From: Prevotella melaninogenica | Lineage (GTDB): Bacteria; Bacteroidota; Bacteroidia; Bacteroidales; Bacteroidaceae | NCBI RefSeq assembly: GCF_018128065.1 | Contig: NZ_CP072359.1 | Coordinates: 744,001 to 808,000, forward strand | Length of the DNA: 64,000 nucleotides | Direction of reading: 5' to 3' | Shown: one piece after another, positions 1-64,000 of the stretch | Layout of the letters: the number at the start of each line of letters is the position of its first letter | Position numbering within the stretch: the stretch's first letter is position 1 | Position numbers and translations under genes: made by a program | The notes under the pieces: generated by a model | The model's database searches: none | Seen by the model: the letters and a program-made list of their open reading frames with translations, nothing else | What the model was told of the DNA's origin: nothing

Positions 1-1290
1 AGTATCAACAGGATAGGTGTAGCTGGCGTATATATTATAATAAGGAGTGACCGCCTTCCACCTCAGAATCACCGACTTATCCTCTCGACGTTCTACTAAT
101 GAGGAATTGACAGCATATGGCATGGCAGCCGTTGACACAACACCCTGCATCTTATGAGGGAGGGAAAGCGTAGTATTAAACTGCTTCTCAAAGTCGTAGA
201 CACCCTGCTTGTTAGCCGTGAGGAAGTAAGAACGGAAATGAGCATGTCCCACTCCGAGGTCACGACTGACGTACATCTGACGAGTCAGTTCGCCCAACGT
301 CCAATTACCCTCACGTGGATCGAGGAAGTAAGTACCCAAACCTGTCACTATCTCACGCTTATAAGCATTCTCAACCCAGTCTGCAACAAAAGGATAATAG
401 TTGTCGCCACGGAAGTATTGCATCGGATAGAGCTGGTCCATCAACCCTAATCTCATCCACTCCTGCGCCTCTTGTGAAACACGATCGTGGGCATTGAAAT
501 TCTTTGAACTATAACGACTGAGGTCAGCATGCTTACCGATTGGTGAGCACGACATCTTCACCCACGGTTTGATAGCTTTCACCTCGTCATGAATAGCACG
601 CACAATGGCTGTGATATTGCTACGACGCTCATCTGGTGTGTCACCATCACGATAGGAAGGGCGTGGCCATCCATCAGGATAGCGGATATAATCGAGGTTG
701 ATACCATCCACATCATACTTTCTCACAATCTCTCCACAGATACTCGCCAAGTAAGGAGCGACAGAAGGGTCGGCAGGGTCGAGATAAGAACCCGTAGCGT
801 AGTTTCTGATTCGGAAGCCCTTCTGTTTCAGCGTTCTGCAGCCCAACGAGTTTTTTGCACCTACGGGAATCGTTGCTATCCAAGCATGGAGTTCCATACC
901 ACGTTTGTGACATTCCGTCACGGCAAAGGCAAGCGGGTCATAACCATAACCCGGTGCCCCACCCTCAATGCCTGTGATACACCGATCCCATGGTTCGATA
1001 TCCGACGGATAAATCGTTGCTGCACGCACACGTGCCTGTAAGAGGACGGTGTTAATATTTGCTTTCTGGTATTTATCGAGGATGTCAATCAGTTCCTGTT
1101 TCTGCTGTTCAATACTCTCTGCCGACCGTGCGTAAGTCTTCGGCCAGTCGAGGTTAGCCAGTGTCGTCAGCCAAACGGCACGTGTCTCCCGCTTCGGCAT
1201 CCGCTTCGTAAGATAGTCAGAAAGATTTGTCTGTGCGTGTGTTGTAATCGTTATTACGCAAAGGAGCGTAAATAAAAAAAGCTTCTTCAT
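1..1290 (-). CDS. Secreted GHL10-type glycosyl-hydrolase-like protein (3' end outside window)
   Basis: The reading frame stays open from the ATG at 1290 to the window edge (430 codons, no stop seen in the part read). The N-terminus MKKLFLFTLLCVITITTHA-Q is a signal peptide, so the product is exported. The mature start carries ETRAVWLTTLANLDWP, the typical opening of the GHL10 (glycosyl hydrolase-like 10, YngK-type) barrel. Further GHL10 landmarks are NTVLLQARVRA, GMELHAWIATIPVG and VDGINLDYIRYP. Family members are thought to act on cell-wall or other glycans, but activity is poorly defined. The C-terminal part, which in relatives is often a fibronectin-like or sorting region, is not visible. 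It is transcribed away from the rest of the window. Confidence 0.85.
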   Translation of the reverse strand, partial: MKKLFLFTLLCVITITTHAQTNLSDYLTKRMPKRETRAVWLTTLANLDWPKTYARSAESIEQQKQELIDILDKYQKANINTVLLQARVRAATIYPSDIEPWDRCITGIEGGAPGYGYDPLAFAVTECHKRGMELHAWIATIPVGAKNSLGCRTLKQKGFRIRNYATGSYLDPADPSVAPYLASICGEIVRKYDVDGINLDYIRYPDGWPRPSYRDGDTPDERRSNITAIVRAIHDEVKAIKPWVKMSCSPIGKHADLSRYSSKNFNAHDRVSQEAQEWMRLGLMDQLYPMQYFRGDNYYPFVADWVENAYKREIVTGLGTYFLDPREGNWTLGELTRQMYVSRDLGVGHAHFRSYFLTANKQGVYDFEKQFNTTLSLPHKMQGVVSTAAMPYAVNSSLVERREDKSVILRWKAVTPYYNIYASYTYPVDT

Positions 1291-1999
1291 ATATGAAATA
1301 ATAATATACGTGAATTTGAGGGACTAAATAATCTGAGTTCAATGGGGTATAAGTATCTGTAAATTCAGTGATAATGTAATTCTACCCCTTTATCGTGTGC
1401 TCTCTAAAGAACTACAAACAGAAACCACAATAGCCACCGAGGACAAAATTACTAAATTATTTCGTATGGTAGATGACTTCTATTCGTTTTTTAATATAAT
1501 GTGGCGAAATACACGTTAAAATCCACTCTAAAAAGCGGTTTATGCTGAATGAGGAGTAATAAAATCTGCTTTCTTCATGGAAACTATCTCTCTTTCTTTC
1601 CGATGAATATGCGGTTTGCCGCCCCTTGTGACAAATGTGCCTTTGCGACTTTGCCACTTGAAGCATTGGAATTTTATTTACAAAACAAGCCGTAAAAAAA
1701 ACCGAATATAAACCTAAAAACGAGTATCAAAATCACCCATGTAAGTTACTTGCCATCAAGCATTTGCAAGACTGTATTTCAAAAGGTGCTTAGTAAGGGT
1801 TCAAAAGGGCGTTAGTAAGAACCTTAAAGGGCATCTTTTGCAAGCCAAAAGAGCATCTTTTAGAGCCCTAAAGAGCATGTATTGGTTTTGAGATGAGTGA
1901 AAATAGTTTACAAACACAAATAAAGCAGAAAACAAAATCGACTCTATTCATATATCAATTTGCCTTTTTCCATGATTTTCAAAGATTTACTCTAAAGAC
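1291..1999. other. AT-rich intergenic region with one modular repeat
   Basis: No convincing gene is seen between the GHL10 gene and the promoter at 2000. A modular GGGCRT repeat occupies 1741-1895 and is listed separately. The rest is AT-rich sequence without an open frame of protein-like composition. Confidence 0.6.
1741..1895 (+). repeat. Modular GGGCRT repeat, copy 1
   Basis: The copy starts with GTAAGTTACTTG and then runs as about five units of 20-22 nt. Each unit contains a core GGTGCT, GGGCGT, GGGCAT or GAGCAT followed by TAGTAAG or CTTTTGCAAGCC. Related copies lie at 6881-7025 and 62775-62905, and in reverse at 24437-24580. It ends close to a GTTTACAAA string. It does not encode protein. 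Function is unknown; it could be a transcribed RNA module or an inactive mobile repeat. Confidence 0.75.
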
Positions 2000-2030
2000 T
2001 TGCAAGATTAAAATAAAAGAACTATCTTTG
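2000..2030 (+). promoter_or_regulatory. Bacteroidota-type promoter
   Basis: TTG at 2000-2002 and TATCTTTG at 2023-2030 are 20 nt apart, matching the Bacteroidota -33/-7 promoter (TTTG-N19-21-TAnnTTTG). The transcript would begin near 2037 and open with a possible stem (TTCCACC near 2040 against GGTGGAA near 2075). It now reads into a damaged gene. Confidence 0.6.
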
Positions 2031-2112
2031 TCGTGACAGTTTCCACCATGCCTCTTTTAAATGCGTACCAGGGTGGAACTTTTGCTTTTAATACACTTAT
2101 GAGTAAGCAAAT

Positions 2113-2294
2113 AGCTTGATAAAAGAACCAATAAGCTAATATATAGCCTAAGAAACCATACCCATTTTTCAACATATTCGACTAAAAATGGATATATAAA
2201 ATTAATAGAAGATGACGACATTGTTTTTTCTTTTATTCCAGAGAAATTACCATCAAAAGAAAAACTAATAGAAGAGAACCTGAATTTCAAATAA
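2113..2294 (+). pseudogene. Decayed paralogue of the 85-aa hypothetical protein downstream
   Basis: The frame ending in TAA at 2292-2294 reads NGYIKLIEDDDIVFSF followed by PEKLPSKEKLIEENLNFK. This closely matches the C-terminus of the intact downstream protein (KGYLTLIYDEKIAFVLNVEKL then PSKEKLIEESRNIK). Upstream the frame meets TAG and lacks a start, so the gene is broken. The two lie in tandem about 310 nt apart, indicating a local duplication followed by decay. Confidence 0.65.
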
Positions 2295-2349
2295 TGATTG
2301 ATGAGAATGGTGAACTTGAAAACAGGTAGAACAATAACATTAAAATAAT

Positions 2350-2607
2350 ATGAAGAGAATAAAAATTGTTCGTGTATTGGCAACTTATATTTGTCATGAT
2401 CCATTTGCATATAGCCCTATCTGGACATGGGATAGCTTTCCTCCAATTATATATACAGAAAGGGAAAGAATACTTCCTGTATTAAAAGAATGGGAACATA
2501 AAGGATATTTAACTTTAATATATGATGAGAAAATAGCCTTCGTCCTTAACGTAGAAAAATTACCATCAAAAGAAAAACTAATAGAAGAAAGTCGTAATAT
2601 TAAATAA
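2350..2607 (+). CDS. Hypothetical protein, 85 aa
   Basis: A small soluble protein with no signal peptide or membrane segment. The start at 2350 (MKRIKIVRVL) follows an A-rich leader, as is usual in this organism. The C-terminal half (ILPVLKEWEHKGYLTLIYDEK) has a helix-then-beta pattern, and the tail PSKEKLIEES is charged. I do not recognise a family. The strongest support that it is a real gene is the decayed paralogue immediately upstream, which conserves the protein frame but not the surrounding DNA. Confidence 0.55.
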   Translation: MKRIKIVRVLATYICHDPFAYSPIWTWDSFPPIIYTERERILPVLKEWEHKGYLTLIYDEKIAFVLNVEKLPSKEKLIEESRNIK

Positions 2608-2703
2608 AGAGAAGTAGAAAAGAAATTAACGAAGAAAGTATGGGACTTTGCCTATAGCTGCTTTATTTGTTCAAAGACAAATCATAGATAGAAGATAACA
2701 TGC

Positions 2704-2940
2704 ATGTTGCATGGCATAATAGAATATCAAAGGAAAAAATGCAAAGAGCTGGCACGCACTGTAATACATTTGCCATCTCCATTCAAAGAGTATGTCAAGT
2801 CTATTACAACTGACAATGGAACTGAATTTGCTTGCCATGAAATAATAGGCAAAAGCCTTGGTGGCACCATCTATTTTATAAAGAATGTCAATTTTTTCCT
2901 CAATCCAAATATTATTTTTACCTTTGTCTTAGAATGTTGA
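2704..2940 (+). pseudogene. IS30-family transposase fragment
   Basis: The frame contains KELARTVIHLPSPFKEYVKS then ITTDNGTEFACHEIIGKSLG and GTIYF. This matches the part of IS30-family DDE transposases around the second catalytic Asp (TTDNGTEFA). The N-terminal helix-turn-helix, the first Asp and the final Glu are absent, and similarity stops near 2880. It is a dead fragment of an insertion sequence. No inverted repeats were found around it. Confidence 0.7.
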
Positions 2941-2999
2941 CAGAACCCCGATGGGGTTACTTGTCAATCCAAATTTTATATTTATATCGTTATATTACT

Positions 3000-3494
3000 A
3001 TGATAAAAAGATTTATGTTGCTCGTTGCAGCAATGGTAGTGAGTGTCGGTGCATTTGCACAGTTTCAAGAGGGCAAGGGTTATTTTGGTGCTTCCCTTAC
3101 AGGACTTAACTTGCACTATAATGGTAAAGATGGCTTAAATATTGGCTTGCAGGCAAAGGCTGGTTACTTCCCTTGGGATGATGTGATGGTACTTGCGATG
3201 GTGGATGCTGCACACAATGGTTCAGAGACCGTTGCCGACCATATCAGTGTGGGTGTTGGTGGACGTTACTATATCACACAAAACGGACTCTATTTGGGTG
3301 CGAATGTGAAGCTCCTCCATGCTAATCACAGCTATAACGACCTATTGCCTGGTGTTGAGTTGGGTTATGCTTTCTTCATCAACCGCTCGGTAACGATAGA
3401 GCCTGCTATCTATTATGATCAGTCATTCAAGGATCATGATTATTCATCAATTGGCTTGAAATTAGGTCTTGGCATCTACCTCTTTGATGATTAA
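3000..3494 (+). CDS. Outer-membrane beta-barrel protein, 164 aa
   Basis: The start chosen is the ATG at 3000, because it gives a clean signal peptide (MIKRFMLLVAAMVVSVGAFA-QFQEG). An in-frame ATG 66 nt upstream would add a leader that does not resemble a signal. The mature part alternates hydrophobic and polar residues with aromatic ends (GVGGRYYITQNGLYLGANVKL, PAIYYDQSF, GLKLGLGIYLF), as in small porin-like barrels of Bacteroidota with about eight strands. It ends in hydrophobic residues, as expected for outer-membrane insertion. Substrate or role cannot be told from sequence. It is monocistronic and followed by two hairpins. Confidence 0.75.
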   Translation: MIKRFMLLVAAMVVSVGAFAQFQEGKGYFGASLTGLNLHYNGKDGLNIGLQAKAGYFPWDDVMVLAMVDAAHNGSETVADHISVGVGGRYYITQNGLYLGANVKLLHANHSYNDLLPGVELGYAFFINRSVTIEPAIYYDQSFKDHDYSSIGLKLGLGIYLFDD

Positions 3495-3545
3495 TCGAAG
3501 AGAACGAAAACTGATATTATTTTGTGGACTGGCTGTCTTAAAATG

Positions 3546-3623
3546 GGGATACACCAGATGGTGTATCCCTATATCGCTACAAGAAACGACTGTCCTAAAA
3601 AGAGGATAGCAACAACTATCCTC
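3546..3623 (+). terminator. Two tandem hairpins after the barrel gene
   Basis: A perfect 10-bp stem GGGATACACC / GGTGTATCCC (3546-3569, loop AGAT) is followed by an 8-bp stem GAGGATAG / CTATCCTC (3602-3623). Both are preceded by similar CTGTC-nn-AAAA strings, suggesting duplication. Neither has a long T-run, so termination is likely but not classical. Confidence 0.5.
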
Positions 3624-3661
3624 CTTATCTATATCTCGAGCCTACGAGAATTAATTTTTAA

Positions 3662-4270
3662 ATGCAACAATACCCTTCTCAACTCTTAGAGCGTGCCGTA
3701 GAGGCTTTCTCACAGTTGCCAGGTGTGGGGCGTAAGACGGCCCTACGCCTTGTTTTGCATCTGCTACGCCAGTCGACTGATGACGTGGATAGCTTTGCCG
3801 ATGCTGTCATACGGGTGAAGCACGATGTGAAGTATTGTAAGGTTTGCCATAATATTTCTGACGATGAGACATGTTCTATCTGTTCTGACGCACGCCGAGA
3901 TGCCTCGCTGGTTTGTGTGGTAGAGAACGTTCAGGACGTGATGGCAATTGAGAATACGCAACAGTTTCACGGACTCTATCACGTCTTAGGCGGTATCATC
4001 TCTCCCATGGATGGTATCGGACCGAACGACTTAGAGATTGACTCGCTCGTACGACGCGTGGAGGAGGGAGGCGTAAAGGAAGTCATCCTTGCCCTTGCCA
4101 GTACGATGGAGGGCGACACGACCAACTTTTATATCTCACGAAAGCTGAAAGACACGGGCGTGAAACTATCGGTGATTGCTCGTGGTATCTCTGTTGGTGA
4201 CGAACTTGAATATACTGATGAGGTGACGTTGGGCAGAAGTATTCTGAACCGTACACCGCTTGACTCTTAA
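3662..4270 (+). CDS. recR: Recombination mediator RecR
   Basis: RecR loads RecA at gaps together with RecF/RecO. The 202-aa length is normal for the family. The N-terminal helix-hairpin-helix is seen in [17 protein letters not shown] (residues 19-35). The zinc site uses Cys59, Cys62, Cys71 and Cys74. The Toprim domain follows from about residue 81 ([15 protein letters not shown], then [15 protein letters not shown] at 107-121). The C-terminus [22 protein letters not shown] is the conserved RecR tail. It is the first gene of a close four-gene cluster (gaps of 2, 0 and 3 nt). Confidence 0.97.
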
Positions 4271-4272
4271 TC

Positions 4273-4731
4273 ATGACTATGGACAAAACAAGAAAAATAC
4301 TCCTTTCTGAGCTTATTGGCTCTGCGTTTATCACATTACTGATTATCGCTGTGTATGAGCTTGAACTGCTTTTGCCTGGCGGATGGGCAGATATTGAGAG
4401 CACGAATATGGTCACCACGCAATTCTTAATGCAGTTGCTGACCCTTGCTGTCATCCCCCTGTCGCTTTTCCTTTTCAAGATTGGATACGTGCGTTCCGAC
4501 TTGCATACGGACGAGAGCCACGTCAGTCGCAAGCTCCTCTTTTGGGGTAGCGTACGAATGATGATGCTTTGCATACCGATGATACTCAACACCTTCTTCT
4601 ACTATGCCTTCGGGGATAACGTAAGTTTCTTCTATCTTGCCGTTATCTTGGCATTGAGCCTATGCTTCGTCTATCCCAGCAAGAAGCGTTGCGAACACGA
4701 ATGTGCGATGGATAATTCAAAGCAGGAGTAA
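4273..4731 (+). CDS. Conserved membrane protein, 152 aa
   Basis: Four hydrophobic segments are visible, at roughly residues 12-33, 46-66, 83-105 and 112-129, so this is a small inner-membrane protein with a Cys-containing cytoplasmic tail (KKRCEHECAMDN). The ATG at 4273 is two bases after the recR stop; a second ATG lies two codons later. The stop TAA at 4729-4731 touches the next gene's ATG, implying translational coupling. No catalytic motif is seen and I do not recognise a named family. The fixed position beside recR is the main clue. Confidence 0.8.
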   Translation: MTMDKTRKILLSELIGSAFITLLIIAVYELELLLPGGWADIESTNMVTTQFLMQLLTLAVIPLSLFLFKIGYVRSDLHTDESHVSRKLLFWGSVRMMMLCIPMILNTFFYYAFGDNVSFFYLAVILALSLCFVYPSKKRCEHECAMDNSKQE

Positions 4732-5934
4732 ATGAAGCTAAGCGTTGTCATCGTTAATTATAACGTAAAATACTATCTCGAACAGTGTTTGAAGAGTCTT
4801 CAGCGTGCTTTGAAAGGCGTTGAAGCTGAGGTTTTTGTGGTTGACAATCATTCTCACGACGACTCTGTCACCTATCTTCGCAGCCGTTTCCCTGACGTAC
4901 ATTTTATTGCCAGCGCACACAACTTAGGTTTTGCTTGTGGCAATAATATTGCTATCCGACAGAGTAAGGGCGAGTATGTCTTACTATTAAACCCCGATAC
5001 GGTTGTGGGTGAGGACGTTATCCGTGCGTCAATTGACTTTATGGACAACCATCCAAAAGCTGGAGGACTTGGCGTACAGATGCTTACGCACATTGGCGAA
5101 CGTGCTTTGGAGAGCCGTCGTGGCTTGCCTTCTCCCCTGGTTTCGTTCTATAAGATGATAGGACTTTGCAAACACTTCCCACAGAACGACCACTTTGCAC
5201 ATTATTATATGGGTAGTCTGCCGTGGGACGAACCAGGCAAGATTGAGGTTATTAGTGGTGCTTACTGCTTCCTGCGTAAGACAGCCTTAGACAAGATAGG
5301 ATTATTAGATGAGGATTACTTTATGTATGGCGAGGATGTCGACCTGAGCTATCGACTGCTGAAAGCCGGTTTTGAAAACTGGTATCTGCCTGTGCGCATC
5401 CTGCACTATAAGGGCGAGAGCACACAGAAGTCCAGCTTCCGATATGTCCACGTCTTCTATGATGCCATGCTCATCTTCTTCCGCAAGCATTATGGCGGTA
5501 TGAACGCATTGTGGCGACTGCCCATAAAGACGGCTATCTATATGAAAGCCCTTGGCTCACTGATAGGTACAACCATCCGCGCAACGCGAAAGAAGTTGGG
5601 ATTTCGCATATCAATAGCCAAGTCGTTCCCTCATTATATATTTGCGGTAGGTGAAGACGTGGTAGAAAAATGTCAACATCTTGCAACCGATAATGCCTTG
5701 GTGGCAGAGTATCGGGTGACGGAGAAGGACGATTTAGAACGAACGCATACCGAACTGATTAAACAGTTTGGTGGAAAGGGTAAGAACTACTGCATCGTCT
5801 ATGACACCGAACTCTTCAGCTATCAAGACATTCTGAACGTCTTTGCTCAACAGCCCTTGCAGAATATTCATATTGGTTTCTACCACAAGAAGGAAAACAG
5901 AATCATCACCATGATGGAAGTGATAGGAGATTAA
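4732..5934 (+). CDS. Family 2 glycosyltransferase
   Basis: A GT-A fold inverting glycosyltransferase using nucleotide sugars, probably for cell-surface polysaccharide or glycoprotein glycans. MKLSVVIVNYNVKYYLEQCL is the family 2 N-terminus; VVDNHSHDDS and LLLNPDTVV carry the nucleotide/metal-binding acidic residues; YFMYGEDVDLSYRL (about 198-211) is the acceptor-side motif of rhamnosyltransferase-like members. Residues from about 290 to 400 form an extra domain without a membrane anchor. The start at 4732 directly follows the previous stop. Acceptor and donor sugar cannot be assigned. Confidence 0.92.
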   Translation: MKLSVVIVNYNVKYYLEQCLKSLQRALKGVEAEVFVVDNHSHDDSVTYLRSRFPDVHFIASAHNLGFACGNNIAIRQSKGEYVLLLNPDTVVGEDVIRASIDFMDNHPKAGGLGVQMLTHIGERALESRRGLPSPLVSFYKMIGLCKHFPQNDHFAHYYMGSLPWDEPGKIEVISGAYCFLRKTALDKIGLLDEDYFMYGEDVDLSYRLLKAGFENWYLPVRILHYKGESTQKSSFRYVHVFYDAMLIFFRKHYGGMNALWRLPIKTAIYMKALGSLIGTTIRATRKKLGFRISIAKSFPHYIFAVGEDVVEKCQHLATDNALVAEYRVTEKDDLERTHTELIKQFGGKGKNYCIVYDTELFSYQDILNVFAQQPLQNIHIGFYHKKENRIITMMEVIGD

Positions 5935-5937
5935 AAT

Positions 5938-6465
5938 ATGGAAAAGAAACAGCACGTGAAAGTAAGATTGAGAGCGATGGAACCTGAAGACCTCGATATA
6001 CTCTATCATATTGAGAACGACCGTAGCCTGTGGAATATCAGTACTACGAATGTTCCTTACAGCCGTTATGCACTGCATAATTACATTGCCGATGCGAAAA
6101 ACGACATCTATATCGACGGACAACTTCGTATGATGATTGAGAATTGGGAGCAGAAGATTGTTGGCGTCATCGACCTCGTCAACTTCGACCCGAAGCACCA
6201 GCGGGCTGAAATGGGTATCATCATCATGAAACCCTTCCGCCAACAAGGCTATGCTCACGCGGCTATTTCAGCCTTAATCGACTATACCCGCAGCGGTCTA
6301 CATCTGAAACAAATCTATGCCGTCGTAGACGTTGAGAACGAAGTCTCAATCCACTGCCTCTCCTCGATAGGATTTACAAATGGAAGCATCTTAAAAGAAT
6401 GGCTTTATTGTGATGGGAAATATAAAGATGCAAGGATAATGCAACTTTTTATAGAAAAAGGATAA
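5938..6465 (+). CDS. GNAT-family N-acetyltransferase
   Basis: A 175-aa RimJ/RimL/SpeG-like acetyltransferase that would transfer acetyl from acetyl-CoA to an amine. The opening VRLRAMEPEDLDILYHIEND is typical of the RimJ-like group. The acetyl-CoA loop is seen in GIIIMKPFRQQGYAHAAISAL (about 102-122), with QQGYA as the pyrophosphate-binding turn. The C-terminus SIHCLSSIGFTNGSILKEW is the conserved final strand-helix. It starts 3 nt after the glycosyltransferase and is the last gene of the recR cluster. The substrate (ribosomal protein, polyamine or sugar amine) is not evident. Confidence 0.9.
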   Translation: MEKKQHVKVRLRAMEPEDLDILYHIENDRSLWNISTTNVPYSRYALHNYIADAKNDIYIDGQLRMMIENWEQKIVGVIDLVNFDPKHQRAEMGIIIMKPFRQQGYAHAAISALIDYTRSGLHLKQIYAVVDVENEVSIHCLSSIGFTNGSILKEWLYCDGKYKDARIMQLFIEKG

Positions 6466-6468
6466 AAT

Positions 6469-6501
6469 TTTTGGTAGAATAGATTTTTATTACTACCTTT
6501 G
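6469..6501 (+). promoter_or_regulatory. Promoter of the tRNA-Asp pair
   Basis: TTTG at 6469-6472 and TACCTTTG at 6494-6501 are 21 nt apart and match the Bacteroidota -33/-7 consensus. The first tRNA begins about 40 nt downstream. Confidence 0.75.
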
Positions 6502-6540
6502 CACACGCAAAACAGAAAAAGGGTTTTAATTATCCATTTT

Positions 6541-6614
6541 GGTGCGTTAGTTCAGTTGGTTAGAATGCCTGCCTGTCACGCAGGAGGTCACGAGTTCGAG
6601 TCTCGTACGCACCG
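6541..6614 (+). tRNA. tRNA-Asp (GTC), copy 1
   Basis: 74 nt fold into a full cloverleaf. The acceptor arms are GGTGCGT / ACGCACC with G as discriminator. The anticodon stem is CCTGC / GCAGG with loop CTGTCAC, giving anticodon GTC at 6575-6577. The T-arm carries GAGTTCGAGTCTC. CCA is not encoded, so it must be added enzymatically. Confidence 0.97.
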
Positions 6615-6639
6615 CTGAAACCCCAAATCTGTAATGCAT

Positions 6640-6713
6640 GGTGCGTTAGTTCAGTTGGTTAGAATGCCTGCCTGTCACGCAGGAGGTCACGAGTTCGAGT
6701 CTCGTACGCACCG
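6640..6713 (+). tRNA. tRNA-Asp (GTC), copy 2
   Basis: An identical 74-nt copy of the preceding tRNA starting 25 nt after it, with the same anticodon GTC and no encoded CCA. The two share one promoter and one terminator, so they are probably one processed transcript. Confidence 0.97.
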
Positions 6714-6721
6714 CTGAAAAG

Positions 6722-6750
6722 AACCTTGGCTCTCCGCCAAGGTTTTTTTT
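6722..6750 (+). terminator. Rho-independent terminator of the tRNA-Asp pair
   Basis: A perfect stem AACCTTGGC / GCCAAGGTT (6722-6744, loop TCTCC) runs into a T-tract ending at 6750, a classical intrinsic terminator. Confidence 0.92.
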
Positions 6751-6880
6751 GTTGGCACGCTCAGCATGAGCATTATGTCTTTAACGGCAAAAATAGAAGG
6801 TCAAACACGCTGAATTATCTTTACAAAAAAATCTTCAAAGACTTGGAAAAGGCATCAAAAGAAGTAATTTTAGTTCCTTT

Positions 6881-7025
6881 GTAAGTTACTTGTTCTCAAC
6901 AGATTACAAAGGCGGTTTCAAAAGGGCATTAGTAAGGGTCTTAAAGGGCGTTAGTAAGACCTCAAAAGGGCATCTTTTAGAAGCCAATAGGGCGTTAATT
7001 GAAAGACAATAAACGCCCTATTGTT
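6881..7025 (+). repeat. Modular GGGCRT repeat, copy 2
   Basis: It begins with the same GTAAGTTACTTG as copy 1 and continues with GGGCATTAGTAAG, GGGCGTTAGTAAG, GGGCATCTTTTAG and GGGCGTTAATTG units. The last unit is complementary to nearby ACGCCCTATTG (7013-7023), so the end can form a hairpin. It directly precedes the IS1380 tail. Confidence 0.7.
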
Positions 7026-7214
7026 TTTTTGAATTTGAATTATTTTTACAACACGAGGTATGAAAGAAGAAAGAAACTTCTCACGCTTTCGTAAGAGGCG
7101 ATACGTTCCTACAGCTCTTCTCAAAAACACCGAAAAACCTCATAACAACATATAGAGCCCCTAAAAGAAATCTCAACATAAAAATCGCCTCACAAGAAAA
7201 AACGCTGCGGAATT
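7026..7214 (+). mobile_element. IS1380-family relic: tail end only
   Basis: This stretch matches the 3' tail of the other IS1380-like copies: the GAATTTGAATT string, GGTATGAAAGAAGAAAG, GATACGTTCCTACAGCTC, and a segment that reappears in reverse at 15711-15790. It ends with the terminal inverted repeat CTGCGGAATT at 7205-7214. No transposase remains. With the copy starting at 8952 it brackets a two-gene cassette, both relics pointing the same way. Confidence 0.65.
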
Positions 7215-7228
7215 GAGTTTCTCCTTTA

Positions 7229-7699
7229 TTACAAACGGTCTGTCTGACCAGGTTTAATGTTCTTATAATCGACATTCAGTTTGGCAAACTCAATCTTCAG
7301 TTTCTCCAATTTGGGATTCGCCTTGTTCGTAGGAAATGATGTCGCTACCAGACGAGCTTTCCTTTGCCGATTGCTAAAGCTGTCGAATGTAGGATTATTT
7401 GCTGTTGCAAGCAGCTGTTGCATGCCATGAATGGCATCATGCCCTTTCAGTTCAACGAATATCTGTGTCCATGCTTCCTTAGACCCTGCCGATGTCTGTA
7501 CCATCACCAACTTGTCACATTTGACACCAGTCTTTATGATGTAACCGTCAACTTGAAAGACCGCAGACCGCAGATTCCCTTGAATGTCAAGAGTGTATTT
7601 CTTTCCTTGCTCCCGTGTGGCAACCGTTTTACGTACTTCGAGGGACTGTTCAGCCTGATACCCAGCACGAGTCAAGTTCTCGTATGTACTTTTCCCCAT
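7229..7699 (-). CDS. PD-(D/E)XK-like small protein partnered with an ATPase
   Basis: A 156-aa soluble protein of no named family that I recognise. Residues 60-88 read as Asp62 in KCDKLVMVQ, followed by Glu83-x-Lys85 in IFVELKGHD. This D...(D/E)xK spacing between beta-strand-like segments is the core of PD-(D/E)XK nucleases; Glu20 could be the upstream acidic residue. The C-terminus is basic and alpha-helical. Its ATG follows the ATPase stop by two bases, so the pair is co-translated. ATPase plus small nuclease pairs are common in phage defence, which makes that the leading inference, but the active site is only pattern-matched. Confidence 0.7.
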   Translation of the reverse strand: MGKSTYENLTRAGYQAEQSLEVRKTVATREQGKKYTLDIQGNLRSAVFQVDGYIIKTGVKCDKLVMVQTSAGSKEAWTQIFVELKGHDAIHGMQQLLATANNPTFDSFSNRQRKARLVATSFPTNKANPKLEKLKIEFAKLNVDYKNIKPGQTDRL

Positions 7700-7701
7700 G
7701 A

Positions 7702-8937
7702 CTATTCTGCGTATAATATTTCATTGATACGACCCACATGCTCATCGACCCAATCAGAGACACTATCCAAGTTTATACCAGAGAGCATCGGTATCTCCAT
7801 ATCTTTGATGTCCTCGAACACACCATCTTTGTTGATGAAATATGCCGAGAAAGCATCTGTTGGAAGCAACGTACTTTCGTCAATCACATCTTTAAGCCTT
7901 TCGTCGCCGGGCTTCTTCTCAACGGCTGCTGCATCTGCTATCAAGACATTGAGTATTGACAGCACGTAAGGGCTATGTGTAGTGAGTACCACCATAGAAC
8001 GATGCTTGCCAACTGACTTCACAGCTTTCAGATGGCGTATGATGTTCTGCACAAGTTTACGTTGCGCATCGGGATAGAGGTTCTGCTCCGGCTCTTCTAT
8101 GAAAAGTTGTGCCGACTGGTATTTCATCTTCTCACGGATTGGAGCCAACTCCTCTTCCGTGACCTCATGGGCACCATGTACGATTTCATTGCGTACATCC
8201 GTATCTAACGACTCCATGAGGCGGTTCATCAAATCCGTCATACTGAATTTGACTACCTTTCCTACTACACCCATAATATAATCTGTCATCACGTCGATAG
8301 GCATGATTGACTGGACACCGCTTGAAGCATAGAAAGAAGTTATAGGCTTGCCGTTTGGCAGCACCACATAATCAAGTCCTTTATCGCTATAATATTTGAA
8401 ATCATCTGTCAGAGAAAGATTCAACTTGTTATCAGAGCCATAAGTATCCTTTGCCTCATACCACTCCTGTATGAAATTGAAGATGGAATCCCTTTCCTTT
8501 GCTTTATACGTGTCATTGATGTTCTGAACGGCAGAAACGAGATTTCTTTCAGCCGGAATATAGGACAGTTTGGAATTATACCTATCCTCCCAAGCCTCTA
8601 ACTTGCGGTTGATTTTAGCATTCTGGTCAACACCTGTCAGTGAGATAGTAACCATATCACCGTCATAAATGATTTCGGTGCCCTCCTTGAAATACATTTC
8701 ATCAATACGGTGAAATTGTTTCAGCTCCCTGGTAAAACGCTTGTTGTGTGTATATGCCTGAATTGTGTTATCAAAAGAAGTCATTATCTTCTTCTCTATC
8801 CAACGGCAGAAGCATAACACCTTCATGAAAGTGCTCTTACCAGAACTTTGGCGACCGATGACAAGCAGCACATCGGTTAGATTGATTAGACCAGTATCTT
8901 TGATTGGTCCAAGATTTTTTATCTGAATTGTTGCCAT
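7702..8937 (-). CDS. AAA/ABC-type ATPase (AAA_15/21-like), first gene of a two-gene cassette
   Basis: The 411-aa protein has an ABC-class nucleotide-binding fold split by an insertion, as in OLD/RecF-like and AbiEii-like ATPases. Walker A is GRQSSGKST (28-36). An ABC signature-like SSGVQS lies at 205-210. Walker B with catalytic Glu is LFIEEPEQNLYP (278-289). The H-loop is TTHSPYVLSIL (319-329). No Toprim or other nuclease domain follows, so the effector is probably the small gene behind it. The ATG at 8937 lies only 14 nt from the IS1380 inverted repeat, so its promoter may be inside or near the mobile-element end. Defence function is inferred from architecture and context. Confidence 0.88.
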   Translation of the reverse strand: MATIQIKNLGPIKDTGLINLTDVLLVIGRQSSGKSTFMKVLCFCRWIEKKIMTSFDNTIQAYTHNKRFTRELKQFHRIDEMYFKEGTEIIYDGDMVTISLTGVDQNAKINRKLEAWEDRYNSKLSYIPAERNLVSAVQNINDTYKAKERDSIFNFIQEWYEAKDTYGSDNKLNLSLTDDFKYYSDKGLDYVVLPNGKPITSFYASSGVQSIMPIDVMTDYIMGVVGKVVKFSMTDLMNRLMESLDTDVRNEIVHGAHEVTEEELAPIREKMKYQSAQLFIEEPEQNLYPDAQRKLVQNIIRHLKAVKSVGKHRSMVVLTTHSPYVLSILNVLIADAAAVEKKPGDERLKDVIDESTLLPTDAFSAYFINKDGVFEDIKDMEIPMLSGINLDSVSDWVDEHVGRINEILYAE

Positions 8938-8951
8938 GTTATTCTATTATA

Positions 8952-9697
8952 CCTTAATTCCGCAGCGTAAAATCTTTTAGGAAATACAAGTGCCTGACAA
9001 ACAAAGTTCTCAAAACACTTTGAGATGTCAGAATTTTCACCTATCTTGGTGATGCAAACTTAACAAATAAACAAAAATCTGACATGACAAAGGTAGCAAT
9101 TAAAAACGAGAATATCACTTCTTTCGGAGGAATTTATCATATTACGGATGTTTTTCAAAGTTGAGTTTTGAAAAAACATCTGACAGGTCTTACTGTTTCA
9201 ACACAGCAGAGAAGCTGAACACCTACTTTTACGGATGATACGGAGAATGGGGGTTATATAGAGTTCTTCCGTTAAATGCGTGGATGTTTTTCGTATAGCT
9301 TTAACGGAAGGAGCGAAGTTATGCGTTAAACAAATAGATAGTCAAGACAGTCTTGGCTACCTACTTTATTATCGTCTTCCGATGCAAAAAACCTTTTCAT
9401 ATTAATTCTTTAATAATCCGCTTTTTGAATTTGAATTACCTTTACAACAAAGGTATGAAAGAAGAAAGAAAGAGGGTGTGTCAAAATGCAAATTAATAAC
9501 TTGACAACTTTCAATCTATAAGTAGGGTTCTTCTAAAGGCAAAGAAAAGACCATTTCTTTACTCAAAATCGAGTACAGAAATGGTCTTTTTAATGAATTG
9601 TTTCAAACTGTAGGATTATCAAAATGGAATTTGCATTTTGACACACCCTCCGATACGTTCCTACAGCTCCTTCTCAAAAATACCGAAAAAATTATGC
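8952..9697 (+). mobile_element. IS1380-family relic, internally deleted, interrupted by a MITE
   Basis: The inverted repeat CCTTAATTCCGCAG stands at 8952-8965. A transposase start (MTKVAIKNENITSFGGIYHI) follows at about 9084, soon frameshifted. Then comes a later piece reading SDRSYCFNTAEKLN (about 9180-9225), so the middle of the transposase is missing. The tail with GGTATGAAAGAAGAAAG is cut at 9472 by a 179-bp MITE, and the tail sequence GATACGTTCCTACAGCTC resumes after it. The far inverted repeat is lost. Orientation is the same as the relic at 7026-7214. Confidence 0.75.
9472..9650 (+). repeat. MITE-like 179-bp inverted-repeat element, copy 1
   Basis: Terminal inverted repeats of about 23 bp begin GAGGGTGTGTCAAAATG and end in the complement. 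Inside lies a long stem built from AAGACCATTTCT and AGAAATGGTCTT, resembling a two-way transcription terminator. No ORF fits inside. Sister copies are at 28861-29039 and, inverted, 42871-43050. It is nested inside an IS1380 relic, so it moved later than that IS. Confidence 0.85.
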
Positions 9698-9860
9698 TTT
9701 AGATTTTTCTTGTCCTGAATGTAGAAATACACTCCCCAACTATTGGCGATTGCGATGACAAAAATCATCAAAATTCATGCAGCCATTTTACTATGTGTTG
9801 CATGATTAGCTACATCACATCGGATGTTATGCATATTCCGTCTGACATTTTAGCTTCTGT

Positions 9861-10529
9861 CTAACCGCAGGTAACATCAATCTTAATGCGAAGCATAGCA
9901 CTGACAACACGCAGGATCTTTGCTTTCTCCTTCGTTGTAGAAGGGGTGGTAAGCCAACGGTGTTCATCGAGCTGCACCTGATACTTAGTTTGCTGTGTAG
10001 AGGTAATCAGATCGTATTTGCCCCATGGGATATGTTTACGCATGACATCGTCGACGCCCATCTTCTTTATCGCCTCAAAATAGGTTTCCGTAGCACGACC
10101 TTTGTCGATTATCTCCCCATCGGGGAACGTTACCTGCAGACTGTCACGATTACGCTTCTTCCTCTTCGTCTCGATGTCATTATACAACTCAAAATCAGTC
10201 CCTACCTCAACGACAAGTCCCAAGGCGAGCTGATCACTGATAGACCGCAGCTGCATATACTTCGTCTCTGTATCAGACTGTGTGTTAACATACCAGCCAT
10301 CGCAGACGGGCTTCATCCATTCTTCATACTTAGGATATACGGTCTTTGACAAGAGTGGGAGGTGGCACATCGTCATGTCTATCTGCGGAAAACTGTCAGA
10401 CCCAATCTCTTTCAATGTGGCTATCATCGTAGCGATAGATCTCATACAGCAAAACACCTTTCCATCTGGGAAGGTTACGCGAAGACGTTTATGTCTTGTC
10501 CTTTGTCGAAGTGCTTCATTTTCTTCCAT
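9861..10529 (-). CDS. Uncharacterised protein with a tandemly duplicated domain
   Basis: The 222-aa protein consists of two diverged copies of one ~100-residue module. The first starts LRVTFPDGKVF (about 16) and ends GLVVEVG; the second starts LQVTFPDGEII (about 130) and ends RIKIDVTCG. Between them are shared patterns: a helix near the start, then YEEWMKPVCDGWYVNTQSD against YQVQLDEHRWLTTPST, then a helix. No enzyme motif, signal or membrane segment is seen. I recognise it only as a Bacteroidota hypothetical family. It lies 0.4 kb downstream of the partition-type genes on the same strand; whether it belongs to that unit is unknown. Confidence 0.8.
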   Translation of the reverse strand: MEENEALRQRTRHKRLRVTFPDGKVFCCMRSIATMIATLKEIGSDSFPQIDMTMCHLPLLSKTVYPKYEEWMKPVCDGWYVNTQSDTETKYMQLRSISDQLALGLVVEVGTDFELYNDIETKRKKRNRDSLQVTFPDGEIIDKGRATETYFEAIKKMGVDDVMRKHIPWGKYDLITSTQQTKYQVQLDEHRWLTTPSTTKEKAKILRVVSAMLRIKIDVTCG

Positions 10530-10943
10530 AGCTAAATACTTTATTTATTGGTGTCTACTCAAAAAATCTTTTAACGATATCTGTCCATCACTTCGCACGA
10601 TTTGTACAAATCATATAAGGTTATGTGCATCATGTACTTTATCTGACCCAGCAAGCAATCTATCAACAATCTGCCAACAAGCAATCAGTCGAAAATTCAT
10701 AAGGGTATCTCGCTTTTTAGTTGGGGTAAGCGAGTTTTTAGAAAACAAGTTATTTGCCTGTTACTTACCTTTTTCATTTCGTGTAAATTGCATCATTCGT
10801 AGTCTTGTAACATTCATTCGTGCAATTCATGCAATTCGTTGTTCCGTACATTCATTGCCTTAACTCGTGGGGGGTATCTCGCATTTCACGCCCTCCCTAT
10901 GGGGGAGGGGTCGGGGGTGGGGACCAGTTGGGAGTTTTTTTGC
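10530..10943. other. Intergenic region with a hairpin and a G-rich palindrome
   Basis: A short inverted repeat (CTCGCTT near 10707, AAGCGAG near 10726) may terminate transcripts. The G-rich palindrome of 10872-10923 is listed separately. No gene is seen. Confidence 0.6.
10872..10923 (+). repeat. G-rich palindromic repeat, copy 1
   Basis: GGTATCTCGCATTTCAC leads into a CCCTCCC / GGGAGGG hairpin, followed by an extra G-rich tail (GGTCGGGGGTGGGG). The same plan recurs at 11784, 37936, 44949, 45441 and 45541. The tail has the runs of G needed for a G-quadruplex. It lies just downstream of the DUF3408-like gene, a possible terminator position. Confidence 0.7.
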
Positions 10944-11573
10944 TTACAGCAAGCTCTCTCCGAAAATAGCGTTCTTAATGTCCTTCTCATGCTCGAAGAC
11001 GAAGCGAGCAACAATGGCACTCAGCAAGGCTGTTGAAGGTAGCTTCACACTCGTTGCAGACTTCAGACGATCGAGGACACCCTTGAGGTCTGAGTCGATA
11101 TAAACGGTTGCTAAACGAGAGTCGCGTGCCTTATAGTCGCGTGCCAAGTCGAGGAATATCTGCCAGCTATCCTCACCGCTATCCTTTGCAAGCGAATACT
11201 CACGCGCTAACTGTCTGCCCTCCGCCTTTGGGAGCTTCTTTGCAGCTGGTGCGGTGCGGTCCTTACGGTCAGTAGCCTCTTGCTTAGGCTCTACTCGTCC
11301 GAACTGACTTGTTTGGGCAGCAGGCGCGATGGGTTCTTCAACAGTCTGTGCTGGTTCAGCAAACCGTGCAGCCTGCTGTTCCTCAACTTGAGTACGCACC
11401 TCCTGCTCAACACTGCCTGTATCATACTGTACAGGCTCGTTAGCTTCCTGCCCATCCGTCGTCGTCTCCTCTGCGTTAGTAGTAGGAGCTGGTCTTGCAC
11501 CCTTCTGTACGCTATGTGCCAAGTCGGTCATTGCACCAGGCATCATAACCATTGTTTTCTTCTTCTTAGCCAT
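10944..11573 (-). CDS. DUF3408-like ribbon-helix-helix protein beside ParA
   Basis: The 209-aa protein has a low-complexity, Ala/Glu/Gln/Thr-rich linker (about 20-125) and a compact C-terminal domain: LATVYIDSDLKGVLDRLKSA then LPSTALLSAIVARFVFEHEK. Beta strand followed by two helices fits the ribbon-helix-helix DNA-binding fold of DUF3408-type proteins, which accompany ParA on Bacteroidota plasmids and conjugative elements. By position, 246 nt downstream of parA on the same strand, it probably serves as the centromere-binding partner of the ATPase. The binding site is not proven. Assignment to DUF3408 is by resemblance only. Confidence 0.7.
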   Translation of the reverse strand: MAKKKKTMVMMPGAMTDLAHSVQKGARPAPTTNAEETTTDGQEANEPVQYDTGSVEQEVRTQVEEQQAARFAEPAQTVEEPIAPAAQTSQFGRVEPKQEATDRKDRTAPAAKKLPKAEGRQLAREYSLAKDSGEDSWQIFLDLARDYKARDSRLATVYIDSDLKGVLDRLKSATSVKLPSTALLSAIVARFVFEHEKDIKNAIFGESLL

Positions 11574-11783
11574 TGTATCTTTATTTTTACATTATTATAT
11601 ATAAACGTGGGACCTTATCATTTCCCTTCTCTTGATGTGTCCCTTCGTCATCCTCTCTCCCCTATTGCGCTCCTCACGAAGTCTTCTCAGTTAGCATTGT
11701 CTAACATCGTTTGTCCAACCTAATCTGCTTGACTTTTATCTAACCTACCTTGTCCAGTTTTATCCAACTTCATCCCGTTAGGC

Positions 11784-11816
11784 ACTCCCCCTCTTTCGGA
11801 GGGGGCTGGGGGGAGG
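11784..11816 (+). repeat. G-rich palindromic repeat, copy 2
   Basis: ACTCCCCCTC / GAGGGGG hairpin with loop TTTCG and a G-rich tail CTGGGGGGAGG. It abuts the 3' end of parA in the intergenic gap before the RHH gene. Confidence 0.7.
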
Positions 11817-11819
11817 TTT

Positions 11820-12482
11820 TTACTTCATCCTCCTCAGCATATAATCAAACGCTTTCTTCACTGCATCGCGCTGCGTACCAAGCAATTCAAAAGTGTTTGT
11901 ACGCTTAAGTGTCGCACGGCTGTTGACAACGGGTGTGACACGTCCGAAGTTACCAAACACCTCATCGGTTCTGCGCCACATCTCTTGCTCTTCAGCCGTA
12001 CCGATACGAGGGTCGATGCGGTTAGGAACGAAGAAGAGTTGTGCGTTCATCTGTGGGTTATGCTCGCGCAACACATTGAGCACCTGCACGAAGACACCCG
12101 TTGAATCGAGTGCCTTATCCTCGTATTCATAAGGACAAACAATATAGTCGGCACCCACGAAGAGCGGTGCTAAACCGTCCTCACTGATGTTACCTGGTGA
12201 GTCGAACAGCACGTAACCCTCCACCTGCGAAGCTGAGTCGACGAGCGTCTGCATTGTCTCGACATCTGTCACATCGAAGTCCTGCACGTTATATGGCTCT
12301 TCTTCGCCCTCATAGATGAGCTTGTCCTTTCGGCGCTGCATCAGAATAGTCTTCTGCAAGTCGGTATCAATGATACACACGTCCTTACCCTTTGCAGCAA
12401 GATAATTAGCAAAGAGGATGCACAGCGTGCTCTTCCCTACTCCACCTTTCTGATTTGCAAAAACAATTTTCTTATTCTTCAT
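11820..12482 (-). CDS. parA: ParA-family partition ATPase
   Basis: ParA/MinD-class ATPases form dynamic patterns on the nucleoid and segregate DNA with a ParB-like partner. The 220-aa protein starts KIVFANQKGGVGKSTLCILF, which holds the deviant Walker A (KGGVGKST, about 12-19). CIIDTDLQKT supplies the switch I-type Asp, and YVLFDSPGNIS (about 91) the Walker B. It lacks an N-terminal DNA-binding domain, so it is the short plasmid type. Genes 3' of it on the same strand encode the RHH candidate. Its presence far from any chromosomal oriC gene suggests a secondary replicon or an integrated plasmid-like element. Confidence 0.93.
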   Translation of the reverse strand: MKNKKIVFANQKGGVGKSTLCILFANYLAAKGKDVCIIDTDLQKTILMQRRKDKLIYEGEEEPYNVQDFDVTDVETMQTLVDSASQVEGYVLFDSPGNISEDGLAPLFVGADYIVCPYEYEDKALDSTGVFVQVLNVLREHNPQMNAQLFFVPNRIDPRIGTAEEQEMWRRTDEVFGNFGRVTPVVNSRATLKRTNTFELLGTQRDAVKKAFDYMLRRMK

Positions 12483-13099
12483 TGTTTATATATTTATATT
12501 TTTACTTTCTTGTTTATTTCTTTGTTTATCTATTTACACGTTCAAATATTTATATTTTCATTTGCATATATACGTGTTTGCGTATTTAAATATTTACATC
12601 TTTATTTATTCATCTATTTACGCATTTTGCCATCTCTGCTTTTCCTATCGTCAGATAAATGCGAGTTGGCTACCTCTCCCCACTCTTTACTTTGCGACGT
12701 TTATCGTTTTATGTGTAAAGAAAGGACTTTTTTATAGTTTTCGCCTTTCCAATAGCTTTTTCAAGCCTTTCAAGTGCTATTTTGTCTCCTTTCATCAACA
12801 ACTCTGACAACTTTAAAAACATCATATTGATATTAATTTATATCATTATTGTTTCTTATACTCTAAGAGTGTTTACATTATAATAGTTTTATATCTAATA
12901 ACACTTTCATTCTGTCAACTCTCCCCTACTCCATGACCTTTCATTTCTGCGATTTTTTTAGTTTTCTAATCCCCTATCCGCAAAATCTCAAATTATAAAC
13001 AACCTTTTTCCCTTCTCTGAGAAAATTGTTTCTTGAGGGCAGATTAATCAGATGGGGTGGGGGAGCATCGGTTGTGCATTAATCTGAAATGACTTCATC
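12483..13099. other. AT-rich leader region upstream of parA
   Basis: The first part (12483-12640) is T-rich with repeated TATTTAC and TTTAT strings, resembling 37690-37905. A GCGACG string lies near 12695. A 39-codon minus-strand ORF at 12709-12825 is listed separately. Otherwise no gene is seen. The region could carry the parA promoter and partition sites. Confidence 0.5.
12709..12825 (-). CDS. Possible small ORF, 38 aa
   Basis: The frame reads MMFLKLSELLMKGDKIALER then LEKAIGKAKTIKKSFLYT and stops at TAA (12709-12711). The peptide would be an amphipathic, Lys-rich helix. It lies upstream of parA on the same strand. There is no homologue I recognise and the length is near what chance gives, so it is only a candidate. 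Confidence 0.25.
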   Translation of the reverse strand: MMFLKLSELLMKGDKIALERLEKAIGKAKTIKKSFLYT

Positions 13100-13789
13100 T
13101 TAATCGTTCTTAACCATCGTGGTTTTTAATATACAGAATGGAAGTAAAAGAATAACGAAATTAAACAGAGTGATAAAAGTATAAAGTGTTGATATGTCCG
13201 CCATCGATACACCGCCTACATAAGTATATACAAACAAGTAAACCAAATCAATCACCCATGACAACAGCTGACAGCCAAACAATGAGACACCAAACAAGCG
13301 AATCTTACCAGCGAAATTCTTCACCAATTGTACACACAAAATAAATTTTGTGAGGACAAGAACTAAATAAGCAATTTTCGAGAAAGACGTGAAGAGTGAA
13401 GGCAATCCACCATTGAGTATCGCCTGTACACGATCTTCTGAGCTAAAAAGGAACATTGGCAATATGTCAGCAAGTGCCAGGCTAAATATGAGCGCCATCA
13501 TAATGGTAAGCGTCAACTGAACCGCTTTGTAACCATTCTTATTTAAACATCTACGGAAGGTCTCCAGCATCGTCAATTTTGTTGCTGCAATCATAAAATA
13601 TTCAACTGCACGAATACAATCATTCCCCTGTAGGGTAGCGAAAGCCTGAGTGAAAACTCCTTGTCCATCATTTGGCGTCGATGTCCAACCATCAACCAAA
13701 TTGAAGACACTAAAAACAACAAACAAACTCAAACTCCAATTCAGAACCTGACCTGCCTTTGATGTAATAGAAAATGTCTTTAATTTCAT
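13100..13789 (-). CDS. Hypothetical polytopic membrane protein, 229 aa
   Basis: Five or so hydrophobic segments are visible: WSLSLFVVFSVFNLV, LTLTIMMALIFSLALADILPMFLF, IAYLVLVLTKFILCVQ, LLSWVIDLVYLFVYTYV and LYTFITLFNFVILLLPF. There is no signal peptide cleavage site, no lipobox and no catalytic signature. The start at 13789 (MKLKTFSITSK) is the first ATG after an AT-rich leader. I do not recognise a family. It stands alone between the parA leader and the purine-rich desert. Confidence 0.65.
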   Translation of the reverse strand: MKLKTFSITSKAGQVLNWSLSLFVVFSVFNLVDGWTSTPNDGQGVFTQAFATLQGNDCIRAVEYFMIAATKLTMLETFRRCLNKNGYKAVQLTLTIMMALIFSLALADILPMFLFSSEDRVQAILNGGLPSLFTSFSKIAYLVLVLTKFILCVQLVKNFAGKIRLFGVSLFGCQLLSWVIDLVYLFVYTYVGGVSMADISTLYTFITLFNFVILLLPFCILKTTMVKND

Positions 13790-15696
13790 ATATATTTATA
13801 TAAAGATAGGTTCAAATAAATACACACATATTGATGTGGTTATATTTTTATACTTGCAAATATACATCTAATTATCGAAACAAGCAAATACATCTAAACA
13901 TTTTTAATGAGAAAAATAAAAAGATAAGAAAGCAAAAATACAATAAAATATTTACCCTTTTACGCTTTAATCTTTTTATATATTTATGTATTTATGTACT
14001 ACTATTTATAAACAAAGATGTAAATAAATAAATATCAAAAATAGAAAAGGATGAGACTTAACCATAAAATACTTTTATGTTTTTATATATTTCTATACTT
14101 TCAAGATAAACAAAAGCATAAAAGAAACTATATATTTATATTATTAAGGAGATACATAAAAAAATAATTACGCAAACACTTAAGCAAAATCAGAAAAAGC
14201 AAGAATAAAAAGTAGAAAACGTAAAATAGCAGTAAAGAATATAATAACGACAAAAAGAACAAATATATTACAAGCCAAAGATAATGGCGTATAAGAAAAA
14301 CAGCAGGAGATCATGACATCAGACAACGAAGTAATAAAAAAGACTCGATGAAATGGAAGAAAATACAAGAATATAATTACATGAATATATAAAAATACAG
14401 AATACTAATAATCAATGGGTAACTACAGAAATTGGGGAAAGAATAAAAAGAGAGCAATACGAAAGTACTAAGTAAAAACAAAAGAAAAACACTAAAAAAA
14501 AATGATTTCATCGAAAACAAGAAATAAAAAAGCTATTAGAAAGCTGACACAAGACGCTCGAAAATAAAACAAATAAGAATCAGATAAATAAAAAAGGAAA
14601 TAAAAACATAAATAATGATTTCAATAAATATATAGAATATTAATATACAAGTAGTTAAGATGTAAAAGAATGGCTCGAAAGTAAATTATATAAAGAATAA
14701 GAACTCAAAATAAGATTGAAAACAAAGAAAAAACTTCTAAAGTACAAAAAACAACAAAGAATCAAGAAAGAAAAGTATGAAAACAATTAAGAAAAAGAAA
14801 AATAGACCAAACATTAAAAGTACCAACAAATTAAAAAAGATTTAAGAAGAATATGTAAAAAAGAAATAGATAAATATAAAAATAAACCACGAATAAAGAA
14901 AAAGAGAAAATTAAGCAGTAATATAAGAAAAAAATAAATGCATAAGAGACAATATAGTTTTATATAATTATGTATATTGAGAATAAGAAGGGACAAAAAA
15001 CAAAATATAAACATATTTATATACTTCCTTATTTAAGTATCTATATACGCTAAAACATATTTATATATTTATAAAAACCAAGCACACAAAAATAATATTA
15101 TATTCTTATATAAATATAGAATTATATTATAACACATTAAACTAAAAATCCACTTACATAAATAAACAACAAAAAGAAAAATAAAGTAGATAAACAAACA
15201 AAGAAATAAAACGATAAAAGTATTTTTATATACTTAAATATTCAAGCAAAAATATCAAAAAATAAAGAGATAAAACCGTAAAAAGATAGCTAAAAGTGAG
15301 AGGAAAAATAGGGGAGAGAATGTGCGACAAAAAGATGAAAAAGAGACAGAATAACAAAAAAAGACAGAGCTATAAGAGAGACAGAATGACATAAAGACAA
15401 AGTAACATAAAGAAAAAAATATAAAATAAAAAGATTAGGAGATAAAAAGACAAAAAACAGATGGTTGGCAAAAAAGGATGACAAACAAATATGAAAAGAC
15501 TTAAAAGACTAACAAGAAGAGTTTAGATTAAAGTTGCTGTCACTTTTAACAATTAAAATAAAACAACTATAAACCAAACGGTTACAACATAAAACTGAGT
15601 GAGAGGAGTGACAGCAAAACGAAAAATACTTCAAAACAATGAAAGGAAAGACAATGATCATCTGAAATATAGAGGAATAAAACAAAACTCTTATAT
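13790..15696. other. Gene-free, extremely AT-rich, purine-biased tract
   Basis: About 1.9 kb of the + strand is made mostly of A with scattered G (AAATAAAAAG, AAGAAAAAG), so the complementary strand is pyrimidine-rich. No ORF of protein-like composition occurs; minus-strand frames here are only Phe/Leu/Ser-rich shadows of the bias. One GTGCGACAAAAAG motif lies near 15321. Such a tract could be a DNA-unwinding element or a segregation region, but nothing proves it. Confidence 0.6.
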
Positions 15697-16145
15697 CCTT
15701 AATTCCGCAGTATTTTTTCTTGTGAGAAAATTTTATATGTTGAGACGTCATTTTGGGGCTCTATATGTTGATATGAGGTGCTTCGGTGTTTCTTGGCTCT
15801 TTTCTAAGCATAAAATCCCCCACCCAAACCAATGGGGAAGTATGAAAAAACACAAAAAATACTTCCATAACAGAATGCTTTGCCGCTACTTCCACGTTTA
15901 CCCAATACAGATTCGGTAAGTTTTTCAAAGCCCAACTTTGAGAAAACGTCCATAATGTGATAAATTCCACCGAAAGAAGTGATATTCACGTTTTTAATTG
16001 CTACCTTTGCCATGTCAGATTTTTGCTTACTTGTTATGTTTGCAGCATCAAGATAGGTGAAATTTCTGACATATCCAAGTGTTTTGAGAACTTTGTTTCT
16101 CAGGCACTTGGAGTTCTCACAAGAGTTTATGCTGCGGAATTAAGG
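15697..16145 (-). mobile_element. Internally deleted IS1380-family element with both ends
   Basis: A 449-bp element keeps both inverted repeats: CCTTAATTCCGCAG at 15697-15710 and its complement at 16132-16145. Read on the minus strand it encodes only the transposase N-terminus (MAKVAIKNVNITSFGGIYHI, then MDVFSKLGFEKLTESVLGKR). It then jumps to the distal tail (the 7120-7200 type sequence), so most of the transposase is missing. Because both ends remain, it could be moved in trans by a full-length IS1380 copy. Confidence 0.8.
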
Positions 16146-16160
16146 TAAGGTAAACCATAT

Positions 16161-17447
16161 ATGAACCATCATTTTATCAACTCTATACTTCAATGGCTGC
16201 TCATTGCTATTGTCTTGAGAGCAATCGGAGCATTGGTCTTAGGGGTCGTTGCCGATGGCGGTAAGGGGCCGACAGTGATAGGTCTGCTCATCGGCGGGGC
16301 GCTCATCTGGGCAGAGCATTACACCGAGAAGCGGGCCGAGAAGCGTGACGTGCTGGAGATGGAGACGTCGGCAGATAAGGCGGAGGACGGCACGGATGCA
16401 TTGCCAGCGAGCGAGGAAGCACCGACCGAGAGCTATCGCATCGAACGGGAAGACAATTTTTCCACAGCCATAGAGGCACTGACGCATCAGGAGATTGCCG
16501 CAGGGCAGAATAGAGTGCTTGCTTTTGAAGACTCGATGGTGTACGCCTATGAGCTGACGGAGGTAGGATTGCTCACGGGAAGCGGAGAGCAGATGCGCTT
16601 CTCGGTGGTGATTCCGCTGCGTCGCAGCAACTGGCAGACGGAGCAGGAAGAGATAGAGAGAAGGCTCGCAAAGGTATGGAGGGGTATGTGGCAAGACTAT
16701 GTTTTTGAGACGGCGCATGCGTTGTCAGAGAGCAGCCTGATGCTCAAGATAGAGGCTTGCGGGCCGGTAGCCCACGCCGTGAAAGCGTTGAAGCCCATGC
16801 AAGATATACTTCACGAGATTATCATACGTCGGGATCTGCATCTGTTAGACTCGTATTTGCTCATTCACGGCTATGATTGGCCAGAATATGCCTATCTTAG
16901 AGGTGGACAGGTGGTGCACGATTTCAGAGAAGAAGAGGGTGTGGCAAGAAGTGTGTACCATGAAGATGAGGCGATGGCTGTGGCACGACTGTACGACTTC
17001 CAAGACTGCCAACGCATCAGCGAGGCGGAGTATTTAGAGGCACTTTCCTCTTACGCCCACCTGCCTTTTGCGTATCATGGTTCTTACTTGGCGTATAAAA
17101 ACAATAAGTTCAAAGGCGTAGTCTTCACCATGATTGCGGGCAAATTCCACTTGTTTTGCAGTATTGACGAGGCCTACTTTACGACGGATCTGAGCATGTT
17201 TGACCATTTGGAGGAGGCACGTCAGTATAACTGTCGAGTGATGGAGGTACGCTTCAGATACGACCATCTGCCCATGATGCGCCTGCTGACAGGAGAGATA
17301 TTATATATCGATGTGGTGCTGGAGAAGTATGGAGAGCCATTCTATTATCTTGTTCCAAGCTCGTATGGCGGCAGAGATTATGCTCGCATCAAGGCCGATT
17401 ATGATGCTGCGAAGGTGGCAGAGATAGGGGTGAAGATGAAACTTTAA
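16161..17447 (+). CDS. Uncharacterised 428-aa protein with N-terminal membrane anchor, GC-rich
   Basis: A hydrophobic N-terminus (about residues 8-50, two segments with a Gly-rich turn) anchors a large soluble domain, preceded by an acidic linker (70-95). The soluble part contains MRFSVVIPLRRSNW, a stretch of acidic helices and FDHLEEARQYNCRVMEVRFR, but no motif I can tie to a known enzyme. The gene has clearly higher GC and more CG dinucleotides than its flanks. It begins 15 nt after an IS1380 end, with another IS1380 end 0.95 kb after its stop. Both points suggest acquisition from another genome. Confidence 0.75.
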   Translation: MNHHFINSILQWLLIAIVLRAIGALVLGVVADGGKGPTVIGLLIGGALIWAEHYTEKRAEKRDVLEMETSADKAEDGTDALPASEEAPTESYRIEREDNFSTAIEALTHQEIAAGQNRVLAFEDSMVYAYELTEVGLLTGSGEQMRFSVVIPLRRSNWQTEQEEIERRLAKVWRGMWQDYVFETAHALSESSLMLKIEACGPVAHAVKALKPMQDILHEIIIRRDLHLLDSYLLIHGYDWPEYAYLRGGQVVHDFREEEGVARSVYHEDEAMAVARLYDFQDCQRISEAEYLEALSSYAHLPFAYHGSYLAYKNNKFKGVVFTMIAGKFHLFCSIDEAYFTTDLSMFDHLEEARQYNCRVMEVRFRYDHLPMMRLLTGEILYIDVVLEKYGEPFYYLVPSSYGGRDYARIKADYDAAKVAEIGVKMKL

Positions 17448-17691
17448 TATAGTATAGCCTCAAATCCGCAACTAAGCCTTTCAACGTCCTTCTTGCGTGT
17501 ACACATCCTCTCATTATTGAATTTGCAGATAATTTGAACTTGAAGCACCCACTTTTGCCTACAATATCCCCTTACCCCACAATGTGACTTGAGGCAATAC
17601 GCAATATCATTCCCATAAGTTGGGCTCTTCAGCAATAGGGAGTGATAATCTGAATCTATTACACAATAAGCCAGACTGAGTTACAAAAGAA
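17448..17691. other. Intergenic, possible gene remnant
   Basis: A minus-strand frame reads CKFNNERMCTRKKDVERLSC and neighbouring residues, which could be the tail of a lost gene, but the frame is short and unrecognised. Confidence 0.25.
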
Positions 17692-18385
17692 CTATTTCCT
17701 CTTTGCCTTCCTCAACACTATTCTCAACGAATCAGTAAGCACTCTTTTCTCATTACACATAAGAAAATCTGATGGTAGAATAGATAAGGCTAAAGAATCT
17801 TCGCCCCCTTTGCCTTGGTGTTCATAACGTAATTGAACTGAGATGATTCTATTCTTTACGTGCGTATTATTGGCTTTATATGTATTGGTTCCAGAGAACG
17901 AAAAAGACTTCCCTACCTTTATATTCTTATCATAAAAGTCCAACTGTAAAGAGTCAGGATTCATTACATATTCTCCCTTTAACCCCAATCGGTCATTAGA
18001 GCCTAAACATATTTTGTTTTATTATCGAGCAGATTGTTTGGCTTTGTAACGCAGGCGTAGCGGGCTACGTCAAGTTACAAAGACACACAAGATGCCGATA
18101 AGAAAATAAAAGATGTTAGGAAACAATACCATAGTAATAAGAATTATACATATTGAGGTCTAATGACCGATTGGGGTTATAATTAAAGAGAAGGTAATAC
18201 CAGCCACCGAAGTACACACTGCTGACCTTAACCATACGATTCTCTGATAAATGAATATCATGGCTAAACTTGTTGTTATCTAACGGAAGAATAAATCCCG
18301 TATCACATGACAGAAGTGATAACAAGAAGAAAGCGTAAAGCCCCAACCATTTAATGCGCCAGCAACTAACTATCTGTTTCGACAA
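17692..18385 (-). pseudogene. Lipoprotein gene split by a 21-bp inverted repeat
   Basis: The 5' part (18385-18116) encodes a lipoprotein signal with lipobox LLSLLSC and then LPLDNNKFSHDIHLSENRMV, ending at a stop after YYYGIVS. The 3' part (17988-17692 and upstream in the same frame) reads SNDRLGLKGEYVMNPDSLQL and ends LRIVLRKAKRK. Both parts contain the same 21-nt sequence in opposite orientation. Either two small genes exist or one lipoprotein gene was interrupted by an insertion or inversion of the 158 bp between the repeats. No family is recognised. Confidence 0.5.
17980..18179. repeat. Perfect 21-bp inverted repeat enclosing 158 bp
   Basis: AACCCCAATCGGTCATTAGA (plus a preceding T) at 17980-18000 is perfectly complementary to 18159-18179. 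The enclosed 158 bp include a GC-rich stem: TTTGTAAC pairs with GTTACAAA around GCGTAGC / GCTACGT. Such an arrangement could be invertible or a mini-element. Confidence 0.8.
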
Positions 18386-18395
18386 TATATTAATA

Positions 18396-18692
18396 CCTTA
18401 ATTCCGCAGCATAAATTCTTGTGAGAACTCCAAGTGTCTGAGAAATAAAGTTCTTAAAACACTTGGATATGTCAGAAATTTCACCTATCTTGGTGCTGCA
18501 AACATAACAAGTAAGCAAAAATCTGACATGGCAAAGGTAGCAATTAAAAACGAGAATATCACTTCTTTCGGTGGAATTTATCACATTATGGACGTTTTCT
18601 CAAAGTTGGGCTTTGAAAAACTTACCGAATCCGTATTAAGCAAACGTGGAAGTAGCGGCAAAGCATTCTGTTATGGAAGTATTTTTTGGCTC
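18396..18692 (+). mobile_element. IS1380-family relic: one end plus transposase N-terminus
   Basis: The inverted repeat CCTTAATTCCGCAG (18396-18409) is followed by a transposase start at 18528 (MAKVAIKNENITSFGGIYHI). The frame runs to CYGSIFW and is then joined to an unrelated IS fragment near 18693. It points away from the GC-rich cassette, so that cassette lies between two IS1380 ends in inverted orientation. Confidence 0.75.
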
Positions 18693-18906
18693 TTTCTTCA
18701 TTCACGGCACTCAATGTGGCAAAAATTATGTGCAAGGAACTTGGTACGTCCATCGGTCGCCTTAAAGCGAAGATGATCAATGCCTATTACCCGCAACGAA
18801 TTATTGACGTGTTCGAGAAGAGCCCGAACAAGCCATTAAATAAAGAAAGGATAAATGATATATTTAGTTTTGCTGCTGATGCAGCATAATATTTAACGGA
18901 CTATTG
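18693..18906 (+). mobile_element. Right-end fragment of an IS4-superfamily-like element
   Basis: The frame encodes a transposase C-terminus (SSFTALNVAKIMCKELGTSI, then GRLKAKMINAYYPQRIIDVF and INDIFSFAADAA). It ends in the inverted repeat TTTAACGGACTATTG at 18892-18906. The family placement (IS4-like DDE) is by resemblance of the C-terminal helices only. The same end recurs at 19598-19612 and in reverse at 27979-27993. Confidence 0.6.
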
Positions 18907-18908
18907 TT

Positions 18909-18938
18909 TTGTGGAATAAAAACAAATATCTATCTTTG
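18909..18938 (+). promoter_or_regulatory. Promoter of a candidate small RNA
   Basis: TTG at 18909-18911 and TATCTTTG at 18931-18938 are 19 nt apart, matching the Bacteroidota consensus. It sits just outside an IS end, in the 127-bp gap between two IS ends. Confidence 0.6.
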
Positions 18939-18944
18939 TGGTGT

Positions 18945-19012
18945 GGAGGGAGCGTTTAATCCCTATTAGGACACGTCCTCCATTCCAGCCAGAGTGTTTA
19001 CTCTGGTTTTTT
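18945..19012 (+). ncRNA. Candidate small RNA, ~68 nt
   Basis: Downstream of the promoter there is no ORF. The sequence can pair GGAGG (near 18946) with CCTCC (near 18977) and contains AGGACACGTCCT as an inner hairpin. It ends in a perfect intrinsic terminator, CCAGAGT / ACTCTGG (18989-19006) followed by six T. Promoter, structured body and terminator within ~105 nt is the layout of a small RNA. Class unknown; it could also be an antisense regulator of the adjacent IS family. Confidence 0.5.
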
Positions 19013-19033
19013 ATTAGCAATATTCCCTTATTA

Positions 19034-19612
19034 CAATAGTCCGTTAAAATTTTGTGGTTTACGAATCTTTCGTCCCTAAGCTAACAGGTATTGTGGCAGA
19101 AAGAAAACATGACAGGTCTCTAAAAAAGAGATAATTAGGTAACAAAATATAACTTAATAAAATCGACTATTTCATTGAATCTCTGTAACTTTATAGATGT
19201 AAAAAGACAATAAAGTTTATGCTGATAACCAACTTGATTAGTCGATATATGAAGCTCTGCAAAGCAGCATTTAGTACTGGAGATGGAGCAAAGTTAAACA
19301 AAAGTATTCAAACAAACGTCATGGAAATGCTTTTTCTTTTGATGGTCATCCCAAGGGTTTGTCAGGCACGCGACAAGAGAAAACTTGAGTTTGCTTTCAA
19401 CTCTTCATTCACAGCACTCAATGTGGCGAAAATTATGTGCAAGAAACTTGGTACGTCCATCGGTCGCCTTAAAGCGAAGATGATTAATGCCTATTACGCG
19501 CAACGAATTATTGACCTGTCGAGAAAAGTCCGAACATGCCATTAAATAAAGAAAGGATAAATGATATATTTAGTTTCGCTGCTGATGCAGCATAATATTT
19601 AACGGACTATTG
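19034..19612 (+). mobile_element. Internally deleted IS4-superfamily-like element with both ends
   Basis: CAATAGTCCGTTAAA at 19034-19048 and its complement at 19598-19612 bound 579 bp. Inside is only the transposase C-terminal part (SSFTALNVAKIMCKKLGTSI, then GRLKAKMINAYYAQRIIDL), with a frameshift before the usual FSFAADAA end. It is a non-autonomous derivative that may still be mobilisable in trans. Confidence 0.65.
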
Positions 19613-19627
19613 ATAATAATAACCGTT

Positions 19628-20182
19628 TTAAAAAGGGTTAGTCAGGCTACTTGGTAAACCAACACGCATAAAGAAGCGTGCAAAAGCTTGAGATAAATGC
19701 TCTTTATAGGGAGAGATTAGACGAATGACATAGCCACGTTTAGCAATAGTACTTTTCAAAGTTTTTTGTGAAATAGTAAATGCATTACTAAAATCAATCA
19801 CAGGATAATCCCCAAGTCCCTTTTCTATATCTTTATCGAGAATATGGTAACTAGGCATAACACCAGTAGCTAGATGCTTGAAGAGACTTTTCTTTTCCTT
19901 TGTACTCATAGACCTTTCGAGGAATTCTGAACGTTTGGAAATAACTTCAGATATATATGTCCAAGGAGCTACAAATATCTTATCTACCTTATTGTTTGCA
20001 ATGTCACACGATTGTGTCACAATTACGACATTATATTCTACAACCTTTGCATGTATCTCCTCATTAATACCATCACTTAGTACATCATAATATGGACAAT
20101 CAAACAAAATGTCTCCTTGTTCTATTGCCATACCTTCACTATACTCTATTTTTTCATACCAAGAAGTGTCATCTTTATTCAT
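19628..20182 (-). CDS. Uncharacterised protein, third gene of a TIGR04255-type module
   Basis: A ~184-aa soluble protein. The start at 20182 (MNKDDTSWYEKIEYSEG) is preferred over the ATG 24 nt upstream, since it overlaps the previous stop as ATGAATAA, a coupling arrangement. Visible features are GDILFDCPYYDV (about 22-33), VVIVTQSCDIANNKVD (about 54-69) and a Lys-rich helix. QSCDI-type sequences occur in uncharacterised accessory proteins of bacterial genomes, but I cannot name the reaction. The strict coupling to the two upstream genes says that it works with them. Confidence 0.75.
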   Translation of the reverse strand: MNKDDTSWYEKIEYSEGMAIEQGDILFDCPYYDVLSDGINEEIHAKVVEYNVVIVTQSCDIANNKVDKIFVAPWTYISEVISKRSEFLERSMSTKEKKSLFKHLATGVMPSYHILDKDIEKGLGDYPVIDFSNAFTISQKTLKSTIAKRGYVIRLISPYKEHLSQAFARFFMRVGLPSSLTNPF

Positions 20183-20612
20183 AATCGAAATCTTCAAAAA
20201 GTTCATCAGTCAAACTAATGTAGCCTTTGTCACGGCTAATGATTTTCATTTTTGCATCTCTAGCCATTCCTTCAGAATGTGCAAAATAAAGTATTGCTTC
20301 TACATCATCATATTCCTCATCATCAACAACATTGACAAACGTGTCCTCGATAGGTGTAACTGAAGAAAAAGAAGACTTAACTATGAAATTTTCATTAAAA
20401 GAAGATAAGCTTACAGATGATGTTGACCTCTCATCTACATAGCAAATAGAATTTGCTCCAGCTACACCAACTGAAGACATTAATGCAGTAAGCACTAACG
20501 TACGTACTACTTTCTGAAGCCCATCAACGTGTGTCAGCCCATGATTTTTTTTGCTCTCATGAAAGACCACCGAAGTGCGAAGATCAGTCTTGAAATAATC
20601 GTTATTGTTCAT
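20175..20612 (-). CDS. Uncharacterised single-span membrane protein, middle gene of the module
   Basis: The 145-aa protein has one hydrophobic segment (about 37-56, LVLTALMSSVGVAGANSICY), so it is membrane-anchored. The N-terminal part is basic, and the C-terminal part is acidic (VVDDEEYDDVEA, DELFEDFDYE). No family recognised. It overlaps the gene before it by 11 nt and the gene after it by 8 nt, so the three genes form one translationally coupled unit. Confidence 0.75.
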   Translation of the reverse strand: MNNNDYFKTDLRTSVVFHESKKNHGLTHVDGLQKVVRTLVLTALMSSVGVAGANSICYVDERSTSSVSLSSFNENFIVKSSFSSVTPIEDTFVNVVDDEEYDDVEAILYFAHSEGMARDAKMKIISRDKGYISLTDELFEDFDYE

Positions 20613-21366
20613 CCTTCTTTCCCTTTTTTACTTTGAATGATTCATAAAGTGATCCTCTCGTGATATTCTTAAAGAAATTGCTTAGGAAAACGTGAGAATT
20701 ATCAAGAATACCCAAGAATCTCTCTTTATCATCTGTTTCTAAAAGCATATTTGCTTTAATTGTATTTTGGATACTGCTCTCCAGTATAAAGCCATCTCTA
20801 CGACCATCTTTTTGCCCACGGTTCAATGCAAATCTGAAAATGCCAGCATCTTTCTGCTCCTCACATGAGAAACCTAAACCCTGAGGATGGTCAATATAAT
20901 CAGCATTGATGTTGAGATGGAAATATCGTTTAACAAAATCCATTGTGTCGTCAGCCGGATCTTTATCGAAAAAATCTAGATAACGCAGTTGCATAGTAAG
21001 CGTTGTGTTATCATTAAAATGATATAACTGCGCAAACTTGTCTATAACATTTATTATCTGAGGCTTGAATAAATCCCAATCATACTGATTACCTGCATAA
21101 TTAACACTAACTACTCCTGGCCCTGTCTGATATAGAAGATTTTTATTCTCTTTATTCTTAGACCGGTATACAACTTGCCCAAGCATAGCCTGAAGCGGGA
21201 TGTTACCGATAGGCAGCAATGCAGAAGGTAATTCAAACTTATCGGTAAGAGCTGCAGAAAGAGTGCCAACCACAATCTGATATTTTTGCAAGTCAACAGA
21301 ATTGTTTGCATTCCATCTAATTTCAAATATAACCTCTACAAGAGGGGCTTGTGGTAATATTGCCAT
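20602..21366 (-). CDS. TIGR04255-family protein, first gene of the module
   Basis: The 254-aa soluble protein starts with PLVEVIFEIRWNANN, the hallmark opening of the sporadically distributed TIGR04255 family. It continues with QTGPGVVSVNYAGNQYDWDL and TLTMQLRYLDFFD in the expected order, and ends in a helical, Lys-rich tail. The biochemical role of the family is unknown. Its patchy distribution and frequent placement with other accessory genes make a role in defence or in stabilising mobile DNA plausible. The promoter would lie in the 101 bp between this start and the IS1380 relic. Confidence 0.8.
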   Translation of the reverse strand: MAILPQAPLVEVIFEIRWNANNSVDLQKYQIVVGTLSAALTDKFELPSALLPIGNIPLQAMLGQVVYRSKNKENKNLLYQTGPGVVSVNYAGNQYDWDLFKPQIINVIDKFAQLYHFNDNTTLTMQLRYLDFFDKDPADDTMDFVKRYFHLNINADYIDHPQGLGFSCEEQKDAGIFRFALNRGQKDGRRDGFILESSIQNTIKANMLLETDDKERFLGILDNSHVFLSNFFKNITRGSLYESFKVKKGKKDEQ

Positions 21367-21467
21367 ATGTAATTATAATGTTAGTTCTATTAATATAACT
21401 GCAAAAGTAATGCTAAATTATGAAAGCATGATAGAAAAATAGATTTTTTCCTGAAATTTAATAAGAT

Positions 21468-21755
21468 CCTTAATCCCGCAGCATAAATTCTTGTAAGAAA
21501 TCCAAGTTCCTGAGAAATAAAGTTCTCAAAACACCTGGATATGTCAGAAATTTCACCTATCTTGGTGCTGCAGACATAACAAGTAAGCAAAAAACTGACA
21601 TGGCAAAGATAGCAATTAAAAACGAGAATATCACTTCTTACGGTGGAATTTATCACATTATGGACGTTTTCTCAAAGTTGGGCTTTGAAAAACTTACCGA
21701 ATCTGTATTGGGCAAACGTGGAAGTAGCGGCAAAGCATTCTGTTATGGAAATATC
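21468..21755 (+). mobile_element. IS1380-family relic: one end plus transposase N-terminus
   Basis: Inverted repeat CCTTAATCCCGCAG (one mismatch to the others) at 21468-21481. The transposase start at 21600 reads MAKIAIKNENITSYGGIYHI and is open to CYGNIINS, after which unrelated sequence begins. It borders the TIGR04255 module on its upstream side. Confidence 0.75.
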
Positions 21756-23592
21756 ATAAACTCATGATAAGTCTCTGCGCACATTATTTATTATCTTACT
21801 AAGGCTCCGCACATATGGTGCGAAAGGCATATAACATTACAAGAATAGGAAAAACCTCAGCAAGCCTATGGTGAATGGTGCGACAAATAGGGAGAGAAAA
21901 CTGAATAAAAAGCAATTGTGAGAGTCGACAAAATAGGAACATTCTTACTACTTATAGATTTAATAGGAGAAAAATAACAGTCGATAGCTGTGTTATAAAT
22001 CAAAATTACCATGCTTTGAGAGCATAAAACGACAAAAAAGGAATATTCTTTATTGACTTAAGAAAGCAACATAATAAACTGAATATCAATAGAAAATAAA
22101 TATTGATAAAAGTAAAGTGCGACAAAAAAGTGACAAGTTTTGGTACTTTTCGAACGTAAAAGAGAAAAAAAATATCCATAACTTCATTAATATCAATGCT
22201 TTATCGAACAAATAGAGTAGGGTAGTATCGAAAATAGCTTCCCTATTTGTCTCCGTTATCTTTAAGCGATAAAACAGCATTTTGTGAATGATTAAGAACG
22301 AAAAAGGGCTCAAGTGCGACAAAAAAGGAGGAAAAACTCTCACGTCAAAACACGTAAAAAGGATGTCGACAAAGTCATGAAAAGAAGAAAACTCAATGCG
22401 AATAACCTTCCTAAAATATGAACATAAAAACCGAAAAGTTTGAACAATGAAAAGAAGAAATAATCCTTCTAAATTCGATACGAATACCGACAAGCTGATA
22501 ACAAAGAAAAACATACAAACGTCCTGACGCATCTCCGCACTTTAATCATTGAATACGAAGAAGTAAATAATAACCTCTAAGAAAATTAAAAAGCGATAAT
22601 ATACTGATACACAAATATATAAAAACATATTTGAAGATAATAAGAATCCTGTGTAACCGCCTAAAAAACAACCGAATAAAGCAAAGATCAACGGTAATAA
22701 AAATAAGAAAACGAAACAAAACCTACTGCCAACCCGACATGAATCTCACCAAAATTTCCTACCCGAAACCGCCGACTAAAAAACCACAAAACCATGAAAC
22801 GGAAATGAAAACCCGACTCAAAACGCTCGTCCTCCAAGCCTACAGCAAAACAGAAAACGCCTGCACCGTTCCTAAAACGTATGTGCGACAAAAAGGGAGG
22901 TTGCGCCCAAAAGCTTTGTTTAAAGTCTTCTTCCCCCACCGAAAAAATATATATTTTCTTAAAACAAAACACATCTTCTTAACTTAGAATATCGTTATGT
23001 AATCATTATTAGATATTAGTAGAGGACTTTCAACTTATTGTTCTTTAAGTAGTTACAAGGTTAATCGGCGACACTTTAGGAAGTTTGTGACGACAGATAG
23101 GGAAGAATGGTGCGACTAATTAGTAAGGATGGTGCGACACTTTAGTAGCTAAAAGGGTGGGGTAGTCGACAACTTAGGAGGTTAGGTGCGACGAATAGGG
23201 AAGGAGTAAGCTATGTTTATGAATAATTCATACAAAAAGGTGTTATATAAGACAAAATAACGAGCGTTTCTATGATTGATAAAGCTAAAGCTTAATAAAA
23301 GTATGATGTATTGTCGTTGTTTTCTAAATGGTCTTAAATATCATAATACATTATATTATAGATTGTTATAACATTATGGTGAAAAGTGCGAGACAAAAAG
23401 GGAAGATTTTGTGTACTATGGTCTCTTGTATTTACCGACAAAATAGTAAGTTTTTGAAAATAATTTACATTAAGACGTGGTTTGAGGTCATGAAAGACAT
23501 GATGAACAGCAGGTACAGAGACAGGGTAACAGATGAATAAAGGTATAGTAGGAGTGGGAAAGACATTCTGAACATAATGCAAAAAGAAAGAA
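21756..23592. other. Gene-free region dense in GCGAC motifs
   Basis: No credible ORF. On the + strand the motif TGCGAC followed by AAA/ACT and often AG-G-AG recurs near 21869, 22115, 22313, 22883, 23112, 23131 and 23187. Looser GTCGAC or CGACAA forms occur near 21927, 22366, 23067, 23088, 23160, 23385 and 23436. Nearly all share one orientation. Open frames at 22631-22987 (+) and 22688-22972 (-) have odd composition and look like by-products of base skew. The motif field resembles iterons or partition sites. Confidence 0.55.
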
Positions 23593-24362
23593 GATAGAAA
23601 GTACAAGAAATAATTAATCATTTTATCCTCTCACAGATGCCACAGATATACAGATTGCTTATGCTCACAGAAACCTAAAGGTTAGAGATAGCACAGAACG
23701 TTATTGCAATGAAAGAGAAAAAGACAGAAGCACAAAAGGACCAGATGATAGAAAGTACAAGAAATAATTAATCATTTTATCTTCTCACAGATGCCACAGA
23801 TATACAGATTGCTTATGCTCACAGAGACCTAAAGGTTAGAGATAGCACAGAACGTTATTGCAATGAAAGAGAAAAAGACAGAAGCACAAAAGGACCAGAT
23901 GATAGAAAGAACAAGAAATAATTAATCATTTTATCCTCTCACAGATGCCACAGATATACAGATTGCTTATGCTCACAGAGACCTAAAGGTCGGAGATAGC
24001 ACAGAACGTTATTGCAATGAAAGAGAGAAAGACAGAAGCACAAAAGGACCAGACGATAGAAAGTACAAGAAATAATTAATCATTTTATCTTCTCACAGAT
24101 GCCACAGATATACAGATTGCTTATGCTCACAGAAACCTAAAGGTTAGAGATAGCACAGAACGTTATTGCAATGAAAGAGTAAAAGACGGAAGCACAAAAG
24201 GAACAGAAGATAGAAAGTACAAGAAATAATTAATCATTTTATCTTCTCACAGATGCCACAGATATACAGATTGCTTACGCTCACAGAGACCTAAAGGTTA
24301 GAGGTTGCACAGAACGTTATTGCAATGAAAGAGAAAAAACGGAAGGTATAAAAGGATATTAA
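23593..24362 (+). repeat. Five tandem copies of a 154-bp repeat
   Basis: The phrase GAAATAATTAATCATTTTAT begins at 23607, 23761, 23915, 24069 and 24223, an exact 154-bp period. The unit contains CTCACAGATGCCACAGATAT, GACCTAAAGGTTAGAG and GAACGTTATTGCAATGAAAG. Copies differ at only a few positions, so the array is recently expanded or kept homogeneous. Diverged single relatives lie near 24720-24830 and 44876-44945. There is no direct-repeat/spacer pattern. Confidence 0.95.
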
Positions 24363-24436
24363 AGCTCAAAATTAAAACCTCAAAGTTCTATGTTCAAAGT
24401 TCTTCGTGTTGTAAATAAAATTCAAAGATTGTGAAT

Positions 24437-24580
24437 TAAAAGGGCATGAAATGGCTTGCAATTAACGCCCAATTGACTTGCAACAGATGCCCTTTTGAGC
24501 TCTTACTAACGCCCTTTTGAAGTCTAACTAAGCACCTTTTCTTGCATGACTTTATAACTAATTGATTTACTGTTGGTTGC
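24437..24580 (-). repeat. Modular GGGCRT repeat, copy 3 (inverted)
   Basis: On the minus strand this reads as the other copies: GGTGCTTAGTTAG, GGGCGTTAGTAAG, GGGCATCTGTTGCAAG and GGGCGTTAATTGCAAG units. Confidence 0.7.
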
Positions 24581-24951
24581 AACCTTGCTTTTTATATGTG
24601 TTTTTGCCTTAACTTATATATGTTTTCTTTGAAATTATGTAATGATTTTTCAAAAACTTATTTGTGATTACTATTGGGTTCATCCGTGATTTGGAGTGAT
24701 AAAGTAAGCTTATTATGTTTTCTCACAGAGTACACTTCCTAAAGGTTAATGCTCAAATTATTCTCTCTCACAGATGAACAGATACGATGCAGCACAGAGA
24801 GCTAAAGGGCTACGAAACACACAGAGCTTTATTGCATTGACGTATAGATGAGGCATAGACTGGAAAAAAGCTAAAAGGATAGGAAGGTAAAAAGAGACAG
24901 AATGTATATGATAAACAGAGGGAATGACATGTGTTGTGCTTTCTTTGTCCT
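24581..24951. other. Intergenic with diverged 154-bp repeat relatives
   Basis: 24720-24835 holds scrambled parts of the 154-bp unit (TTCTCACAGAG, CTAAAGG, CACACAGAGCTTTATTGCA). Nothing else is recognised. Confidence 0.5.
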
Positions 24952-24963
24952 GCAAACGTTTGC
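24952..24963. promoter_or_regulatory. LacI-type operator candidate
   Basis: GCAAACGTTTGC is a perfect 12-bp palindrome centred on CG, the shape bound by LacI/GalR-family sugar regulators. It lies about 60 nt upstream of the -7 element of the amylase gene, so carbohydrate control of that gene is likely. Confidence 0.45.
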
Positions 24964-25018
24964 GCAATATAAAGTATAGAATAACTTCATCGACTCGGAG
25001 TAATATGCTTTAAAACGT

Positions 25019-25026
25019 TATATTTG
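25019..25026 (+). promoter_or_regulatory. -7 element of the alpha-amylase gene
   Basis: TATATTTG matches TAnnTTTG and lies 27 nt before the start codon. No clear -33 TTTG is seen at the right distance. Confidence 0.5.
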
Positions 25027-25053
25027 CAAATAAAACCTAATATATAATTAAAA

Positions 25054-27531
25054 ATGAAACGATTACTTTTACTATTTTCATTCCTGCTGACGTTGCTGCA
25101 GGGATTTAGTCAGGGATGGCCTGCTAAGTATCAAGGAGTTATGCTACAAGCGTTCTATTGGGACTCTTACGAAGACAGCCAATGGACGAAACTGCAATCA
25201 CAAGCCGATGTTATCAGCCAGAGTTTCAATTCTATCTGGGTACCACAGAGTGGTTTCTGTAACACCTTTGGTGATGGCAAGAGTATGGGCTATAACCCTG
25301 TATGGTGGTTCAAGCAGAACAGCTCTTTCGGTACGCAGGACGAACTTAAACAGATGATTGCCACATTTAATGCTAAAAATGTAGCCGTGATAGAGGACGT
25401 GGTGATAAATCATAAGAGCGGTAACACAGACTGGTGCGACTTCCCAGAAGAGGAATGGAATGGGAAGAAACTTAAATGGTCATTGGCTGATATCTGTCGA
25501 GATGACGAGGCTAAAGACAAGTTCCCAGTTTCTGGCAATTACGATACAGGCGACCATTTTGGTTATCGTGACTTAGATCATACGAGCGAGAATGTGCAGA
25601 AGAACGTAAAAACCTATCTGCAGTTTCTCAAGGAAGAAATGGGCTATAAGGGTTTCAGATACGATATGGTGAAGGGCTATGGTGCGGAGTTTATCAAGAT
25701 ATACAACGAAGATGCCAATCCGGAATTTTCTGTTGGAGAGTATTGGGACGCCGATTATAATAACGTGGTAGGCTGGATTAAGGGCACAGGATACACCTCA
25801 GCAGCCTTCGATTTCCCTTTGAAATATATCATTAACAACGCCTTCGGAAACGGTAATTGGGGTGCACTGACCAATAAGGGTGTGGCTGGCGACCCAAATA
25901 TGAGTCGCTATGCGGTGACTTTTATTGACAATCACGATACTTATCGCAACGAAAACGGTGAGAAACTGCAGAACAATATTTTAGCTGCCAATGCTTTCAT
26001 CTTGGCAATGCCGGGTACACCTTGCATCTTCCTTCCTCATTGGAAAGCCTATCAAACGGAGCTGCAGAAGATGATTGCTGCACGTAACGAGGCTGGTATC
26101 ACCAATCAGAGTCGGATTGTTTCTGGCAAGTACTACGATGGTGGATATGTGACAATCGTGCAGGGTGAGAAGAGTAAGATTATGGTTATCAGTGGTTATC
26201 CACAGGGAGTTAACACTGAAGGCTACACACTCGTATCAGCAGGAACGGCAGAAAACCCAAACTATGCTTTCTATAAGGAAACGAATCCTACCAAGGATGT
26301 CACGGTTTATGTGGAAGCAAATGAGCAACCACTTTATCTCTATGCGTGGCAGGACGATAATAGTCCGCTCACTGATGGTTATCCGGGAAGTCTGTTGACA
26401 CAGAAAAGAATGGTGGGTGATAAGGTTTTCTATTATATGACCTTCAAGACCGACCGACTCAACTTCCTGCTCAATAAAGGTGGCGATGCTACGAAGACAG
26501 GCGATATTAAAGGTATTACGAAGGATGTCTTCTATACCTACAGCAACAACAATGCTACGGATAACACCGCACAATATGAGAAAGAAGACGTAGCTGGAGA
26601 AGTTGATTTGCTCACCTTTAAGAACAACGAAACCGTAGCTTTCTTTGAGTCGCCTGCATCATGGAGCAAGGTTGCTTGCTGGGCATGGGATAGCCATTCA
26701 AATTATACAGGTGGAAGCTGGCCGGGACAGCAGTGTGAATACATCGGAAAGGCTGCCAATGGCAACAAAATATGGAAGTGGACCTGCAATGCTACGGGCG
26801 TACCTACAATGATTATGTTTAATAACGGAGTAGCCACAGGTACACAGAAAAGCAATGAATATGCCTTCACCAATGGCGGCTATTACACGATGACGGCAAT
26901 GACCAGTACTGGCAGCAACACCGACAATATCTTTGAACGTGAATTTAAGGAGAATGTGAAGAGTACGCTCTGTCTGCCTTTCAACATCAGTCCGACAGAA
27001 GCTGCACAGCTCAATGGAAAGCTCTATCAGCTGACAGGTGCTGCAAACGGCATCTTTACCTTAAAATCGTGCAACTCAATCGAGGCTTTTAAGCCTTATG
27101 TCTTTATTGCCAACAGCACCGAGAAAAGCCTTCATCCTTTCCAAAATAAGGCACTCCTCTCTGGCAATGCCATTCCTGTAACGATAGGCGAATACAGCTT
27201 TGTGGGTACAATGAGCAAGGTAAAGAAGGTCTCAACAGTCGAAACATCCTATTATATCTATTCTGCAGCCAATGGTAGCTTTGTAAAGGCTAACAACGAT
27301 GGTGGTGTCGTTATCCCTGCCTATCGCTGTTATTTCCAAACAAAATCAAATGCAATAGCACCTGCCAAGATGCAGATTGCCGATGAAACCACTGGCTTAA
27401 GTACACTCACCTTAGACAGTGATGACGACATCTATACCCTGAATGGTTTATGTCTTGGAAAGCGTTTCGCACAATCAAAACTCCCCATGGGTATATACAT
27501 CTACAAAGGAAAAAAGATATTTATAAAATAA
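25054..27531 (+). CDS. Secreted alpha-amylase (GH13) with starch-binding and sorting regions
   Basis: Hydrolyses alpha-1,4 glucans outside the cell. Signal peptide MKRLLLLFSFLLTLLQGFSQ. The GH13 barrel is marked by DVVINH (115-120), FRYDMVKGY with nucleophile Asp204, FSVGEYWDADY with acid/base Glu229, and FIDNHDTYR with Asp295. Around 530-620, FFESPASWSKVACWAWD and GSWPGQQCEYIG fit a CBM26-type starch-binding module. The C-terminus (IYTLNGLCLGKR, then GIYIYKGKKIFIK) is a short sorting-type tail like those used with type IX secretion in Prevotella. At 825 aa it is longer than plain amylases because of these additions. A LacI-type palindrome upstream suggests sugar control. Confidence 0.93.
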   Translation: MKRLLLLFSFLLTLLQGFSQGWPAKYQGVMLQAFYWDSYEDSQWTKLQSQADVISQSFNSIWVPQSGFCNTFGDGKSMGYNPVWWFKQNSSFGTQDELKQMIATFNAKNVAVIEDVVINHKSGNTDWCDFPEEEWNGKKLKWSLADICRDDEAKDKFPVSGNYDTGDHFGYRDLDHTSENVQKNVKTYLQFLKEEMGYKGFRYDMVKGYGAEFIKIYNEDANPEFSVGEYWDADYNNVVGWIKGTGYTSAAFDFPLKYIINNAFGNGNWGALTNKGVAGDPNMSRYAVTFIDNHDTYRNENGEKLQNNILAANAFILAMPGTPCIFLPHWKAYQTELQKMIAARNEAGITNQSRIVSGKYYDGGYVTIVQGEKSKIMVISGYPQGVNTEGYTLVSAGTAENPNYAFYKETNPTKDVTVYVEANEQPLYLYAWQDDNSPLTDGYPGSLLTQKRMVGDKVFYYMTFKTDRLNFLLNKGGDATKTGDIKGITKDVFYTYSNNNATDNTAQYEKEDVAGEVDLLTFKNNETVAFFESPASWSKVACWAWDSHSNYTGGSWPGQQCEYIGKAANGNKIWKWTCNATGVPTMIMFNNGVATGTQKSNEYAFTNGGYYTMTAMTSTGSNTDNIFEREFKENVKSTLCLPFNISPTEAAQLNGKLYQLTGAANGIFTLKSCNSIEAFKPYVFIANSTEKSLHPFQNKALLSGNAIPVTIGEYSFVGTMSKVKKVSTVETSYYIYSAANGSFVKANNDGGVVIPAYRCYFQTKSNAIAPAKMQIADETTGLSTLTLDSDDDIYTLNGLCLGKRFAQSKLPMGIYIYKGKKIFIK

Positions 27532-27535
27532 TAAG

Positions 27536-27718
27536 ATGATGAAAAAACAATACTTAAATCCTATAATCGATATTTATACGATAACGACTGAAAGCCTATT
27601 GGATAGTTTTTCAGAGAACACTATTACAGCTCCCGAAGCCCCTAACGACACAGAAGCTGGGGCAAAGGAATATAATTTCGACTTCTGGGAGAAAGAAGAC
27701 GTATACGACAATTTATAA
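27536..27718 (+). CDS. Small peptide, 60 aa, downstream of amylase
   Basis: Encodes MMKKQYLNPIIDIYTITTES then LLDSFSENTITAPEAPNDTE, ending in an acidic Trp-containing tail. Short proteins beginning MKK-Y-NP and continuing LL..S are common in Bacteroidales and of unknown function; some families resemble peptide precursors. It starts 4 nt after the amylase stop, with two possible ATGs (27536, 27539), so it is probably co-transcribed. Confidence 0.7.
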   Translation: MMKKQYLNPIIDIYTITTESLLDSFSENTITAPEAPNDTEAGAKEYNFDFWEKEDVYDNL

Positions 27719-27978
27719 CTTTTTAACTCCTATAGGACGTTAGAGCCTGAATCTCTTATTTGCTTGTCTTCATCTTGTTTGTCTTTCAACTTGACGTAGC
27801 CTGTTACACTTTTGTTACAAAGATAAACAATCTACTTGATAAGCAAGTAAGAGGTGTCAAATAAGAGGTGTCAAGTTCTAATATTAGACAGAATGACATC
27901 AAGACAAATAGCCTTTTCATTTTCTCACTGATGATATGGGGGTATTAGTGAGTTGATGAACAAACAAGTTGCTTAATA
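27719..27978. other. Intergenic, small repeats only
   Basis: Contains CTTGACGTAGCC and GTTACAAAG strings also found inside the 17980-18179 repeat, and two imperfect copies of AAGAGGTGTCAA near 27850. No gene. Confidence 0.5.
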
Positions 27979-28034
27979 CAATAGTCCGTTAAATATTATG
28001 CTGCATCAGCAGCGAAACTAAATATATCATTTAC
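27979..28034 (-). mobile_element. IS4-superfamily-like end fragment
   Basis: CAATAGTCCGTTAAA starts at 27979 and continues with the reverse of the transposase end (encoding FSFAADAA). The match stops at the direct repeat of 28030. The 8-kb island therefore begins inside this IS fragment. Confidence 0.65.
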
Positions 28035-28051
28035 TAAAGTTTCCCACCCCT
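28030..28051 (+). repeat. Left direct repeat of the 8-kb island
   Basis: T-TTACTAAA-G-TTTCCCACCCCT. The same 22 nt with C instead of G occur at 36114-36135. Likely an attachment-site-type duplication. Confidence 0.6.
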
Positions 28052-28261
28052 CTATTTCATGGCTATTTTAGCCAAATTGCTTTGTGAATGCCCATGAACG
28101 TGAGCCGTTAATACTTACTTAAAAAATGTTTACGGTAGGTAGAGTTGTTAAAACAGGTATAAGTGGTGGCATGATTGCTAAAAATGGAAAGTCATACAGA
28201 GCGACTCGGCAAGTAAATGCATGGAATAAGAAAATGGGAAGAAGATATGATTCACGTATAG

Positions 28262-28841
28262 TGCATCGAGAACCTGCAGCTCCTCGGCGAGGACTACATC
28301 AAGCAGATGAAGCGCGACCTAACGTCCCTGACCTTCCAAACCTCTATCCAGTGTCAGAGGATTGGAATTGCCAAGGACGGTTTCTATTCATCCATGCGCG
28401 AGGCGCACAAGTACGATGCCACGGACTACGACTATATCGATAAGAACTTCCCATTATCCCAAATCTCTCTCAACCCTTTACTCTCGACTCGCAGATGAAC
28501 GCCACGGCTGGCAGGTGGAGGCTGTCTATCTCGGCAACCCGATGTGCCACAACGAGAAATATTTCCTCATCAACCAAGGCTTTGTGGGCAAGCTGCGACT
28601 CATGCTATTCTTCAACCGCTCCAACAACTCCGACCTTATTCTTGCCATCCATTCGGCAGGTGTCAGCCGAAGGCGCAACGGCTTCCGTAAGGACAAGTCA
28701 GGCGAAAAGCTCTCAGAGAGTGAAGAAGACTTCCTCGAACACCGCACCGACGGCTCCGACACTTTCGATACCCTCTATATCGGTTGCGAGAAGTTCCCCG
28801 TTCACAACATCGTGAACGTACCTGTTAGTGGTGTGATGTAG
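28262..28841 (+). pseudogene. Phage terminase large subunit relic
   Basis: First segment (28262-28457): ENLQLLGEDYIKQMKRDL, then TSLTFQTSIQCQRIGIAKDG and FYSSMREAHKYDATDYDYID. The second segment, in another frame (from about 28480), reads GWQVEAVYLGNPMCHNEKYF, LINQGFVGKLRLMLFFNRSN and DKSGEKLSESEEDFLEHRTD, and ends at 28841. These match, in order, the middle and the C-terminal nuclease region of Bacteroidota phage terminases as I remember them. The N-terminal ATPase and ~150 intervening residues are missing, and the pieces are frameshifted. Base composition is GC-richer than the flanks. Family assignment is by memory of motifs, not by search. Confidence 0.5.
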
Positions 28842-28860
28842 TCTAAAATCCCTCATAAAC

Positions 28861-29039
28861 GAGGGTGTGTCAAAATGCAAATTAATAACTTGACATCTTT
28901 CAAACTATAAGTATTTTTTCTTAAAGCAAAGAAAAGACCATTTCTTTACTCAAAATCGAGTACAGAAATGGTCATTCTTTATTGGATTGTTTCAAACTGT
29001 AAGATTATCAAAATAGTATTTGCATTTTGACACACCCTC
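28861..29039 (+). repeat. MITE-like 179-bp element, copy 2
   Basis: Same inverted ends (GAGGGTGTGTCAAAATG and complement) and same inner AAGACCATTTCT stem as copy 1, with few differences. It separates the terminase relic from the restriction-modification genes. Confidence 0.85.
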
Positions 29040-29130
29040 GTTTTTCTTATTATTTGCCCTCTATTTTATTCAAAAATGCACGTTTATGACAAATGGTTAT
29101 CATAAAATGACCAAAGTATAAAAAAAGTGG

Positions 29131-29138
29131 TAACTTTG
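29131..29138 (+). promoter_or_regulatory. -7 element of the XRE/restriction operon
   Basis: TAACTTTG matches TAnnTTTG, 26 nt before the regulator's start codon. The -33 region is not clear, which would fit a promoter that needs or is subject to a regulator. Confidence 0.45.
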
Positions 29139-29163
29139 ACGCATAGATAAAATCATAAATGAC

Positions 29164-29397
29164 ATGGCAAAGACTACGTGCAGAAACCGATTGCGTGTTT
29201 TTATGGCTGACAAATATTTAACCAATAGCGACTTGGCAACAAAGATGAATCTATCTGAGGTTACCATATCACGTTGGCGTTCAAACAGAATACAACCATC
29301 TGTGTTGCAGTTGGTAGAGTTGGCCGAAATATTAAAGGTCGATATTAAAGACCTTTTGGAGATAAACCATAATGAAGAAAATAGATTAGCTTTATGA
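29164..29397 (+). CDS. XRE-family regulator of the restriction-modification operon
   Basis: A 77-aa protein made of one helix-turn-helix domain: LTNSDLATKMNLSEVTISRW is the two-helix DNA-reading unit, followed by LQLVELAEILKVDIKDLLEI, the Cro/C1-type closing helices. Size and position in front of a methyltransferase fit a controller (C) protein that times restriction after methylation. Its TGA overlaps the next ATG (ATGA), so expression is coupled. Confidence 0.88.
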   Translation: MAKTTCRNRLRVFMADKYLTNSDLATKMNLSEVTISRWRSNRIQPSVLQLVELAEILKVDIKDLLEINHNEENRLAL

Positions 29398-29546
29398 GTG
29401 AAGAAAAACAGATGCTGCTTCAAGAGCAAATAAATAAAATTGAGGATGTAATCGCCACACTCAACCAACAATTTCAAGGAGAAGATTTGGATGACGAGAC
29501 GAATTTCTTGACTATTGTTCGTGACAACCTCAAAGAAATTAAATAA
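29394..29546 (+). CDS. Small coiled-coil-like protein, 50 aa
   Basis: MSEEKQMLLQEQINKIEDVI then ATLNQQFQGEDLDDETNFLT is an acidic, helical peptide with heptad-like Leu/Ile spacing. It overlaps the regulator's stop by 4 nt (ATGA) and ends 14 nt before the methyltransferase. No family recognised. Its intact frame and tight coupling support a real gene. Confidence 0.7.
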   Translation: MSEEKQMLLQEQINKIEDVIATLNQQFQGEDLDDETNFLTIVRDNLKEIK

Positions 29547-29560
29547 TAAAGAGAAACTGA

Positions 29561-30610
29561 ATGAACAAGAAACATACATTCATTGACCTCTTTTCAGGAT
29601 GTGGCGGTTTGTCGCTTGGATTTGAAATGGCAGGTTTTGAAAGTCTTATTGCCATAGACCATTGGCAAGATGCACTGAGGACCTACGCATATAATCGTCC
29701 TGGTGCGAAAACCTTGTGTGCAGACCTTTTGGCATTGACACCACAAGAAGTTGAAGAGGCGATACAAACGAATAATGTAGATGTCATTATCGGTGGACCT
29801 CCTTGTCAGGGTTTTTCTGTTGCAGGAAAAAGAATAATAGAGGACGAGCGAAACCAACTCTATAAAAGGTTTGTTGCAATGGTGGCTCATTTCCAGCCCA
29901 AGGCTTTTGTCATGGAAAATGTGCCTAACATATTGTCAATGGGAGAGGGTGTTATCAAAAAGGCAATCCTTGATGATTTTGAGGCATTGGGATACAATGT
30001 TCAATGCAAGGTGCTTACTGCCTCGAATTATGGCGTACCTCAAAATAGAAGAAGAGCTGTTTTCGTTGGCTTGAAAAATGGCGAGTTCGACTTTAATCTG
30101 CCAGAGGTAGAGCATAAGGTTACAACAGGTGAAGCATTGTCAGACTTGCCTGAATGCTCTATGACAGATGGCGACAAGTATGCGGTAGAGCCTCAGAACG
30201 ATTATCAAAAATTTATCCGTGCAAACAGCAGTGGTGTTTTTAATCATGAGACTACCGAACACAACCAAAAGACAATAGACATTATCAACCTTGTTCCTGA
30301 CGGCGGCAACTACAAAGACCTGCCCGAATCTTTACAGGGTATAAGAAAAGTTCATATCGCATGGACACGCTTAAACAGTAAAGCACCAAGTATAACCATT
30401 GATACAGGACACAGACATCACTTTCACTACAAATGGAATAGAGTTCCAACAGTTAGAGAGAGTGCAAGAATACAATCATTTCCAGACACGTTTGTGTTCA
30501 CATGCAGTAAAACGAGCCAATACAAACAGGTCGGCAATGCCGTCCCCCCATTGATGGCGAACGCTATTGCTAAACATTTGAAAGAAACATTATGGCCAAG
30601 CAAGAAATAA
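29561..30610 (+). CDS. DNA cytosine-5 methyltransferase 1
   Basis: Transfers methyl from AdoMet to C5 of cytosine in the site protected from the partner nuclease. 349 aa with all landmarks: motif I FIDLFSGCGGLSLGFEMAGF (7-26), motif IV GGPPCQGFS with catalytic Cys82, motif VI AFVMENVP (115-122), and the C-terminal ARIQSFPDTF and QVGNAVPPLMA (motifs IX-X). The variable target-recognition region lies between about 200 and 290. It overlaps the nuclease gene by 19 nt. Confidence 0.95.
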   Translation: MNKKHTFIDLFSGCGGLSLGFEMAGFESLIAIDHWQDALRTYAYNRPGAKTLCADLLALTPQEVEEAIQTNNVDVIIGGPPCQGFSVAGKRIIEDERNQLYKRFVAMVAHFQPKAFVMENVPNILSMGEGVIKKAILDDFEALGYNVQCKVLTASNYGVPQNRRRAVFVGLKNGEFDFNLPEVEHKVTTGEALSDLPECSMTDGDKYAVEPQNDYQKFIRANSSGVFNHETTEHNQKTIDIINLVPDGGNYKDLPESLQGIRKVHIAWTRLNSKAPSITIDTGHRHHFHYKWNRVPTVRESARIQSFPDTFVFTCSKTSQYKQVGNAVPPLMANAIAKHLKETLWPSKK

Positions 30611-32079
30611 AATACTATAATCTGCCAGACAAATACTGGCATAGAATCCATTTTGTACGACCACGCTTCAAAAGCAATATTGAGAATGTTCTTCTTTATA
30701 TGGCTGGAGAATGTTGCCGCATTCCAGATTGTAGTTGTGAGGATTATAATAAGAAGTACTTGAATGCCATAAGGATGTTCCCTGGTAACATTGATATGGC
30801 AGAAAAGACTTTACATAATTGGCGAACAGAAATCCCAGCACTCTTTGGCTTCTATGTAGAAGACAAGGAGGCTGACATTACTCGTACATCCAAAATGGCA
30901 ACGTTCTTGTACGAGAACCAAGACCTCACTCAGTTTTTCAGACTTTTCCTTATGTCATTTCAATTCCCTGGTGGGCACATGAAGCCACAGGACTTGAAGG
31001 ACATTATCTATTTGAATATACGATTCAAACCAGCCAAGACCATCATTCAGGTATTATTGGCAGGTAATGAGCTGTTGAGTTCCGAAAACAGCGTAAAGGA
31101 GATGTCTTTGTCTGCCGAGGAAGCCACCTACTGCATATTTAACGATGTTCGAGTAACCAGTGGGCAGATTTCTCCTAAGCAAGTTGCCAAGACCATCCTT
31201 GACAACCGTAAGAATCAAATCAAATACTATAACCCAGCCGACCCACATACGAAGTCACTCACAGGTGCTTCACGCACAAAGGGTGATATGACAAGGTATG
31301 CTGGAGACATTCTTGATTACATGGAGCTTGCCGATTTGCTTACCAAAAATGGCAGCTACTTTTATCTGAAAGGCAATGAGCTCCAAGCTATTCAGGCCTT
31401 TGCCAAGGATAAAACTTGGTTTAAGGGATATGAATCTTTCTATGGTCAGAATGACCTCGACACCGCAAGTCTTTCAGCTGTAGAGCCAAATTGGTTTGCA
31501 TACGTCAACGACTCCATGAAGCCAGATATGTTCAAGACCGACATCAGAAGTCTGCTGCAACAAGATGATGAAATAGATATTGTATTCGGTGAGAGAATAC
31601 AGGATGTTGTCTCTGGCGATAGAACGACAAAGGACATAGGAAACCTTGGCGAAGCAATTATTTGTGGTCATGAAAAGATGCGTTTGAAAATCAATGGCTA
31701 CGGCGAGCAATTCATTAAACTCGTCCAAATTGTTGACAGCCCATCATACCGTCCGGGCTTTGACATAGATAGCTTTGAGGGTGACGGAACCGAGGACCAC
31801 CGCTATATTGAAGTAAAGACAACTGTGAGCAAACAGAAAATCCAGATGTACGGCTTCCACATGTCGCCAAACGAGTGGCGAGTTGCCAATACAATCAAAG
31901 AGCATTACTGTGTCTATCGCTTGATGCTTAGTGCGCATAGCAAGGTACTGATTGTTCTCAGGAACCCAGTTGCTTTATACAAGACAGATAAGATTGAAGC
32001 GATGCCACGTGATGGTATGGAAGTTTCTTTCGACTCAAACATGTTTGAACCAACAGAAATTTTAGCATGGAAAAGATAA
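30592..32079 (+). CDS. Restriction endonuclease, PD-(D/E)XK C-terminal domain
   Basis: 495 aa, encoded between two C5 methyltransferases and overlapping both (19 and 13 nt), so it is the cognate nuclease. The C-terminal domain (about 360-480) has PGFDIDSFEG followed by HRYIEVKTT, the Asp...Glu-x-Lys core of the DUF3883-like PD-(D/E)XK nucleases. QMYGFHMSPNEWRVANTIKE is the helix that follows in this group. The N-terminal ~350 residues are unrecognised and probably recognise DNA. Two C5 enzymes with one nuclease suggest an asymmetric (type IIS-like) target, methylated strand by strand. Confidence 0.82.
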   Translation: MAKQEIKYYNLPDKYWHRIHFVRPRFKSNIENVLLYMAGECCRIPDCSCEDYNKKYLNAIRMFPGNIDMAEKTLHNWRTEIPALFGFYVEDKEADITRTSKMATFLYENQDLTQFFRLFLMSFQFPGGHMKPQDLKDIIYLNIRFKPAKTIIQVLLAGNELLSSENSVKEMSLSAEEATYCIFNDVRVTSGQISPKQVAKTILDNRKNQIKYYNPADPHTKSLTGASRTKGDMTRYAGDILDYMELADLLTKNGSYFYLKGNELQAIQAFAKDKTWFKGYESFYGQNDLDTASLSAVEPNWFAYVNDSMKPDMFKTDIRSLLQQDDEIDIVFGERIQDVVSGDRTTKDIGNLGEAIICGHEKMRLKINGYGEQFIKLVQIVDSPSYRPGFDIDSFEGDGTEDHRYIEVKTTVSKQKIQMYGFHMSPNEWRVANTIKEHYCVYRLMLSAHSKVLIVLRNPVALYKTDKIEAMPRDGMEVSFDSNMFEPTEILAWKR

Positions 32080-33449
32080 AAGTAGCCTCGCTGTTTTGTG
32101 GATGTGGTGGCATGGACTTAGGCGTGTTGGGCGGTTTCTCTTATCTTGGAAAAGAGTATAAGAAGAATCCGTTTGAAATTGTCTACTCTGTTGACAACGA
32201 CAATTACTGTACTCAAATATATAATGCCAACTTTGAACATAAGTGCATCGTTAAAGATGTACGCGATATTGACATCAACGAGATACCAGACTTCGATATG
32301 CTTATTGGCGGTTTTCCTTGTCAGTCATTTTCTATTTCTGCACAAAATCCGCCACGCTTGGGATATAAGGATGAAAGGGGAATGCTCTTCTTTGAGATGG
32401 TAAAAATCTTAAAGGAGCGTCAACCTCGTTTCTTTATTGCAGAGAATGTCAAGGGATTACTCTCTGCTAATAAAGGACAAGCCTTCCCTATGATTATGAG
32501 CGAGTTTAAGGCAGCTGGCTATACCGTTGTACATAAACTGCTCAATGCTTCGGAATATGGCGTTCCTCAAAAACGAGAGCGTGTCATCATCATTGGTTTT
32601 CGGGATTTTGAAGACTACCATAAATTTTCCTATCCAGCAAAAGTCAAACAGGCAGACAGAAAGGTTTTGCGTGATGTCATTTCGCAAGAATCCGACACCG
32701 ACGAATCATTATTCTTCAGTGAAAAGGCTGTTGCTGGCATGATGGCTGTTCGTCAAAAGATGAACAAAGGACGAGCCATGCAACTTGATGAGCCGTGTAA
32801 TACGATAAGTGCACACCTTGCAAAAGTAAGCCTAAACAGCACAGACCCCGTCTATATGGTTGGTGAGCGTTACAGAAGATTCTCTTCTCGTGAGGCGGCA
32901 CGTATACAGTCGTTCCCCGACACTTTCCTGTTTGATTCTGTGTCACAGATAAGACAATACAAGGCAATCGGTAATGCAGTGCCACCAGTTATGATGTGGC
33001 ACATAGCCCATACTCTTGTTAAATGTGTTTCAAAGCAAGCCCCCTTACCTTTAGTTCACAAATACCAAAGTTTAGAAGAGGAAGAAACAAATGGAGAATG
33101 GATTCAATTGTCCCTCTTTGAGCCGAAAGCTCTATACTTCTCAAAGCATAATCGAGGCACTTTGATTGCATATTGTAGCAAGGCCGAAAACAAAAATATC
33201 TTCAGGTACATGCAGTTCAAATATGGAATTAGCGATTCTGACATAGAAGAGCATCCTGAATTGCTCAGTATTAGTCGCTTGGTTTTGCACGACAAGGAGC
33301 GAGTTATCGGCTACTATATTGTAGAGTCTGTTGGACTTGACAAAGCAAAAGGCACAAAGAGCAAGAAACCGTCTTTGGTGTATATGTTAGAAGGGACAAA
33401 TGAGCCTATTCCACATATTAGTAGTACAGACATAAACCTTGTGATATAA
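32067..33449 (+). CDS. DNA cytosine-5 methyltransferase 2 with C-terminal extension
   Basis: Motif I VASLFCGCGGMDLGVLGG (6-23), catalytic motif IV GGFPCQSFS with Cys85, motif VI FFIAENVKGLL, and the closing ARIQSFPDTF and AIGNAVPPVM. It differs enough from methyltransferase 1 to be a separate specificity rather than a recent copy. After motif X some 140 extra residues (EEETNGEWIQLSLFEPKALY onward) form an additional, unrecognised domain, making it longer (460 aa) than usual. It overlaps the nuclease gene by 13 nt. Confidence 0.94.
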   Translation: MEKIKVASLFCGCGGMDLGVLGGFSYLGKEYKKNPFEIVYSVDNDNYCTQIYNANFEHKCIVKDVRDIDINEIPDFDMLIGGFPCQSFSISAQNPPRLGYKDERGMLFFEMVKILKERQPRFFIAENVKGLLSANKGQAFPMIMSEFKAAGYTVVHKLLNASEYGVPQKRERVIIIGFRDFEDYHKFSYPAKVKQADRKVLRDVISQESDTDESLFFSEKAVAGMMAVRQKMNKGRAMQLDEPCNTISAHLAKVSLNSTDPVYMVGERYRRFSSREAARIQSFPDTFLFDSVSQIRQYKAIGNAVPPVMMWHIAHTLVKCVSKQAPLPLVHKYQSLEEEETNGEWIQLSLFEPKALYFSKHNRGTLIAYCSKAENKNIFRYMQFKYGISDSDIEEHPELLSISRLVLHDKERVIGYYIVESVGLDKAKGTKSKKPSLVYMLEGTNEPIPHISSTDINLVI

Positions 33450-33476
33450 AACAGATAGTACACCCTCTGTAACAAT

Positions 33477-34211
33477 ATGATAATAGTTACACTCATACCA
33501 CTGCTAATTTTCTTCGCAATCCTTTACCTTCGTTTCAACAAAGGTAAGATTGCAGAGAAAATGGTGCATCATAAGCTAATGCAACTACCTGAAGAGTATC
33601 ATGTCATAGACAATGTTCTCTTCATGAGCAATGGTAGGTCAACACAAATTGATCATATTGTGGTATCACCCTATGCCGTGTTTGTAATTGAGACCAAAGG
33701 CTATAAAGGTTGGATTTTCGGTGGGGAGAGCACCGAATATTGGACGCAAAGCATATACGGACACAAGTCAGCCTTTTACAGCCCACTTCTGCAAAATGAT
33801 GGGCATATTCGTTTCTTGAAGTTCATGCTGAAGGATTTAGGCAATATTCCATTTGTGCCTATCGTTGTATTCAATAACGAGGCAGACCTCAAAGTCAATG
33901 TCAACAACCACATTGTGGTTAACCGATATTATTTGAAAGATACCTTCTTACAATATAAAGACACTGTAATTAGTCAGGAACTCAAAACGAAAATCATCAG
34001 CCGTATTGAAGCGAGCAGTTGGACACAAGAGAAAGGAGCTATACGTGAACACAAGTACAACGCAAAAAGCAAGCGATATGACACCCGAAATAAGATTCAA
34101 CATGGTGTATGCCCAAGATGCGGAGGTATGCTTGTTGAACGACGTGGAAAATATGGTCGTTTCTATGGATGCTCAAACTATCCCAAATGTACATTCACTT
34201 TAAACAAGTAA
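33477..34211 (+). CDS. NERD-domain protein with topoisomerase-type zinc finger
   Basis: The N-terminal hydrophobic segment (2-18) anchors the protein in the membrane. Residues about 25-130 form a NERD (nuclease-related) domain: QIDHIVVSPYAVFVIETKGY holds the Asp...Glu-x-Lys core. The C-terminus CPRCGGMLVERRGKYGRFYG then CSNYPKCTF is a four-Cys topoisomerase-type zinc ribbon that binds nucleic acid. This NERD plus zinc ribbon fusion is common next to restriction systems. It starts 27 nt after methyltransferase 2 and is probably an accessory nuclease or DNA-processing factor. Confidence 0.9.
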   Translation: MIIVTLIPLLIFFAILYLRFNKGKIAEKMVHHKLMQLPEEYHVIDNVLFMSNGRSTQIDHIVVSPYAVFVIETKGYKGWIFGGESTEYWTQSIYGHKSAFYSPLLQNDGHIRFLKFMLKDLGNIPFVPIVVFNNEADLKVNVNNHIVVNRYYLKDTFLQYKDTVISQELKTKIISRIEASSWTQEKGAIREHKYNAKSKRYDTRNKIQHGVCPRCGGMLVERRGKYGRFYGCSNYPKCTFTLNK

Positions 34212-34253
34212 GAGTTATTTCTATAACAAAATTTCTCTTTTACATCTGAAACA

Positions 34254-35240
34254 ATGGCGAAAAATCAGAAACCAAAGAAATTACTATTGAAGATTCCTGT
34301 TTATCTTTCTGAGATGAAAGAGTATGATACAGGAACACTTTTTGACTTGAAAGAGCAAGATATTATTGATAAACTCAAAAGAGATATCAATACATATAAC
34401 GAGCAGAACTCTAATCTTTGTCAGTTTGGAAAGAAAGGAAAGAGTGAATCTGTTTCTGTTGCAGAAATACAAGCAGAGGACATAAAGTTTGGAGAAGACC
34501 ATGCTCTTTTGTTGCGTGTTTCTACGGAAAGAACTAATTTGTGTGGCGGTTTTCTTCGCCATGACAACGATAAAGAGAATCCTACACATGTTGACTATGC
34601 AGATAAACTTACAATTTCTACAAACATAGTTTTACTCTATCCCAGAATAGTTTTTCCTAAAGATAGGACAACAAAAGGGCATTGGTTCTTGTATGTCTTC
34701 ATATACGAAGACCCGTCAAAGTTAAATCTTGATATGAGTCAGCTGGCACGTAATATGCTCAAAACTGTTTTTGATGCCCCAATTCGCAATATAAAGGAAG
34801 ATAAATTCAAAGAAGAGATTAGAACTGCTCAAAAACTTGTTCGTATAGAAATACTCCTTTCAAATTTTGAAGACGGAACTGATGTTACTCTGCCGCCTAA
34901 ACTCGCATCTTACACTTATAGTGCGAAGAATAGAAAAGAAACCACTATAAGTTTAGAGAATGTGGCTTCATCTGACGCTGAAGATTTGATTACAGATAAT
35001 TCTTTTGATGGATATGCACAAAGAATTTTTCGTATCTTTGCCACTGATAAACGAAAATTGACAGCGAAAATAACAGAACGAGTAAAAGATGCGAAGGTAT
35101 CTTTAGAGCAAGCCTTTGAGGATAGCTTTAATTTCGAGTTGGAGGTAGAAGAAAATGATATTGTAAATCATAAATTATTCGAAACCGAGACCATCAAAGC
35201 CAATATAGAATGTCTATTGAAGGACTTATTCTGCAACTAA
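34254..35240 (+). CDS. Unrecognised soluble protein of a two-gene module
   Basis: 328 aa, no signal, no membrane span. The N-terminal half alternates strands and loops (LLLKIPVYLSEMKEYDTGTL; ALLLRVSTERTNLCGG; TISTNIVLLYPRIVF); the central WFLYVFIYEDPSKLNLDMSQ leads to helices; the C-terminal part is acidic and helical. I see no catalytic signature that I can defend. The last 31 nt overlap the start of a small membrane-protein gene, so the pair is made together. Position at the end of a defence-gene island, downstream of NERD, suggests a sensor or regulator for a membrane effector. Function otherwise unknown. Confidence 0.78.
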   Translation: MAKNQKPKKLLLKIPVYLSEMKEYDTGTLFDLKEQDIIDKLKRDINTYNEQNSNLCQFGKKGKSESVSVAEIQAEDIKFGEDHALLLRVSTERTNLCGGFLRHDNDKENPTHVDYADKLTISTNIVLLYPRIVFPKDRTTKGHWFLYVFIYEDPSKLNLDMSQLARNMLKTVFDAPIRNIKEDKFKEEIRTAQKLVRIEILLSNFEDGTDVTLPPKLASYTYSAKNRKETTISLENVASSDAEDLITDNSFDGYAQRIFRIFATDKRKLTAKITERVKDAKVSLEQAFEDSFNFELEVEENDIVNHKLFETETIKANIECLLKDLFCN

Positions 35241-35650
35241 CATTTTCGAAAGATTCGTTAATTGTTATCCTTACTTGGGGTATAGCGATGTTGGGTATTT
35301 CTTTATCGTTGCTTACTCTAAGTGTGGCTTTTGTTGTGTCTGGTAAAACATCTAAAGATGACCTCAGAGAGCAGATTAAAAGCAAAGGTGTTTCTATTAG
35401 CAGTGGCTCTAAATATAAAAAAAGCAGCAATGCAACCATGTTAATGCAGTGGATTGCTAAATATAGCTTGCATTGGTTCTATGTAAATTTGTTCTTTTGC
35501 ATAGTCCTTATAGCACAGATACTTTGCGAAATCAATTGTTTCAAGATATGGGTATCGCTATTAAGCGATGTATATATGCTTGTTTCTCTGATTTACATTT
35601 TTGTTATTAGCTGTCATTTGGTTAAATGGTATAAGCGAAACATAACTTAA
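35210..35650 (+). CDS. Unrecognised three-span membrane protein of the same module
   Basis: 146 aa with hydrophobic segments at about 14-44 (LIVILTWGIAMLGISLSLLT onward), 85-108 (HWFYVNLFFCIVLIAQILCE) and 112-138 (WVSLLSDVYMLVSLIYIFVI). A basic, Ser/Lys-rich cytoplasmic-type loop (46-80) separates the first two. The ATG at 35210 lies inside the upstream gene (31-nt overlap, different frame). Small membrane proteins paired with a soluble partner are typical killing effectors of abortive-infection systems, which is the inference here. It also resembles the gene order of no named system that I can confirm. Confidence 0.75.
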   Translation: MSIEGLILQLTFSKDSLIVILTWGIAMLGISLSLLTLSVAFVVSGKTSKDDLREQIKSKGVSISSGSKYKKSSNATMLMQWIAKYSLHWFYVNLFFCIVLIAQILCEINCFKIWVSLLSDVYMLVSLIYIFVISCHLVKWYKRNIT

Positions 35651-36113
35651 TCATTTAAGAAGTTCCCCCCATGGGGCAGGCTTTCGTGAATCGAACTTAT
35701 AATCTCGAACATTCGGCTTCAACCCCTAACTTATACTTACAAGCAAGTCTTGGATTCACCATAGTGTGGCACCAAGGCTTGCTTTCTTTTTATCGGTAGT
35801 CGCTTTGCTATGGCGGACACCCTGTCGCCCAGTGGTTGGCCACTGCCCATTGTTGATATGTCCGAGGGAGGAGGAGTGAGCCTCCGTTGGGTCTTGAAGT
35901 GGTAAGTGTAATCAATCTCGTATGGTGGTTGGCGATTGCTATCAGTCGTGCTTGGTCTGGGGTTTCGACCGTGTGGCTTTTGCCGTGGTGATGACACGGA
36001 GCTATGCTTGTTCTTACGAGAGAGGGCAAGCAGAATTGATACGTGGGTTTGAATTTTGAGATAAGTCGTTTTCACGAGACATTACTTGCAGAGCACGCGT
36101 GGGGAGGCATTAT
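35651..36113. other. Right end of the island, no firm gene
   Basis: About 460 bp of higher-GC sequence. A 112-codon minus-strand frame (36075-35737) starts MKTTYLKIQTHVSILLALSR and is rich in Arg, Pro and Ser; it may be a leader or spurious frame typical of mobile-element ends. I see no integrase. Confidence 0.4.
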
Positions 36114-36135
36114 TTTACTAAACTTTCCCACCCCT
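36114..36135 (+). repeat. Right direct repeat of the 8-kb island
   Basis: T-TTACTAAA-C-TTTCCCACCCCT, matching 28030-28051 at 21 of 22 positions. It marks the probable right boundary of the island. Confidence 0.6.
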
Positions 36136-36575
36136 TGAAACACTGTTTTCTCTCATACACCTTTGCTTGTCGTCCTCCATATCCATTGAGTTTTAACACA
36201 TGTATAATAGAAGTTAATCAGTCTGTCCACATACTTTATTCCATTTTTCAATGCTTCAGCCATTCCATGTTGAGTTTCATAACGCAGGGTAAAGTGTTTC
36301 ATCAAGTGTCTCCAAATCCATCTGTGGGCGAATCATCATCCGATAGAAACAGTTCTTACCATGATTTGAAAGCTCATATATCTTATGTTTGCATATACTG
36401 TGAATTCTTTCATCCACAATGCGGAAGAGGCAAAGAGAAAGGATCAATTCCGAAGCCGAAGCTCCTTCCTGTTTCTCCAATGACAGCAGAGAAAACAGGT
36501 GACCGATGCCAAACTTGCCAGAAAGATGAAATAAATCATCACTCATTCGAGTTTTAACACTCAAAAGTTTGGATA
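36136..36575 (-). pseudogene. Decayed transposase N-terminal region
   Basis: The minus-strand frame from 36564 reads MSDDLFHLSGKFGIGHLFSL then LSLEKQEGASASELILSLCL and GKNCFYRMMIRPQMD. This resembles the start of a Bacteroidota DDE transposase of the IS4/IS1182 kind (short helical region, then FYRMM-RPQMDW). After a frameshift more of it reads ALKNGIKYVDRLINFYYTCV (about 36190-36250). No catalytic domain remains. Confidence 0.45.
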
Positions 36576-37026
36576 ACTCACTTGTTTTCTCTATTTTGCT
36601 TCCATAACAGTTTTGTTATTTTGTCTTTAAAATCAGTTGTTTAGTGATTACTAATTTACAAAAACAATTCGACAAACTATTTTTTCTATCTATTTTTGAA
36701 CCTGCTCAATTTATTAATTAACGTGTAATCCTGTACCTTATTGGTTAGTTAACAGGTGAACGAGAGAATGGGTTGACTGTTGTATGCCCTCTTACTGGGG
36801 TCTTGTGTCTACATACGTTTATTATATATGGAATGTGTACATTCTGTCTTACAAATTCTGAGTTATAACCCAACAGCTGTTCCTTTGTTACTTTGTCTTC
36901 TCTTATCTCGTCTTCTCTTACCCAGTCTTTCCTTTACCCAGTCTTTACAAGTACCTTGTCAACTTGTCCACCCATCCACTTGTTAACTTGTCCACCCATC
37001 TACTTATATTACTACATATATCTTTC
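36576..37026. other. Intergenic with spacer repeats
   Basis: 36944-37010 contains the ACTTGTCCACCCATCCACTTGTTAA-type repeat, the complement of the GTTGACAAGTGAACAAG family. Short CTTATCTCGTCTTCTCTTACCC-like repeats precede it. No gene. Confidence 0.5.
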
Positions 37027-37057
37027 TTGCAATCGGCATTTTAGTGTTGTACCTTTG
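37027..37057 (+). promoter_or_regulatory. Promoter of the M15-type peptidase gene
   Basis: TTG at 37027-37029 and TACCTTTG at 37050-37057 are 20 nt apart. The start codon is 65 nt further on. Confidence 0.7.
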
Positions 37058-37121
37058 CATCGTCATCAGAAATAAAGGGATGACGAAAGGGAATTTTTAT
37101 AAACCAAATAATCTATAATTA

Positions 37122-37613
37122 ATGTGTATGATAAACGATAGTCATTCTGCTGAAATAGATTTTGAGGAGCGGCTCTCTCCTCATTTCACGGTGGGCGAGA
37201 TGCTGCGTTCGGGGACGGCGGTGAGCATGTGTATTAAGAATGTGCCAGCGGTAGTTCCTGCAGAAGGTGAGAGCTCACGAGAGGAGGTGATGGAGAATCT
37301 TCGGGCACTTTGTAAAAGTGTTTTAGAGCCGCTCAGAAGGCGTGTAGGACGTGTGATAGTCGTTGGAGGTTATCGCTGTGAGGCACTCAATAAGGCTGTT
37401 CATGGGGCTGAACATTCGCAACATTTGCGGGGTGAGGCGGTTGATATTCATGTCACAGGACTGGAAATGTGTCGGAAATATGCGGCTGTCCTTGCCAAAA
37501 CAAACTTCGATCAGATGATTCTTGAGCCGCAGGAGTCGGTAAAAAAGCGGTGGATTCATATCAGTTATAAGCGTGATGGGAAGAATAGACACCAGATTCT
37601 TGGGGATAAATAG
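37122..37613 (+). CDS. M15-type D-Ala-D-Ala carboxypeptidase-like metallohydrolase
   Basis: 163 aa. The N-terminal FTVGEMLRSGTAVSM is the usual opening of phage-type Peptidase_M15_3 proteins. The catalytic part has GGYRCEALNKAVHGAEHSQH then LRGEAVDIHV, supplying the first zinc His and the Asp, and KRWIHISYK, the last zinc His. No signal peptide is seen, as for endolysin-like members. Phage-derived murein peptidases of this size are found beside HU-like and smalltalk genes in Bacteroidales, as here. It would cut peptidoglycan cross-links; biological role in this setting is unknown. Confidence 0.88.
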   Translation: MCMINDSHSAEIDFEERLSPHFTVGEMLRSGTAVSMCIKNVPAVVPAEGESSREEVMENLRALCKSVLEPLRRRVGRVIVVGGYRCEALNKAVHGAEHSQHLRGEAVDIHVTGLEMCRKYAAVLAKTNFDQMILEPQESVKKRWIHISYKRDGKNRHQILGDK

Positions 37614-38231
37614 GGTAGTGGCGAGGGTTGAAGTTTTCACTTTTTTGTCGCTGTGAGTGCGGAAAATGCTCTTTAAGTTATTGATAGTAAATATTTTAAT
37701 TATTTACGTGAATATCTTTTCATATTTTTAGTTGTTTATATTTATGATGAAGTATGTTTTTACGTTTTTGTGTTTTCCAACTTTTACCTTTATATTTTTA
37801 TACGTTTTTGCTCTTTTGTGTTTTTAGTTATTTGTTTGTTTATCTTTTTATCTGTTTACGTGTTCATTTATTTACTTGTTTACTCGTTTACATATTTTTA
37901 CACTTTTTTGTCGCAGTATGTCTTTTAGGTAGTTGTCCCTCCCCCTTCTTTTTGTGTGGGGAGGGGGTGAGGACTGGCGAACGGCAAGGGCGATGAGGAG
38001 TGGGAAGAAGGGTCTTCAGTAATAGGTTTGCCACTTAGTTTAAAGGTAGTATCACACAGAGAAAAGCAGGACACGGAGGAGTAATAAAAATAAAGCGATG
38101 TAAGTCACGGAGGCACCGTCGTGCGTGGAGCCACGGAGAGGATTTGCCTCTGTCTTATTAGAGCATTGAGTTAAGATTTCATTTTTTTTATTTCAATAAT
38201 TTCTTTGTTTCACTTTTTAATTTTTCAAGTT
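37614..38231. other. T-rich intergenic region with GCGAC motifs and a G-rich palindrome
   Basis: CACTTTTTTGTCGC occurs near 37637 and 37897, i.e. GCGACAAAAAAGTG on the minus strand. 37690-37905 is T-rich with TTTACGTGTTCATTTATTTAC-type strings, a mirror of the sequence upstream of parA. The G-rich palindrome TCCCTCCCCC / GGGGAGGGGGTGAGG stands at 37936-37972. No gene. Confidence 0.5.
37936..37972 (+). repeat. G-rich palindromic repeat, copy 3
   Basis: CCCTCCCCC-loop-GGGGAGGGGG with a GTGAGG tail, same design as the copies at 10872 and 11784. Confidence 0.6.
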
Positions 38232-38753
38232 ATGTCAATCAAATTTCGTATGTATCAGGACAATCGTAAGAACAGCAAGCGCAAGGGTTTTTGGTATGCC
38301 CGTGCGGTATCTCCAGACCTTGTTGGTGTTAAGGATCTCGCTCAGCGTATCAGTGAACGTTGTACTGTTACAGAGCCAGACATTCTGGCTGTTATCAGTG
38401 CGTTGGTGTTCGAGATGAACCAAGTCCTCAAGGATGGTAACCGTGTGAAGCTCGACGGATTGGGAACTTTCCGTGTAGGTATTCATTCTCAGGGGGTTGA
38501 GAAGGCTAAGGACTTCAATGCACAGCGAGACATCTATGGTGCGCACGTGCTCTTTGCGCCAACGGTGACCGTTGATGCCATGCATCGTCGTGTGAAGAAC
38601 CTCATCAGCGGTCTGCGCATTCAGGAGGCTGTTCAGTATGATGCGCCAAAGGCTGCCGATAAGGCTAAGGACAAGGGCAAGAAGAAGGATAATAAGCCTT
38701 CAGCTGGTCCAGAGCCTGAAGCGAATACTCCGTCTACTGAGGCTCATGCATAG
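38232..38753 (+). CDS. HU-like DNA-binding protein (HU-HIG type)
   Basis: 173 aa. The ATG at 38232 is chosen because MSIKFRMYQDNRKN is the typical start of Bacteroidota HU-HIG proteins; an in-frame ATG 27 nt upstream would add MFHFLIFQV, not seen in the family. KDLAQRISERCTVTEPDILA then VISALVFEMNQVLKDGNRVK and LDGLGTFRVG form the HU helix-helix-beta core. The DNA-wrapping arm follows (VLFAPTVTVDA), then a Lys/Ala/Pro-rich tail that is disordered. Such proteins bend DNA and often accompany mobile or replicon-specific genes. It is embedded in the second GCGAC motif field. Confidence 0.9.
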   Translation: MSIKFRMYQDNRKNSKRKGFWYARAVSPDLVGVKDLAQRISERCTVTEPDILAVISALVFEMNQVLKDGNRVKLDGLGTFRVGIHSQGVEKAKDFNAQRDIYGAHVLFAPTVTVDAMHRRVKNLISGLRIQEAVQYDAPKAADKAKDKGKKKDNKPSAGPEPEANTPSTEAHA

Positions 38754-38941
38754 TCGTGCGTTTTGAACAGTGAGAGTAAGGGAGTGTCAATGTTGCACTC
38801 TCTGCTCTCCATTTAGTATTCACCTTTACCCTAAGTCGGTTTGGGCGCAATAGAATTCATTGTAATAATGTTTTACGAGCTATGGAGCGATTGGGGTAAG
38901 GTGAGTTCTATTAATTACCACCGAAATCAAATCATTAAATC

Positions 38942-39079
38942 ATGGGTTACGTTTTGTCATCTATCGGACTCTCTTTGGCTCATATTGTCAGTTCGCGCAG
39001 TTGTTATGCTCGTATAACTTCTGCGTTCAATAGCACTTTGCCATCGAAGGTAGTCGCGAAGTATGACAAAGTTAGTTGA
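38942..39079 (+). CDS. Small ORF, 45 aa, between HU and smalltalk genes
   Basis: MGYVLSSIGLSLAHIVSSRS then CYARITSAFNSTLPSKVVAK and YDKVS. It has an amphipathic N-terminal helix and no recognised family. It sits 188 nt after the HU-like gene and 29 nt before smalltalk on the same strand. An inverted repeat (CACCTTTACCC near 38840, GGGTAAGGTG near 38893) precedes it and could cap the HU transcript. Confidence 0.5.
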   Translation: MGYVLSSIGLSLAHIVSSRSCYARITSAFNSTLPSKVVAKYDKVS

Positions 39080-39108
39080 TAGAACCCACTATAATTAATT
39101 TAGAACTT

Positions 39109-39201
39109 ATGAATAAACCTATTTGGAAACATATTTTGCAGATTCTCGTAACCGTACTGACAGCATTGGCAACCAGCTTGGGAGTCAGTTCTTGTTTGTA
39201 A
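39109..39201 (+). CDS. Smalltalk protein, 30 aa
   Basis: Encodes MNKPIWKHILQILVTVLTAL then ATSLGVSSCL. This matches the 'smalltalk' micro-protein family of Bacteroidetes as I know it: short, basic start NK-IWK, a hydrophobic helix and a terminal Ser-Cys-Leu. It is found next to HU-like and murein-hydrolase genes. Function is unknown; the helix is likely to insert in the membrane, and the final Cys looks like a lipobox remnant. The ATG at 39109 follows an A/T-rich spacer. Confidence 0.85.
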   Translation: MNKPIWKHILQILVTVLTALATSLGVSSCL

Positions 39202-39741
39202 AACTCTCTCACAAACATCCGTCTTGTACTTAGACAATCATTGTTGGTCTCTTGTTTAGACTTGTTTAGGGAATGATACTTCTTTAACACACAGACACTT
39301 ACGTCATAAGATGGCGACGAATAAGTAAGCTTCGTACGACTCCATGGGAGGTGTTCCCTGACGGAATGGTAGGTTCTGTGCGACAAAAAGGGAGTCTTTT
39401 TCCAGATTGTTCGACGGATAGGGAAGTACGGAGAGACGTATAAGGAAGGTTGTTGCCTTATCTTTCTCTTTTCTTTACAAATATTACTTGTTTGTGTTCT
39501 TTTTCTTTTGTTTTTATCGTTACTAATTTGTTGCCTACTTTATTTCGCTTGATTTTCTTTGTTTGTAATGTTGTGTAAATCAGTAGTTTGTAAGGCGTGG
39601 CGACAAATTAGTAACTTTCCTTGTTTGCAAATGATTGCTAAGCTGCGACAAATAAGTAGATTGCTGAAATAATTAAACTTTACACTTTTTTGTCGCCGAA
39701 TTATATAAATATATATTCTTTTGTTTAAACAAAGGGTTTTT
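39202..39741. other. Intergenic, second GCGAC motif field
   Basis: Motifs occur near 39319 (GGCGACGAATAAGTAAG), 39378 (TGCGACAAAAAGGGAG), 39410 (TTCGACGGATAGGGAAG), 39599 (GGCGACAAATTAGTAAC), 39640 (TGCGACAAATAAGTAG) and, inverted, 39690. No gene. Confidence 0.55.
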
Positions 39742-40005
39742 GTACGAGTTGACGGGTTAACGAGTTGACAAGTGAACAAGTTGCTTGTAGGCAGGGTAAT
39801 TAAAGACAAAGTAACATAGGAACGTTTTTGTACGAGTTGACGGGTTAACGAGTTGACGAGTGAACAAGTTGCTTGTAGACAGGGTAGTTAAAGACAAAGT
39901 AACATAGGAACGTTTTTGTACGAGTTGACGGGTTAACGAGTTGACGAGTGAACAAGTTGCTTGTAGACAGGGTAGTTAAAGACAAAGTAACATAGGAACA
40001 TGTTT
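39742..40005 (+). repeat. Three tandem copies of an 88-bp repeat
   Basis: GTACGAGTTGACGGGTTAAC begins at 39742, 39830 and 39918. Each unit continues GAGTTGAC-AGTGAACAAG, TTGCTTGTAG, CAGGGTA and ACATAGGAAC. It is the most regular member of the GTTGACAAGTGAACAAG spacer family. Confidence 0.9.
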
Positions 40006-40165
40006 TAGTTGATGAGTTTGTTTCAAGTTGGTATCTATATGTCATTTATAACAAATGTCCTTATGTCATTCTGTCTATGTACATTCTGTCTGTCATTCTA
40101 CTATATGTTCTTCTGTACATTCTGTCTTTTTTTAATGCTTTCCTTTTCCCTCTTCTTTTTTTCTT

Positions 40166-40173
40166 TATCTTTG
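40166..40173 (+). promoter_or_regulatory. -7 element of the M6 protease gene
   Basis: TATCTTTG fits TAnnTTTG, 67 nt before the start. No clear -33 element. Confidence 0.4.
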
Positions 40174-40240
40174 CATTTTCTTTCAAAAGATAAGATCTTG
40201 TCGATTGAAAACTATATAATTATTATTAAAAAGCAGTTGT

Positions 40241-42040
40241 ATGAAGAAAATTATAACCCTTTTGGTAAGTGGCATGCTTGCTACGTCATCTTTTGCCATT
40301 CCAGCTATGCGAATGTGGCGGAGTATTAAACAAGTGGATGGAACGGTACTGAAGGTTATGACCGTGGGTGATGAGCATTTTAATTATGCGCTGACTGATG
40401 ACGGCATACCCTTGCTGCCACACGATGGTAATTACTATTATGCTCGCATTGAGGATAATCAGTTAGTGGCTACGTCGGTGCTGGCACATGAAAAAGGATT
40501 GCGCAAGGATAGAGAGGAACTTGTGGCAGCTGCCCTTCAACAGGTAAGACAACTGCAAAGACAGAAAGAGATACACGTGAGCTCAAAGCCTTTCGGGCAG
40601 GGTTTCGGTACGACTTGGGAAGGTAAAAAGAAAGGACTTGTTGTCTTGGTTGAGTTTGAGGATATGGCTTTCAAGAATCCTAAGGACGTATTGACACTCC
40701 GACCACGTGAGAATGATGTCAAGTCGCTCTATGAGAATATGCTTAACAAGGTGGGATATACGAATAATAACGGTGCTATTGGTAGTGTACATGATTATTT
40801 CCTCGACCAGAGCAACGGTAAGTTCGACCTCACTTTCGATGTCATCGGACCCGTAAAGCTCAAGCATCCGTATAAATATTATGGTGAGCGTACAAGTCGT
40901 CAAAATGATGCGAATGCGCCGCAGATGATTATTGATGCTTGCAATGCTATCAAGGAGCAGGTAGACTTCCGTCAATACGACTGGGACGGCGATGGCGAGG
41001 TTGAGCAGGTTTATGTCGTCTATGCTGGTGAGGGTGAGGCGACTGGCGGTAATGCTAATACCATCTGGCCACATAAGTATTCGCTCTCGGATGCAGGACT
41101 GGATGCGCTGACTTTTAACGGAATAACCATTAATACCTATGCTTGTAGCAACGAGATTATCCGTGCGCAGCTCAATGGCAAGGAACGTGTCTTCTACTCA
41201 GGAATCGGAACCATTTGTCATGAGTTCTCTCACTGTCTCGGTCTGCCCGACTTTTACGATACACGTGGCGGCAATAACGTTGGTTCTGGTCGATATGACT
41301 TGATGTGTGCCGGTAGCTATAATGGTGGTCCAGAGAGTATTATGAATGCTTATAACGGTACTGGTATCGGTACAGTCCCAGCTGGCTATGATGCTTACGA
41401 AAAGGCATATATGGGTTGGCTGAAACTTATCACACTTGACGATAAGGCTATGGAAGTGAAGAATATGAAAGGACTCTCTGAGGGTGGTGATGCCTACTTC
41501 CTCTATAATCCAGACACGAAGAACGAATACTATATCCTCGAAAATCGCACTCCTCATCGTTGGGATAGCGAACTGCCCGGACACGGATTGATGATGTTCC
41601 ACGTTGATTTCGATGCTCGTTCATGGATGATGAATAACCTCAACACTGCTTCGGCACAGCGTCATCCACGCTTCACGATTGTTCCTGTGGATGGTCAGCT
41701 TGATAACGACACCCAGAACAATGACCCTTTCCCAACTGATTTGAATAATAGTCTGACGAAGAGTACCGACCCTCGTCTGAATTTCTATACGAACTATAAT
41801 GTAAGTGATCAGGCTGGTGTCAAGGGTATCGTCCGTAATAGCGATAACACGATTTCCTTTAGTTATACACCGTTGCAGTCGTCAACAGGCATCAGTAGTC
41901 TCTCTGCTACTCCTCAACAGCCTGCCGAGACCTATACGCTCTCTGGCGTGAAGACCGCGAATAGTCGCACAGCTACCAAGCAGGTTGTAATTGTTAAAGA
42001 TAGAAACGGTAAGGGGCATAAGGTGAGTCCTTTGAGTTGA
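40241..42040 (+). CDS. Secreted M6-family metalloprotease
   Basis: 599 aa. Signal peptide MKKIITLLVSGMLATSSFA. The catalytic zinc motif HEFSH (His327, Glu328, His331) stands in GTICHEFSHCLGLPDFYDT, the extended HExxHxxGxxD form of the M6 (immune-inhibitor-A-like) family, with GSGRYDLMCAGSYNG downstream as the Met-turn region. SVHDYFLDQSNGKFDLTFDV is the family's N-terminal landmark. The C-terminal ~60 residues (ETYTLSGVKT onward) resemble short sorting tails of Prevotella exported proteins. It probably degrades host or dietary protein outside the cell. Single-gene unit. Confidence 0.92.
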   Translation: MKKIITLLVSGMLATSSFAIPAMRMWRSIKQVDGTVLKVMTVGDEHFNYALTDDGIPLLPHDGNYYYARIEDNQLVATSVLAHEKGLRKDREELVAAALQQVRQLQRQKEIHVSSKPFGQGFGTTWEGKKKGLVVLVEFEDMAFKNPKDVLTLRPRENDVKSLYENMLNKVGYTNNNGAIGSVHDYFLDQSNGKFDLTFDVIGPVKLKHPYKYYGERTSRQNDANAPQMIIDACNAIKEQVDFRQYDWDGDGEVEQVYVVYAGEGEATGGNANTIWPHKYSLSDAGLDALTFNGITINTYACSNEIIRAQLNGKERVFYSGIGTICHEFSHCLGLPDFYDTRGGNNVGSGRYDLMCAGSYNGGPESIMNAYNGTGIGTVPAGYDAYEKAYMGWLKLITLDDKAMEVKNMKGLSEGGDAYFLYNPDTKNEYYILENRTPHRWDSELPGHGLMMFHVDFDARSWMMNNLNTASAQRHPRFTIVPVDGQLDNDTQNNDPFPTDLNNSLTKSTDPRLNFYTNYNVSDQAGVKGIVRNSDNTISFSYTPLQSSTGISSLSATPQQPAETYTLSGVKTANSRTATKQVVIVKDRNGKGHKVSPLS

Positions 42041-42175
42041 CGGGTTTCCTTCAAGTTGACGGGTTTACAAGTTTACGAGTGAACGAGTTATATGTATGGT
42101 GGGATAACTCGTCCACTTGTTCACTTGTTTACTTGTTCACTCGTCCACTCGTTCACCCGTCTACTCGTCCACTGA
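42030..42175 (+). repeat. GTTGACAAGTGAACAAG-family spacer repeat, palindromic arrangement
   Basis: AAGTTGACGGGTTTACAAGTT and CGAGTGAACGAG are followed by their complements (CTCGTCCACTTGTTCACTTG and onward), so this copy can fold on itself. It fills the gap between the convergent M6 protease and HutD genes, a terminator-like position. Confidence 0.7.
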
Positions 42176-42193
42176 AAGTCGTTCGCTCGTTAA

Positions 42194-42700
42194 CTATTCA
42201 ACTACGACTGCTTCCCCTTTTAGTTGAAAGGACTCTGTGAGGAGGGCGGTATCGTGCTTGGCGAGGGAAGTGTCGTCAATCATGCAGTCATCGAGGGCAA
42301 AGACGAGTCTTGGGCGGCTGTCCGTGAATTGGGTGTTGTGAAAGATGCCCAGTTCAACGGTGATACCATGGCGCACGATGATATTGAAGTCGATGGCACC
42401 CTGCGTATTCTCAGAACGGACTTTCTCATTACCCTCAAACTGGTAAAAGGAATTGTGCGATAGCGGTATGTATTCATCGTTCTTGAATAAGGTAATCTCA
42501 CCCTCCAAAGGTAGGATGTAACGTGTGAAGCCCCTGAAATCGGAGAAGTCACTCTCTGTATTGTCAATGATGGCAGAGGATATGCGCAGGTCGAAACGGC
42601 GTGCAGCGAGGTCGCCATCAGTAGGTGAGATAAAAATCTGACGAGTGATACCACCTTTCCATGTCGTGGTTTTATATGCTTCTTTTCTAATTATTTCCAT
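42194..42700 (-). CDS. HutD/Ves-family protein
   Basis: 168-aa single cupin-like protein. TTTWKGGITRQIFISPTDGD then ARRFDLRISSAIIDNTESDF and FRGFTRYILPLEGEITLF match the HutD (PF05962) pattern of conserved Trp-x-Gly-Gly and Arg-x-S-x-A blocks. HutD proteins are linked to histidine use in proteobacteria and to stress in the Ves group; no hut genes are seen here, so the role is open. Convergent with the M6 protease gene. Confidence 0.88.
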   Translation of the reverse strand: MEIIRKEAYKTTTWKGGITRQIFISPTDGDLAARRFDLRISSAIIDNTESDFSDFRGFTRYILPLEGEITLFKNDEYIPLSHNSFYQFEGNEKVRSENTQGAIDFNIIVRHGITVELGIFHNTQFTDSRPRLVFALDDCMIDDTSLAKHDTALLTESFQLKGEAVVVE

Positions 42701-42870
42701 CTTCTTTAAGTCTTCTATTTGTTCTTTCAGCTACAAAGATACGGATTAATCACAAGAAAGTCAAGTAGTTTTAATCATAAGGAAGAAGGGCTCTTGAAAG
42801 ATTGGGGAGGTGTGTTGGGTGTTGAATATTGGGTGATATTTATTGTGCCAAAAACTAACAATAAAAATAA

Positions 42871-43050
42871 GAGGGTGTGTCAAAATGCAATTACCATTTT
42901 GATAATCTTACAGTTTGACACACTCCAATAAAAAAAGACCATTTCTGTACTCATTTTTGAGTAAAGAGATGGTCTTTTCTTTGCTTTTAGAAAAAGAATA
43001 CTTATACTTTGAAAGTTGTCAAGTTATTATTTATATTTTGACACACCCTC
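42871..43050 (-). repeat. MITE-like 180-bp element, copy 3 (inverted, diverged)
   Basis: Ends GAGGGTGTGTCAAAATG and TTTTGACACACCCTC as in copies 1 and 2, but the interior is in the opposite orientation with more changes. Flanked by ATAA on both sides, a possible 4-bp target duplication. Confidence 0.8.
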
Positions 43051-43561
43051 ATAATAGAAACATTTTCGAATGAAGAAAAATGTTGTCGTGACAAAATATA
43101 ACTTCTAACAAGTGGGCATGTTTATTTTACGGAATTACCTTGTTTAGTTAAAATCTGTATCTGCACCACTTTCCACCTTAAATGACAAAATATTCTCTGA
43201 CTTTTCAGAATATTGAGGACAGAGAGGGGGCAGAACATGAATAGTCAGTCTGCCCCTCCCATGCCGTTGAACCTCGTTTCAACTACCATTTCAGTTCCTC
43301 AGAGAAACCATAGAATTGGTAGTTGCTGCCAAGAGAGATTGAAGAAGAAGAAAAGTTCAGACTAAAAGAACGGTCAGGGTTATGTTTTGAACTTGTAGCC
43401 GACCAGTAGGGCGTAGCCCCATTGTTAATGTTGTGACTGATGGAGAATCGCACAAATAAACACATGGTTGATAGGATTGGTTAGTTGATAGACCAGTAGG
43501 TCTTTTACTAATTATCCATCGTCTAAATAGACCTTTTCAAACAAAAAAGCGGCGATAAAGA
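43051..43561. other. Intergenic with a possible gene remnant
   Basis: A minus-strand frame (43465-43283) ends PDRSFSLNFSSSSISLGSNY then QFYGFSEELKW, which looks like the last strands of a lost outer-membrane protein. An inverted repeat GGGGGCAGA / TCTGCCCC at about 43224-43258 lies just behind it and fits its terminator. No start or signal is present. Confidence 0.4.
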
Positions 43562-43592
43562 TTGAACGTTCAAGAAATAATTAATACCTTTG
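43562..43592 (+). promoter_or_regulatory. Promoter of the rubrerythrin gene
   Basis: TTG at 43562-43564 and TACCTTTG at 43585-43592 are 20 nt apart. The 5' leader is about 120 nt. Confidence 0.7.
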
Positions 43593-43720
43593 CAAACACA
43601 AAAATGAAATTATTACAGGGTAAGAGATATCCCATATTAAACTGATTATCAGTACATTTTTTTTTAGACTATTCATTCGGGATTATTGATTTATACAAAA
43701 CATTATAATACAAGAACATT

Positions 43721-44374
43721 ATGAAGAAACAATTTATTTGCACCGTTTGTGGTTATATCCACGAGGGAACAGAGGCTCCAGCAGAGTGCCCAGTATGCCA
43801 CGTTAAAGCAGAGAAGTTCAAGGAGTTCAACCCAGCAGCTTTGAAGGGTACTAAGACTGAGCAGAACCTTAAGAACGCTTTCGCAGGCGAGAGTCAGGCT
43901 CACACTAAGTATCTTTACTATGCTTCAAAGGCTAAGAAGGACGGCTATGAGCAGATTGCAGGTTTCTTCGAGGAAACTGCACGCAATGAGAAGGAGCACG
44001 CTAAGATTTGGTTCAAGTTCCTCCACGAGGGTAACATCCCAACAACTACTCAGAACCTTGCTGACGCAGCAGCTGGTGAGAACTACGAGTGGACTGATAT
44101 GTACGAGCAGATGGCAAAGGACGCTATCGAAGAGGGCTTCCCAGAGTTGGCTGTTAAGTTCCGTGGCGTTGGTAAGGTTGAGAAGCACCACGAGGAGCGT
44201 TACCGCAAGCTCTTGAAGAACATCGAGGACAGCGTGGTATTCTCACGTGATGGCGACTGCATCTGGCAGTGCCGCAACTGTGGTCACATCGTTATCGGCA
44301 AGAAGGCTCCAGCTGTTTGCCCTGTTTGCAACCACCCACAGAGCTTCTTCCAGGTTGAGGAGTCAAACTACTAA
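43721..44374 (+). CDS. Rubrerythrin with two rubredoxin-like ends
   Basis: Non-haem di-iron peroxidase that reduces hydrogen peroxide in anaerobes. An N-terminal rubredoxin-type iron site uses Cys7, Cys10, Cys23 and Cys26. The ferritin-like four-helix part follows ([50 protein letters not shown] supply the Glu/His ligands). A second rubredoxin site closes the protein ([19 protein letters not shown]). Ordinary rubrerythrins have only the C-terminal site, so the double arrangement (217 aa) is noteworthy, though known in some anaerobes. Codon use is strongly biased, as in highly expressed genes. Confidence 0.95.
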
Positions 44375-44410
44375 ATCAGCGCAATAATAATTCCAAAGCG
44401 TTAGTCACAC

Positions 44411-44445
44411 AGCGCCAAGACCTTTCGGGTCTTGGCGCTTTTTTA
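44411..44445 (+). terminator. Terminator of the rubrerythrin gene
   Basis: Perfect stem AGCGCCAAGACC / GGTCTTGGCGCT followed by a run of T ending at 44445. Confidence 0.93.
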
Positions 44446-44447
44446 GT

Positions 44448-44805
44448 TAACGAGCTTTGCAAGTTGACAAGCTTTGCGAGTTGACAAGTTAACAAGTTGA
44501 CAAGTGAACAAGTTGCTTGCGAGATAAGACAGGGTAAAATATGAACAAGTTGCTTTTTCAATTGGCAAGTTGACAAGTGAGCAAGTTGACAAGTGAACAA
44601 GTTGACAAGTGAACAAGTTGCTTGCGAGATAAGACAGAGTAACATATGAACAAGTTGCTTTTTCAATTGGTAAGTTGACAAGTGAGCAAGTTGACAAGTG
44701 AACAAGTTGCTTGCGAGATAAGACAGAGTAACATATGAACAAGTTGCTTTTTCAATTGGCGAGTTGACAAGTTAACGGGTTGACGAGTGAATAAGTTGCT
44801 TGTTG
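44448..44805 (+). repeat. GTTGACAAGTGAACAAG spacer-repeat array
   Basis: About four irregular units of 89-107 bp, each with a variable number of GTTGACAAGT/GAACAAGT steps, then TTGCTTGCGAGATAAGAC, AGAGTAACATATGAACAAG and TTGCTTTTTCAATTGG. Steps are 10-11 nt long, about one helical turn. Confidence 0.85.
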
Positions 44806-44948
44806 AGATAAAACACAGCAAACAATGGTAATCATAATTATGAATTGTGAATTATGAATTATGAATTAATTCTGTTTTCTCACAGAATTCACAGATGTAA
44901 CAGATTTCATTTTTGCTAACGAACCTCACAGAGACCTGACGGTCAAAG

Positions 44949-44981
44949 CCCCACCCCGACCCTCCCCGAAAGGGGAGGGGG
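44949..44981 (-). repeat. G-rich palindromic repeat, copy 4 (inverted)
   Basis: CCCCACCCCGA then CCCTCCCC / GGGGAGGGGG with loop GAAA; the G-rich tail is on the minus strand. Confidence 0.7.
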
Positions 44982-45440
44982 ACTAATTTGCTAATAATTT
45001 GCTAACCATAGAAAGAAGTTATTTGTTCAGTTTAGTTTTAGCGTTTTACACTTTAACACTTTTGCCAACGAAATAGGATGTTTTAAGGTTTTATTTCATA
45101 TAATGTTTGTGTGAATGTTTACCATCATTTACAGTGGTGCTGGTACTCTGCACATGTGGTGCGGAGGGTTAACACATATGGTGCGGAGGGTTAAATTCAC
45201 TATGATTATGGATGACAGGGGGTGAATTGTGAGCAAAACGTTGTAATACTAAGAATAAACCGAAGGTGTACAGAAGCTTGTTTAACTCAAACTCCTTTAT
45301 ATTTATAGATTAATCTTTCTGTTAACGGGTTAACGAGTAAACAAGTTGCTTGTCCTGTCACCGACTCTTTTATACATTCATTCTTGACATTCTTAGTTCT
45401 GTAGATTTATTCTCTTAATTTTTGGGGTATCTCGCTAATT

Positions 45441-45576
45441 ACTCCCCTCTCCAATCGGAGAGGGGTAAGGGGGTGAGGCTTTTCTTGCAATTCGTAGTTC
45501 TTTAGCTTTATTCCCTTAATTTTTGGGTATCTCGCATTTCACTCCCCTCCCTATGGGGGGCAGGTTGGGGGAGGGG
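45441..45576 (+). repeat. G-rich palindromic repeats, copies 5 and 6
   Basis: ACTCCCCTCTCC / GGAGAGGGG at 45441-45466 and ACTCCCCTCCC / GGGGGG at 45541-45560, each followed by a G-rich tail (GTAAGGGGGTGAGG; CAGGTTGGGGGAGGGG). Both are preceded by GGGTATCTCGC, as at 10872. The unit repeats after exactly 100 bp. Confidence 0.75.
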
Positions 45577-45939
45577 ATGCCGGTGTCGTGCCCTTTATAT
45601 GTTTATATATGTTAAATATCAACATTAAAGTAAGTATTATTAATATTAAAGTTGTTTGTTTTGTAGATGCCCTCAGGCGCAACTTTATGAATTGTGAACT
45701 GAACAAGATTTAACATCTTTACTATCAGAGGATTAAGTGTTGACACATTCTTCAGATAAAACTCCACGAGTTAAAGATGGTAATACATAATAATGTGCCT
45801 AAAGGATATAAACAAAAAACCAAGTCAATTACACCTTATTATATAGGGCTGTATAAAGATGAAGCCTTTGGCATTATCCAAAATCAATTGAAATAAAATT
45901 AGGAAAATAAATAAATTAAAAGTTTAAAACCTAAACCTG

Positions 45940-48900
45940 ATGAGAATCTTTAAAGAATCAAAGCAGAAGCATCTGTACTTCTCGGCTGCCTTTGCTCTAT
46001 CATTGGCATTGGCGCCTACAGGTGTCTACGCAGGTACAAACGCTAAAGCTGCAGTGCAGTCTGTACAGCAGAATGGCAATCACAAAGTGACCGGTCGTGT
46101 CGTTGACTCAACCGGCGAACCGCTTATTGGTGCTACTATCCTCGTTGAGGGTACCACCAATGGCACAGTAACGGATATTGATGGTAACTATACCCTCAAT
46201 ACCACAGCTAACGCGAAGCTCGTCTTCTCTTACATCGGCTATGCTGCACAGACCATCCCTGTTGGTGGTAAGGGCACAGTCAATGTTACATTGAAGGAGG
46301 AAGCTAACACCATGAACGAGGTCGTTGTTACCGCTATGGGTATTATGCGTAAGGAGAAGTCTCTTACCTATGCTACCCAGCAGGTGAAGGCAGAAGACCT
46401 CATGAAAGTGCAGGACCCTAATGCTGCTAACTCACTCGAGGGTAAGGTTGCAGGTATTACTATTACGCCAAGTGCTGGTGGTGCTGGTGGTGCTTCAAAG
46501 ATTGTTCTTCGTGGTAACCGCTCTATCCTCGGTAACAGTTCTCCTCTCATCGTTGTTGACGGTGTGCCAATGAGTAACGGTATTCGTGGTCAGAAGGATA
46601 TGAGTGGCGAGGGCTTCGGTTCAACAGGTATGTCTGAGGGTTCTGACCCATTGTCATTGATTAACCCAGACGATATTGAGTCAATCAACGTCCTCAAGGG
46701 TGCTAACGCTGCTGCGCTTTACGGTTCACGTGCAGCCAATGGTGTTATCATGATTACCACAAAGAAGGGTCGTGAGGGTAAGGTTGATATCAACGTTACA
46801 TCAAACGTCACTTTCGACTCACCATTATTGACTCCAAAGATTCAGAAAGTTTACGGTTCAACAGTTGATGCAACAACTGGTGCGTTATCATTGAACAACT
46901 GGGGAGGCAAGCTTGCTGATCGCTCAAGTAACGACCTCGTCGTACGTTCTCCGCTGGATGAGCGTTGGGTAGGTTATCCTGAGGAGCAGATCGGTCTTGA
47001 TGCACAGAAGAATCCTATTATGGCACGTCGTCATAATGTTTACCTCCGTAATCATGCTGGCGATGATGTGGCAGACTTCTTCCGTACAGGTGTGACAACC
47101 AACAACTCTATCTCGCTGTCAGGTGGTACAGAGATTTCACGCACATACGTTTCTCTGGCAAATAGCCATGCAACAGGTATGATGCGTAACAACTCTTACA
47201 ACCGTAACTCAATCAGTTTCCGTCAGACATATAACTTCTTCAAGCGTCTCCACATTGATGCTTCATTGAATTATACTGAGTCTAAGACGAAGAACCGTCC
47301 TGGTGGTGGTACAGTTGGTAACCCCCTTTACCATCTCTACACTGCACCACAGAATATCGACATGGATTACTACCGTAATCATTATATAAATGCTGAGGGT
47401 AAGTGGTTGTCAAACCCGTCATCTTATTATAAGCTTAATGGTTCTAACTTTACATGGACATCAGGTGCACGCACTACCCTGACAGGTCCTCAACAGGAGT
47501 GGGCATTCCTCTCTCATCCAAACAACAACCCATACTGGTTGCTGAACATGGCTAACAGCCAGCAGAAGGAGAGCCGTATCTTTGGAACCTTGCAGGCAAA
47601 CGTTGATATCTATGACGGCTTGACATTCCAAGCACGCGTTAACTATAGCCAGTTGCGTTATAAGAGTCGTAGTACACGTTACGCTACAACTTTCCTTCCT
47701 GCTTCAATGGATGACTATGGACACTTCTGGGATTCAGATGACAAGACCACAGAACTTTATACTGACTACCTCTTGTCATATAACAAGACATTGGGTGACT
47801 ACTCTGTATCTGCAACTGCAGGTTTCGTAGGTCACACCGTTAAGGGAGAGTATAAGGGTACTGATGCTGTCGCTACTTACTATGATCGCCTTATGCGTAA
47901 GCTCCCAACATTGGTCAACTACTTTGATACCAGTGCAGGTGGCTACGGTGTAACAAACACAGACAAGAGCTCTAACTGGGACCGTTCTTATCTCTTCACA
48001 GGTCAGGTAGGTTGGAAGGAGACTATTTACCTCGATGCATCTTATCGTCGTGACTGGTATCGTCCTTTCCGTTACTTCAAGCAGCTCGGTAAAATTAATA
48101 CCGATAACTATGGCTACTTCGGTGTTGGTGCGAATGCTATAGTTAGCCAGTTGGTTAAGTTGCCAGATTGGTTTAACTTCTTGAAGTATCGTGTTTCTTA
48201 CTCTTCAGTAGGTAACTCTATTCCTAACAAGGCATACGGTGCAATGAGTCGTAACCTTCAGACTGGTGCATTGTCAGGTAATAAGCTACTCGACTTCTCA
48301 CCAGTACCAGAGGAGACTGGTTCATTCGAGACAGGTATTGAGTCATTGTTCTTGAACAACCGTTTGAGCTTTGACTTCACCTTCTATAATACAATTGTGA
48401 AGAACCTCTACATGGAGTTGGGTTCTCTCGGTGGTAACACAGAGCTGTTGAACTCTGCTAAGGTTCGCAATACTGGTTTCGAGGCAACTATCGGTTATGA
48501 CTTCAAGTTCGGTAGAAACTTCCGTTGGCGTACATCTTATAACCTCTCATTTAATGATAACAAGATTCTTGAGACTGGTTATGACAAGGATGGTACATCA
48601 CGTAAGTATCAGCAGACGGTCGGTGAGGCTAAGGTCATCTATAAGAAAGGTGGCTCTATTGGTGACATCTATGCTGGCGATTTCCTCCGTGACGAGAAAG
48701 GACATATCAAGCTGACCGCTAAGGGTGAGCCAATGTTTGACAAGACTGGTTCTAACGATCGCTTCCTTGGCAACATGAACTCTAAGTGGCAGATGGGTTG
48801 GACCAATACCTTTAACTATAAGGAGTTCCAGCTTTCATTCCTCATCAATGGTCGTATCGGTGGTAAGGTACTCTCTCTGACAGAAGCTTATCTTGACTAT

Positions 48901-49317
48901 ATTGGTGCTTCTAAGCGTACAGCTGAGGCTCGTCTAAATGCTGAGAAGAATAACATTGTTGCTTCTGACTATGGTAATGTTCCGGGTATGGTTCTTAACG
49001 ATGGTAGCGGAAGAATTGTTCCTATCCAGTCTTATTATCAGGCACTTGGTGCATCAAGCAACCCATCAAGCTATCTCTACAACGGAACAAACTTCCGTCT
49101 GCGTGAACTTTCATTGGGTTATACCTTCCGTGACCTCTTCGGTCAGAACCGTAACTTGACCCTCTCATTCATCGCTCGTAACTTGTTCTTCATCTACAAG
49201 GATGCACCAACAGACCCAGACGTATCTCTGTCTACACAGAATGGTCTCGGAGCGTTTGAGAGCTTCAATATGCCATCTTCACGCTCATTCGGTTTCTCAC
49301 TGAAGGCTAACTTCTAA
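45940..49317 (+). CDS. SusC/RagA-type TonB-linked outer-membrane transporter
   Basis: 1125 aa. Signal peptide up to VYA (about 31). A carboxypeptidase-regulatory-like domain follows (KVTGRVVDSTGEPLIGATIL, then DIDGNYTL), the mark of SusC-type transporters, and then the plug with VVVTAMGIMRKEKSLTYATQ and the barrel, ending in SRSFGFSLKANF with a C-terminal aromatic. It imports oligosaccharides energised by TonB. Followed by its SusD partner after 61 nt and by three GH85-like enzymes, so the cargo is most likely N-glycan or a glycan released from host glycoprotein. Confidence 0.95.
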   Translation: MRIFKESKQKHLYFSAAFALSLALAPTGVYAGTNAKAAVQSVQQNGNHKVTGRVVDSTGEPLIGATILVEGTTNGTVTDIDGNYTLNTTANAKLVFSYIGYAAQTIPVGGKGTVNVTLKEEANTMNEVVVTAMGIMRKEKSLTYATQQVKAEDLMKVQDPNAANSLEGKVAGITITPSAGGAGGASKIVLRGNRSILGNSSPLIVVDGVPMSNGIRGQKDMSGEGFGSTGMSEGSDPLSLINPDDIESINVLKGANAAALYGSRAANGVIMITTKKGREGKVDINVTSNVTFDSPLLTPKIQKVYGSTVDATTGALSLNNWGGKLADRSSNDLVVRSPLDERWVGYPEEQIGLDAQKNPIMARRHNVYLRNHAGDDVADFFRTGVTTNNSISLSGGTEISRTYVSLANSHATGMMRNNSYNRNSISFRQTYNFFKRLHIDASLNYTESKTKNRPGGGTVGNPLYHLYTAPQNIDMDYYRNHYINAEGKWLSNPSSYYKLNGSNFTWTSGARTTLTGPQQEWAFLSHPNNNPYWLLNMANSQQKESRIFGTLQANVDIYDGLTFQARVNYSQLRYKSRSTRYATTFLPASMDDYGHFWDSDDKTTELYTDYLLSYNKTLGDYSVSATAGFVGHTVKGEYKGTDAVATYYDRLMRKLPTLVNYFDTSAGGYGVTNTDKSSNWDRSYLFTGQVGWKETIYLDASYRRDWYRPFRYFKQLGKINTDNYGYFGVGANAIVSQLVKLPDWFNFLKYRVSYSSVGNSIPNKAYGAMSRNLQTGALSGNKLLDFSPVPEETGSFETGIESLFLNNRLSFDFTFYNTIVKNLYMELGSLGGNTELLNSAKVRNTGFEATIGYDFKFGRNFRWRTSYNLSFNDNKILETGYDKDGTSRKYQQTVGEAKVIYKKGGSIGDIYAGDFLRDEKGHIKLTAKGEPMFDKTGSNDRFLGNMNSKWQMGWTNTFNYKEFQLSFLINGRIGGKVLSLTEAYLDYIGASKRTAEARLNAEKNNIVASDYGNVPGMVLNDGSGRIVPIQSYYQALGASSNPSSYLYNGTNFRLRELSLGYTFRDLFGQNRNLTLSFIARNLFFIYKDAPTDPDVSLSTQNGLGAFESFNMPSSRSFGFSLKANF

Positions 49318-49378
49318 ACCTGAAGGTTGTAGTGAAGAAAAGGTAATTCAATATTAAACAATCTAAAGAAATAAGACA

Positions 49379-51211
49379 ATGAAAAGTAAACATATAATCG
49401 TACTCATGGCGATGGCATTGCCTACACTGGGACTACAATCTTGTCTCGATTATGACAATCCTGGTGATGAGTTCAACTCTACAACCAAGAATGTTGATAA
49501 AGTTACTTCTCGTGGTGTGGTAGACAGCATTCCTTATCGTACGGCTGCTGACGCTGCAGCAGCTGGCGAGGCTATGACAGCGATGCAGGATCTTCTTGAT
49601 GCTGGTGCAGGCGGTCAGTTCTCTATGCGTGGTGGTAAGAGAGGTGAGCACCCAGGTGCTCATGCTTATCAGTATCAGTACTCTCTCGGTGTTGACAACT
49701 ATGCTGAATATACAGTTATTCCTCATACCTTCTTCCAGTATTCTAAGATTCGTCTTGCATCTTCTTATGCTATTGACCAGAAGTGCTATGGTGGTGCTTG
49801 GGGCTCATTCACTGAGATGAAGACCGCAGTGGTGCCAATCCTTAACCATGATAAGATAAACGCTATCCCTGAGATGAAGGCTGCTTACCTTACACTCTTC
49901 AACTTCCAGGCTGTTGAGGTTGCCGATGTTTATGGCCCTATGCCTTACCGTGAATTGAAGACCAACCTCCAGGTAGGTCCATATACTTATAATAAGGTTG
50001 AAGATGTCTATGATGATGTTATCAATAACCTTGACACTGCGATTGCTTGCTTCCATTATTTTGATCAGAAACCAGCTGCTTACAAGCAGAAACTCGTTGA
50101 AGAGTTCAAGTCTCGCTTCCTCGTGATGAATGAGGGTGGTGTTTCTGATGGTACAATGAAGAACTGGGCACGCTTTGCTAACTCTCTCAAGCTTCGTCTT
50201 GCTATGCACATGGTTAAGAGTGACCCTGCTCGTGCAAAGAAATTAGCTGAAGAGGCTGTTGCTGATGGCGTTATCGAGAACGTAAGCCAGGAGGTATCTA
50301 TCCGTCCAGGTGTTTTAGGTTTCTCTCACCCATTGCCAGGAGTTGAAAACTGGGGTGATGCGCGTATGAGTGCAACAATGGAAATTATCCTCAAGAGCTT
50401 TAATCATCCATGGTTGAAGTATCTCTTTGAGAAGAACTCTAACCAGATTGTAAACAATAAGACAGGTGAGATTACGGCAGCAGGCACACGTATCTGTGGT
50501 ATCCGTACAGGTACACACCCTGGTGAAGGTCAGGGATATGACGAGAACCAGTATATCGCTTTCAGTAAATTGAGTGCACAATATTTCGACAATGCACCAC
50601 TGGAGATTATGAAGTATGCAGAGGTTTGCTTCCTCCGTGCTGAGGGTGCACTCCGTGGTTGGAACATGGGTGGTAGCGCACAGCACTTCTATGAGCTTGG
50701 TATCCGCAATGGTAACTGTGAGGACCCAGAGATGAAGTCAATGGATGGTACTGCTCCTGATGGTACAACTGGTGTTAACTGGTATGACGCATGGATTAAT
50801 ACCTACATGGCACAGGAGAACCCTGTAGCTTACGTTTACAAGGATCCTACAGGTGATACGCCTGATGCTGCTTCTCCAATTACTATCGGTGTAAAATGGA
50901 ACGATAGCGATTCACAGGAGACAAAGCTTGAGAAGATTATCACCCAGAAGTATATTGCAACTTATCCTAATGGTTTCGAGGCTTGGAACGATCTTCGTCG
51001 CACAGGCTATCCACGTAAGTTAAATGTCCTGAATATCGATGAGGCTGATGGTAGTCTCTCTTCTGGTGACATCATGCACCGTCTGCCTTTCCCAGGTACA
51101 CAGGACATTGCTACCAAGCAGGATGTTGACAACACTGGTATCCCAGCGTTGGGCGGTCCTGACAAGATGGCAACTCGTCTCTTCTGGGATAAGACTACAT
51201 CAAATTTCTAA
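49379..51211 (+). CDS. SusD/RagB-family surface glycan-binding lipoprotein
   Basis: 610 aa. Lipoprotein signal MKSKHIIVLMAMALPTLGLQSC, with Cys22 as lipidation site. The body is helical TPR-like in SusD style (YLTLFNFQAVEVADVYGPMP; ARFANSLKLRLAMHMVKSDP; KIITQKYIATYPNGFEAWND), the last block being the conserved SusD C-terminal segment. It caps the SusC barrel and binds glycan at the cell surface. Directly downstream of susC on the same strand. Confidence 0.93.
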   Translation: MKSKHIIVLMAMALPTLGLQSCLDYDNPGDEFNSTTKNVDKVTSRGVVDSIPYRTAADAAAAGEAMTAMQDLLDAGAGGQFSMRGGKRGEHPGAHAYQYQYSLGVDNYAEYTVIPHTFFQYSKIRLASSYAIDQKCYGGAWGSFTEMKTAVVPILNHDKINAIPEMKAAYLTLFNFQAVEVADVYGPMPYRELKTNLQVGPYTYNKVEDVYDDVINNLDTAIACFHYFDQKPAAYKQKLVEEFKSRFLVMNEGGVSDGTMKNWARFANSLKLRLAMHMVKSDPARAKKLAEEAVADGVIENVSQEVSIRPGVLGFSHPLPGVENWGDARMSATMEIILKSFNHPWLKYLFEKNSNQIVNNKTGEITAAGTRICGIRTGTHPGEGQGYDENQYIAFSKLSAQYFDNAPLEIMKYAEVCFLRAEGALRGWNMGGSAQHFYELGIRNGNCEDPEMKSMDGTAPDGTTGVNWYDAWINTYMAQENPVAYVYKDPTGDTPDAASPITIGVKWNDSDSQETKLEKIITQKYIATYPNGFEAWNDLRRTGYPRKLNVLNIDEADGSLSSGDIMHRLPFPGTQDIATKQDVDNTGIPALGGPDKMATRLFWDKTTSNF

Positions 51212-51238
51212 ACGATGTTTTTGAATTAGAATAGAGTT

Positions 51239-51282
51239 TAATCCCAGTGGTGGAGAGAGTAGTTTTTTCACTACTGGGATTA
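51239..51282 (+). terminator. Hairpin between susD and the first GH85 gene
   Basis: TAATCCCAGT at 51239 pairs with ACTGGGATTA ending at 51282. There is no T-run, so it probably stabilises the susCD message or partly terminates, setting transporter and enzyme levels apart. Confidence 0.55.
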
Positions 51283-51315
51283 CCAATTTAATAAAATAAC
51301 TAAATAAACATTTTT

Positions 51316-54300
51316 ATGAACAAAAGAATTACTCTTAGTGCGTGGGTAGTAGCTGCTATGTTGGCTATGTCACCAATGGGTGCTGCTGCACAGACAGAGA
51401 TGTCTCCTACTGCTTCTACGCAGGTTTATGACCTTTCTAAACTTGGTGACCAGACTTTGCTAAAGCATTTTGCAGAGCTTATAAAGCAGGGACGTAAGTA
51501 TCCTACTGACGCTGACCTTAAAGCATGGGGTATCAAGGATGAGGTTGAGTTTATCCGTACCCACGTAAAGAAGCGTGCTATTGAGTCACGTGCTGACCGT
51601 CTTATCAAAGACACCTACGAGAATCGTAACCTCTTTATGAATATTCCTGGTGGTGCAGGTAAGAATCTCGGTGGTTATCCTTCAAGCACATTTGCTAATG
51701 ATAACTTTTCAATGTGGAACTATACCAACCTCTTCGGTGCATGGAACTATGGTTTGTTCCAAGCTCCAGGTTCATGGGCGGATGCTGCTCACCGTAACGG
51801 TACAAGCATCTTTGCTGGTATTAAGTTCTTCGATCATACAACAGGTGGTGCTGCAGATAGCTGGGAAAGCTTTATCATGCAAAAGGATGCTAACGGCAAG
51901 TTCCTTTATACACATCCGCTCATCAACTGTATGCGCTTCCTCGGTTTTGATGGTATTAATTATAACTGGGAGAGCACAAGCAATTATACAAAGGCAGACA
52001 ATATCGCATTCCATCAAGAGCTTTATCAGATAGCGAAAGAAGAAGGATTTGATGACTTCAAGGTCATGTACTATACGAATAGCTCAAGATTGACTCAGCA
52101 TAATTCTGATCATATATGGGGACCAAGAAAGGATAAGCGAATCTCCGAATTAATGTTAAATTATTCAAATAATGACTTCAGTTGGTATATGGACAGCTCT
52201 GTAAAGGAAGCTGAAAGAACGATGGGTTCTGCTGACGGGCTTTATGCAGGTGTATGGATTGTAACCATGAACAGAGGATGGAGCAGACTTAACAAGAATG
52301 AGGATGCTAAGCGTTGTGGTATCTGTCTTTGGGGTGAGCATGCTGAAAGTCGTTTCTGGAGCTACAATACAGGTGGTGACGCAATGGAGCGTATGAGTAA
52401 CTATCAGGCATCTCTTGAGCGTGCTTTCTCTGGTGGTAATCGTAACCCATTGTCTCGTCCTGCAATCAGTGACACTGGTAACGAAATGGAGGCACAGGGT
52501 AGCACACCCGCATTGAGCAAGTTCGCTGGTCTTGCATCTTGGATTCCAGAGCGTACTGCTATCTCTGGTAACCTTCCATTCGCGACCCACTTTAATATGG
52601 GTAATGGTGATCGCTACAACTATAAGGGTAAGAGAACAGCTGGTTCATGGTATAATATGAGTAGCCAGGACGTTGTTCCAACTTATCGTTGGATGGTTGT
52701 TAACGAGAATACGGAAACTGCAAGTACTGCAGTACAGCCTTCATTGACAAATGAGGATGCTTACACGGGTGGCGCTTGTCTGCGTCTGAAGGGTGTAAAC
52801 AATGCCAATGGTACAGACGTCATTCTCTTTAAGACTAACCTAACTCCTTCAAAGGGTAAGGTGGTAGCAAAGGTGGCTATCAAGACTGGCAAAGAGGGTG
52901 AAACTGAGAGCAAACTCTCTCTCATCGTTCGTGTAAACGGTTCATGGAAGGCTTACGCACTGGGTGACACTGAGAACGCAAACTGGGCAGAGAAAAAGGT
53001 TGAGCTGAACGATATTACTGCTGGCCAGAAGATTGAGCGTATCGGTCTGCGTGTGAAGAACTCAGATGCTAACTATAACGTTCTCGTTGGTAAGATTGAG
53101 TTGAATGACGATGTACAGGCTACTCCTGCAGCTGTTAAGGATTTGACTATCCAGGTGAAGGAAGAGACAAAGTCTTCTCTCTCTGTTAAGGCAGTATGGG
53201 GAATTGATAAGGAGGTCGGTGACAAGCCGACTGTTTACAATGACGAGGCTAACATCGACCACTTCGAGATACTCTATAAGAATGGTGAGAATGGTAAGGT
53301 TTCTGAGGTAGGTCGTACTTCACAGTGGGCTACTTACATCCCTAACATCCAGTTCAAAGATGTTAATGACAAACCATTCATTGGTGTTCGTTCAGTAAGT
53401 ACCGACTTGAAGACTTATTCAAAGATACAGTGGGTTGCTGTTCCACGTGCTAACCAAAGCAAATTGCCAGAGCCTAAGAAGGAAGAGTATGGCAAGGTTG
53501 AACTTGACGAGTCTGCTGCTGGTGCTGAAACTGCAAGAAAGATTCGCTATGTAGAGAAATTCCAGACAGAAGGTGGTACCAAGAATATTGATTACACAGC
53601 AAAGGGACCCGCAGGAAACAAGGAAAACTATGTTGATGCAACTGATCAGGTATTGGAAGTTAAACAGGGTACTACTGTTACTGTTAAGATTAAGGGTCAT
53701 GAAGCATTTGATGGCATAGATCACAGCCATGATGACCTCCGCTACTGTATGGGTAAGGCGTGGATGGACTTGAATGGTGATTACCAGTTTAATCCTGATA
53801 AAATAACAGAAAATAAAGAAGCTGGTGAGTGTATCTTGTTCTTCGGAAAGGTTCGTGCAGGATCTCCTGAACAAGTTCAGCAGCTGAATGAATACACATT
53901 CAAAGTGCCTGATGATGCTAAGCCAGGTAAGAGCCGTATCCGTCTCGTATTCTGTGATGCATGGTTCCAGGGTGGTTTAACACCAACAGGTAAGTTTAAC
54001 AAGGGCTTCGCTATTGACTTCGGTGTAACCATCACAGGTACAAATCCAGGTCGTGGTGCTAAGGCTGATACTCACGATAAGGGTGAAGCTGAACAGCCAG
54101 AGATGCTCGAGGGCGGTTCTACTAACATCGCATCAGCTGGTGTAGGTGCTGCTTCACAGCTCACAGTTGCTGGTGGTAAGGTAATCTTCGAGAATGTTGA
54201 GCGTGCATGGGTATTCTCTGTTGATGGTCAGACTGTGAAGAGCTTGGTTAATCCAAAGTCTTTCAACACAAATGAGTTGCCAGCAGGTGTTTACCTCGTT

Positions 54301-54351
54301 AAGATGCAGAACAATAATGTTATCCGTACACAGAAAGTTACTATTAAGTAA
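51316..54351 (+). CDS. GH85-like endo-beta-N-acetylglucosaminidase 1, secreted
   Basis: Would cleave the GlcNAc-GlcNAc core of N-glycans. 1011 aa with signal peptide ending GAAA-Q. The GH85-like barrel spans about 100-480: FSMWNYTNLFGAWNYGLFQA, AHRNGTSIFAGI, and the catalytic Asn/Glu pair in DGINYNWES (Asn217, Glu219). Beta-sandwich regions follow (480-700). A GEVED-like domain lies at about 755-905 (MGKAWMDLNGDYQFNPDK). A C-terminal sorting tail (VFSVDGQTVKSLVN, GVYLVKMQNNNVI) suggests type IX secretion or surface attachment. Among the three tandem GH85-like genes it is the most diverged. Confidence 0.8.
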   Translation: MNKRITLSAWVVAAMLAMSPMGAAAQTEMSPTASTQVYDLSKLGDQTLLKHFAELIKQGRKYPTDADLKAWGIKDEVEFIRTHVKKRAIESRADRLIKDTYENRNLFMNIPGGAGKNLGGYPSSTFANDNFSMWNYTNLFGAWNYGLFQAPGSWADAAHRNGTSIFAGIKFFDHTTGGAADSWESFIMQKDANGKFLYTHPLINCMRFLGFDGINYNWESTSNYTKADNIAFHQELYQIAKEEGFDDFKVMYYTNSSRLTQHNSDHIWGPRKDKRISELMLNYSNNDFSWYMDSSVKEAERTMGSADGLYAGVWIVTMNRGWSRLNKNEDAKRCGICLWGEHAESRFWSYNTGGDAMERMSNYQASLERAFSGGNRNPLSRPAISDTGNEMEAQGSTPALSKFAGLASWIPERTAISGNLPFATHFNMGNGDRYNYKGKRTAGSWYNMSSQDVVPTYRWMVVNENTETASTAVQPSLTNEDAYTGGACLRLKGVNNANGTDVILFKTNLTPSKGKVVAKVAIKTGKEGETESKLSLIVRVNGSWKAYALGDTENANWAEKKVELNDITAGQKIERIGLRVKNSDANYNVLVGKIELNDDVQATPAAVKDLTIQVKEETKSSLSVKAVWGIDKEVGDKPTVYNDEANIDHFEILYKNGENGKVSEVGRTSQWATYIPNIQFKDVNDKPFIGVRSVSTDLKTYSKIQWVAVPRANQSKLPEPKKEEYGKVELDESAAGAETARKIRYVEKFQTEGGTKNIDYTAKGPAGNKENYVDATDQVLEVKQGTTVTVKIKGHEAFDGIDHSHDDLRYCMGKAWMDLNGDYQFNPDKITENKEAGECILFFGKVRAGSPEQVQQLNEYTFKVPDDAKPGKSRIRLVFCDAWFQGGLTPTGKFNKGFAIDFGVTITGTNPGRGAKADTHDKGEAEQPEMLEGGSTNIASAGVGAASQLTVAGGKVIFENVERAWVFSVDGQTVKSLVNPKSFNTNELPAGVYLVKMQNNNVIRTQKVTIK

Positions 54352-54743
54352 TAAGTAATCTCTTAAGAATAAGGTTATCTGGCTTGATTTCATCGAGTCG
54401 GGTAACCTTGTTCCGCTTTTATAGGTAAAGTTTTTAGCTGTCTTTTAACAACTAATTACTCATAGCCAAGCTACATTTTGAAAAGTTATAAGGCATCAAC
54501 ACGAGTGGTGTTTACCATTAGCACAACACGTGCGGGGCGTTAGCACATCAGATGAAGACGGTAAGAGGAATTCATTAGGATTACGTTGTAAGTCAATAGT
54601 GAATAACTCATGTGGGAAATAAGAGCAGACAGCACTGCTTTAGAATCTTGTCCTTGGACATAAGCTATACTCCTTAAAGGGAGAAAGCAGGTATAAGTCG
54701 TAATTAGATTTACAATTATTCAATAACAAAACCCAAATCAATT
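54352..54743. other. Intergenic between GH85 genes 1 and 2
   Basis: A hairpin AAGGTTA-C / GGTAACCTT (54372-54409) follows gene 1. ACACGTGCGGGGCGTTAGCACAT (54520-54550) is an E-box-like string with relatives at 45155-45195 and 21800. No gene. The 393-bp gap leaves room for a separate promoter, but none is clear. Confidence 0.5.
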
Positions 54744-57700
54744 ATGAGAAGAATTCATTTACTTCTTTTTGGTTGCTGCCTGATTCCATCTACTTTGATG
54801 GCGCAGGAACTTAAGAGCAACTATATTCAGTGGGGCTTTGAATCTCTGCAGTTTCCAAACAAACTTCGCAGTTGGTCAAAGTCTAACCCTAAAATCAATG
54901 ATGATGATAACTTCTTCATCTCTCGTGTAAAACCAAAGCAGCGTTTCCGTTACGAAGGAACACAGGTTCGTACGGACCTTACAGAGACAAACGACAAGAA
55001 GCTCCTTGCTTGGCTGCCATGGAACGTGCCAAGTAAGAACGCTCTCCCTGATGGTGTCTTCGACTCTGAGGTATTCTCAATGTGGCCTTACGTAACTCAC
55101 TGGGGTGACTGGAACTGCGGCTTAGGTCGTATTCCTGCAGCTTTGTTGGACGTTGCACATAAGAATGGTGTAGCTGTATCTTCTGTTGCTGGTATTCCTG
55201 ATGGTCAGCTTAAAGGTGAGTGGAGTAGATCACTGACTACACTCGCAGGTTCTGATATTCAGACTGTAGCTGACTATATGAAGTACTACGGTTATGACGG
55301 TTTCGGTTATAACTCTGAGTTTTCTGAGTATTATACTGCAGGTCGTGTTACAAAAGCAGTTAGAGATTTCCACGTAAAACTCAACAAAGCAATCAGACCT
55401 TATAATCCTATTTTTGAAAATATTTGGTATGATGGTACTAATGATCAAGGTCGTGTTACTTTCGACCAAGGTCTGGGCGATCATAACAAGACTATCTTCG
55501 GTGAAAGTGGTAGCGAGGCTGCAGACCTTTTCTTCAACTATAACTGGAACCGTTCTTGGTTATTGGAGAATTCAGTAGCTAAGGCTGAGGAACTTCACCG
55601 TAACCCATTGGACCTCTACGCAGGTTTCAATATGCAGGGAGGCGAACCAAAAACATATAGTACTGTACGTTGGCCGCTTTTGAAGAAGTACCCAATCTCA
55701 ATCGGTCTTTGGGGTGCTCACTCACAGAACATGTTCTTTGAGAGTCGTGGTGAGAAGGGTAGTGACCCAGAGACACAGCAGCGTACTTATATGTTGCGTA
55801 CAGAACGTTGGTTCTCAAGCGGTTCACGTAACCCTGTTACTACTCCTGAGATTTCACACAGCATGCAGTACAATGCTGATAACACAGATTTCCACGGTAT
55901 GTCAGCTATGATGACCGCACGTAGTTCTATGTCTTGGGACTTGACACAGGAGCCATTGATTACTTACTTCAACCTCGGTAACGGTAAGTTCTTCAACTAT
56001 GGTGGTGTTCGTCAGAACGATCGCCCATGGGCTAACGTAGGTGTACAGGATTACTTGCCAACATGGCGTTGGTGGTTTGCAAGCAAGTTGCTCGGTCGTA
56101 CCGCGGCTGATGTTCCTGCAACTGGTCTTGATGCAGAGTTCGTATGGGACGATGCTTACATGGGTGGTTCTACTGTTCGTGTACATGGTTCTACTCCTAA
56201 GGAGTATCTCCACCTCTTCAAGACAAAGTATGCTTTGAAGACAGGCGACGTTATCACCTTCCGTTATAAGGTTAAGGGTGGTAAGGCTGATGCTTCTTTG
56301 GTATTCGCTACAGAAGATAATGTAAACGCAGAGAAGGCTTATCCAGTATTGACAACTGCTGATGAGGCTGATGAGGATAAGTGGGTTGAGAAGACTATCA
56401 CTGTTGGTGGCGACTTGAACGGTAAGACACTTGCACTCGTTGCACTCAAGATGGAGAATGCTGCCGACTTGAATCTCTACCTCGGTGAGTTCTCAATCGT
56501 TCGTGGTAGCTTCGATGCTCCAGCACAGCCAATCGATGTAAAGACAACCTTGTTGCACGCTGCAAAGAATGGCGTTGATGCTAAGATTATCTTCAACATG
56601 CCTAACACTAAGGCAAAGGGCGAGCCTTGCTACAACACAGACGTGAAGACTTCTCTCTTTAAGCTCTGGGCACAGCAGGAGGGCAAGGAGCCTATCCTCA
56701 TGGGTGTAACCACTTCATGGGCAGGTATGTTCTATTCTGTTCCTGTTGACCTCAAGGGTCAGGGCAAGGTTAAGTTCGGTGTGTCTGCAGTATCTCTTGA
56801 TATGAAGAAGGAAAGTGCTATCGCTTGGGGCGAGGATCACGAAATCTTCACAAACTATGACTACAACGACGAAATCAAGGCAGACAAGTCTGTGATTAAG
56901 CCAAACGAGGAGTTCACTATCGCTTATGTTGACCCACGTCACGAGGCTGGTAACTGGAAGATTGTTGATGGTTCTGGTAACGTCGTTGCTCAGGCAAACA
57001 ACGCTACAGAGATTAAGGTGACTGGCATTGCTAATGTAGGTTTCTATAACCTCATTCTCAATGGTAAGGTAGCTTCAACTTCTGGTCGTGTAGACAAGGA
57101 AGTAACTTACTCTAACTATGTTCAGATTACTTCTAATGCAGTAGGTGCTGTTCCTCACATCAATAAGCTGACAGCTGATGATAGCGAGACAAGCATTGAG
57201 GTTGTTGCCAATAAGGAGGTAACAATGAAGTACGAGGGTAAGAAGGCTGACGGTTCAGGCTCAAGAGGTGTTAAACTCCTTGAGAAACCAGTAGGTGTTA
57301 AGGTTTCTGAGCTCGGCTTTAATAATACAAGCAAGAACAATCAGGCTTGGTCACTCGCATTCTGGGTTAAGTTCAATGGCTTCACTGGTGGTACTCAGAT
57401 TGTAGATATGCGTCATCCTGGTACTGACTGGCCACAGAATAACTGGGGTTCTATGTGGACTACATACGATCCTAACACAGGTGTTTATGAGGTGACACTC
57501 CGTGAGAAGAATGCTGGTGGTGCTAAGGAGTACAAGCAGCGTTGGAAGGTTGACTTCGTTCCGGGTGCTTGGACACACTTCGTTTTGGCTATGGAAGGTA
57601 ACGGTACAGATACCAAGCCTATGGTTTATATCAATGGTAAGGCTGCTAAGGCTCATAACTGGGAGTATAATGGTCAGCAGGGCGATGGTCTTAATACAGC

Positions 57701-58496
57701 TCGTTTTGCAAACAATGCATGGTGGGAAGAGAATATTCTCGGTATTGGCTTTGGTCGTGCCGGAGCAGCTGCTATTAATGGTACTGTTGATGATGTTAAG
57801 TTCTTCGACAAGGCTATCTCTGAGGCTGAGGCTACAAAAACAATGATGTCTACAGCTACTACAGATGCAGGTATGAAGGCTTACTGGGACTTCGAGTCTG
57901 ATGCAGCTGCAGACCACTACTTCGCAAGTAAGGTTGGTACTGCTAAGATTGCTCACGGTGAGTTGAAGGCAGGTACTGGTGAGGGTGTTACAACGCTTGT
58001 TCCAGATGCTCCAACTTATGATGCTGGTAGTGCATTCGTTTCTGGTAATTTCCAAGTGACAACTACTGCAGAGTGGACAGCTAAGAAGGCTACTATCACT
58101 TCACAGTCAGGTAACGATCAGGCTGGTACAGCGAAGTTGAAGTATGCTAAGGCTGGTGACTATGAGGTTACATTGACCTTGACCAATGCTCACGGTTCTG
58201 ACACTCGTACCTTCAAGGTAATTAAGGTGAAGGCTGATCCAACAGGTATCAACGGCACTGAGGCTGCTGACATGAAGGTTTACGCTATCGACCGTGACGT
58301 ATTGTTTGATGTTGAGACACCGGGCAACTACCTTGTTCAGGTATTCTCTACCAATGGTCAGATGGTTGCAAGTAAGGCTGTTTCAGTGAATGGTGCAGAG
58401 TCTGTACGTCTCCATCTTGGTGTTCAGGGCGTTTACGTCGTGAATGTCAAGAAGGACGGTAAGACACTCCGTACAGTGAAATTTATCTGTAAGTAA
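54744..58496 (+). CDS. GH85-like endo-beta-N-acetylglucosaminidase 2 with LamG module
   Basis: 1250 aa. Signal peptide ends TLMA-Q. The catalytic barrel is at about 50-420: FSMWPYVTHWGDWNCGLGRI, AHKNGVAVSSVAG, and Asn190/Glu192 in DGFGYNSEFSEYY as the GH85 catalytic pair. Beta-sandwich modules follow to about 830. A LamG/concanavalin-like jelly roll lies at about 850-1040 (AWSLAFWVKFNGFTGGTQIV, GTVDDVKFFDKAISEAEA), likely to bind glycan. A PKD-like unit and a T9SS-type tail (LVQVFSTNGQMVASKAVSVN) end the protein. It shares architecture with enzyme 3, so the two arose by duplication. Confidence 0.82.
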   Translation: MRRIHLLLFGCCLIPSTLMAQELKSNYIQWGFESLQFPNKLRSWSKSNPKINDDDNFFISRVKPKQRFRYEGTQVRTDLTETNDKKLLAWLPWNVPSKNALPDGVFDSEVFSMWPYVTHWGDWNCGLGRIPAALLDVAHKNGVAVSSVAGIPDGQLKGEWSRSLTTLAGSDIQTVADYMKYYGYDGFGYNSEFSEYYTAGRVTKAVRDFHVKLNKAIRPYNPIFENIWYDGTNDQGRVTFDQGLGDHNKTIFGESGSEAADLFFNYNWNRSWLLENSVAKAEELHRNPLDLYAGFNMQGGEPKTYSTVRWPLLKKYPISIGLWGAHSQNMFFESRGEKGSDPETQQRTYMLRTERWFSSGSRNPVTTPEISHSMQYNADNTDFHGMSAMMTARSSMSWDLTQEPLITYFNLGNGKFFNYGGVRQNDRPWANVGVQDYLPTWRWWFASKLLGRTAADVPATGLDAEFVWDDAYMGGSTVRVHGSTPKEYLHLFKTKYALKTGDVITFRYKVKGGKADASLVFATEDNVNAEKAYPVLTTADEADEDKWVEKTITVGGDLNGKTLALVALKMENAADLNLYLGEFSIVRGSFDAPAQPIDVKTTLLHAAKNGVDAKIIFNMPNTKAKGEPCYNTDVKTSLFKLWAQQEGKEPILMGVTTSWAGMFYSVPVDLKGQGKVKFGVSAVSLDMKKESAIAWGEDHEIFTNYDYNDEIKADKSVIKPNEEFTIAYVDPRHEAGNWKIVDGSGNVVAQANNATEIKVTGIANVGFYNLILNGKVASTSGRVDKEVTYSNYVQITSNAVGAVPHINKLTADDSETSIEVVANKEVTMKYEGKKADGSGSRGVKLLEKPVGVKVSELGFNNTSKNNQAWSLAFWVKFNGFTGGTQIVDMRHPGTDWPQNNWGSMWTTYDPNTGVYEVTLREKNAGGAKEYKQRWKVDFVPGAWTHFVLAMEGNGTDTKPMVYINGKAAKAHNWEYNGQQGDGLNTARFANNAWWEENILGIGFGRAGAAAINGTVDDVKFFDKAISEAEATKTMMSTATTDAGMKAYWDFESDAAADHYFASKVGTAKIAHGELKAGTGEGVTTLVPDAPTYDAGSAFVSGNFQVTTTAEWTAKKATITSQSGNDQAGTAKLKYAKAGDYEVTLTLTNAHGSDTRTFKVIKVKADPTGINGTEAADMKVYAIDRDVLFDVETPGNYLVQVFSTNGQMVASKAVSVNGAESVRLHLGVQGVYVVNVKKDGKTLRTVKFICK

Positions 58497-58505
58497 ATAA
58501 TTCTG

Positions 58506-58541
58506 TAAGTGCTGGAAGGAGCTCTACTCCTCTGGCACTTA
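58506..58541 (+). terminator. Hairpin after GH85 gene 2
   Basis: TAAGTGC-TGGAAGGAG pairs with CTCCTCTGGCACTTA over a five-base loop, followed by T5. A likely terminator or processing stem. Confidence 0.65.
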
Positions 58542-58708
58542 TGTTTTTAACCTGATCTTATTGCTTATAAAAGCATCTAAACTTTGGGTACATAAAAGAA
58601 TTATAACTAAATAGCATTATTGCTAAACAGAAATAAACAAACCTTATATGGCTGTATGTGTATGGCTGTATATACCTAAAATCATTTATCAACTAAACAA
58701 TTATTATT

Positions 58709-61700
58709 ATGAAAAGGATTACTTTGTTTGCATCTTTGGCATTGGCGAGCTGTCTCAGCATGAGTGCACAGCGTACGCCAACACATCCATTGGACATCCA
58801 AGATGCTAAGTTTGAGAACCTGCCTAACTACCTTGAAGCATGGTTGAAAGGCGAGAAGAAGCAACCACAGGACGTCAGCGAGATTGACGACCAGTTCTTC
58901 ATCTCTCGTGTTCGTCCACTCGACCGTATCAAAGACGGCGACTATAAGGTACGTTCAGAGGTGAATAGCGAGCGTAAGATGTGTCTTTGGACACCGCTTG
59001 ACGACCCTACCTCTAAGTGGAAGGCTCTTCCTCGTTATTGCTTTGAGGGTGATAACTTCAGTTTGTGGTCATACATTGATATTCACGGAAACTGGACTTC
59101 ACCTTGGGTTCGTTCTACTGCAGGTCTGACTGACGTTGCTCATAAGAACGGTGTTACTGTGGGTTGTGTGATGTCTATCCCTTATGGTCAGACTGTTTAC
59201 CCAAGTGGTTGGACTTCTGATATCTACGGAAGAATATTGTACAAGCTTATCCAAAAGAAGGACGGTAAGTATATCTATGCAGAGCCATTGGTTCGTATGA
59301 TGAAATATTACGGTATCAATGGTATCGGTTTTAACTCTGAGTTCCGTACAAGCTCTACTGTTATGTCACAGTTGACCGAGTTCTTTGTTGCATGTCATAA
59401 GGAAGCAGAGGCTATCAAGTGGAAGTTTGAAGTACACTGGTATGATGGTACTTCAGATAATGGTTATATCCATTTTGATGGTGGTTTGGGAAACCATAAC
59501 CAGAAGATTTTCGGTAATAAGGACAATATTGCTACCGATATGCTCTTTGCTAACTACAACTGGGATGGCGAACTTTTGCGTCGTTCTGTAACTACAGCTA
59601 ATAGCTTAGGACGTAGCAGTTTCGACTATTATGCAGGCTTTGATATTCAAGGACGTGGCTTGAGGCAAGCAAGTTGGAGCGCACTGTTGAACAACAATAT
59701 CTCTATTGGTTTCTGGGGTGCTCACTCACAGAGTCTTATCCACCAGAGTGCAACAGACGATGGTACATCTGACATTGCTATTCAGAAGACTTATCTGAAG
59801 AAGCAGGAGCTTATCTTCAGTGGCGGTAACAACAACCCAGCTTTGTTGCCAGCTATCAACACTGATTGTAATTTGGCTAATGCAAGTTTGAAGAATTTCC
59901 ACGGTCTTGCAACTTTCCTTTCAGCGAAGTCCACTATCCAGCAGGTTCCATTCGTTTCACGTTTTAATCTTGGTAATGGTTTGAGCTTCCGTAAGGATGG
60001 TGAGGTTACTTTCGACCACAAGTGGTATAACCTCAATACACAGGACTATATGCCAACTTGGCGTTGGTGGATTACTGACCGCACCGATCAAGTGAATACT
60101 GGTAATATCAACGGTCTTGCAAAGGCAGAACTAACCTTTGATGATGCTTACTGGGGTGGCTCATGTCTGTCAATCTCTGGTCAGACTGACTTCTCACGAG
60201 TAAAGCTCTTCAAGACAATGCTTGAGGTAAAGCCTGATTATGAGTTCTCTGTTACCTATAAGACTGTCGCAGGCATGGATTCTCATGCTAAGTTCTTTGT
60301 TGCTTTGAAGGACCACGTTACCGAATACAAAGAGGTAGCATTGCCAGCTGTTGAGGCTGAAGGTAAGTGGAAGACCTTCACAGTAAAGGCTTCTGAACTC
60401 GGATTGGCTGCTGGTGATAAGGTTGCTATGATGGGTCTCGTTGTTGAGAAGACTCCTGCTAACTATGAGTTGCGTGTTGGTGAGATGGCTCTCCGTGACA
60501 ATGCGAAGAGCTTTGCTACTGTAGCTCCTACTATCAAGAAGGTTGAGATACTCCGTGGTCGTTACAATGCTTGCGACTTCAAGATGCAGTATGCTTCTAA
60601 GGAAGAGTCAGGATGGGATAAGACTTACAACGACGAGGTAGGTACATGGTATTATGAAATCTACTTCCAGCAGAAGGGACAGAAGCAGCAACTACTTACC
60701 GCTACTACTTCTTGGGCTGCCTATGTTGTAGATGCTCCAATGGTATCAGGTGCTGACAAACGCCAGTGCCGTTTCGGTGTACGTGCCGTTTCTCCTGATG
60801 GCAAGAAGGGTTCTGAGATTGTTTGGTCAGAGTATATGAATGTAGATTACAACCAGCCATTGAGCGATGTTGTTGCAGACCGTCCAGTTATTAAACCAAA
60901 CGAGGAGTTCACTCTCAAGTATTTGGACGAGATGGTTCCTGCTGCTAAGGAATGGAAGTTGCAGGATGCTGTTACAGGAACTGTTGCCGCACAAGCTGCA
61001 AGCGGTACAAGTGCTAAGCTTACGGTTGCTAAAGAAGGAACATACGACCTTGTTGTTGTTGATAGCAAGGGTCAGGAGACGATTGTACGTGGTAAGGTGA
61101 AGATTACACCAGAGGCTACAGGAGCTGTTCCTCAGATTAACAACATCACAGCTGACAAGACAACAGAGAAGACAGGGCAGAACGTAACTTACACTTACGA
61201 CGGTCGTCTCGGAGAGGGTAAGGCATCACGTGGTCTTGAAATCACCGACCCTAAGATGTTCCGCATCCCTGGTAATGTTCAGCAGGGTAAGTCTTATTCT
61301 TACGCGCTTTGGTTCAAGGCTGACAAGTTCAATCACGATAAGCAGGGTACGAACCTTATCAATAAGAACTCTATCCACGATAAGTGGCCTCACAATAACT
61401 GGGGCGACCTTTGGGTAACAATCCGTCCAGAGTGGCAGGGTCAAAGTAAGTTGCACAAAGCTAATGAAATCTCATTCAACACTATGGGTTGGACAGCTCA
61501 CGACAATCCTTACGAGGATGTGATGTCTACTGGTTATAACGTAACTCCTGGTGTTTGGAATCACATTGTGGTAACACATACTGATGGTAATATCCAGAAG
61601 ATTTACTTCAATGGTCGTCAGGTAGCAAGCCACAGCTTTGCAAACTCTAAGCGTCGTGAGGATGTTGCACAGACTGATACACGTATCGATGCTAATAAGG

Positions 61701-62488
61701 TAGCTGACATCTTCATTGGCGGTGGTGGTGTTTACAAGAGCGGATTCAATGGTGTCATTGATGAGGTTCAGGTATGGAATAAGCCACTCTCTGACGAGGA
61801 AGTATTGCAAGCGATGAAGGGCTATAAGGCAGATGAGATTCCTGATGGATTGCAGGCTTACTTCACCTTCGAGGAAGCTAACGGCATGAAGTTTAAGAAT
61901 ATGGGTAAAGCTGGTAGTGAATACGATGGTTCTGTTGTCGTTGTCGATGGTAGCGGTGGTGAGAATACATCTGGTGCTTCTTACGTAGACCAGCAGCCTA
62001 ACAACAATGTTTTGGGTTTCCCTGGTATTGTAGGTACATATGATATCAAGACTGTTCCTACTTGGACTTTGGGTGATGGTCAGATTTCTTCTTCTACAGA
62101 TAAGACAGCTGTAGTAACCTACGCTGCTCCTGGTAAGAAGAACGTAACCTTGAAGCTGAAGAACGGCTGGGGTGAGGCTGAGAAGACCGTTGAGGAAATC
62201 GTTGAGATTACTTCTGAGGCAAATGCTATCAATGATGTTGATGCACAGCTCGGCTTCTCTGTTTATCCTAACCCATTCGTAGAGAGCGTAAATCTGCGCT
62301 TTGCTGACTATGGTCGTTACACTATCAACGTGCTCGGTACAACTGGCGCACTCCTCCAAAGCAATAGCTTTGAAGCTGCACAGGGGCAGGTAGTAAACGT
62401 AGCTATCACTGGTGCAAAGGGTATGTACCTCGTGCAGGTGCTCAAAGATGGTAAGATTTACAAGACAGTGAAAGTTGTCAAGAAGTAG
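58709..62488 (+). CDS. GH85-like endo-beta-N-acetylglucosaminidase 3 with LamG and sorting domain
   Basis: 1259 aa. Signal peptide ends LSMSA-Q. Catalytic barrel at about 60-430: FSLWSYIDIHGNWTSPWVRS, AHKNGVTVGCVMSIPYG, and Asn209/Glu211 in NGIGFNSEFRTSS. LamG-like domain at about 840-1060 (YSYALWFKADKFNHDKQGTN, GVIDEVQVWNKPLSDEEV). PKD-like region at about 1105-1165. The last ~80 residues (GFSVYPNPFVESVNLRFADY, GMYLVQVLKDGKIYKTVKVV) are a canonical type IX secretion sorting domain. Differences around the catalytic pair among the three enzymes suggest division of labour on different N-glycan types. Confidence 0.85.
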   Translation: MKRITLFASLALASCLSMSAQRTPTHPLDIQDAKFENLPNYLEAWLKGEKKQPQDVSEIDDQFFISRVRPLDRIKDGDYKVRSEVNSERKMCLWTPLDDPTSKWKALPRYCFEGDNFSLWSYIDIHGNWTSPWVRSTAGLTDVAHKNGVTVGCVMSIPYGQTVYPSGWTSDIYGRILYKLIQKKDGKYIYAEPLVRMMKYYGINGIGFNSEFRTSSTVMSQLTEFFVACHKEAEAIKWKFEVHWYDGTSDNGYIHFDGGLGNHNQKIFGNKDNIATDMLFANYNWDGELLRRSVTTANSLGRSSFDYYAGFDIQGRGLRQASWSALLNNNISIGFWGAHSQSLIHQSATDDGTSDIAIQKTYLKKQELIFSGGNNNPALLPAINTDCNLANASLKNFHGLATFLSAKSTIQQVPFVSRFNLGNGLSFRKDGEVTFDHKWYNLNTQDYMPTWRWWITDRTDQVNTGNINGLAKAELTFDDAYWGGSCLSISGQTDFSRVKLFKTMLEVKPDYEFSVTYKTVAGMDSHAKFFVALKDHVTEYKEVALPAVEAEGKWKTFTVKASELGLAAGDKVAMMGLVVEKTPANYELRVGEMALRDNAKSFATVAPTIKKVEILRGRYNACDFKMQYASKEESGWDKTYNDEVGTWYYEIYFQQKGQKQQLLTATTSWAAYVVDAPMVSGADKRQCRFGVRAVSPDGKKGSEIVWSEYMNVDYNQPLSDVVADRPVIKPNEEFTLKYLDEMVPAAKEWKLQDAVTGTVAAQAASGTSAKLTVAKEGTYDLVVVDSKGQETIVRGKVKITPEATGAVPQINNITADKTTEKTGQNVTYTYDGRLGEGKASRGLEITDPKMFRIPGNVQQGKSYSYALWFKADKFNHDKQGTNLINKNSIHDKWPHNNWGDLWVTIRPEWQGQSKLHKANEISFNTMGWTAHDNPYEDVMSTGYNVTPGVWNHIVVTHTDGNIQKIYFNGRQVASHSFANSKRREDVAQTDTRIDANKVADIFIGGGGVYKSGFNGVIDEVQVWNKPLSDEEVLQAMKGYKADEIPDGLQAYFTFEEANGMKFKNMGKAGSEYDGSVVVVDGSGGENTSGASYVDQQPNNNVLGFPGIVGTYDIKTVPTWTLGDGQISSSTDKTAVVTYAAPGKKNVTLKLKNGWGEAEKTVEEIVEITSEANAINDVDAQLGFSVYPNPFVESVNLRFADYGRYTINVLGTTGALLQSNSFEAAQGQVVNVAITGAKGMYLVQVLKDGKIYKTVKVVKK

Positions 62489-62492
62489 TAAA

Positions 62493-62541
62493 TCAAGTTG
62501 ACGAGTTTACAAGTTAACGAGTTAAGGAGTTGACGAGTTAA
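62493..62541 (+). repeat. GTTGACAAGTGAACAAG-family spacer repeat, short copy
   Basis: AAGTTGACGAGTTTACAAGTT then AACGAGTTAAGGAGTTGACG and GAGTTAACAAAAT: four to five 10-11-nt steps directly after the last GH85 stop. Confidence 0.7.
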
Positions 62542-62559
62542 CAAAATAATAATTTAAAG

Positions 62560-62595
62560 ACAGAGTAGCAGATGAATTTGTTACTCTGTTTTTTT
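62560..62595 (+). terminator. Terminator at the end of the GH85 locus
   Basis: ACAGAGTA (62560-62567) pairs with TACTCTGT (62582-62589), followed by a T-run to 62595. Confidence 0.8.
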
Positions 62596-63302
62596 GCTCT
62601 TTCGTTAAATGCACAGGTGGTCGTTGTGTTTGGAAGAGTTGAAAGCTCTTCTTTCTAATGTCTGTAAAGAGCTGGCAGTAATTTGAAAAATTGTTACATA
62701 ACTTGATGTAAAAGTCTTAAAAAAACGGTCTAAAAGATGTGTAAAAAGCAGGTTGGTAACTAATATGATATCAGGTGGTTACAAAGTGCTTTTGCAAGAG
62801 GTGCTTAGTTGGACTTCAAAAGGGCGTTAGTAAGAGTTCAAAAGGGCATCTTTTGTAAGCCAATTGGGCGTCTTTTCAAAGCCAAAAGAGCATGTGTAGC
62901 TTTTAAGGGGTGCGAAAAAAGTTTACATAATCTAATAAACAAAGGAACAAAATCAAATAAGCAAAGGAACAAATTTGTTTTGGGAGACACGGAACATGGT
63001 TATGGCGAGATATGGCACTATTTGCTTTTTTCAGTTCAGTTGGCTTTTTGGTAGTCCTTCTCTATGTCATCATCAATCACAGAATCATATCCTATCAGCT
63101 ATAAGCCTACGTTTTCAATCTGTGATTTTAGGGTATGTCCAAAGAGAAAGCGTATGAAAAAGAATCTTTATATAGCTTAAGCTTATTTTAGTGTTATGGG
63201 AACGTGGAGAAATGAAGAATATCTTTTTATCTGATAGTCAAGGCCGTTTGCACTTAGATTGATTAAAATTAAGGATTATTTAGAAAATATTCATTAGTAT
63301 AA
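62596..63302. other. Intergenic before the second susC
   Basis: Contains modular repeat copy 4 (62775-62905). Short frames at 62809-63054 and 62975-63157 overlap the repeat and have no protein-like features. No gene seen. Confidence 0.6.
62775..62905 (+). repeat. Modular GGGCRT repeat, copy 4
   Basis: GGTGCTTAGTTGG, GGGCGTTAGTAAG, GGGCATCTTTTGTAAGCC, GGGCGTCTTTTCAAAGCC and GAGCATGTGTAGC follow one another. It ends near AAAGTTTACATAA, like the end of copy 1. Confidence 0.75.
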
Positions 63303-63335
63303 TTTGTGTCAACTAAAAAAAAGTCCCTACTTTTG
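63303..63335 (+). promoter_or_regulatory. Promoter of the second susC gene
   Basis: TTTG at 63303-63306 and TACTTTTG at 63328-63335 are 21 nt apart. The transcript would carry a leader of about 205 nt containing GGGGAGAATTTTGTTCTCTTTG (hairpin-capable near 63385), so control at the leader is possible. Confidence 0.7.
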
Positions 63336-63545
63336 CCTATATTAATCTAAACAATTAAATAAAAAGGAAATAACATGCTACGGCAGGGGAGAATTTTGTT
63401 CTCTTTGCGTTAGAAGCTGTCTATATCGTGAATAAAAATAATTTTGTATAATAATTTTCAACCTCTCGTGTTGCAGTAGGCTTTACTCTCTTTGTCAACT
63501 GTTTTGCGGAGGAAACTAAATAATCTTTATCTATTAAAAAGTCAG

Positions 63546-64000
63546 ATGCGTATGATTTTACACATCAAACCAATTGGTTTTACGTTATGCATGGGTGTAT
63601 CATTTTTGATGCCTACGCAAGGATTTGCAGTGTCAAAGCAGCCTGTTCAAAGCGTACAGCAATCAGGGAGATGCACAGGTGTTATCCTTGATGAACAGGG
63701 AGATCCGATTATTGGTGCCACTGTTCAAGTGAAAGGTACAAGTAATGGAACTGCTACCGATTTAGATGGTCGTTTCACGTTGTCGAATATTCCTTCTGGA
63801 AGTATTATTGTTATCAGCTACATTGGTATGGATACAAAGGAAGTGAAATGGGATGGTCAGGAAATTAAGGTGAAGTTGAAGGAGGAGCAGCATGCCCTTA
63901 ACGAACTTATCGTGACGGGTTATGGTGGTCAGCAGAAGCGTGCAACGTTGACAACGGCTATCTCTAAGATGGATAATAAGGTGCTGGATGCCGCAGCTTT
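63546..64000 (+). CDS. SusC/RagA-type TonB-linked protein 2 (5' part only)
   Basis: The frame runs off the right edge. Signal-type start (MRMILHIKPIGFTLCMGVSF then LMPTQGFAVSK). The carboxypeptidase-regulatory-like domain is clear (CTGVILDEQGDPIIGATVQV, DLDGRFTLSNI), followed by the start of the plug (NELIVTGYGGQQKRATLTTA). This opens a second SusC/SusD-type locus about 1 kb after the GH85 locus, with its own promoter. Substrate unknown. Confidence 0.93.
   Translation, partial: MRMILHIKPIGFTLCMGVSFLMPTQGFAVSKQPVQSVQQSGRCTGVILDEQGDPIIGATVQVKGTSNGTATDLDGRFTLSNIPSGSIIVISYIGMDTKEVKWDGQEIKVKLKEEQHALNELIVTGYGGQQKRATLTTAISKMDNKVLDAAA

Follow-up and report, generated by a model that had tools for sequence, protein, structure and literature searches.

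Described ATPase-nuclease defence pairs

WonAB, published in 2025, is a two-gene abortive-infection system of the V. cholerae WASA-1 prophage in which an OLD-type ABC ATPase is paired with a PD-(D/E)xK nuclease, and both are needed (PMC12137116; accessions AWB73975.1 for WonA and AWB73976.1 for WonB). The same paper reports that protection is lost in the WonA mutants K34A, R182A, E300A and H333A and in the WonB mutant K71A, that the two proteins are predicted to form a complex, and that growth is arrested through a block in translation. Its authors suggest rRNA or tRNA as the target and propose a larger family in which ABC-ATPase sensors work with nuclease effectors (PMC12137116). WonB toxicity, as described there, requires WonA and is not neutralised by it.

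A second relevant name is PDC-M29, where PDC stands for phage defence candidate (PMC11514479). No paper using the name PDC-M29 was found in the literature searched. Septu, for its part, has an HNH partner, PtuB, while Gabija has an ATPase fused to a TOPRIM domain and a UvrD-type helicase as partner.

The two genes

The pair considered here lies in a 64,000-nucleotide stretch of Prevotella melaninogenica DNA (the window, meaning the whole of the stretch that was analysed), located on contig C1 of a two-contig genome of 3.34 Mb. An initial annotation had proposed two coupled genes with a 2-nt gap, and both reading frames are confirmed on the minus strand at that spacing:

7702-8937, minus strand: OLD/ABC-type ATPase gene, relative of PDC-M29A, 411 aa (open reading frame, Pfam, PADLOC and motifs)
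7229-7699, minus strand: predicted PD-(D/E)XK nuclease gene, 156 aa (open reading frame, AF2 model, fold matches and invariant residues)
7236-7250, minus strand: hairpin resembling a terminator, where the nuclease gene has its 3' end (consensus scan only)

The larger gene had been read as an ABC/OLD-like ATPase with intact Walker A, Walker B and H-loop and no nuclease domain, a description borne out by motifs and Pfam alike. Walker A is GRQSSGKST at residues 28-36 and includes K34, Walker B starts at residue 278 (LFIEEPEQ), and the H-loop is H321 within TTHSPY. Pfam places AAA_15 (3e-19) and AAA_21 (5e-15) on the protein, and the same scan found neither a TOPRIM nor a nuclease domain. Among the best 25 of 79 PADLOC families, PDC-M29A leads by far (2e-55; residues 1-380 on model positions 1-379 of 410), followed by AriA (4e-20), PD-T4-4_A (4e-15), PtuA (3e-9) and GajA (3e-9). 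Homologues fall into 3378 clusters, the best 120 of which are every one 97-100% identical; cluster P0226, from P. melaninogenica, is 98% identical to the window ATPase. A PDB sequence search gave only a weak match, to the OLD protein of retron Eco8 (E 0.11). Assignment to that retron family was rejected, since the NCBIfam Eco8 model gives 37 bits where its cut-off asks for 250.

The smaller protein is a predicted nuclease, for which structure prediction gives a confident model of PD-(D/E)XK type. Its AF2 model (pLDDT 92.2, pTM 0.89) has the nuclease-type core that the initial annotation had expected, and the top structural matches of the model are mainly PD-(D/E)XK enzymes, with EndoMS as the best VIA match. 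The protein does carry D62 and E83-x-K85, as first read, and D62, E83, K85 and Q95 are the same in all 41 sequences of an alignment that was drawn from 137 homologues and has the window's own protein among its members. This conservation makes the four residues candidates for the active site. Searches by sequence returned far less: the 156-aa protein has no family match in Pfam or PADLOC scans, including none to PDC-M29B at E<=1, and its profile found no meaningful match in the PDB. PDC-M29B is nonetheless matched by 14 of the 41 aligned members, with a best value of 6e-5. One homologue cluster at 92% identity holds 427 members. A separate homologue of about 310 aa (L060:2720-3649, genome G098) has a length that suggests fusion to a further domain.

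Comparison with known systems

The closest tested system found is WonAB, and the likeness to it is one of architecture. In both, the ATPase is of OLD/ABC type, has the Walker A and B motifs and the H-loop and lacks a fused nuclease, a separate PD-(D/E)xK nuclease gene adjoins it (the window's by predicted structure and motif), and the Walker A lysine is residue 34. The two differ in phylum and in the nuclease lysine, which is the tested K71 in WonAB and the candidate K85 here. PDC-M29 offers a near full-length match to its ATPase, PDC-M29A, with the partner again adjacent and downstream, but the window nuclease, at 156 aa, is a shorter version of the partner and at most weakly related to the PDC-M29B model. 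Likewise, the C-terminal part of the ATPase matches PD-T4-4_A of E. coli (4e-15, best stretch 276-410), whereas the nuclease has no match to PD-T4-4_B.

Septu, Gabija and PARIS share with the window an ATPase from the same broad superfamily, as the PtuA, GajA and AriA matches indicate, and differ from it in the remaining parts. The window's partner has no PtuB match at E<=1, and PtuB is absent from the five families matched by the 41 aligned members. Unlike Gabija, the window ATPase has no TOPRIM domain, and its partner is a 156-aa protein with no family match rather than a helicase. PARIS is set apart by AriB, which the partner does not match in family scans. Most likely, the pair is a Bacteroidota variant of the WonAB/PDC-M29 class, and hence of a kind already described. 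The initial annotation had spoken of a small undescribed defence system; a defence role is likely by analogy, but "undescribed" has to be dropped, since PDC-M29A and WonAB are known.

We consider it probable that the pair is a two-gene anti-phage system of the WonAB/PDC-M29 class, with the ATPase as sensor and the nuclease as effector, and that it acts by abortive infection. Because the pair fits the description of an ABC-ATPase sensor with a nuclease effector, we infer the same logic as in WonAB. The OLD-like ABC ATPase, probably a dimer, would hold the small PD-(D/E)XK nuclease bound and under control; a cue from infection would then change its nucleotide state and set the nuclease active. 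If WonB-like, the nuclease would cleave RNA such as tRNA or rRNA, with DNA also a possible target, and cleavage would stop phage growth at the cell's expense. Such a reading would extend the WonAB-type class of sensor ATPase and nuclease effector to Bacteroidota of the human mouth and of other communities associated with animals. At 411 + 156 aa the pair is also compact, and expressing and testing it should be easy.

Linkage, spread and neighbourhood

The initial annotation had expected the two genes to occur together, and they do, whether sought from the ATPase or from the nuclease. The ATPase-anchored survey covered 39 loci from GTDB genomes, some of them nearly identical to one another (L024/L026 and L034/L035, for example). 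Directly downstream of the ATPase, 35 of the 39 have a partner of this sort. In 30 loci it is a relative of the 156-aa protein, and in L038, L040, L043, L046 and L047 a protein of about 200 aa with a similar ExK motif takes its place. As for the remaining four, L031 and L035 end at a contig edge, L018 is partnerless and L044 has a different partner of about 170 aa behind a related ATPase (L044:7092-7601), a possible case of effector exchange.

Within the genus, a nuclease match was found in 12 of 200 genomes and stands beside an ATPase match in 11 of these (both counts include the window's own genome); the twelfth, G050, has no ATPase match at E 1e-20. ATPase-like matches are wider, in 27 of the 200, and mostly of lower identity. 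They amount to 30 loci, of which 12 have the short partner, two the long partner and 16 neither; the window itself is among them as L056, and one gene appears twice, as L061 and L083. Since 16 of the 30 have neither partner, the distant ATPases include other families. Long partners of distant ATPases match PDLC04563 in 23 of 33 cases. Kinship between short and long partners is argued from the PDC-M29B matches and a similar predicted topology, although an hhalign comparison of the two families was not significant.

Neighbouring genes were surveyed as 123 nearest neighbours from 36 loci, of which 116 were scanned; ten were then hand-picked and scanned singly, and four of those, from L010, L030 and L041, gave no match at 1e-12. 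Drt3a and Drt3b had two members each in the neighbour scan (best 25 of 154 families), and in DRT3 terms the pair in L013 adjoins Drt3a and that in L021 Drt3b. In L040 (L040:4256-10519) the pair sits inside a type III restriction-modification operon, flanked by Mod (2e-187) and Res (1e-146), and the pair in L038 is followed by PtuA and PtuB. One relative (53%) was located on a Bacteroides plasmid and another (40%) in a viral contig.

These surroundings bear on another reading, in which the genes would be a housekeeping or DNA-repair pair, a Rad50/RecF-like ATPase with its nuclease, and have no part in phage defence. ABC/AAA_15 ATPases with nucleases also work in repair, and EndoMS as best VIA match of the nuclease points the same way. 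A patchy presence in 12 of 200 genus genomes, with neighbourhoods that change, speaks against it, as do the four relatives within or beside restriction-modification, Septu and DRT3 loci and the others on a plasmid and in a viral contig; we regard a repair role as unlikely.

IS1380 ends and flanking repeats

The pair is held between remnants of IS1380-family elements, and further repeats lie outside these:

7122-7218, plus strand: IS1380-family relic, right end; the stop codon of the nuclease gene lies 10 nt from its tip (7218)
8952-9175, plus strand: second IS1380-family relic, left end; the ATG of the ATPase gene lies 14 nt from its tip (8952)
9176-9258, plus strand: second relic continued past an internal deletion (IS positions 457-540)
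7026-7137, plus strand: direct repeat, copy 1; the repeat flanks the whole unit
9422-9690, plus strand: direct repeat, copy 2, interrupted by a MITE
9472-9650, no strand: MITE with 23-bp perfect inverted ends, splitting repeat copy 2

Both IS1380 ends read on the plus strand with their bodies outward and in the same direction, the orientation that the initial annotation had given them, and the interval between the tips (7219-8951, 1,733 bp) is nearly all coding. Elsewhere in the genome the left end has nine further copies, 83-90% identical over about 224 bp (best E 7e-82), and three shorter matches. An intact IS1380 copy of 1,603 bp, L048 (G000:C1:740711), encodes a transposase scoring 263 bits against an NCBIfam IS1380 cut-off of 180.

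The two relics had also been taken for a worn composite transposon. Two partial IS1380 copies in the same orientation do flank the cargo, but the outer end of each relic was searched for and not found; the outer ends, and any target duplication beside them, appear to be lost. By eye, the inner flanks of the window's tips have no common repeat. Nor was an empty site found with one genome per species compared; near species matching both flanks have them on different contigs (G003) or about 25 kb apart (G026). Movement of the pair by IS1380 copies, as a composite transposon, is plausible and unproven.

A tight operon of a small nuclease and a larger partner between mobile-element ends would also suit a toxin-antitoxin-like stabiliser, in which the ATPase restrains a nuclease toxin and the pair serves mainly to retain the mobile element. 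By analogy only, the reported requirement of WonB toxicity for WonA argues the other way, and such a function seems quite unlikely. That the pair is a decayed, non-functional remnant of a defence pair between IS remnants is very unlikely: both IS copies are worn and relatives in L015, L020 and L028 have short nuclease fragments as partners, but here both frames are intact with their key residues, and near-identical homologues are many (the listed ATPase clusters at 97-100%, the 427-member nuclease cluster). IS1380-derived ends probably brought the unit to this place and may also drive its transcription.

The left end of the IS was also considered as the source of a promoter directed outward, and this was rejected. 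Of six copies inspected, all have one TAnnTTTG box and five have another, but the first box lies within transposase codons and no -33 partner was seen; a sigma-70 scan gave 9 sites against 7.8 in shuffles.

The limits first given to the unit (7026..9697) match the direct repeat. This repeat was tried as a part of the IS body and rejected, being absent from the intact IS1380 copy; its 15-base core is found exactly twice in the genome and once more with a mismatch. By eye, the repeat corresponds to the 5' part of a short open reading frame starting MKEER. The MITE has seven further copies listed in the genome (88-93%), and a literature search on IS1380, Prevotella and MITEs gave nothing on IS1380 among the matches listed. 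A dispersed repeat at 6790-7073, present in most of 40 matches scored (131 genome candidates), sits between identical tRNA-Asp genes (6541-6615, 6640-6714) and the cassette.

IS1380-derived elements as possible cassette borders

Left tips of IS1380-derived elements in the genus lie close to gene starts more frequently than random positions do. Among 28 left tips (the window's own included, as well as two from different species that adjoin one and the same gene), nine are within 20 nt of the ATG of a frame of at least 80 aa, against 5.5% at random places and 6.3% at AT-rich ones. Only one of 16 right tips is so placed, the left-right difference having p 0.067 at 20 nt and p 0.015 at 45 nt (12/28 vs 1/16). 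Since left tips lie near gene starts beyond random, the tight left spacing in the window is by itself no evidence for a composite transposon. The closeness of the tip to the ATPase start may reflect a habit of the IS1380 element, or selection. Target duplications of 4-5 bp flank nine of 16 long IS1380 copies (1.2-1.6 kb) and none of seven short elements (354-450 bp).

At least six of the 200 genus genomes contain a 449-bp derivative without transposase. Seven of its eight near-complete copies have an ATG (frame of at least 80 aa) 0-25 nt from the left tip, three of the seven adjoining the same gene. In the eighth copy there is a GTG at 18. Tentatively, and with some doubt, IS1380-derived elements in oral Prevotella, often about 450 bp and transposase-less, could bound exchangeable cassettes that start a few nucleotides from a left tip (a possible promoter) and that are swapped or stacked in same-direction arrays, the ATPase-nuclease pair being one cargo. 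Such swapping and stacking can be likened to IS26 units or integron cassettes. The link of the pair to the 449-bp pattern is weakened because the window's relics are other deletion forms. If the cassette reading is true, it would show a route for exchanging defence and effector genes in these bacteria that needs neither integrons nor phages.

The stretches compared for the 449-bp element (window 15697-18704; L195, L196, L111) show one chromosomal site with a common outer flank in G000, G146 and G132. The left tip adjoins a gene of 427-428 aa in G000 and G146; in G132 a DUF2931 gene and a Tle1-like gene stand there instead, and then comes a second element end. The exchanged cassette of G132 (L196:3519-6175) is thus DUF2931 followed by a T6SS Tle1-like phospholipase, by Pfam only. 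In G003 the same 428-aa cassette is located elsewhere. Two inverted elements enclose it, and an 8-bp repeat lies outside them, but this is no clean proof because the flanks are also inverted-repeat-like. Finally, in G016 (L110:7538-11963) five IS1380-derived elements all point the same way, although no right end was recognised for one of them, and genes, including a flavodoxin gene, fit tightly between them. One gene there has its start 0 nt and its end 1 nt away from element tips, and the whole looks like a gene-cassette array.
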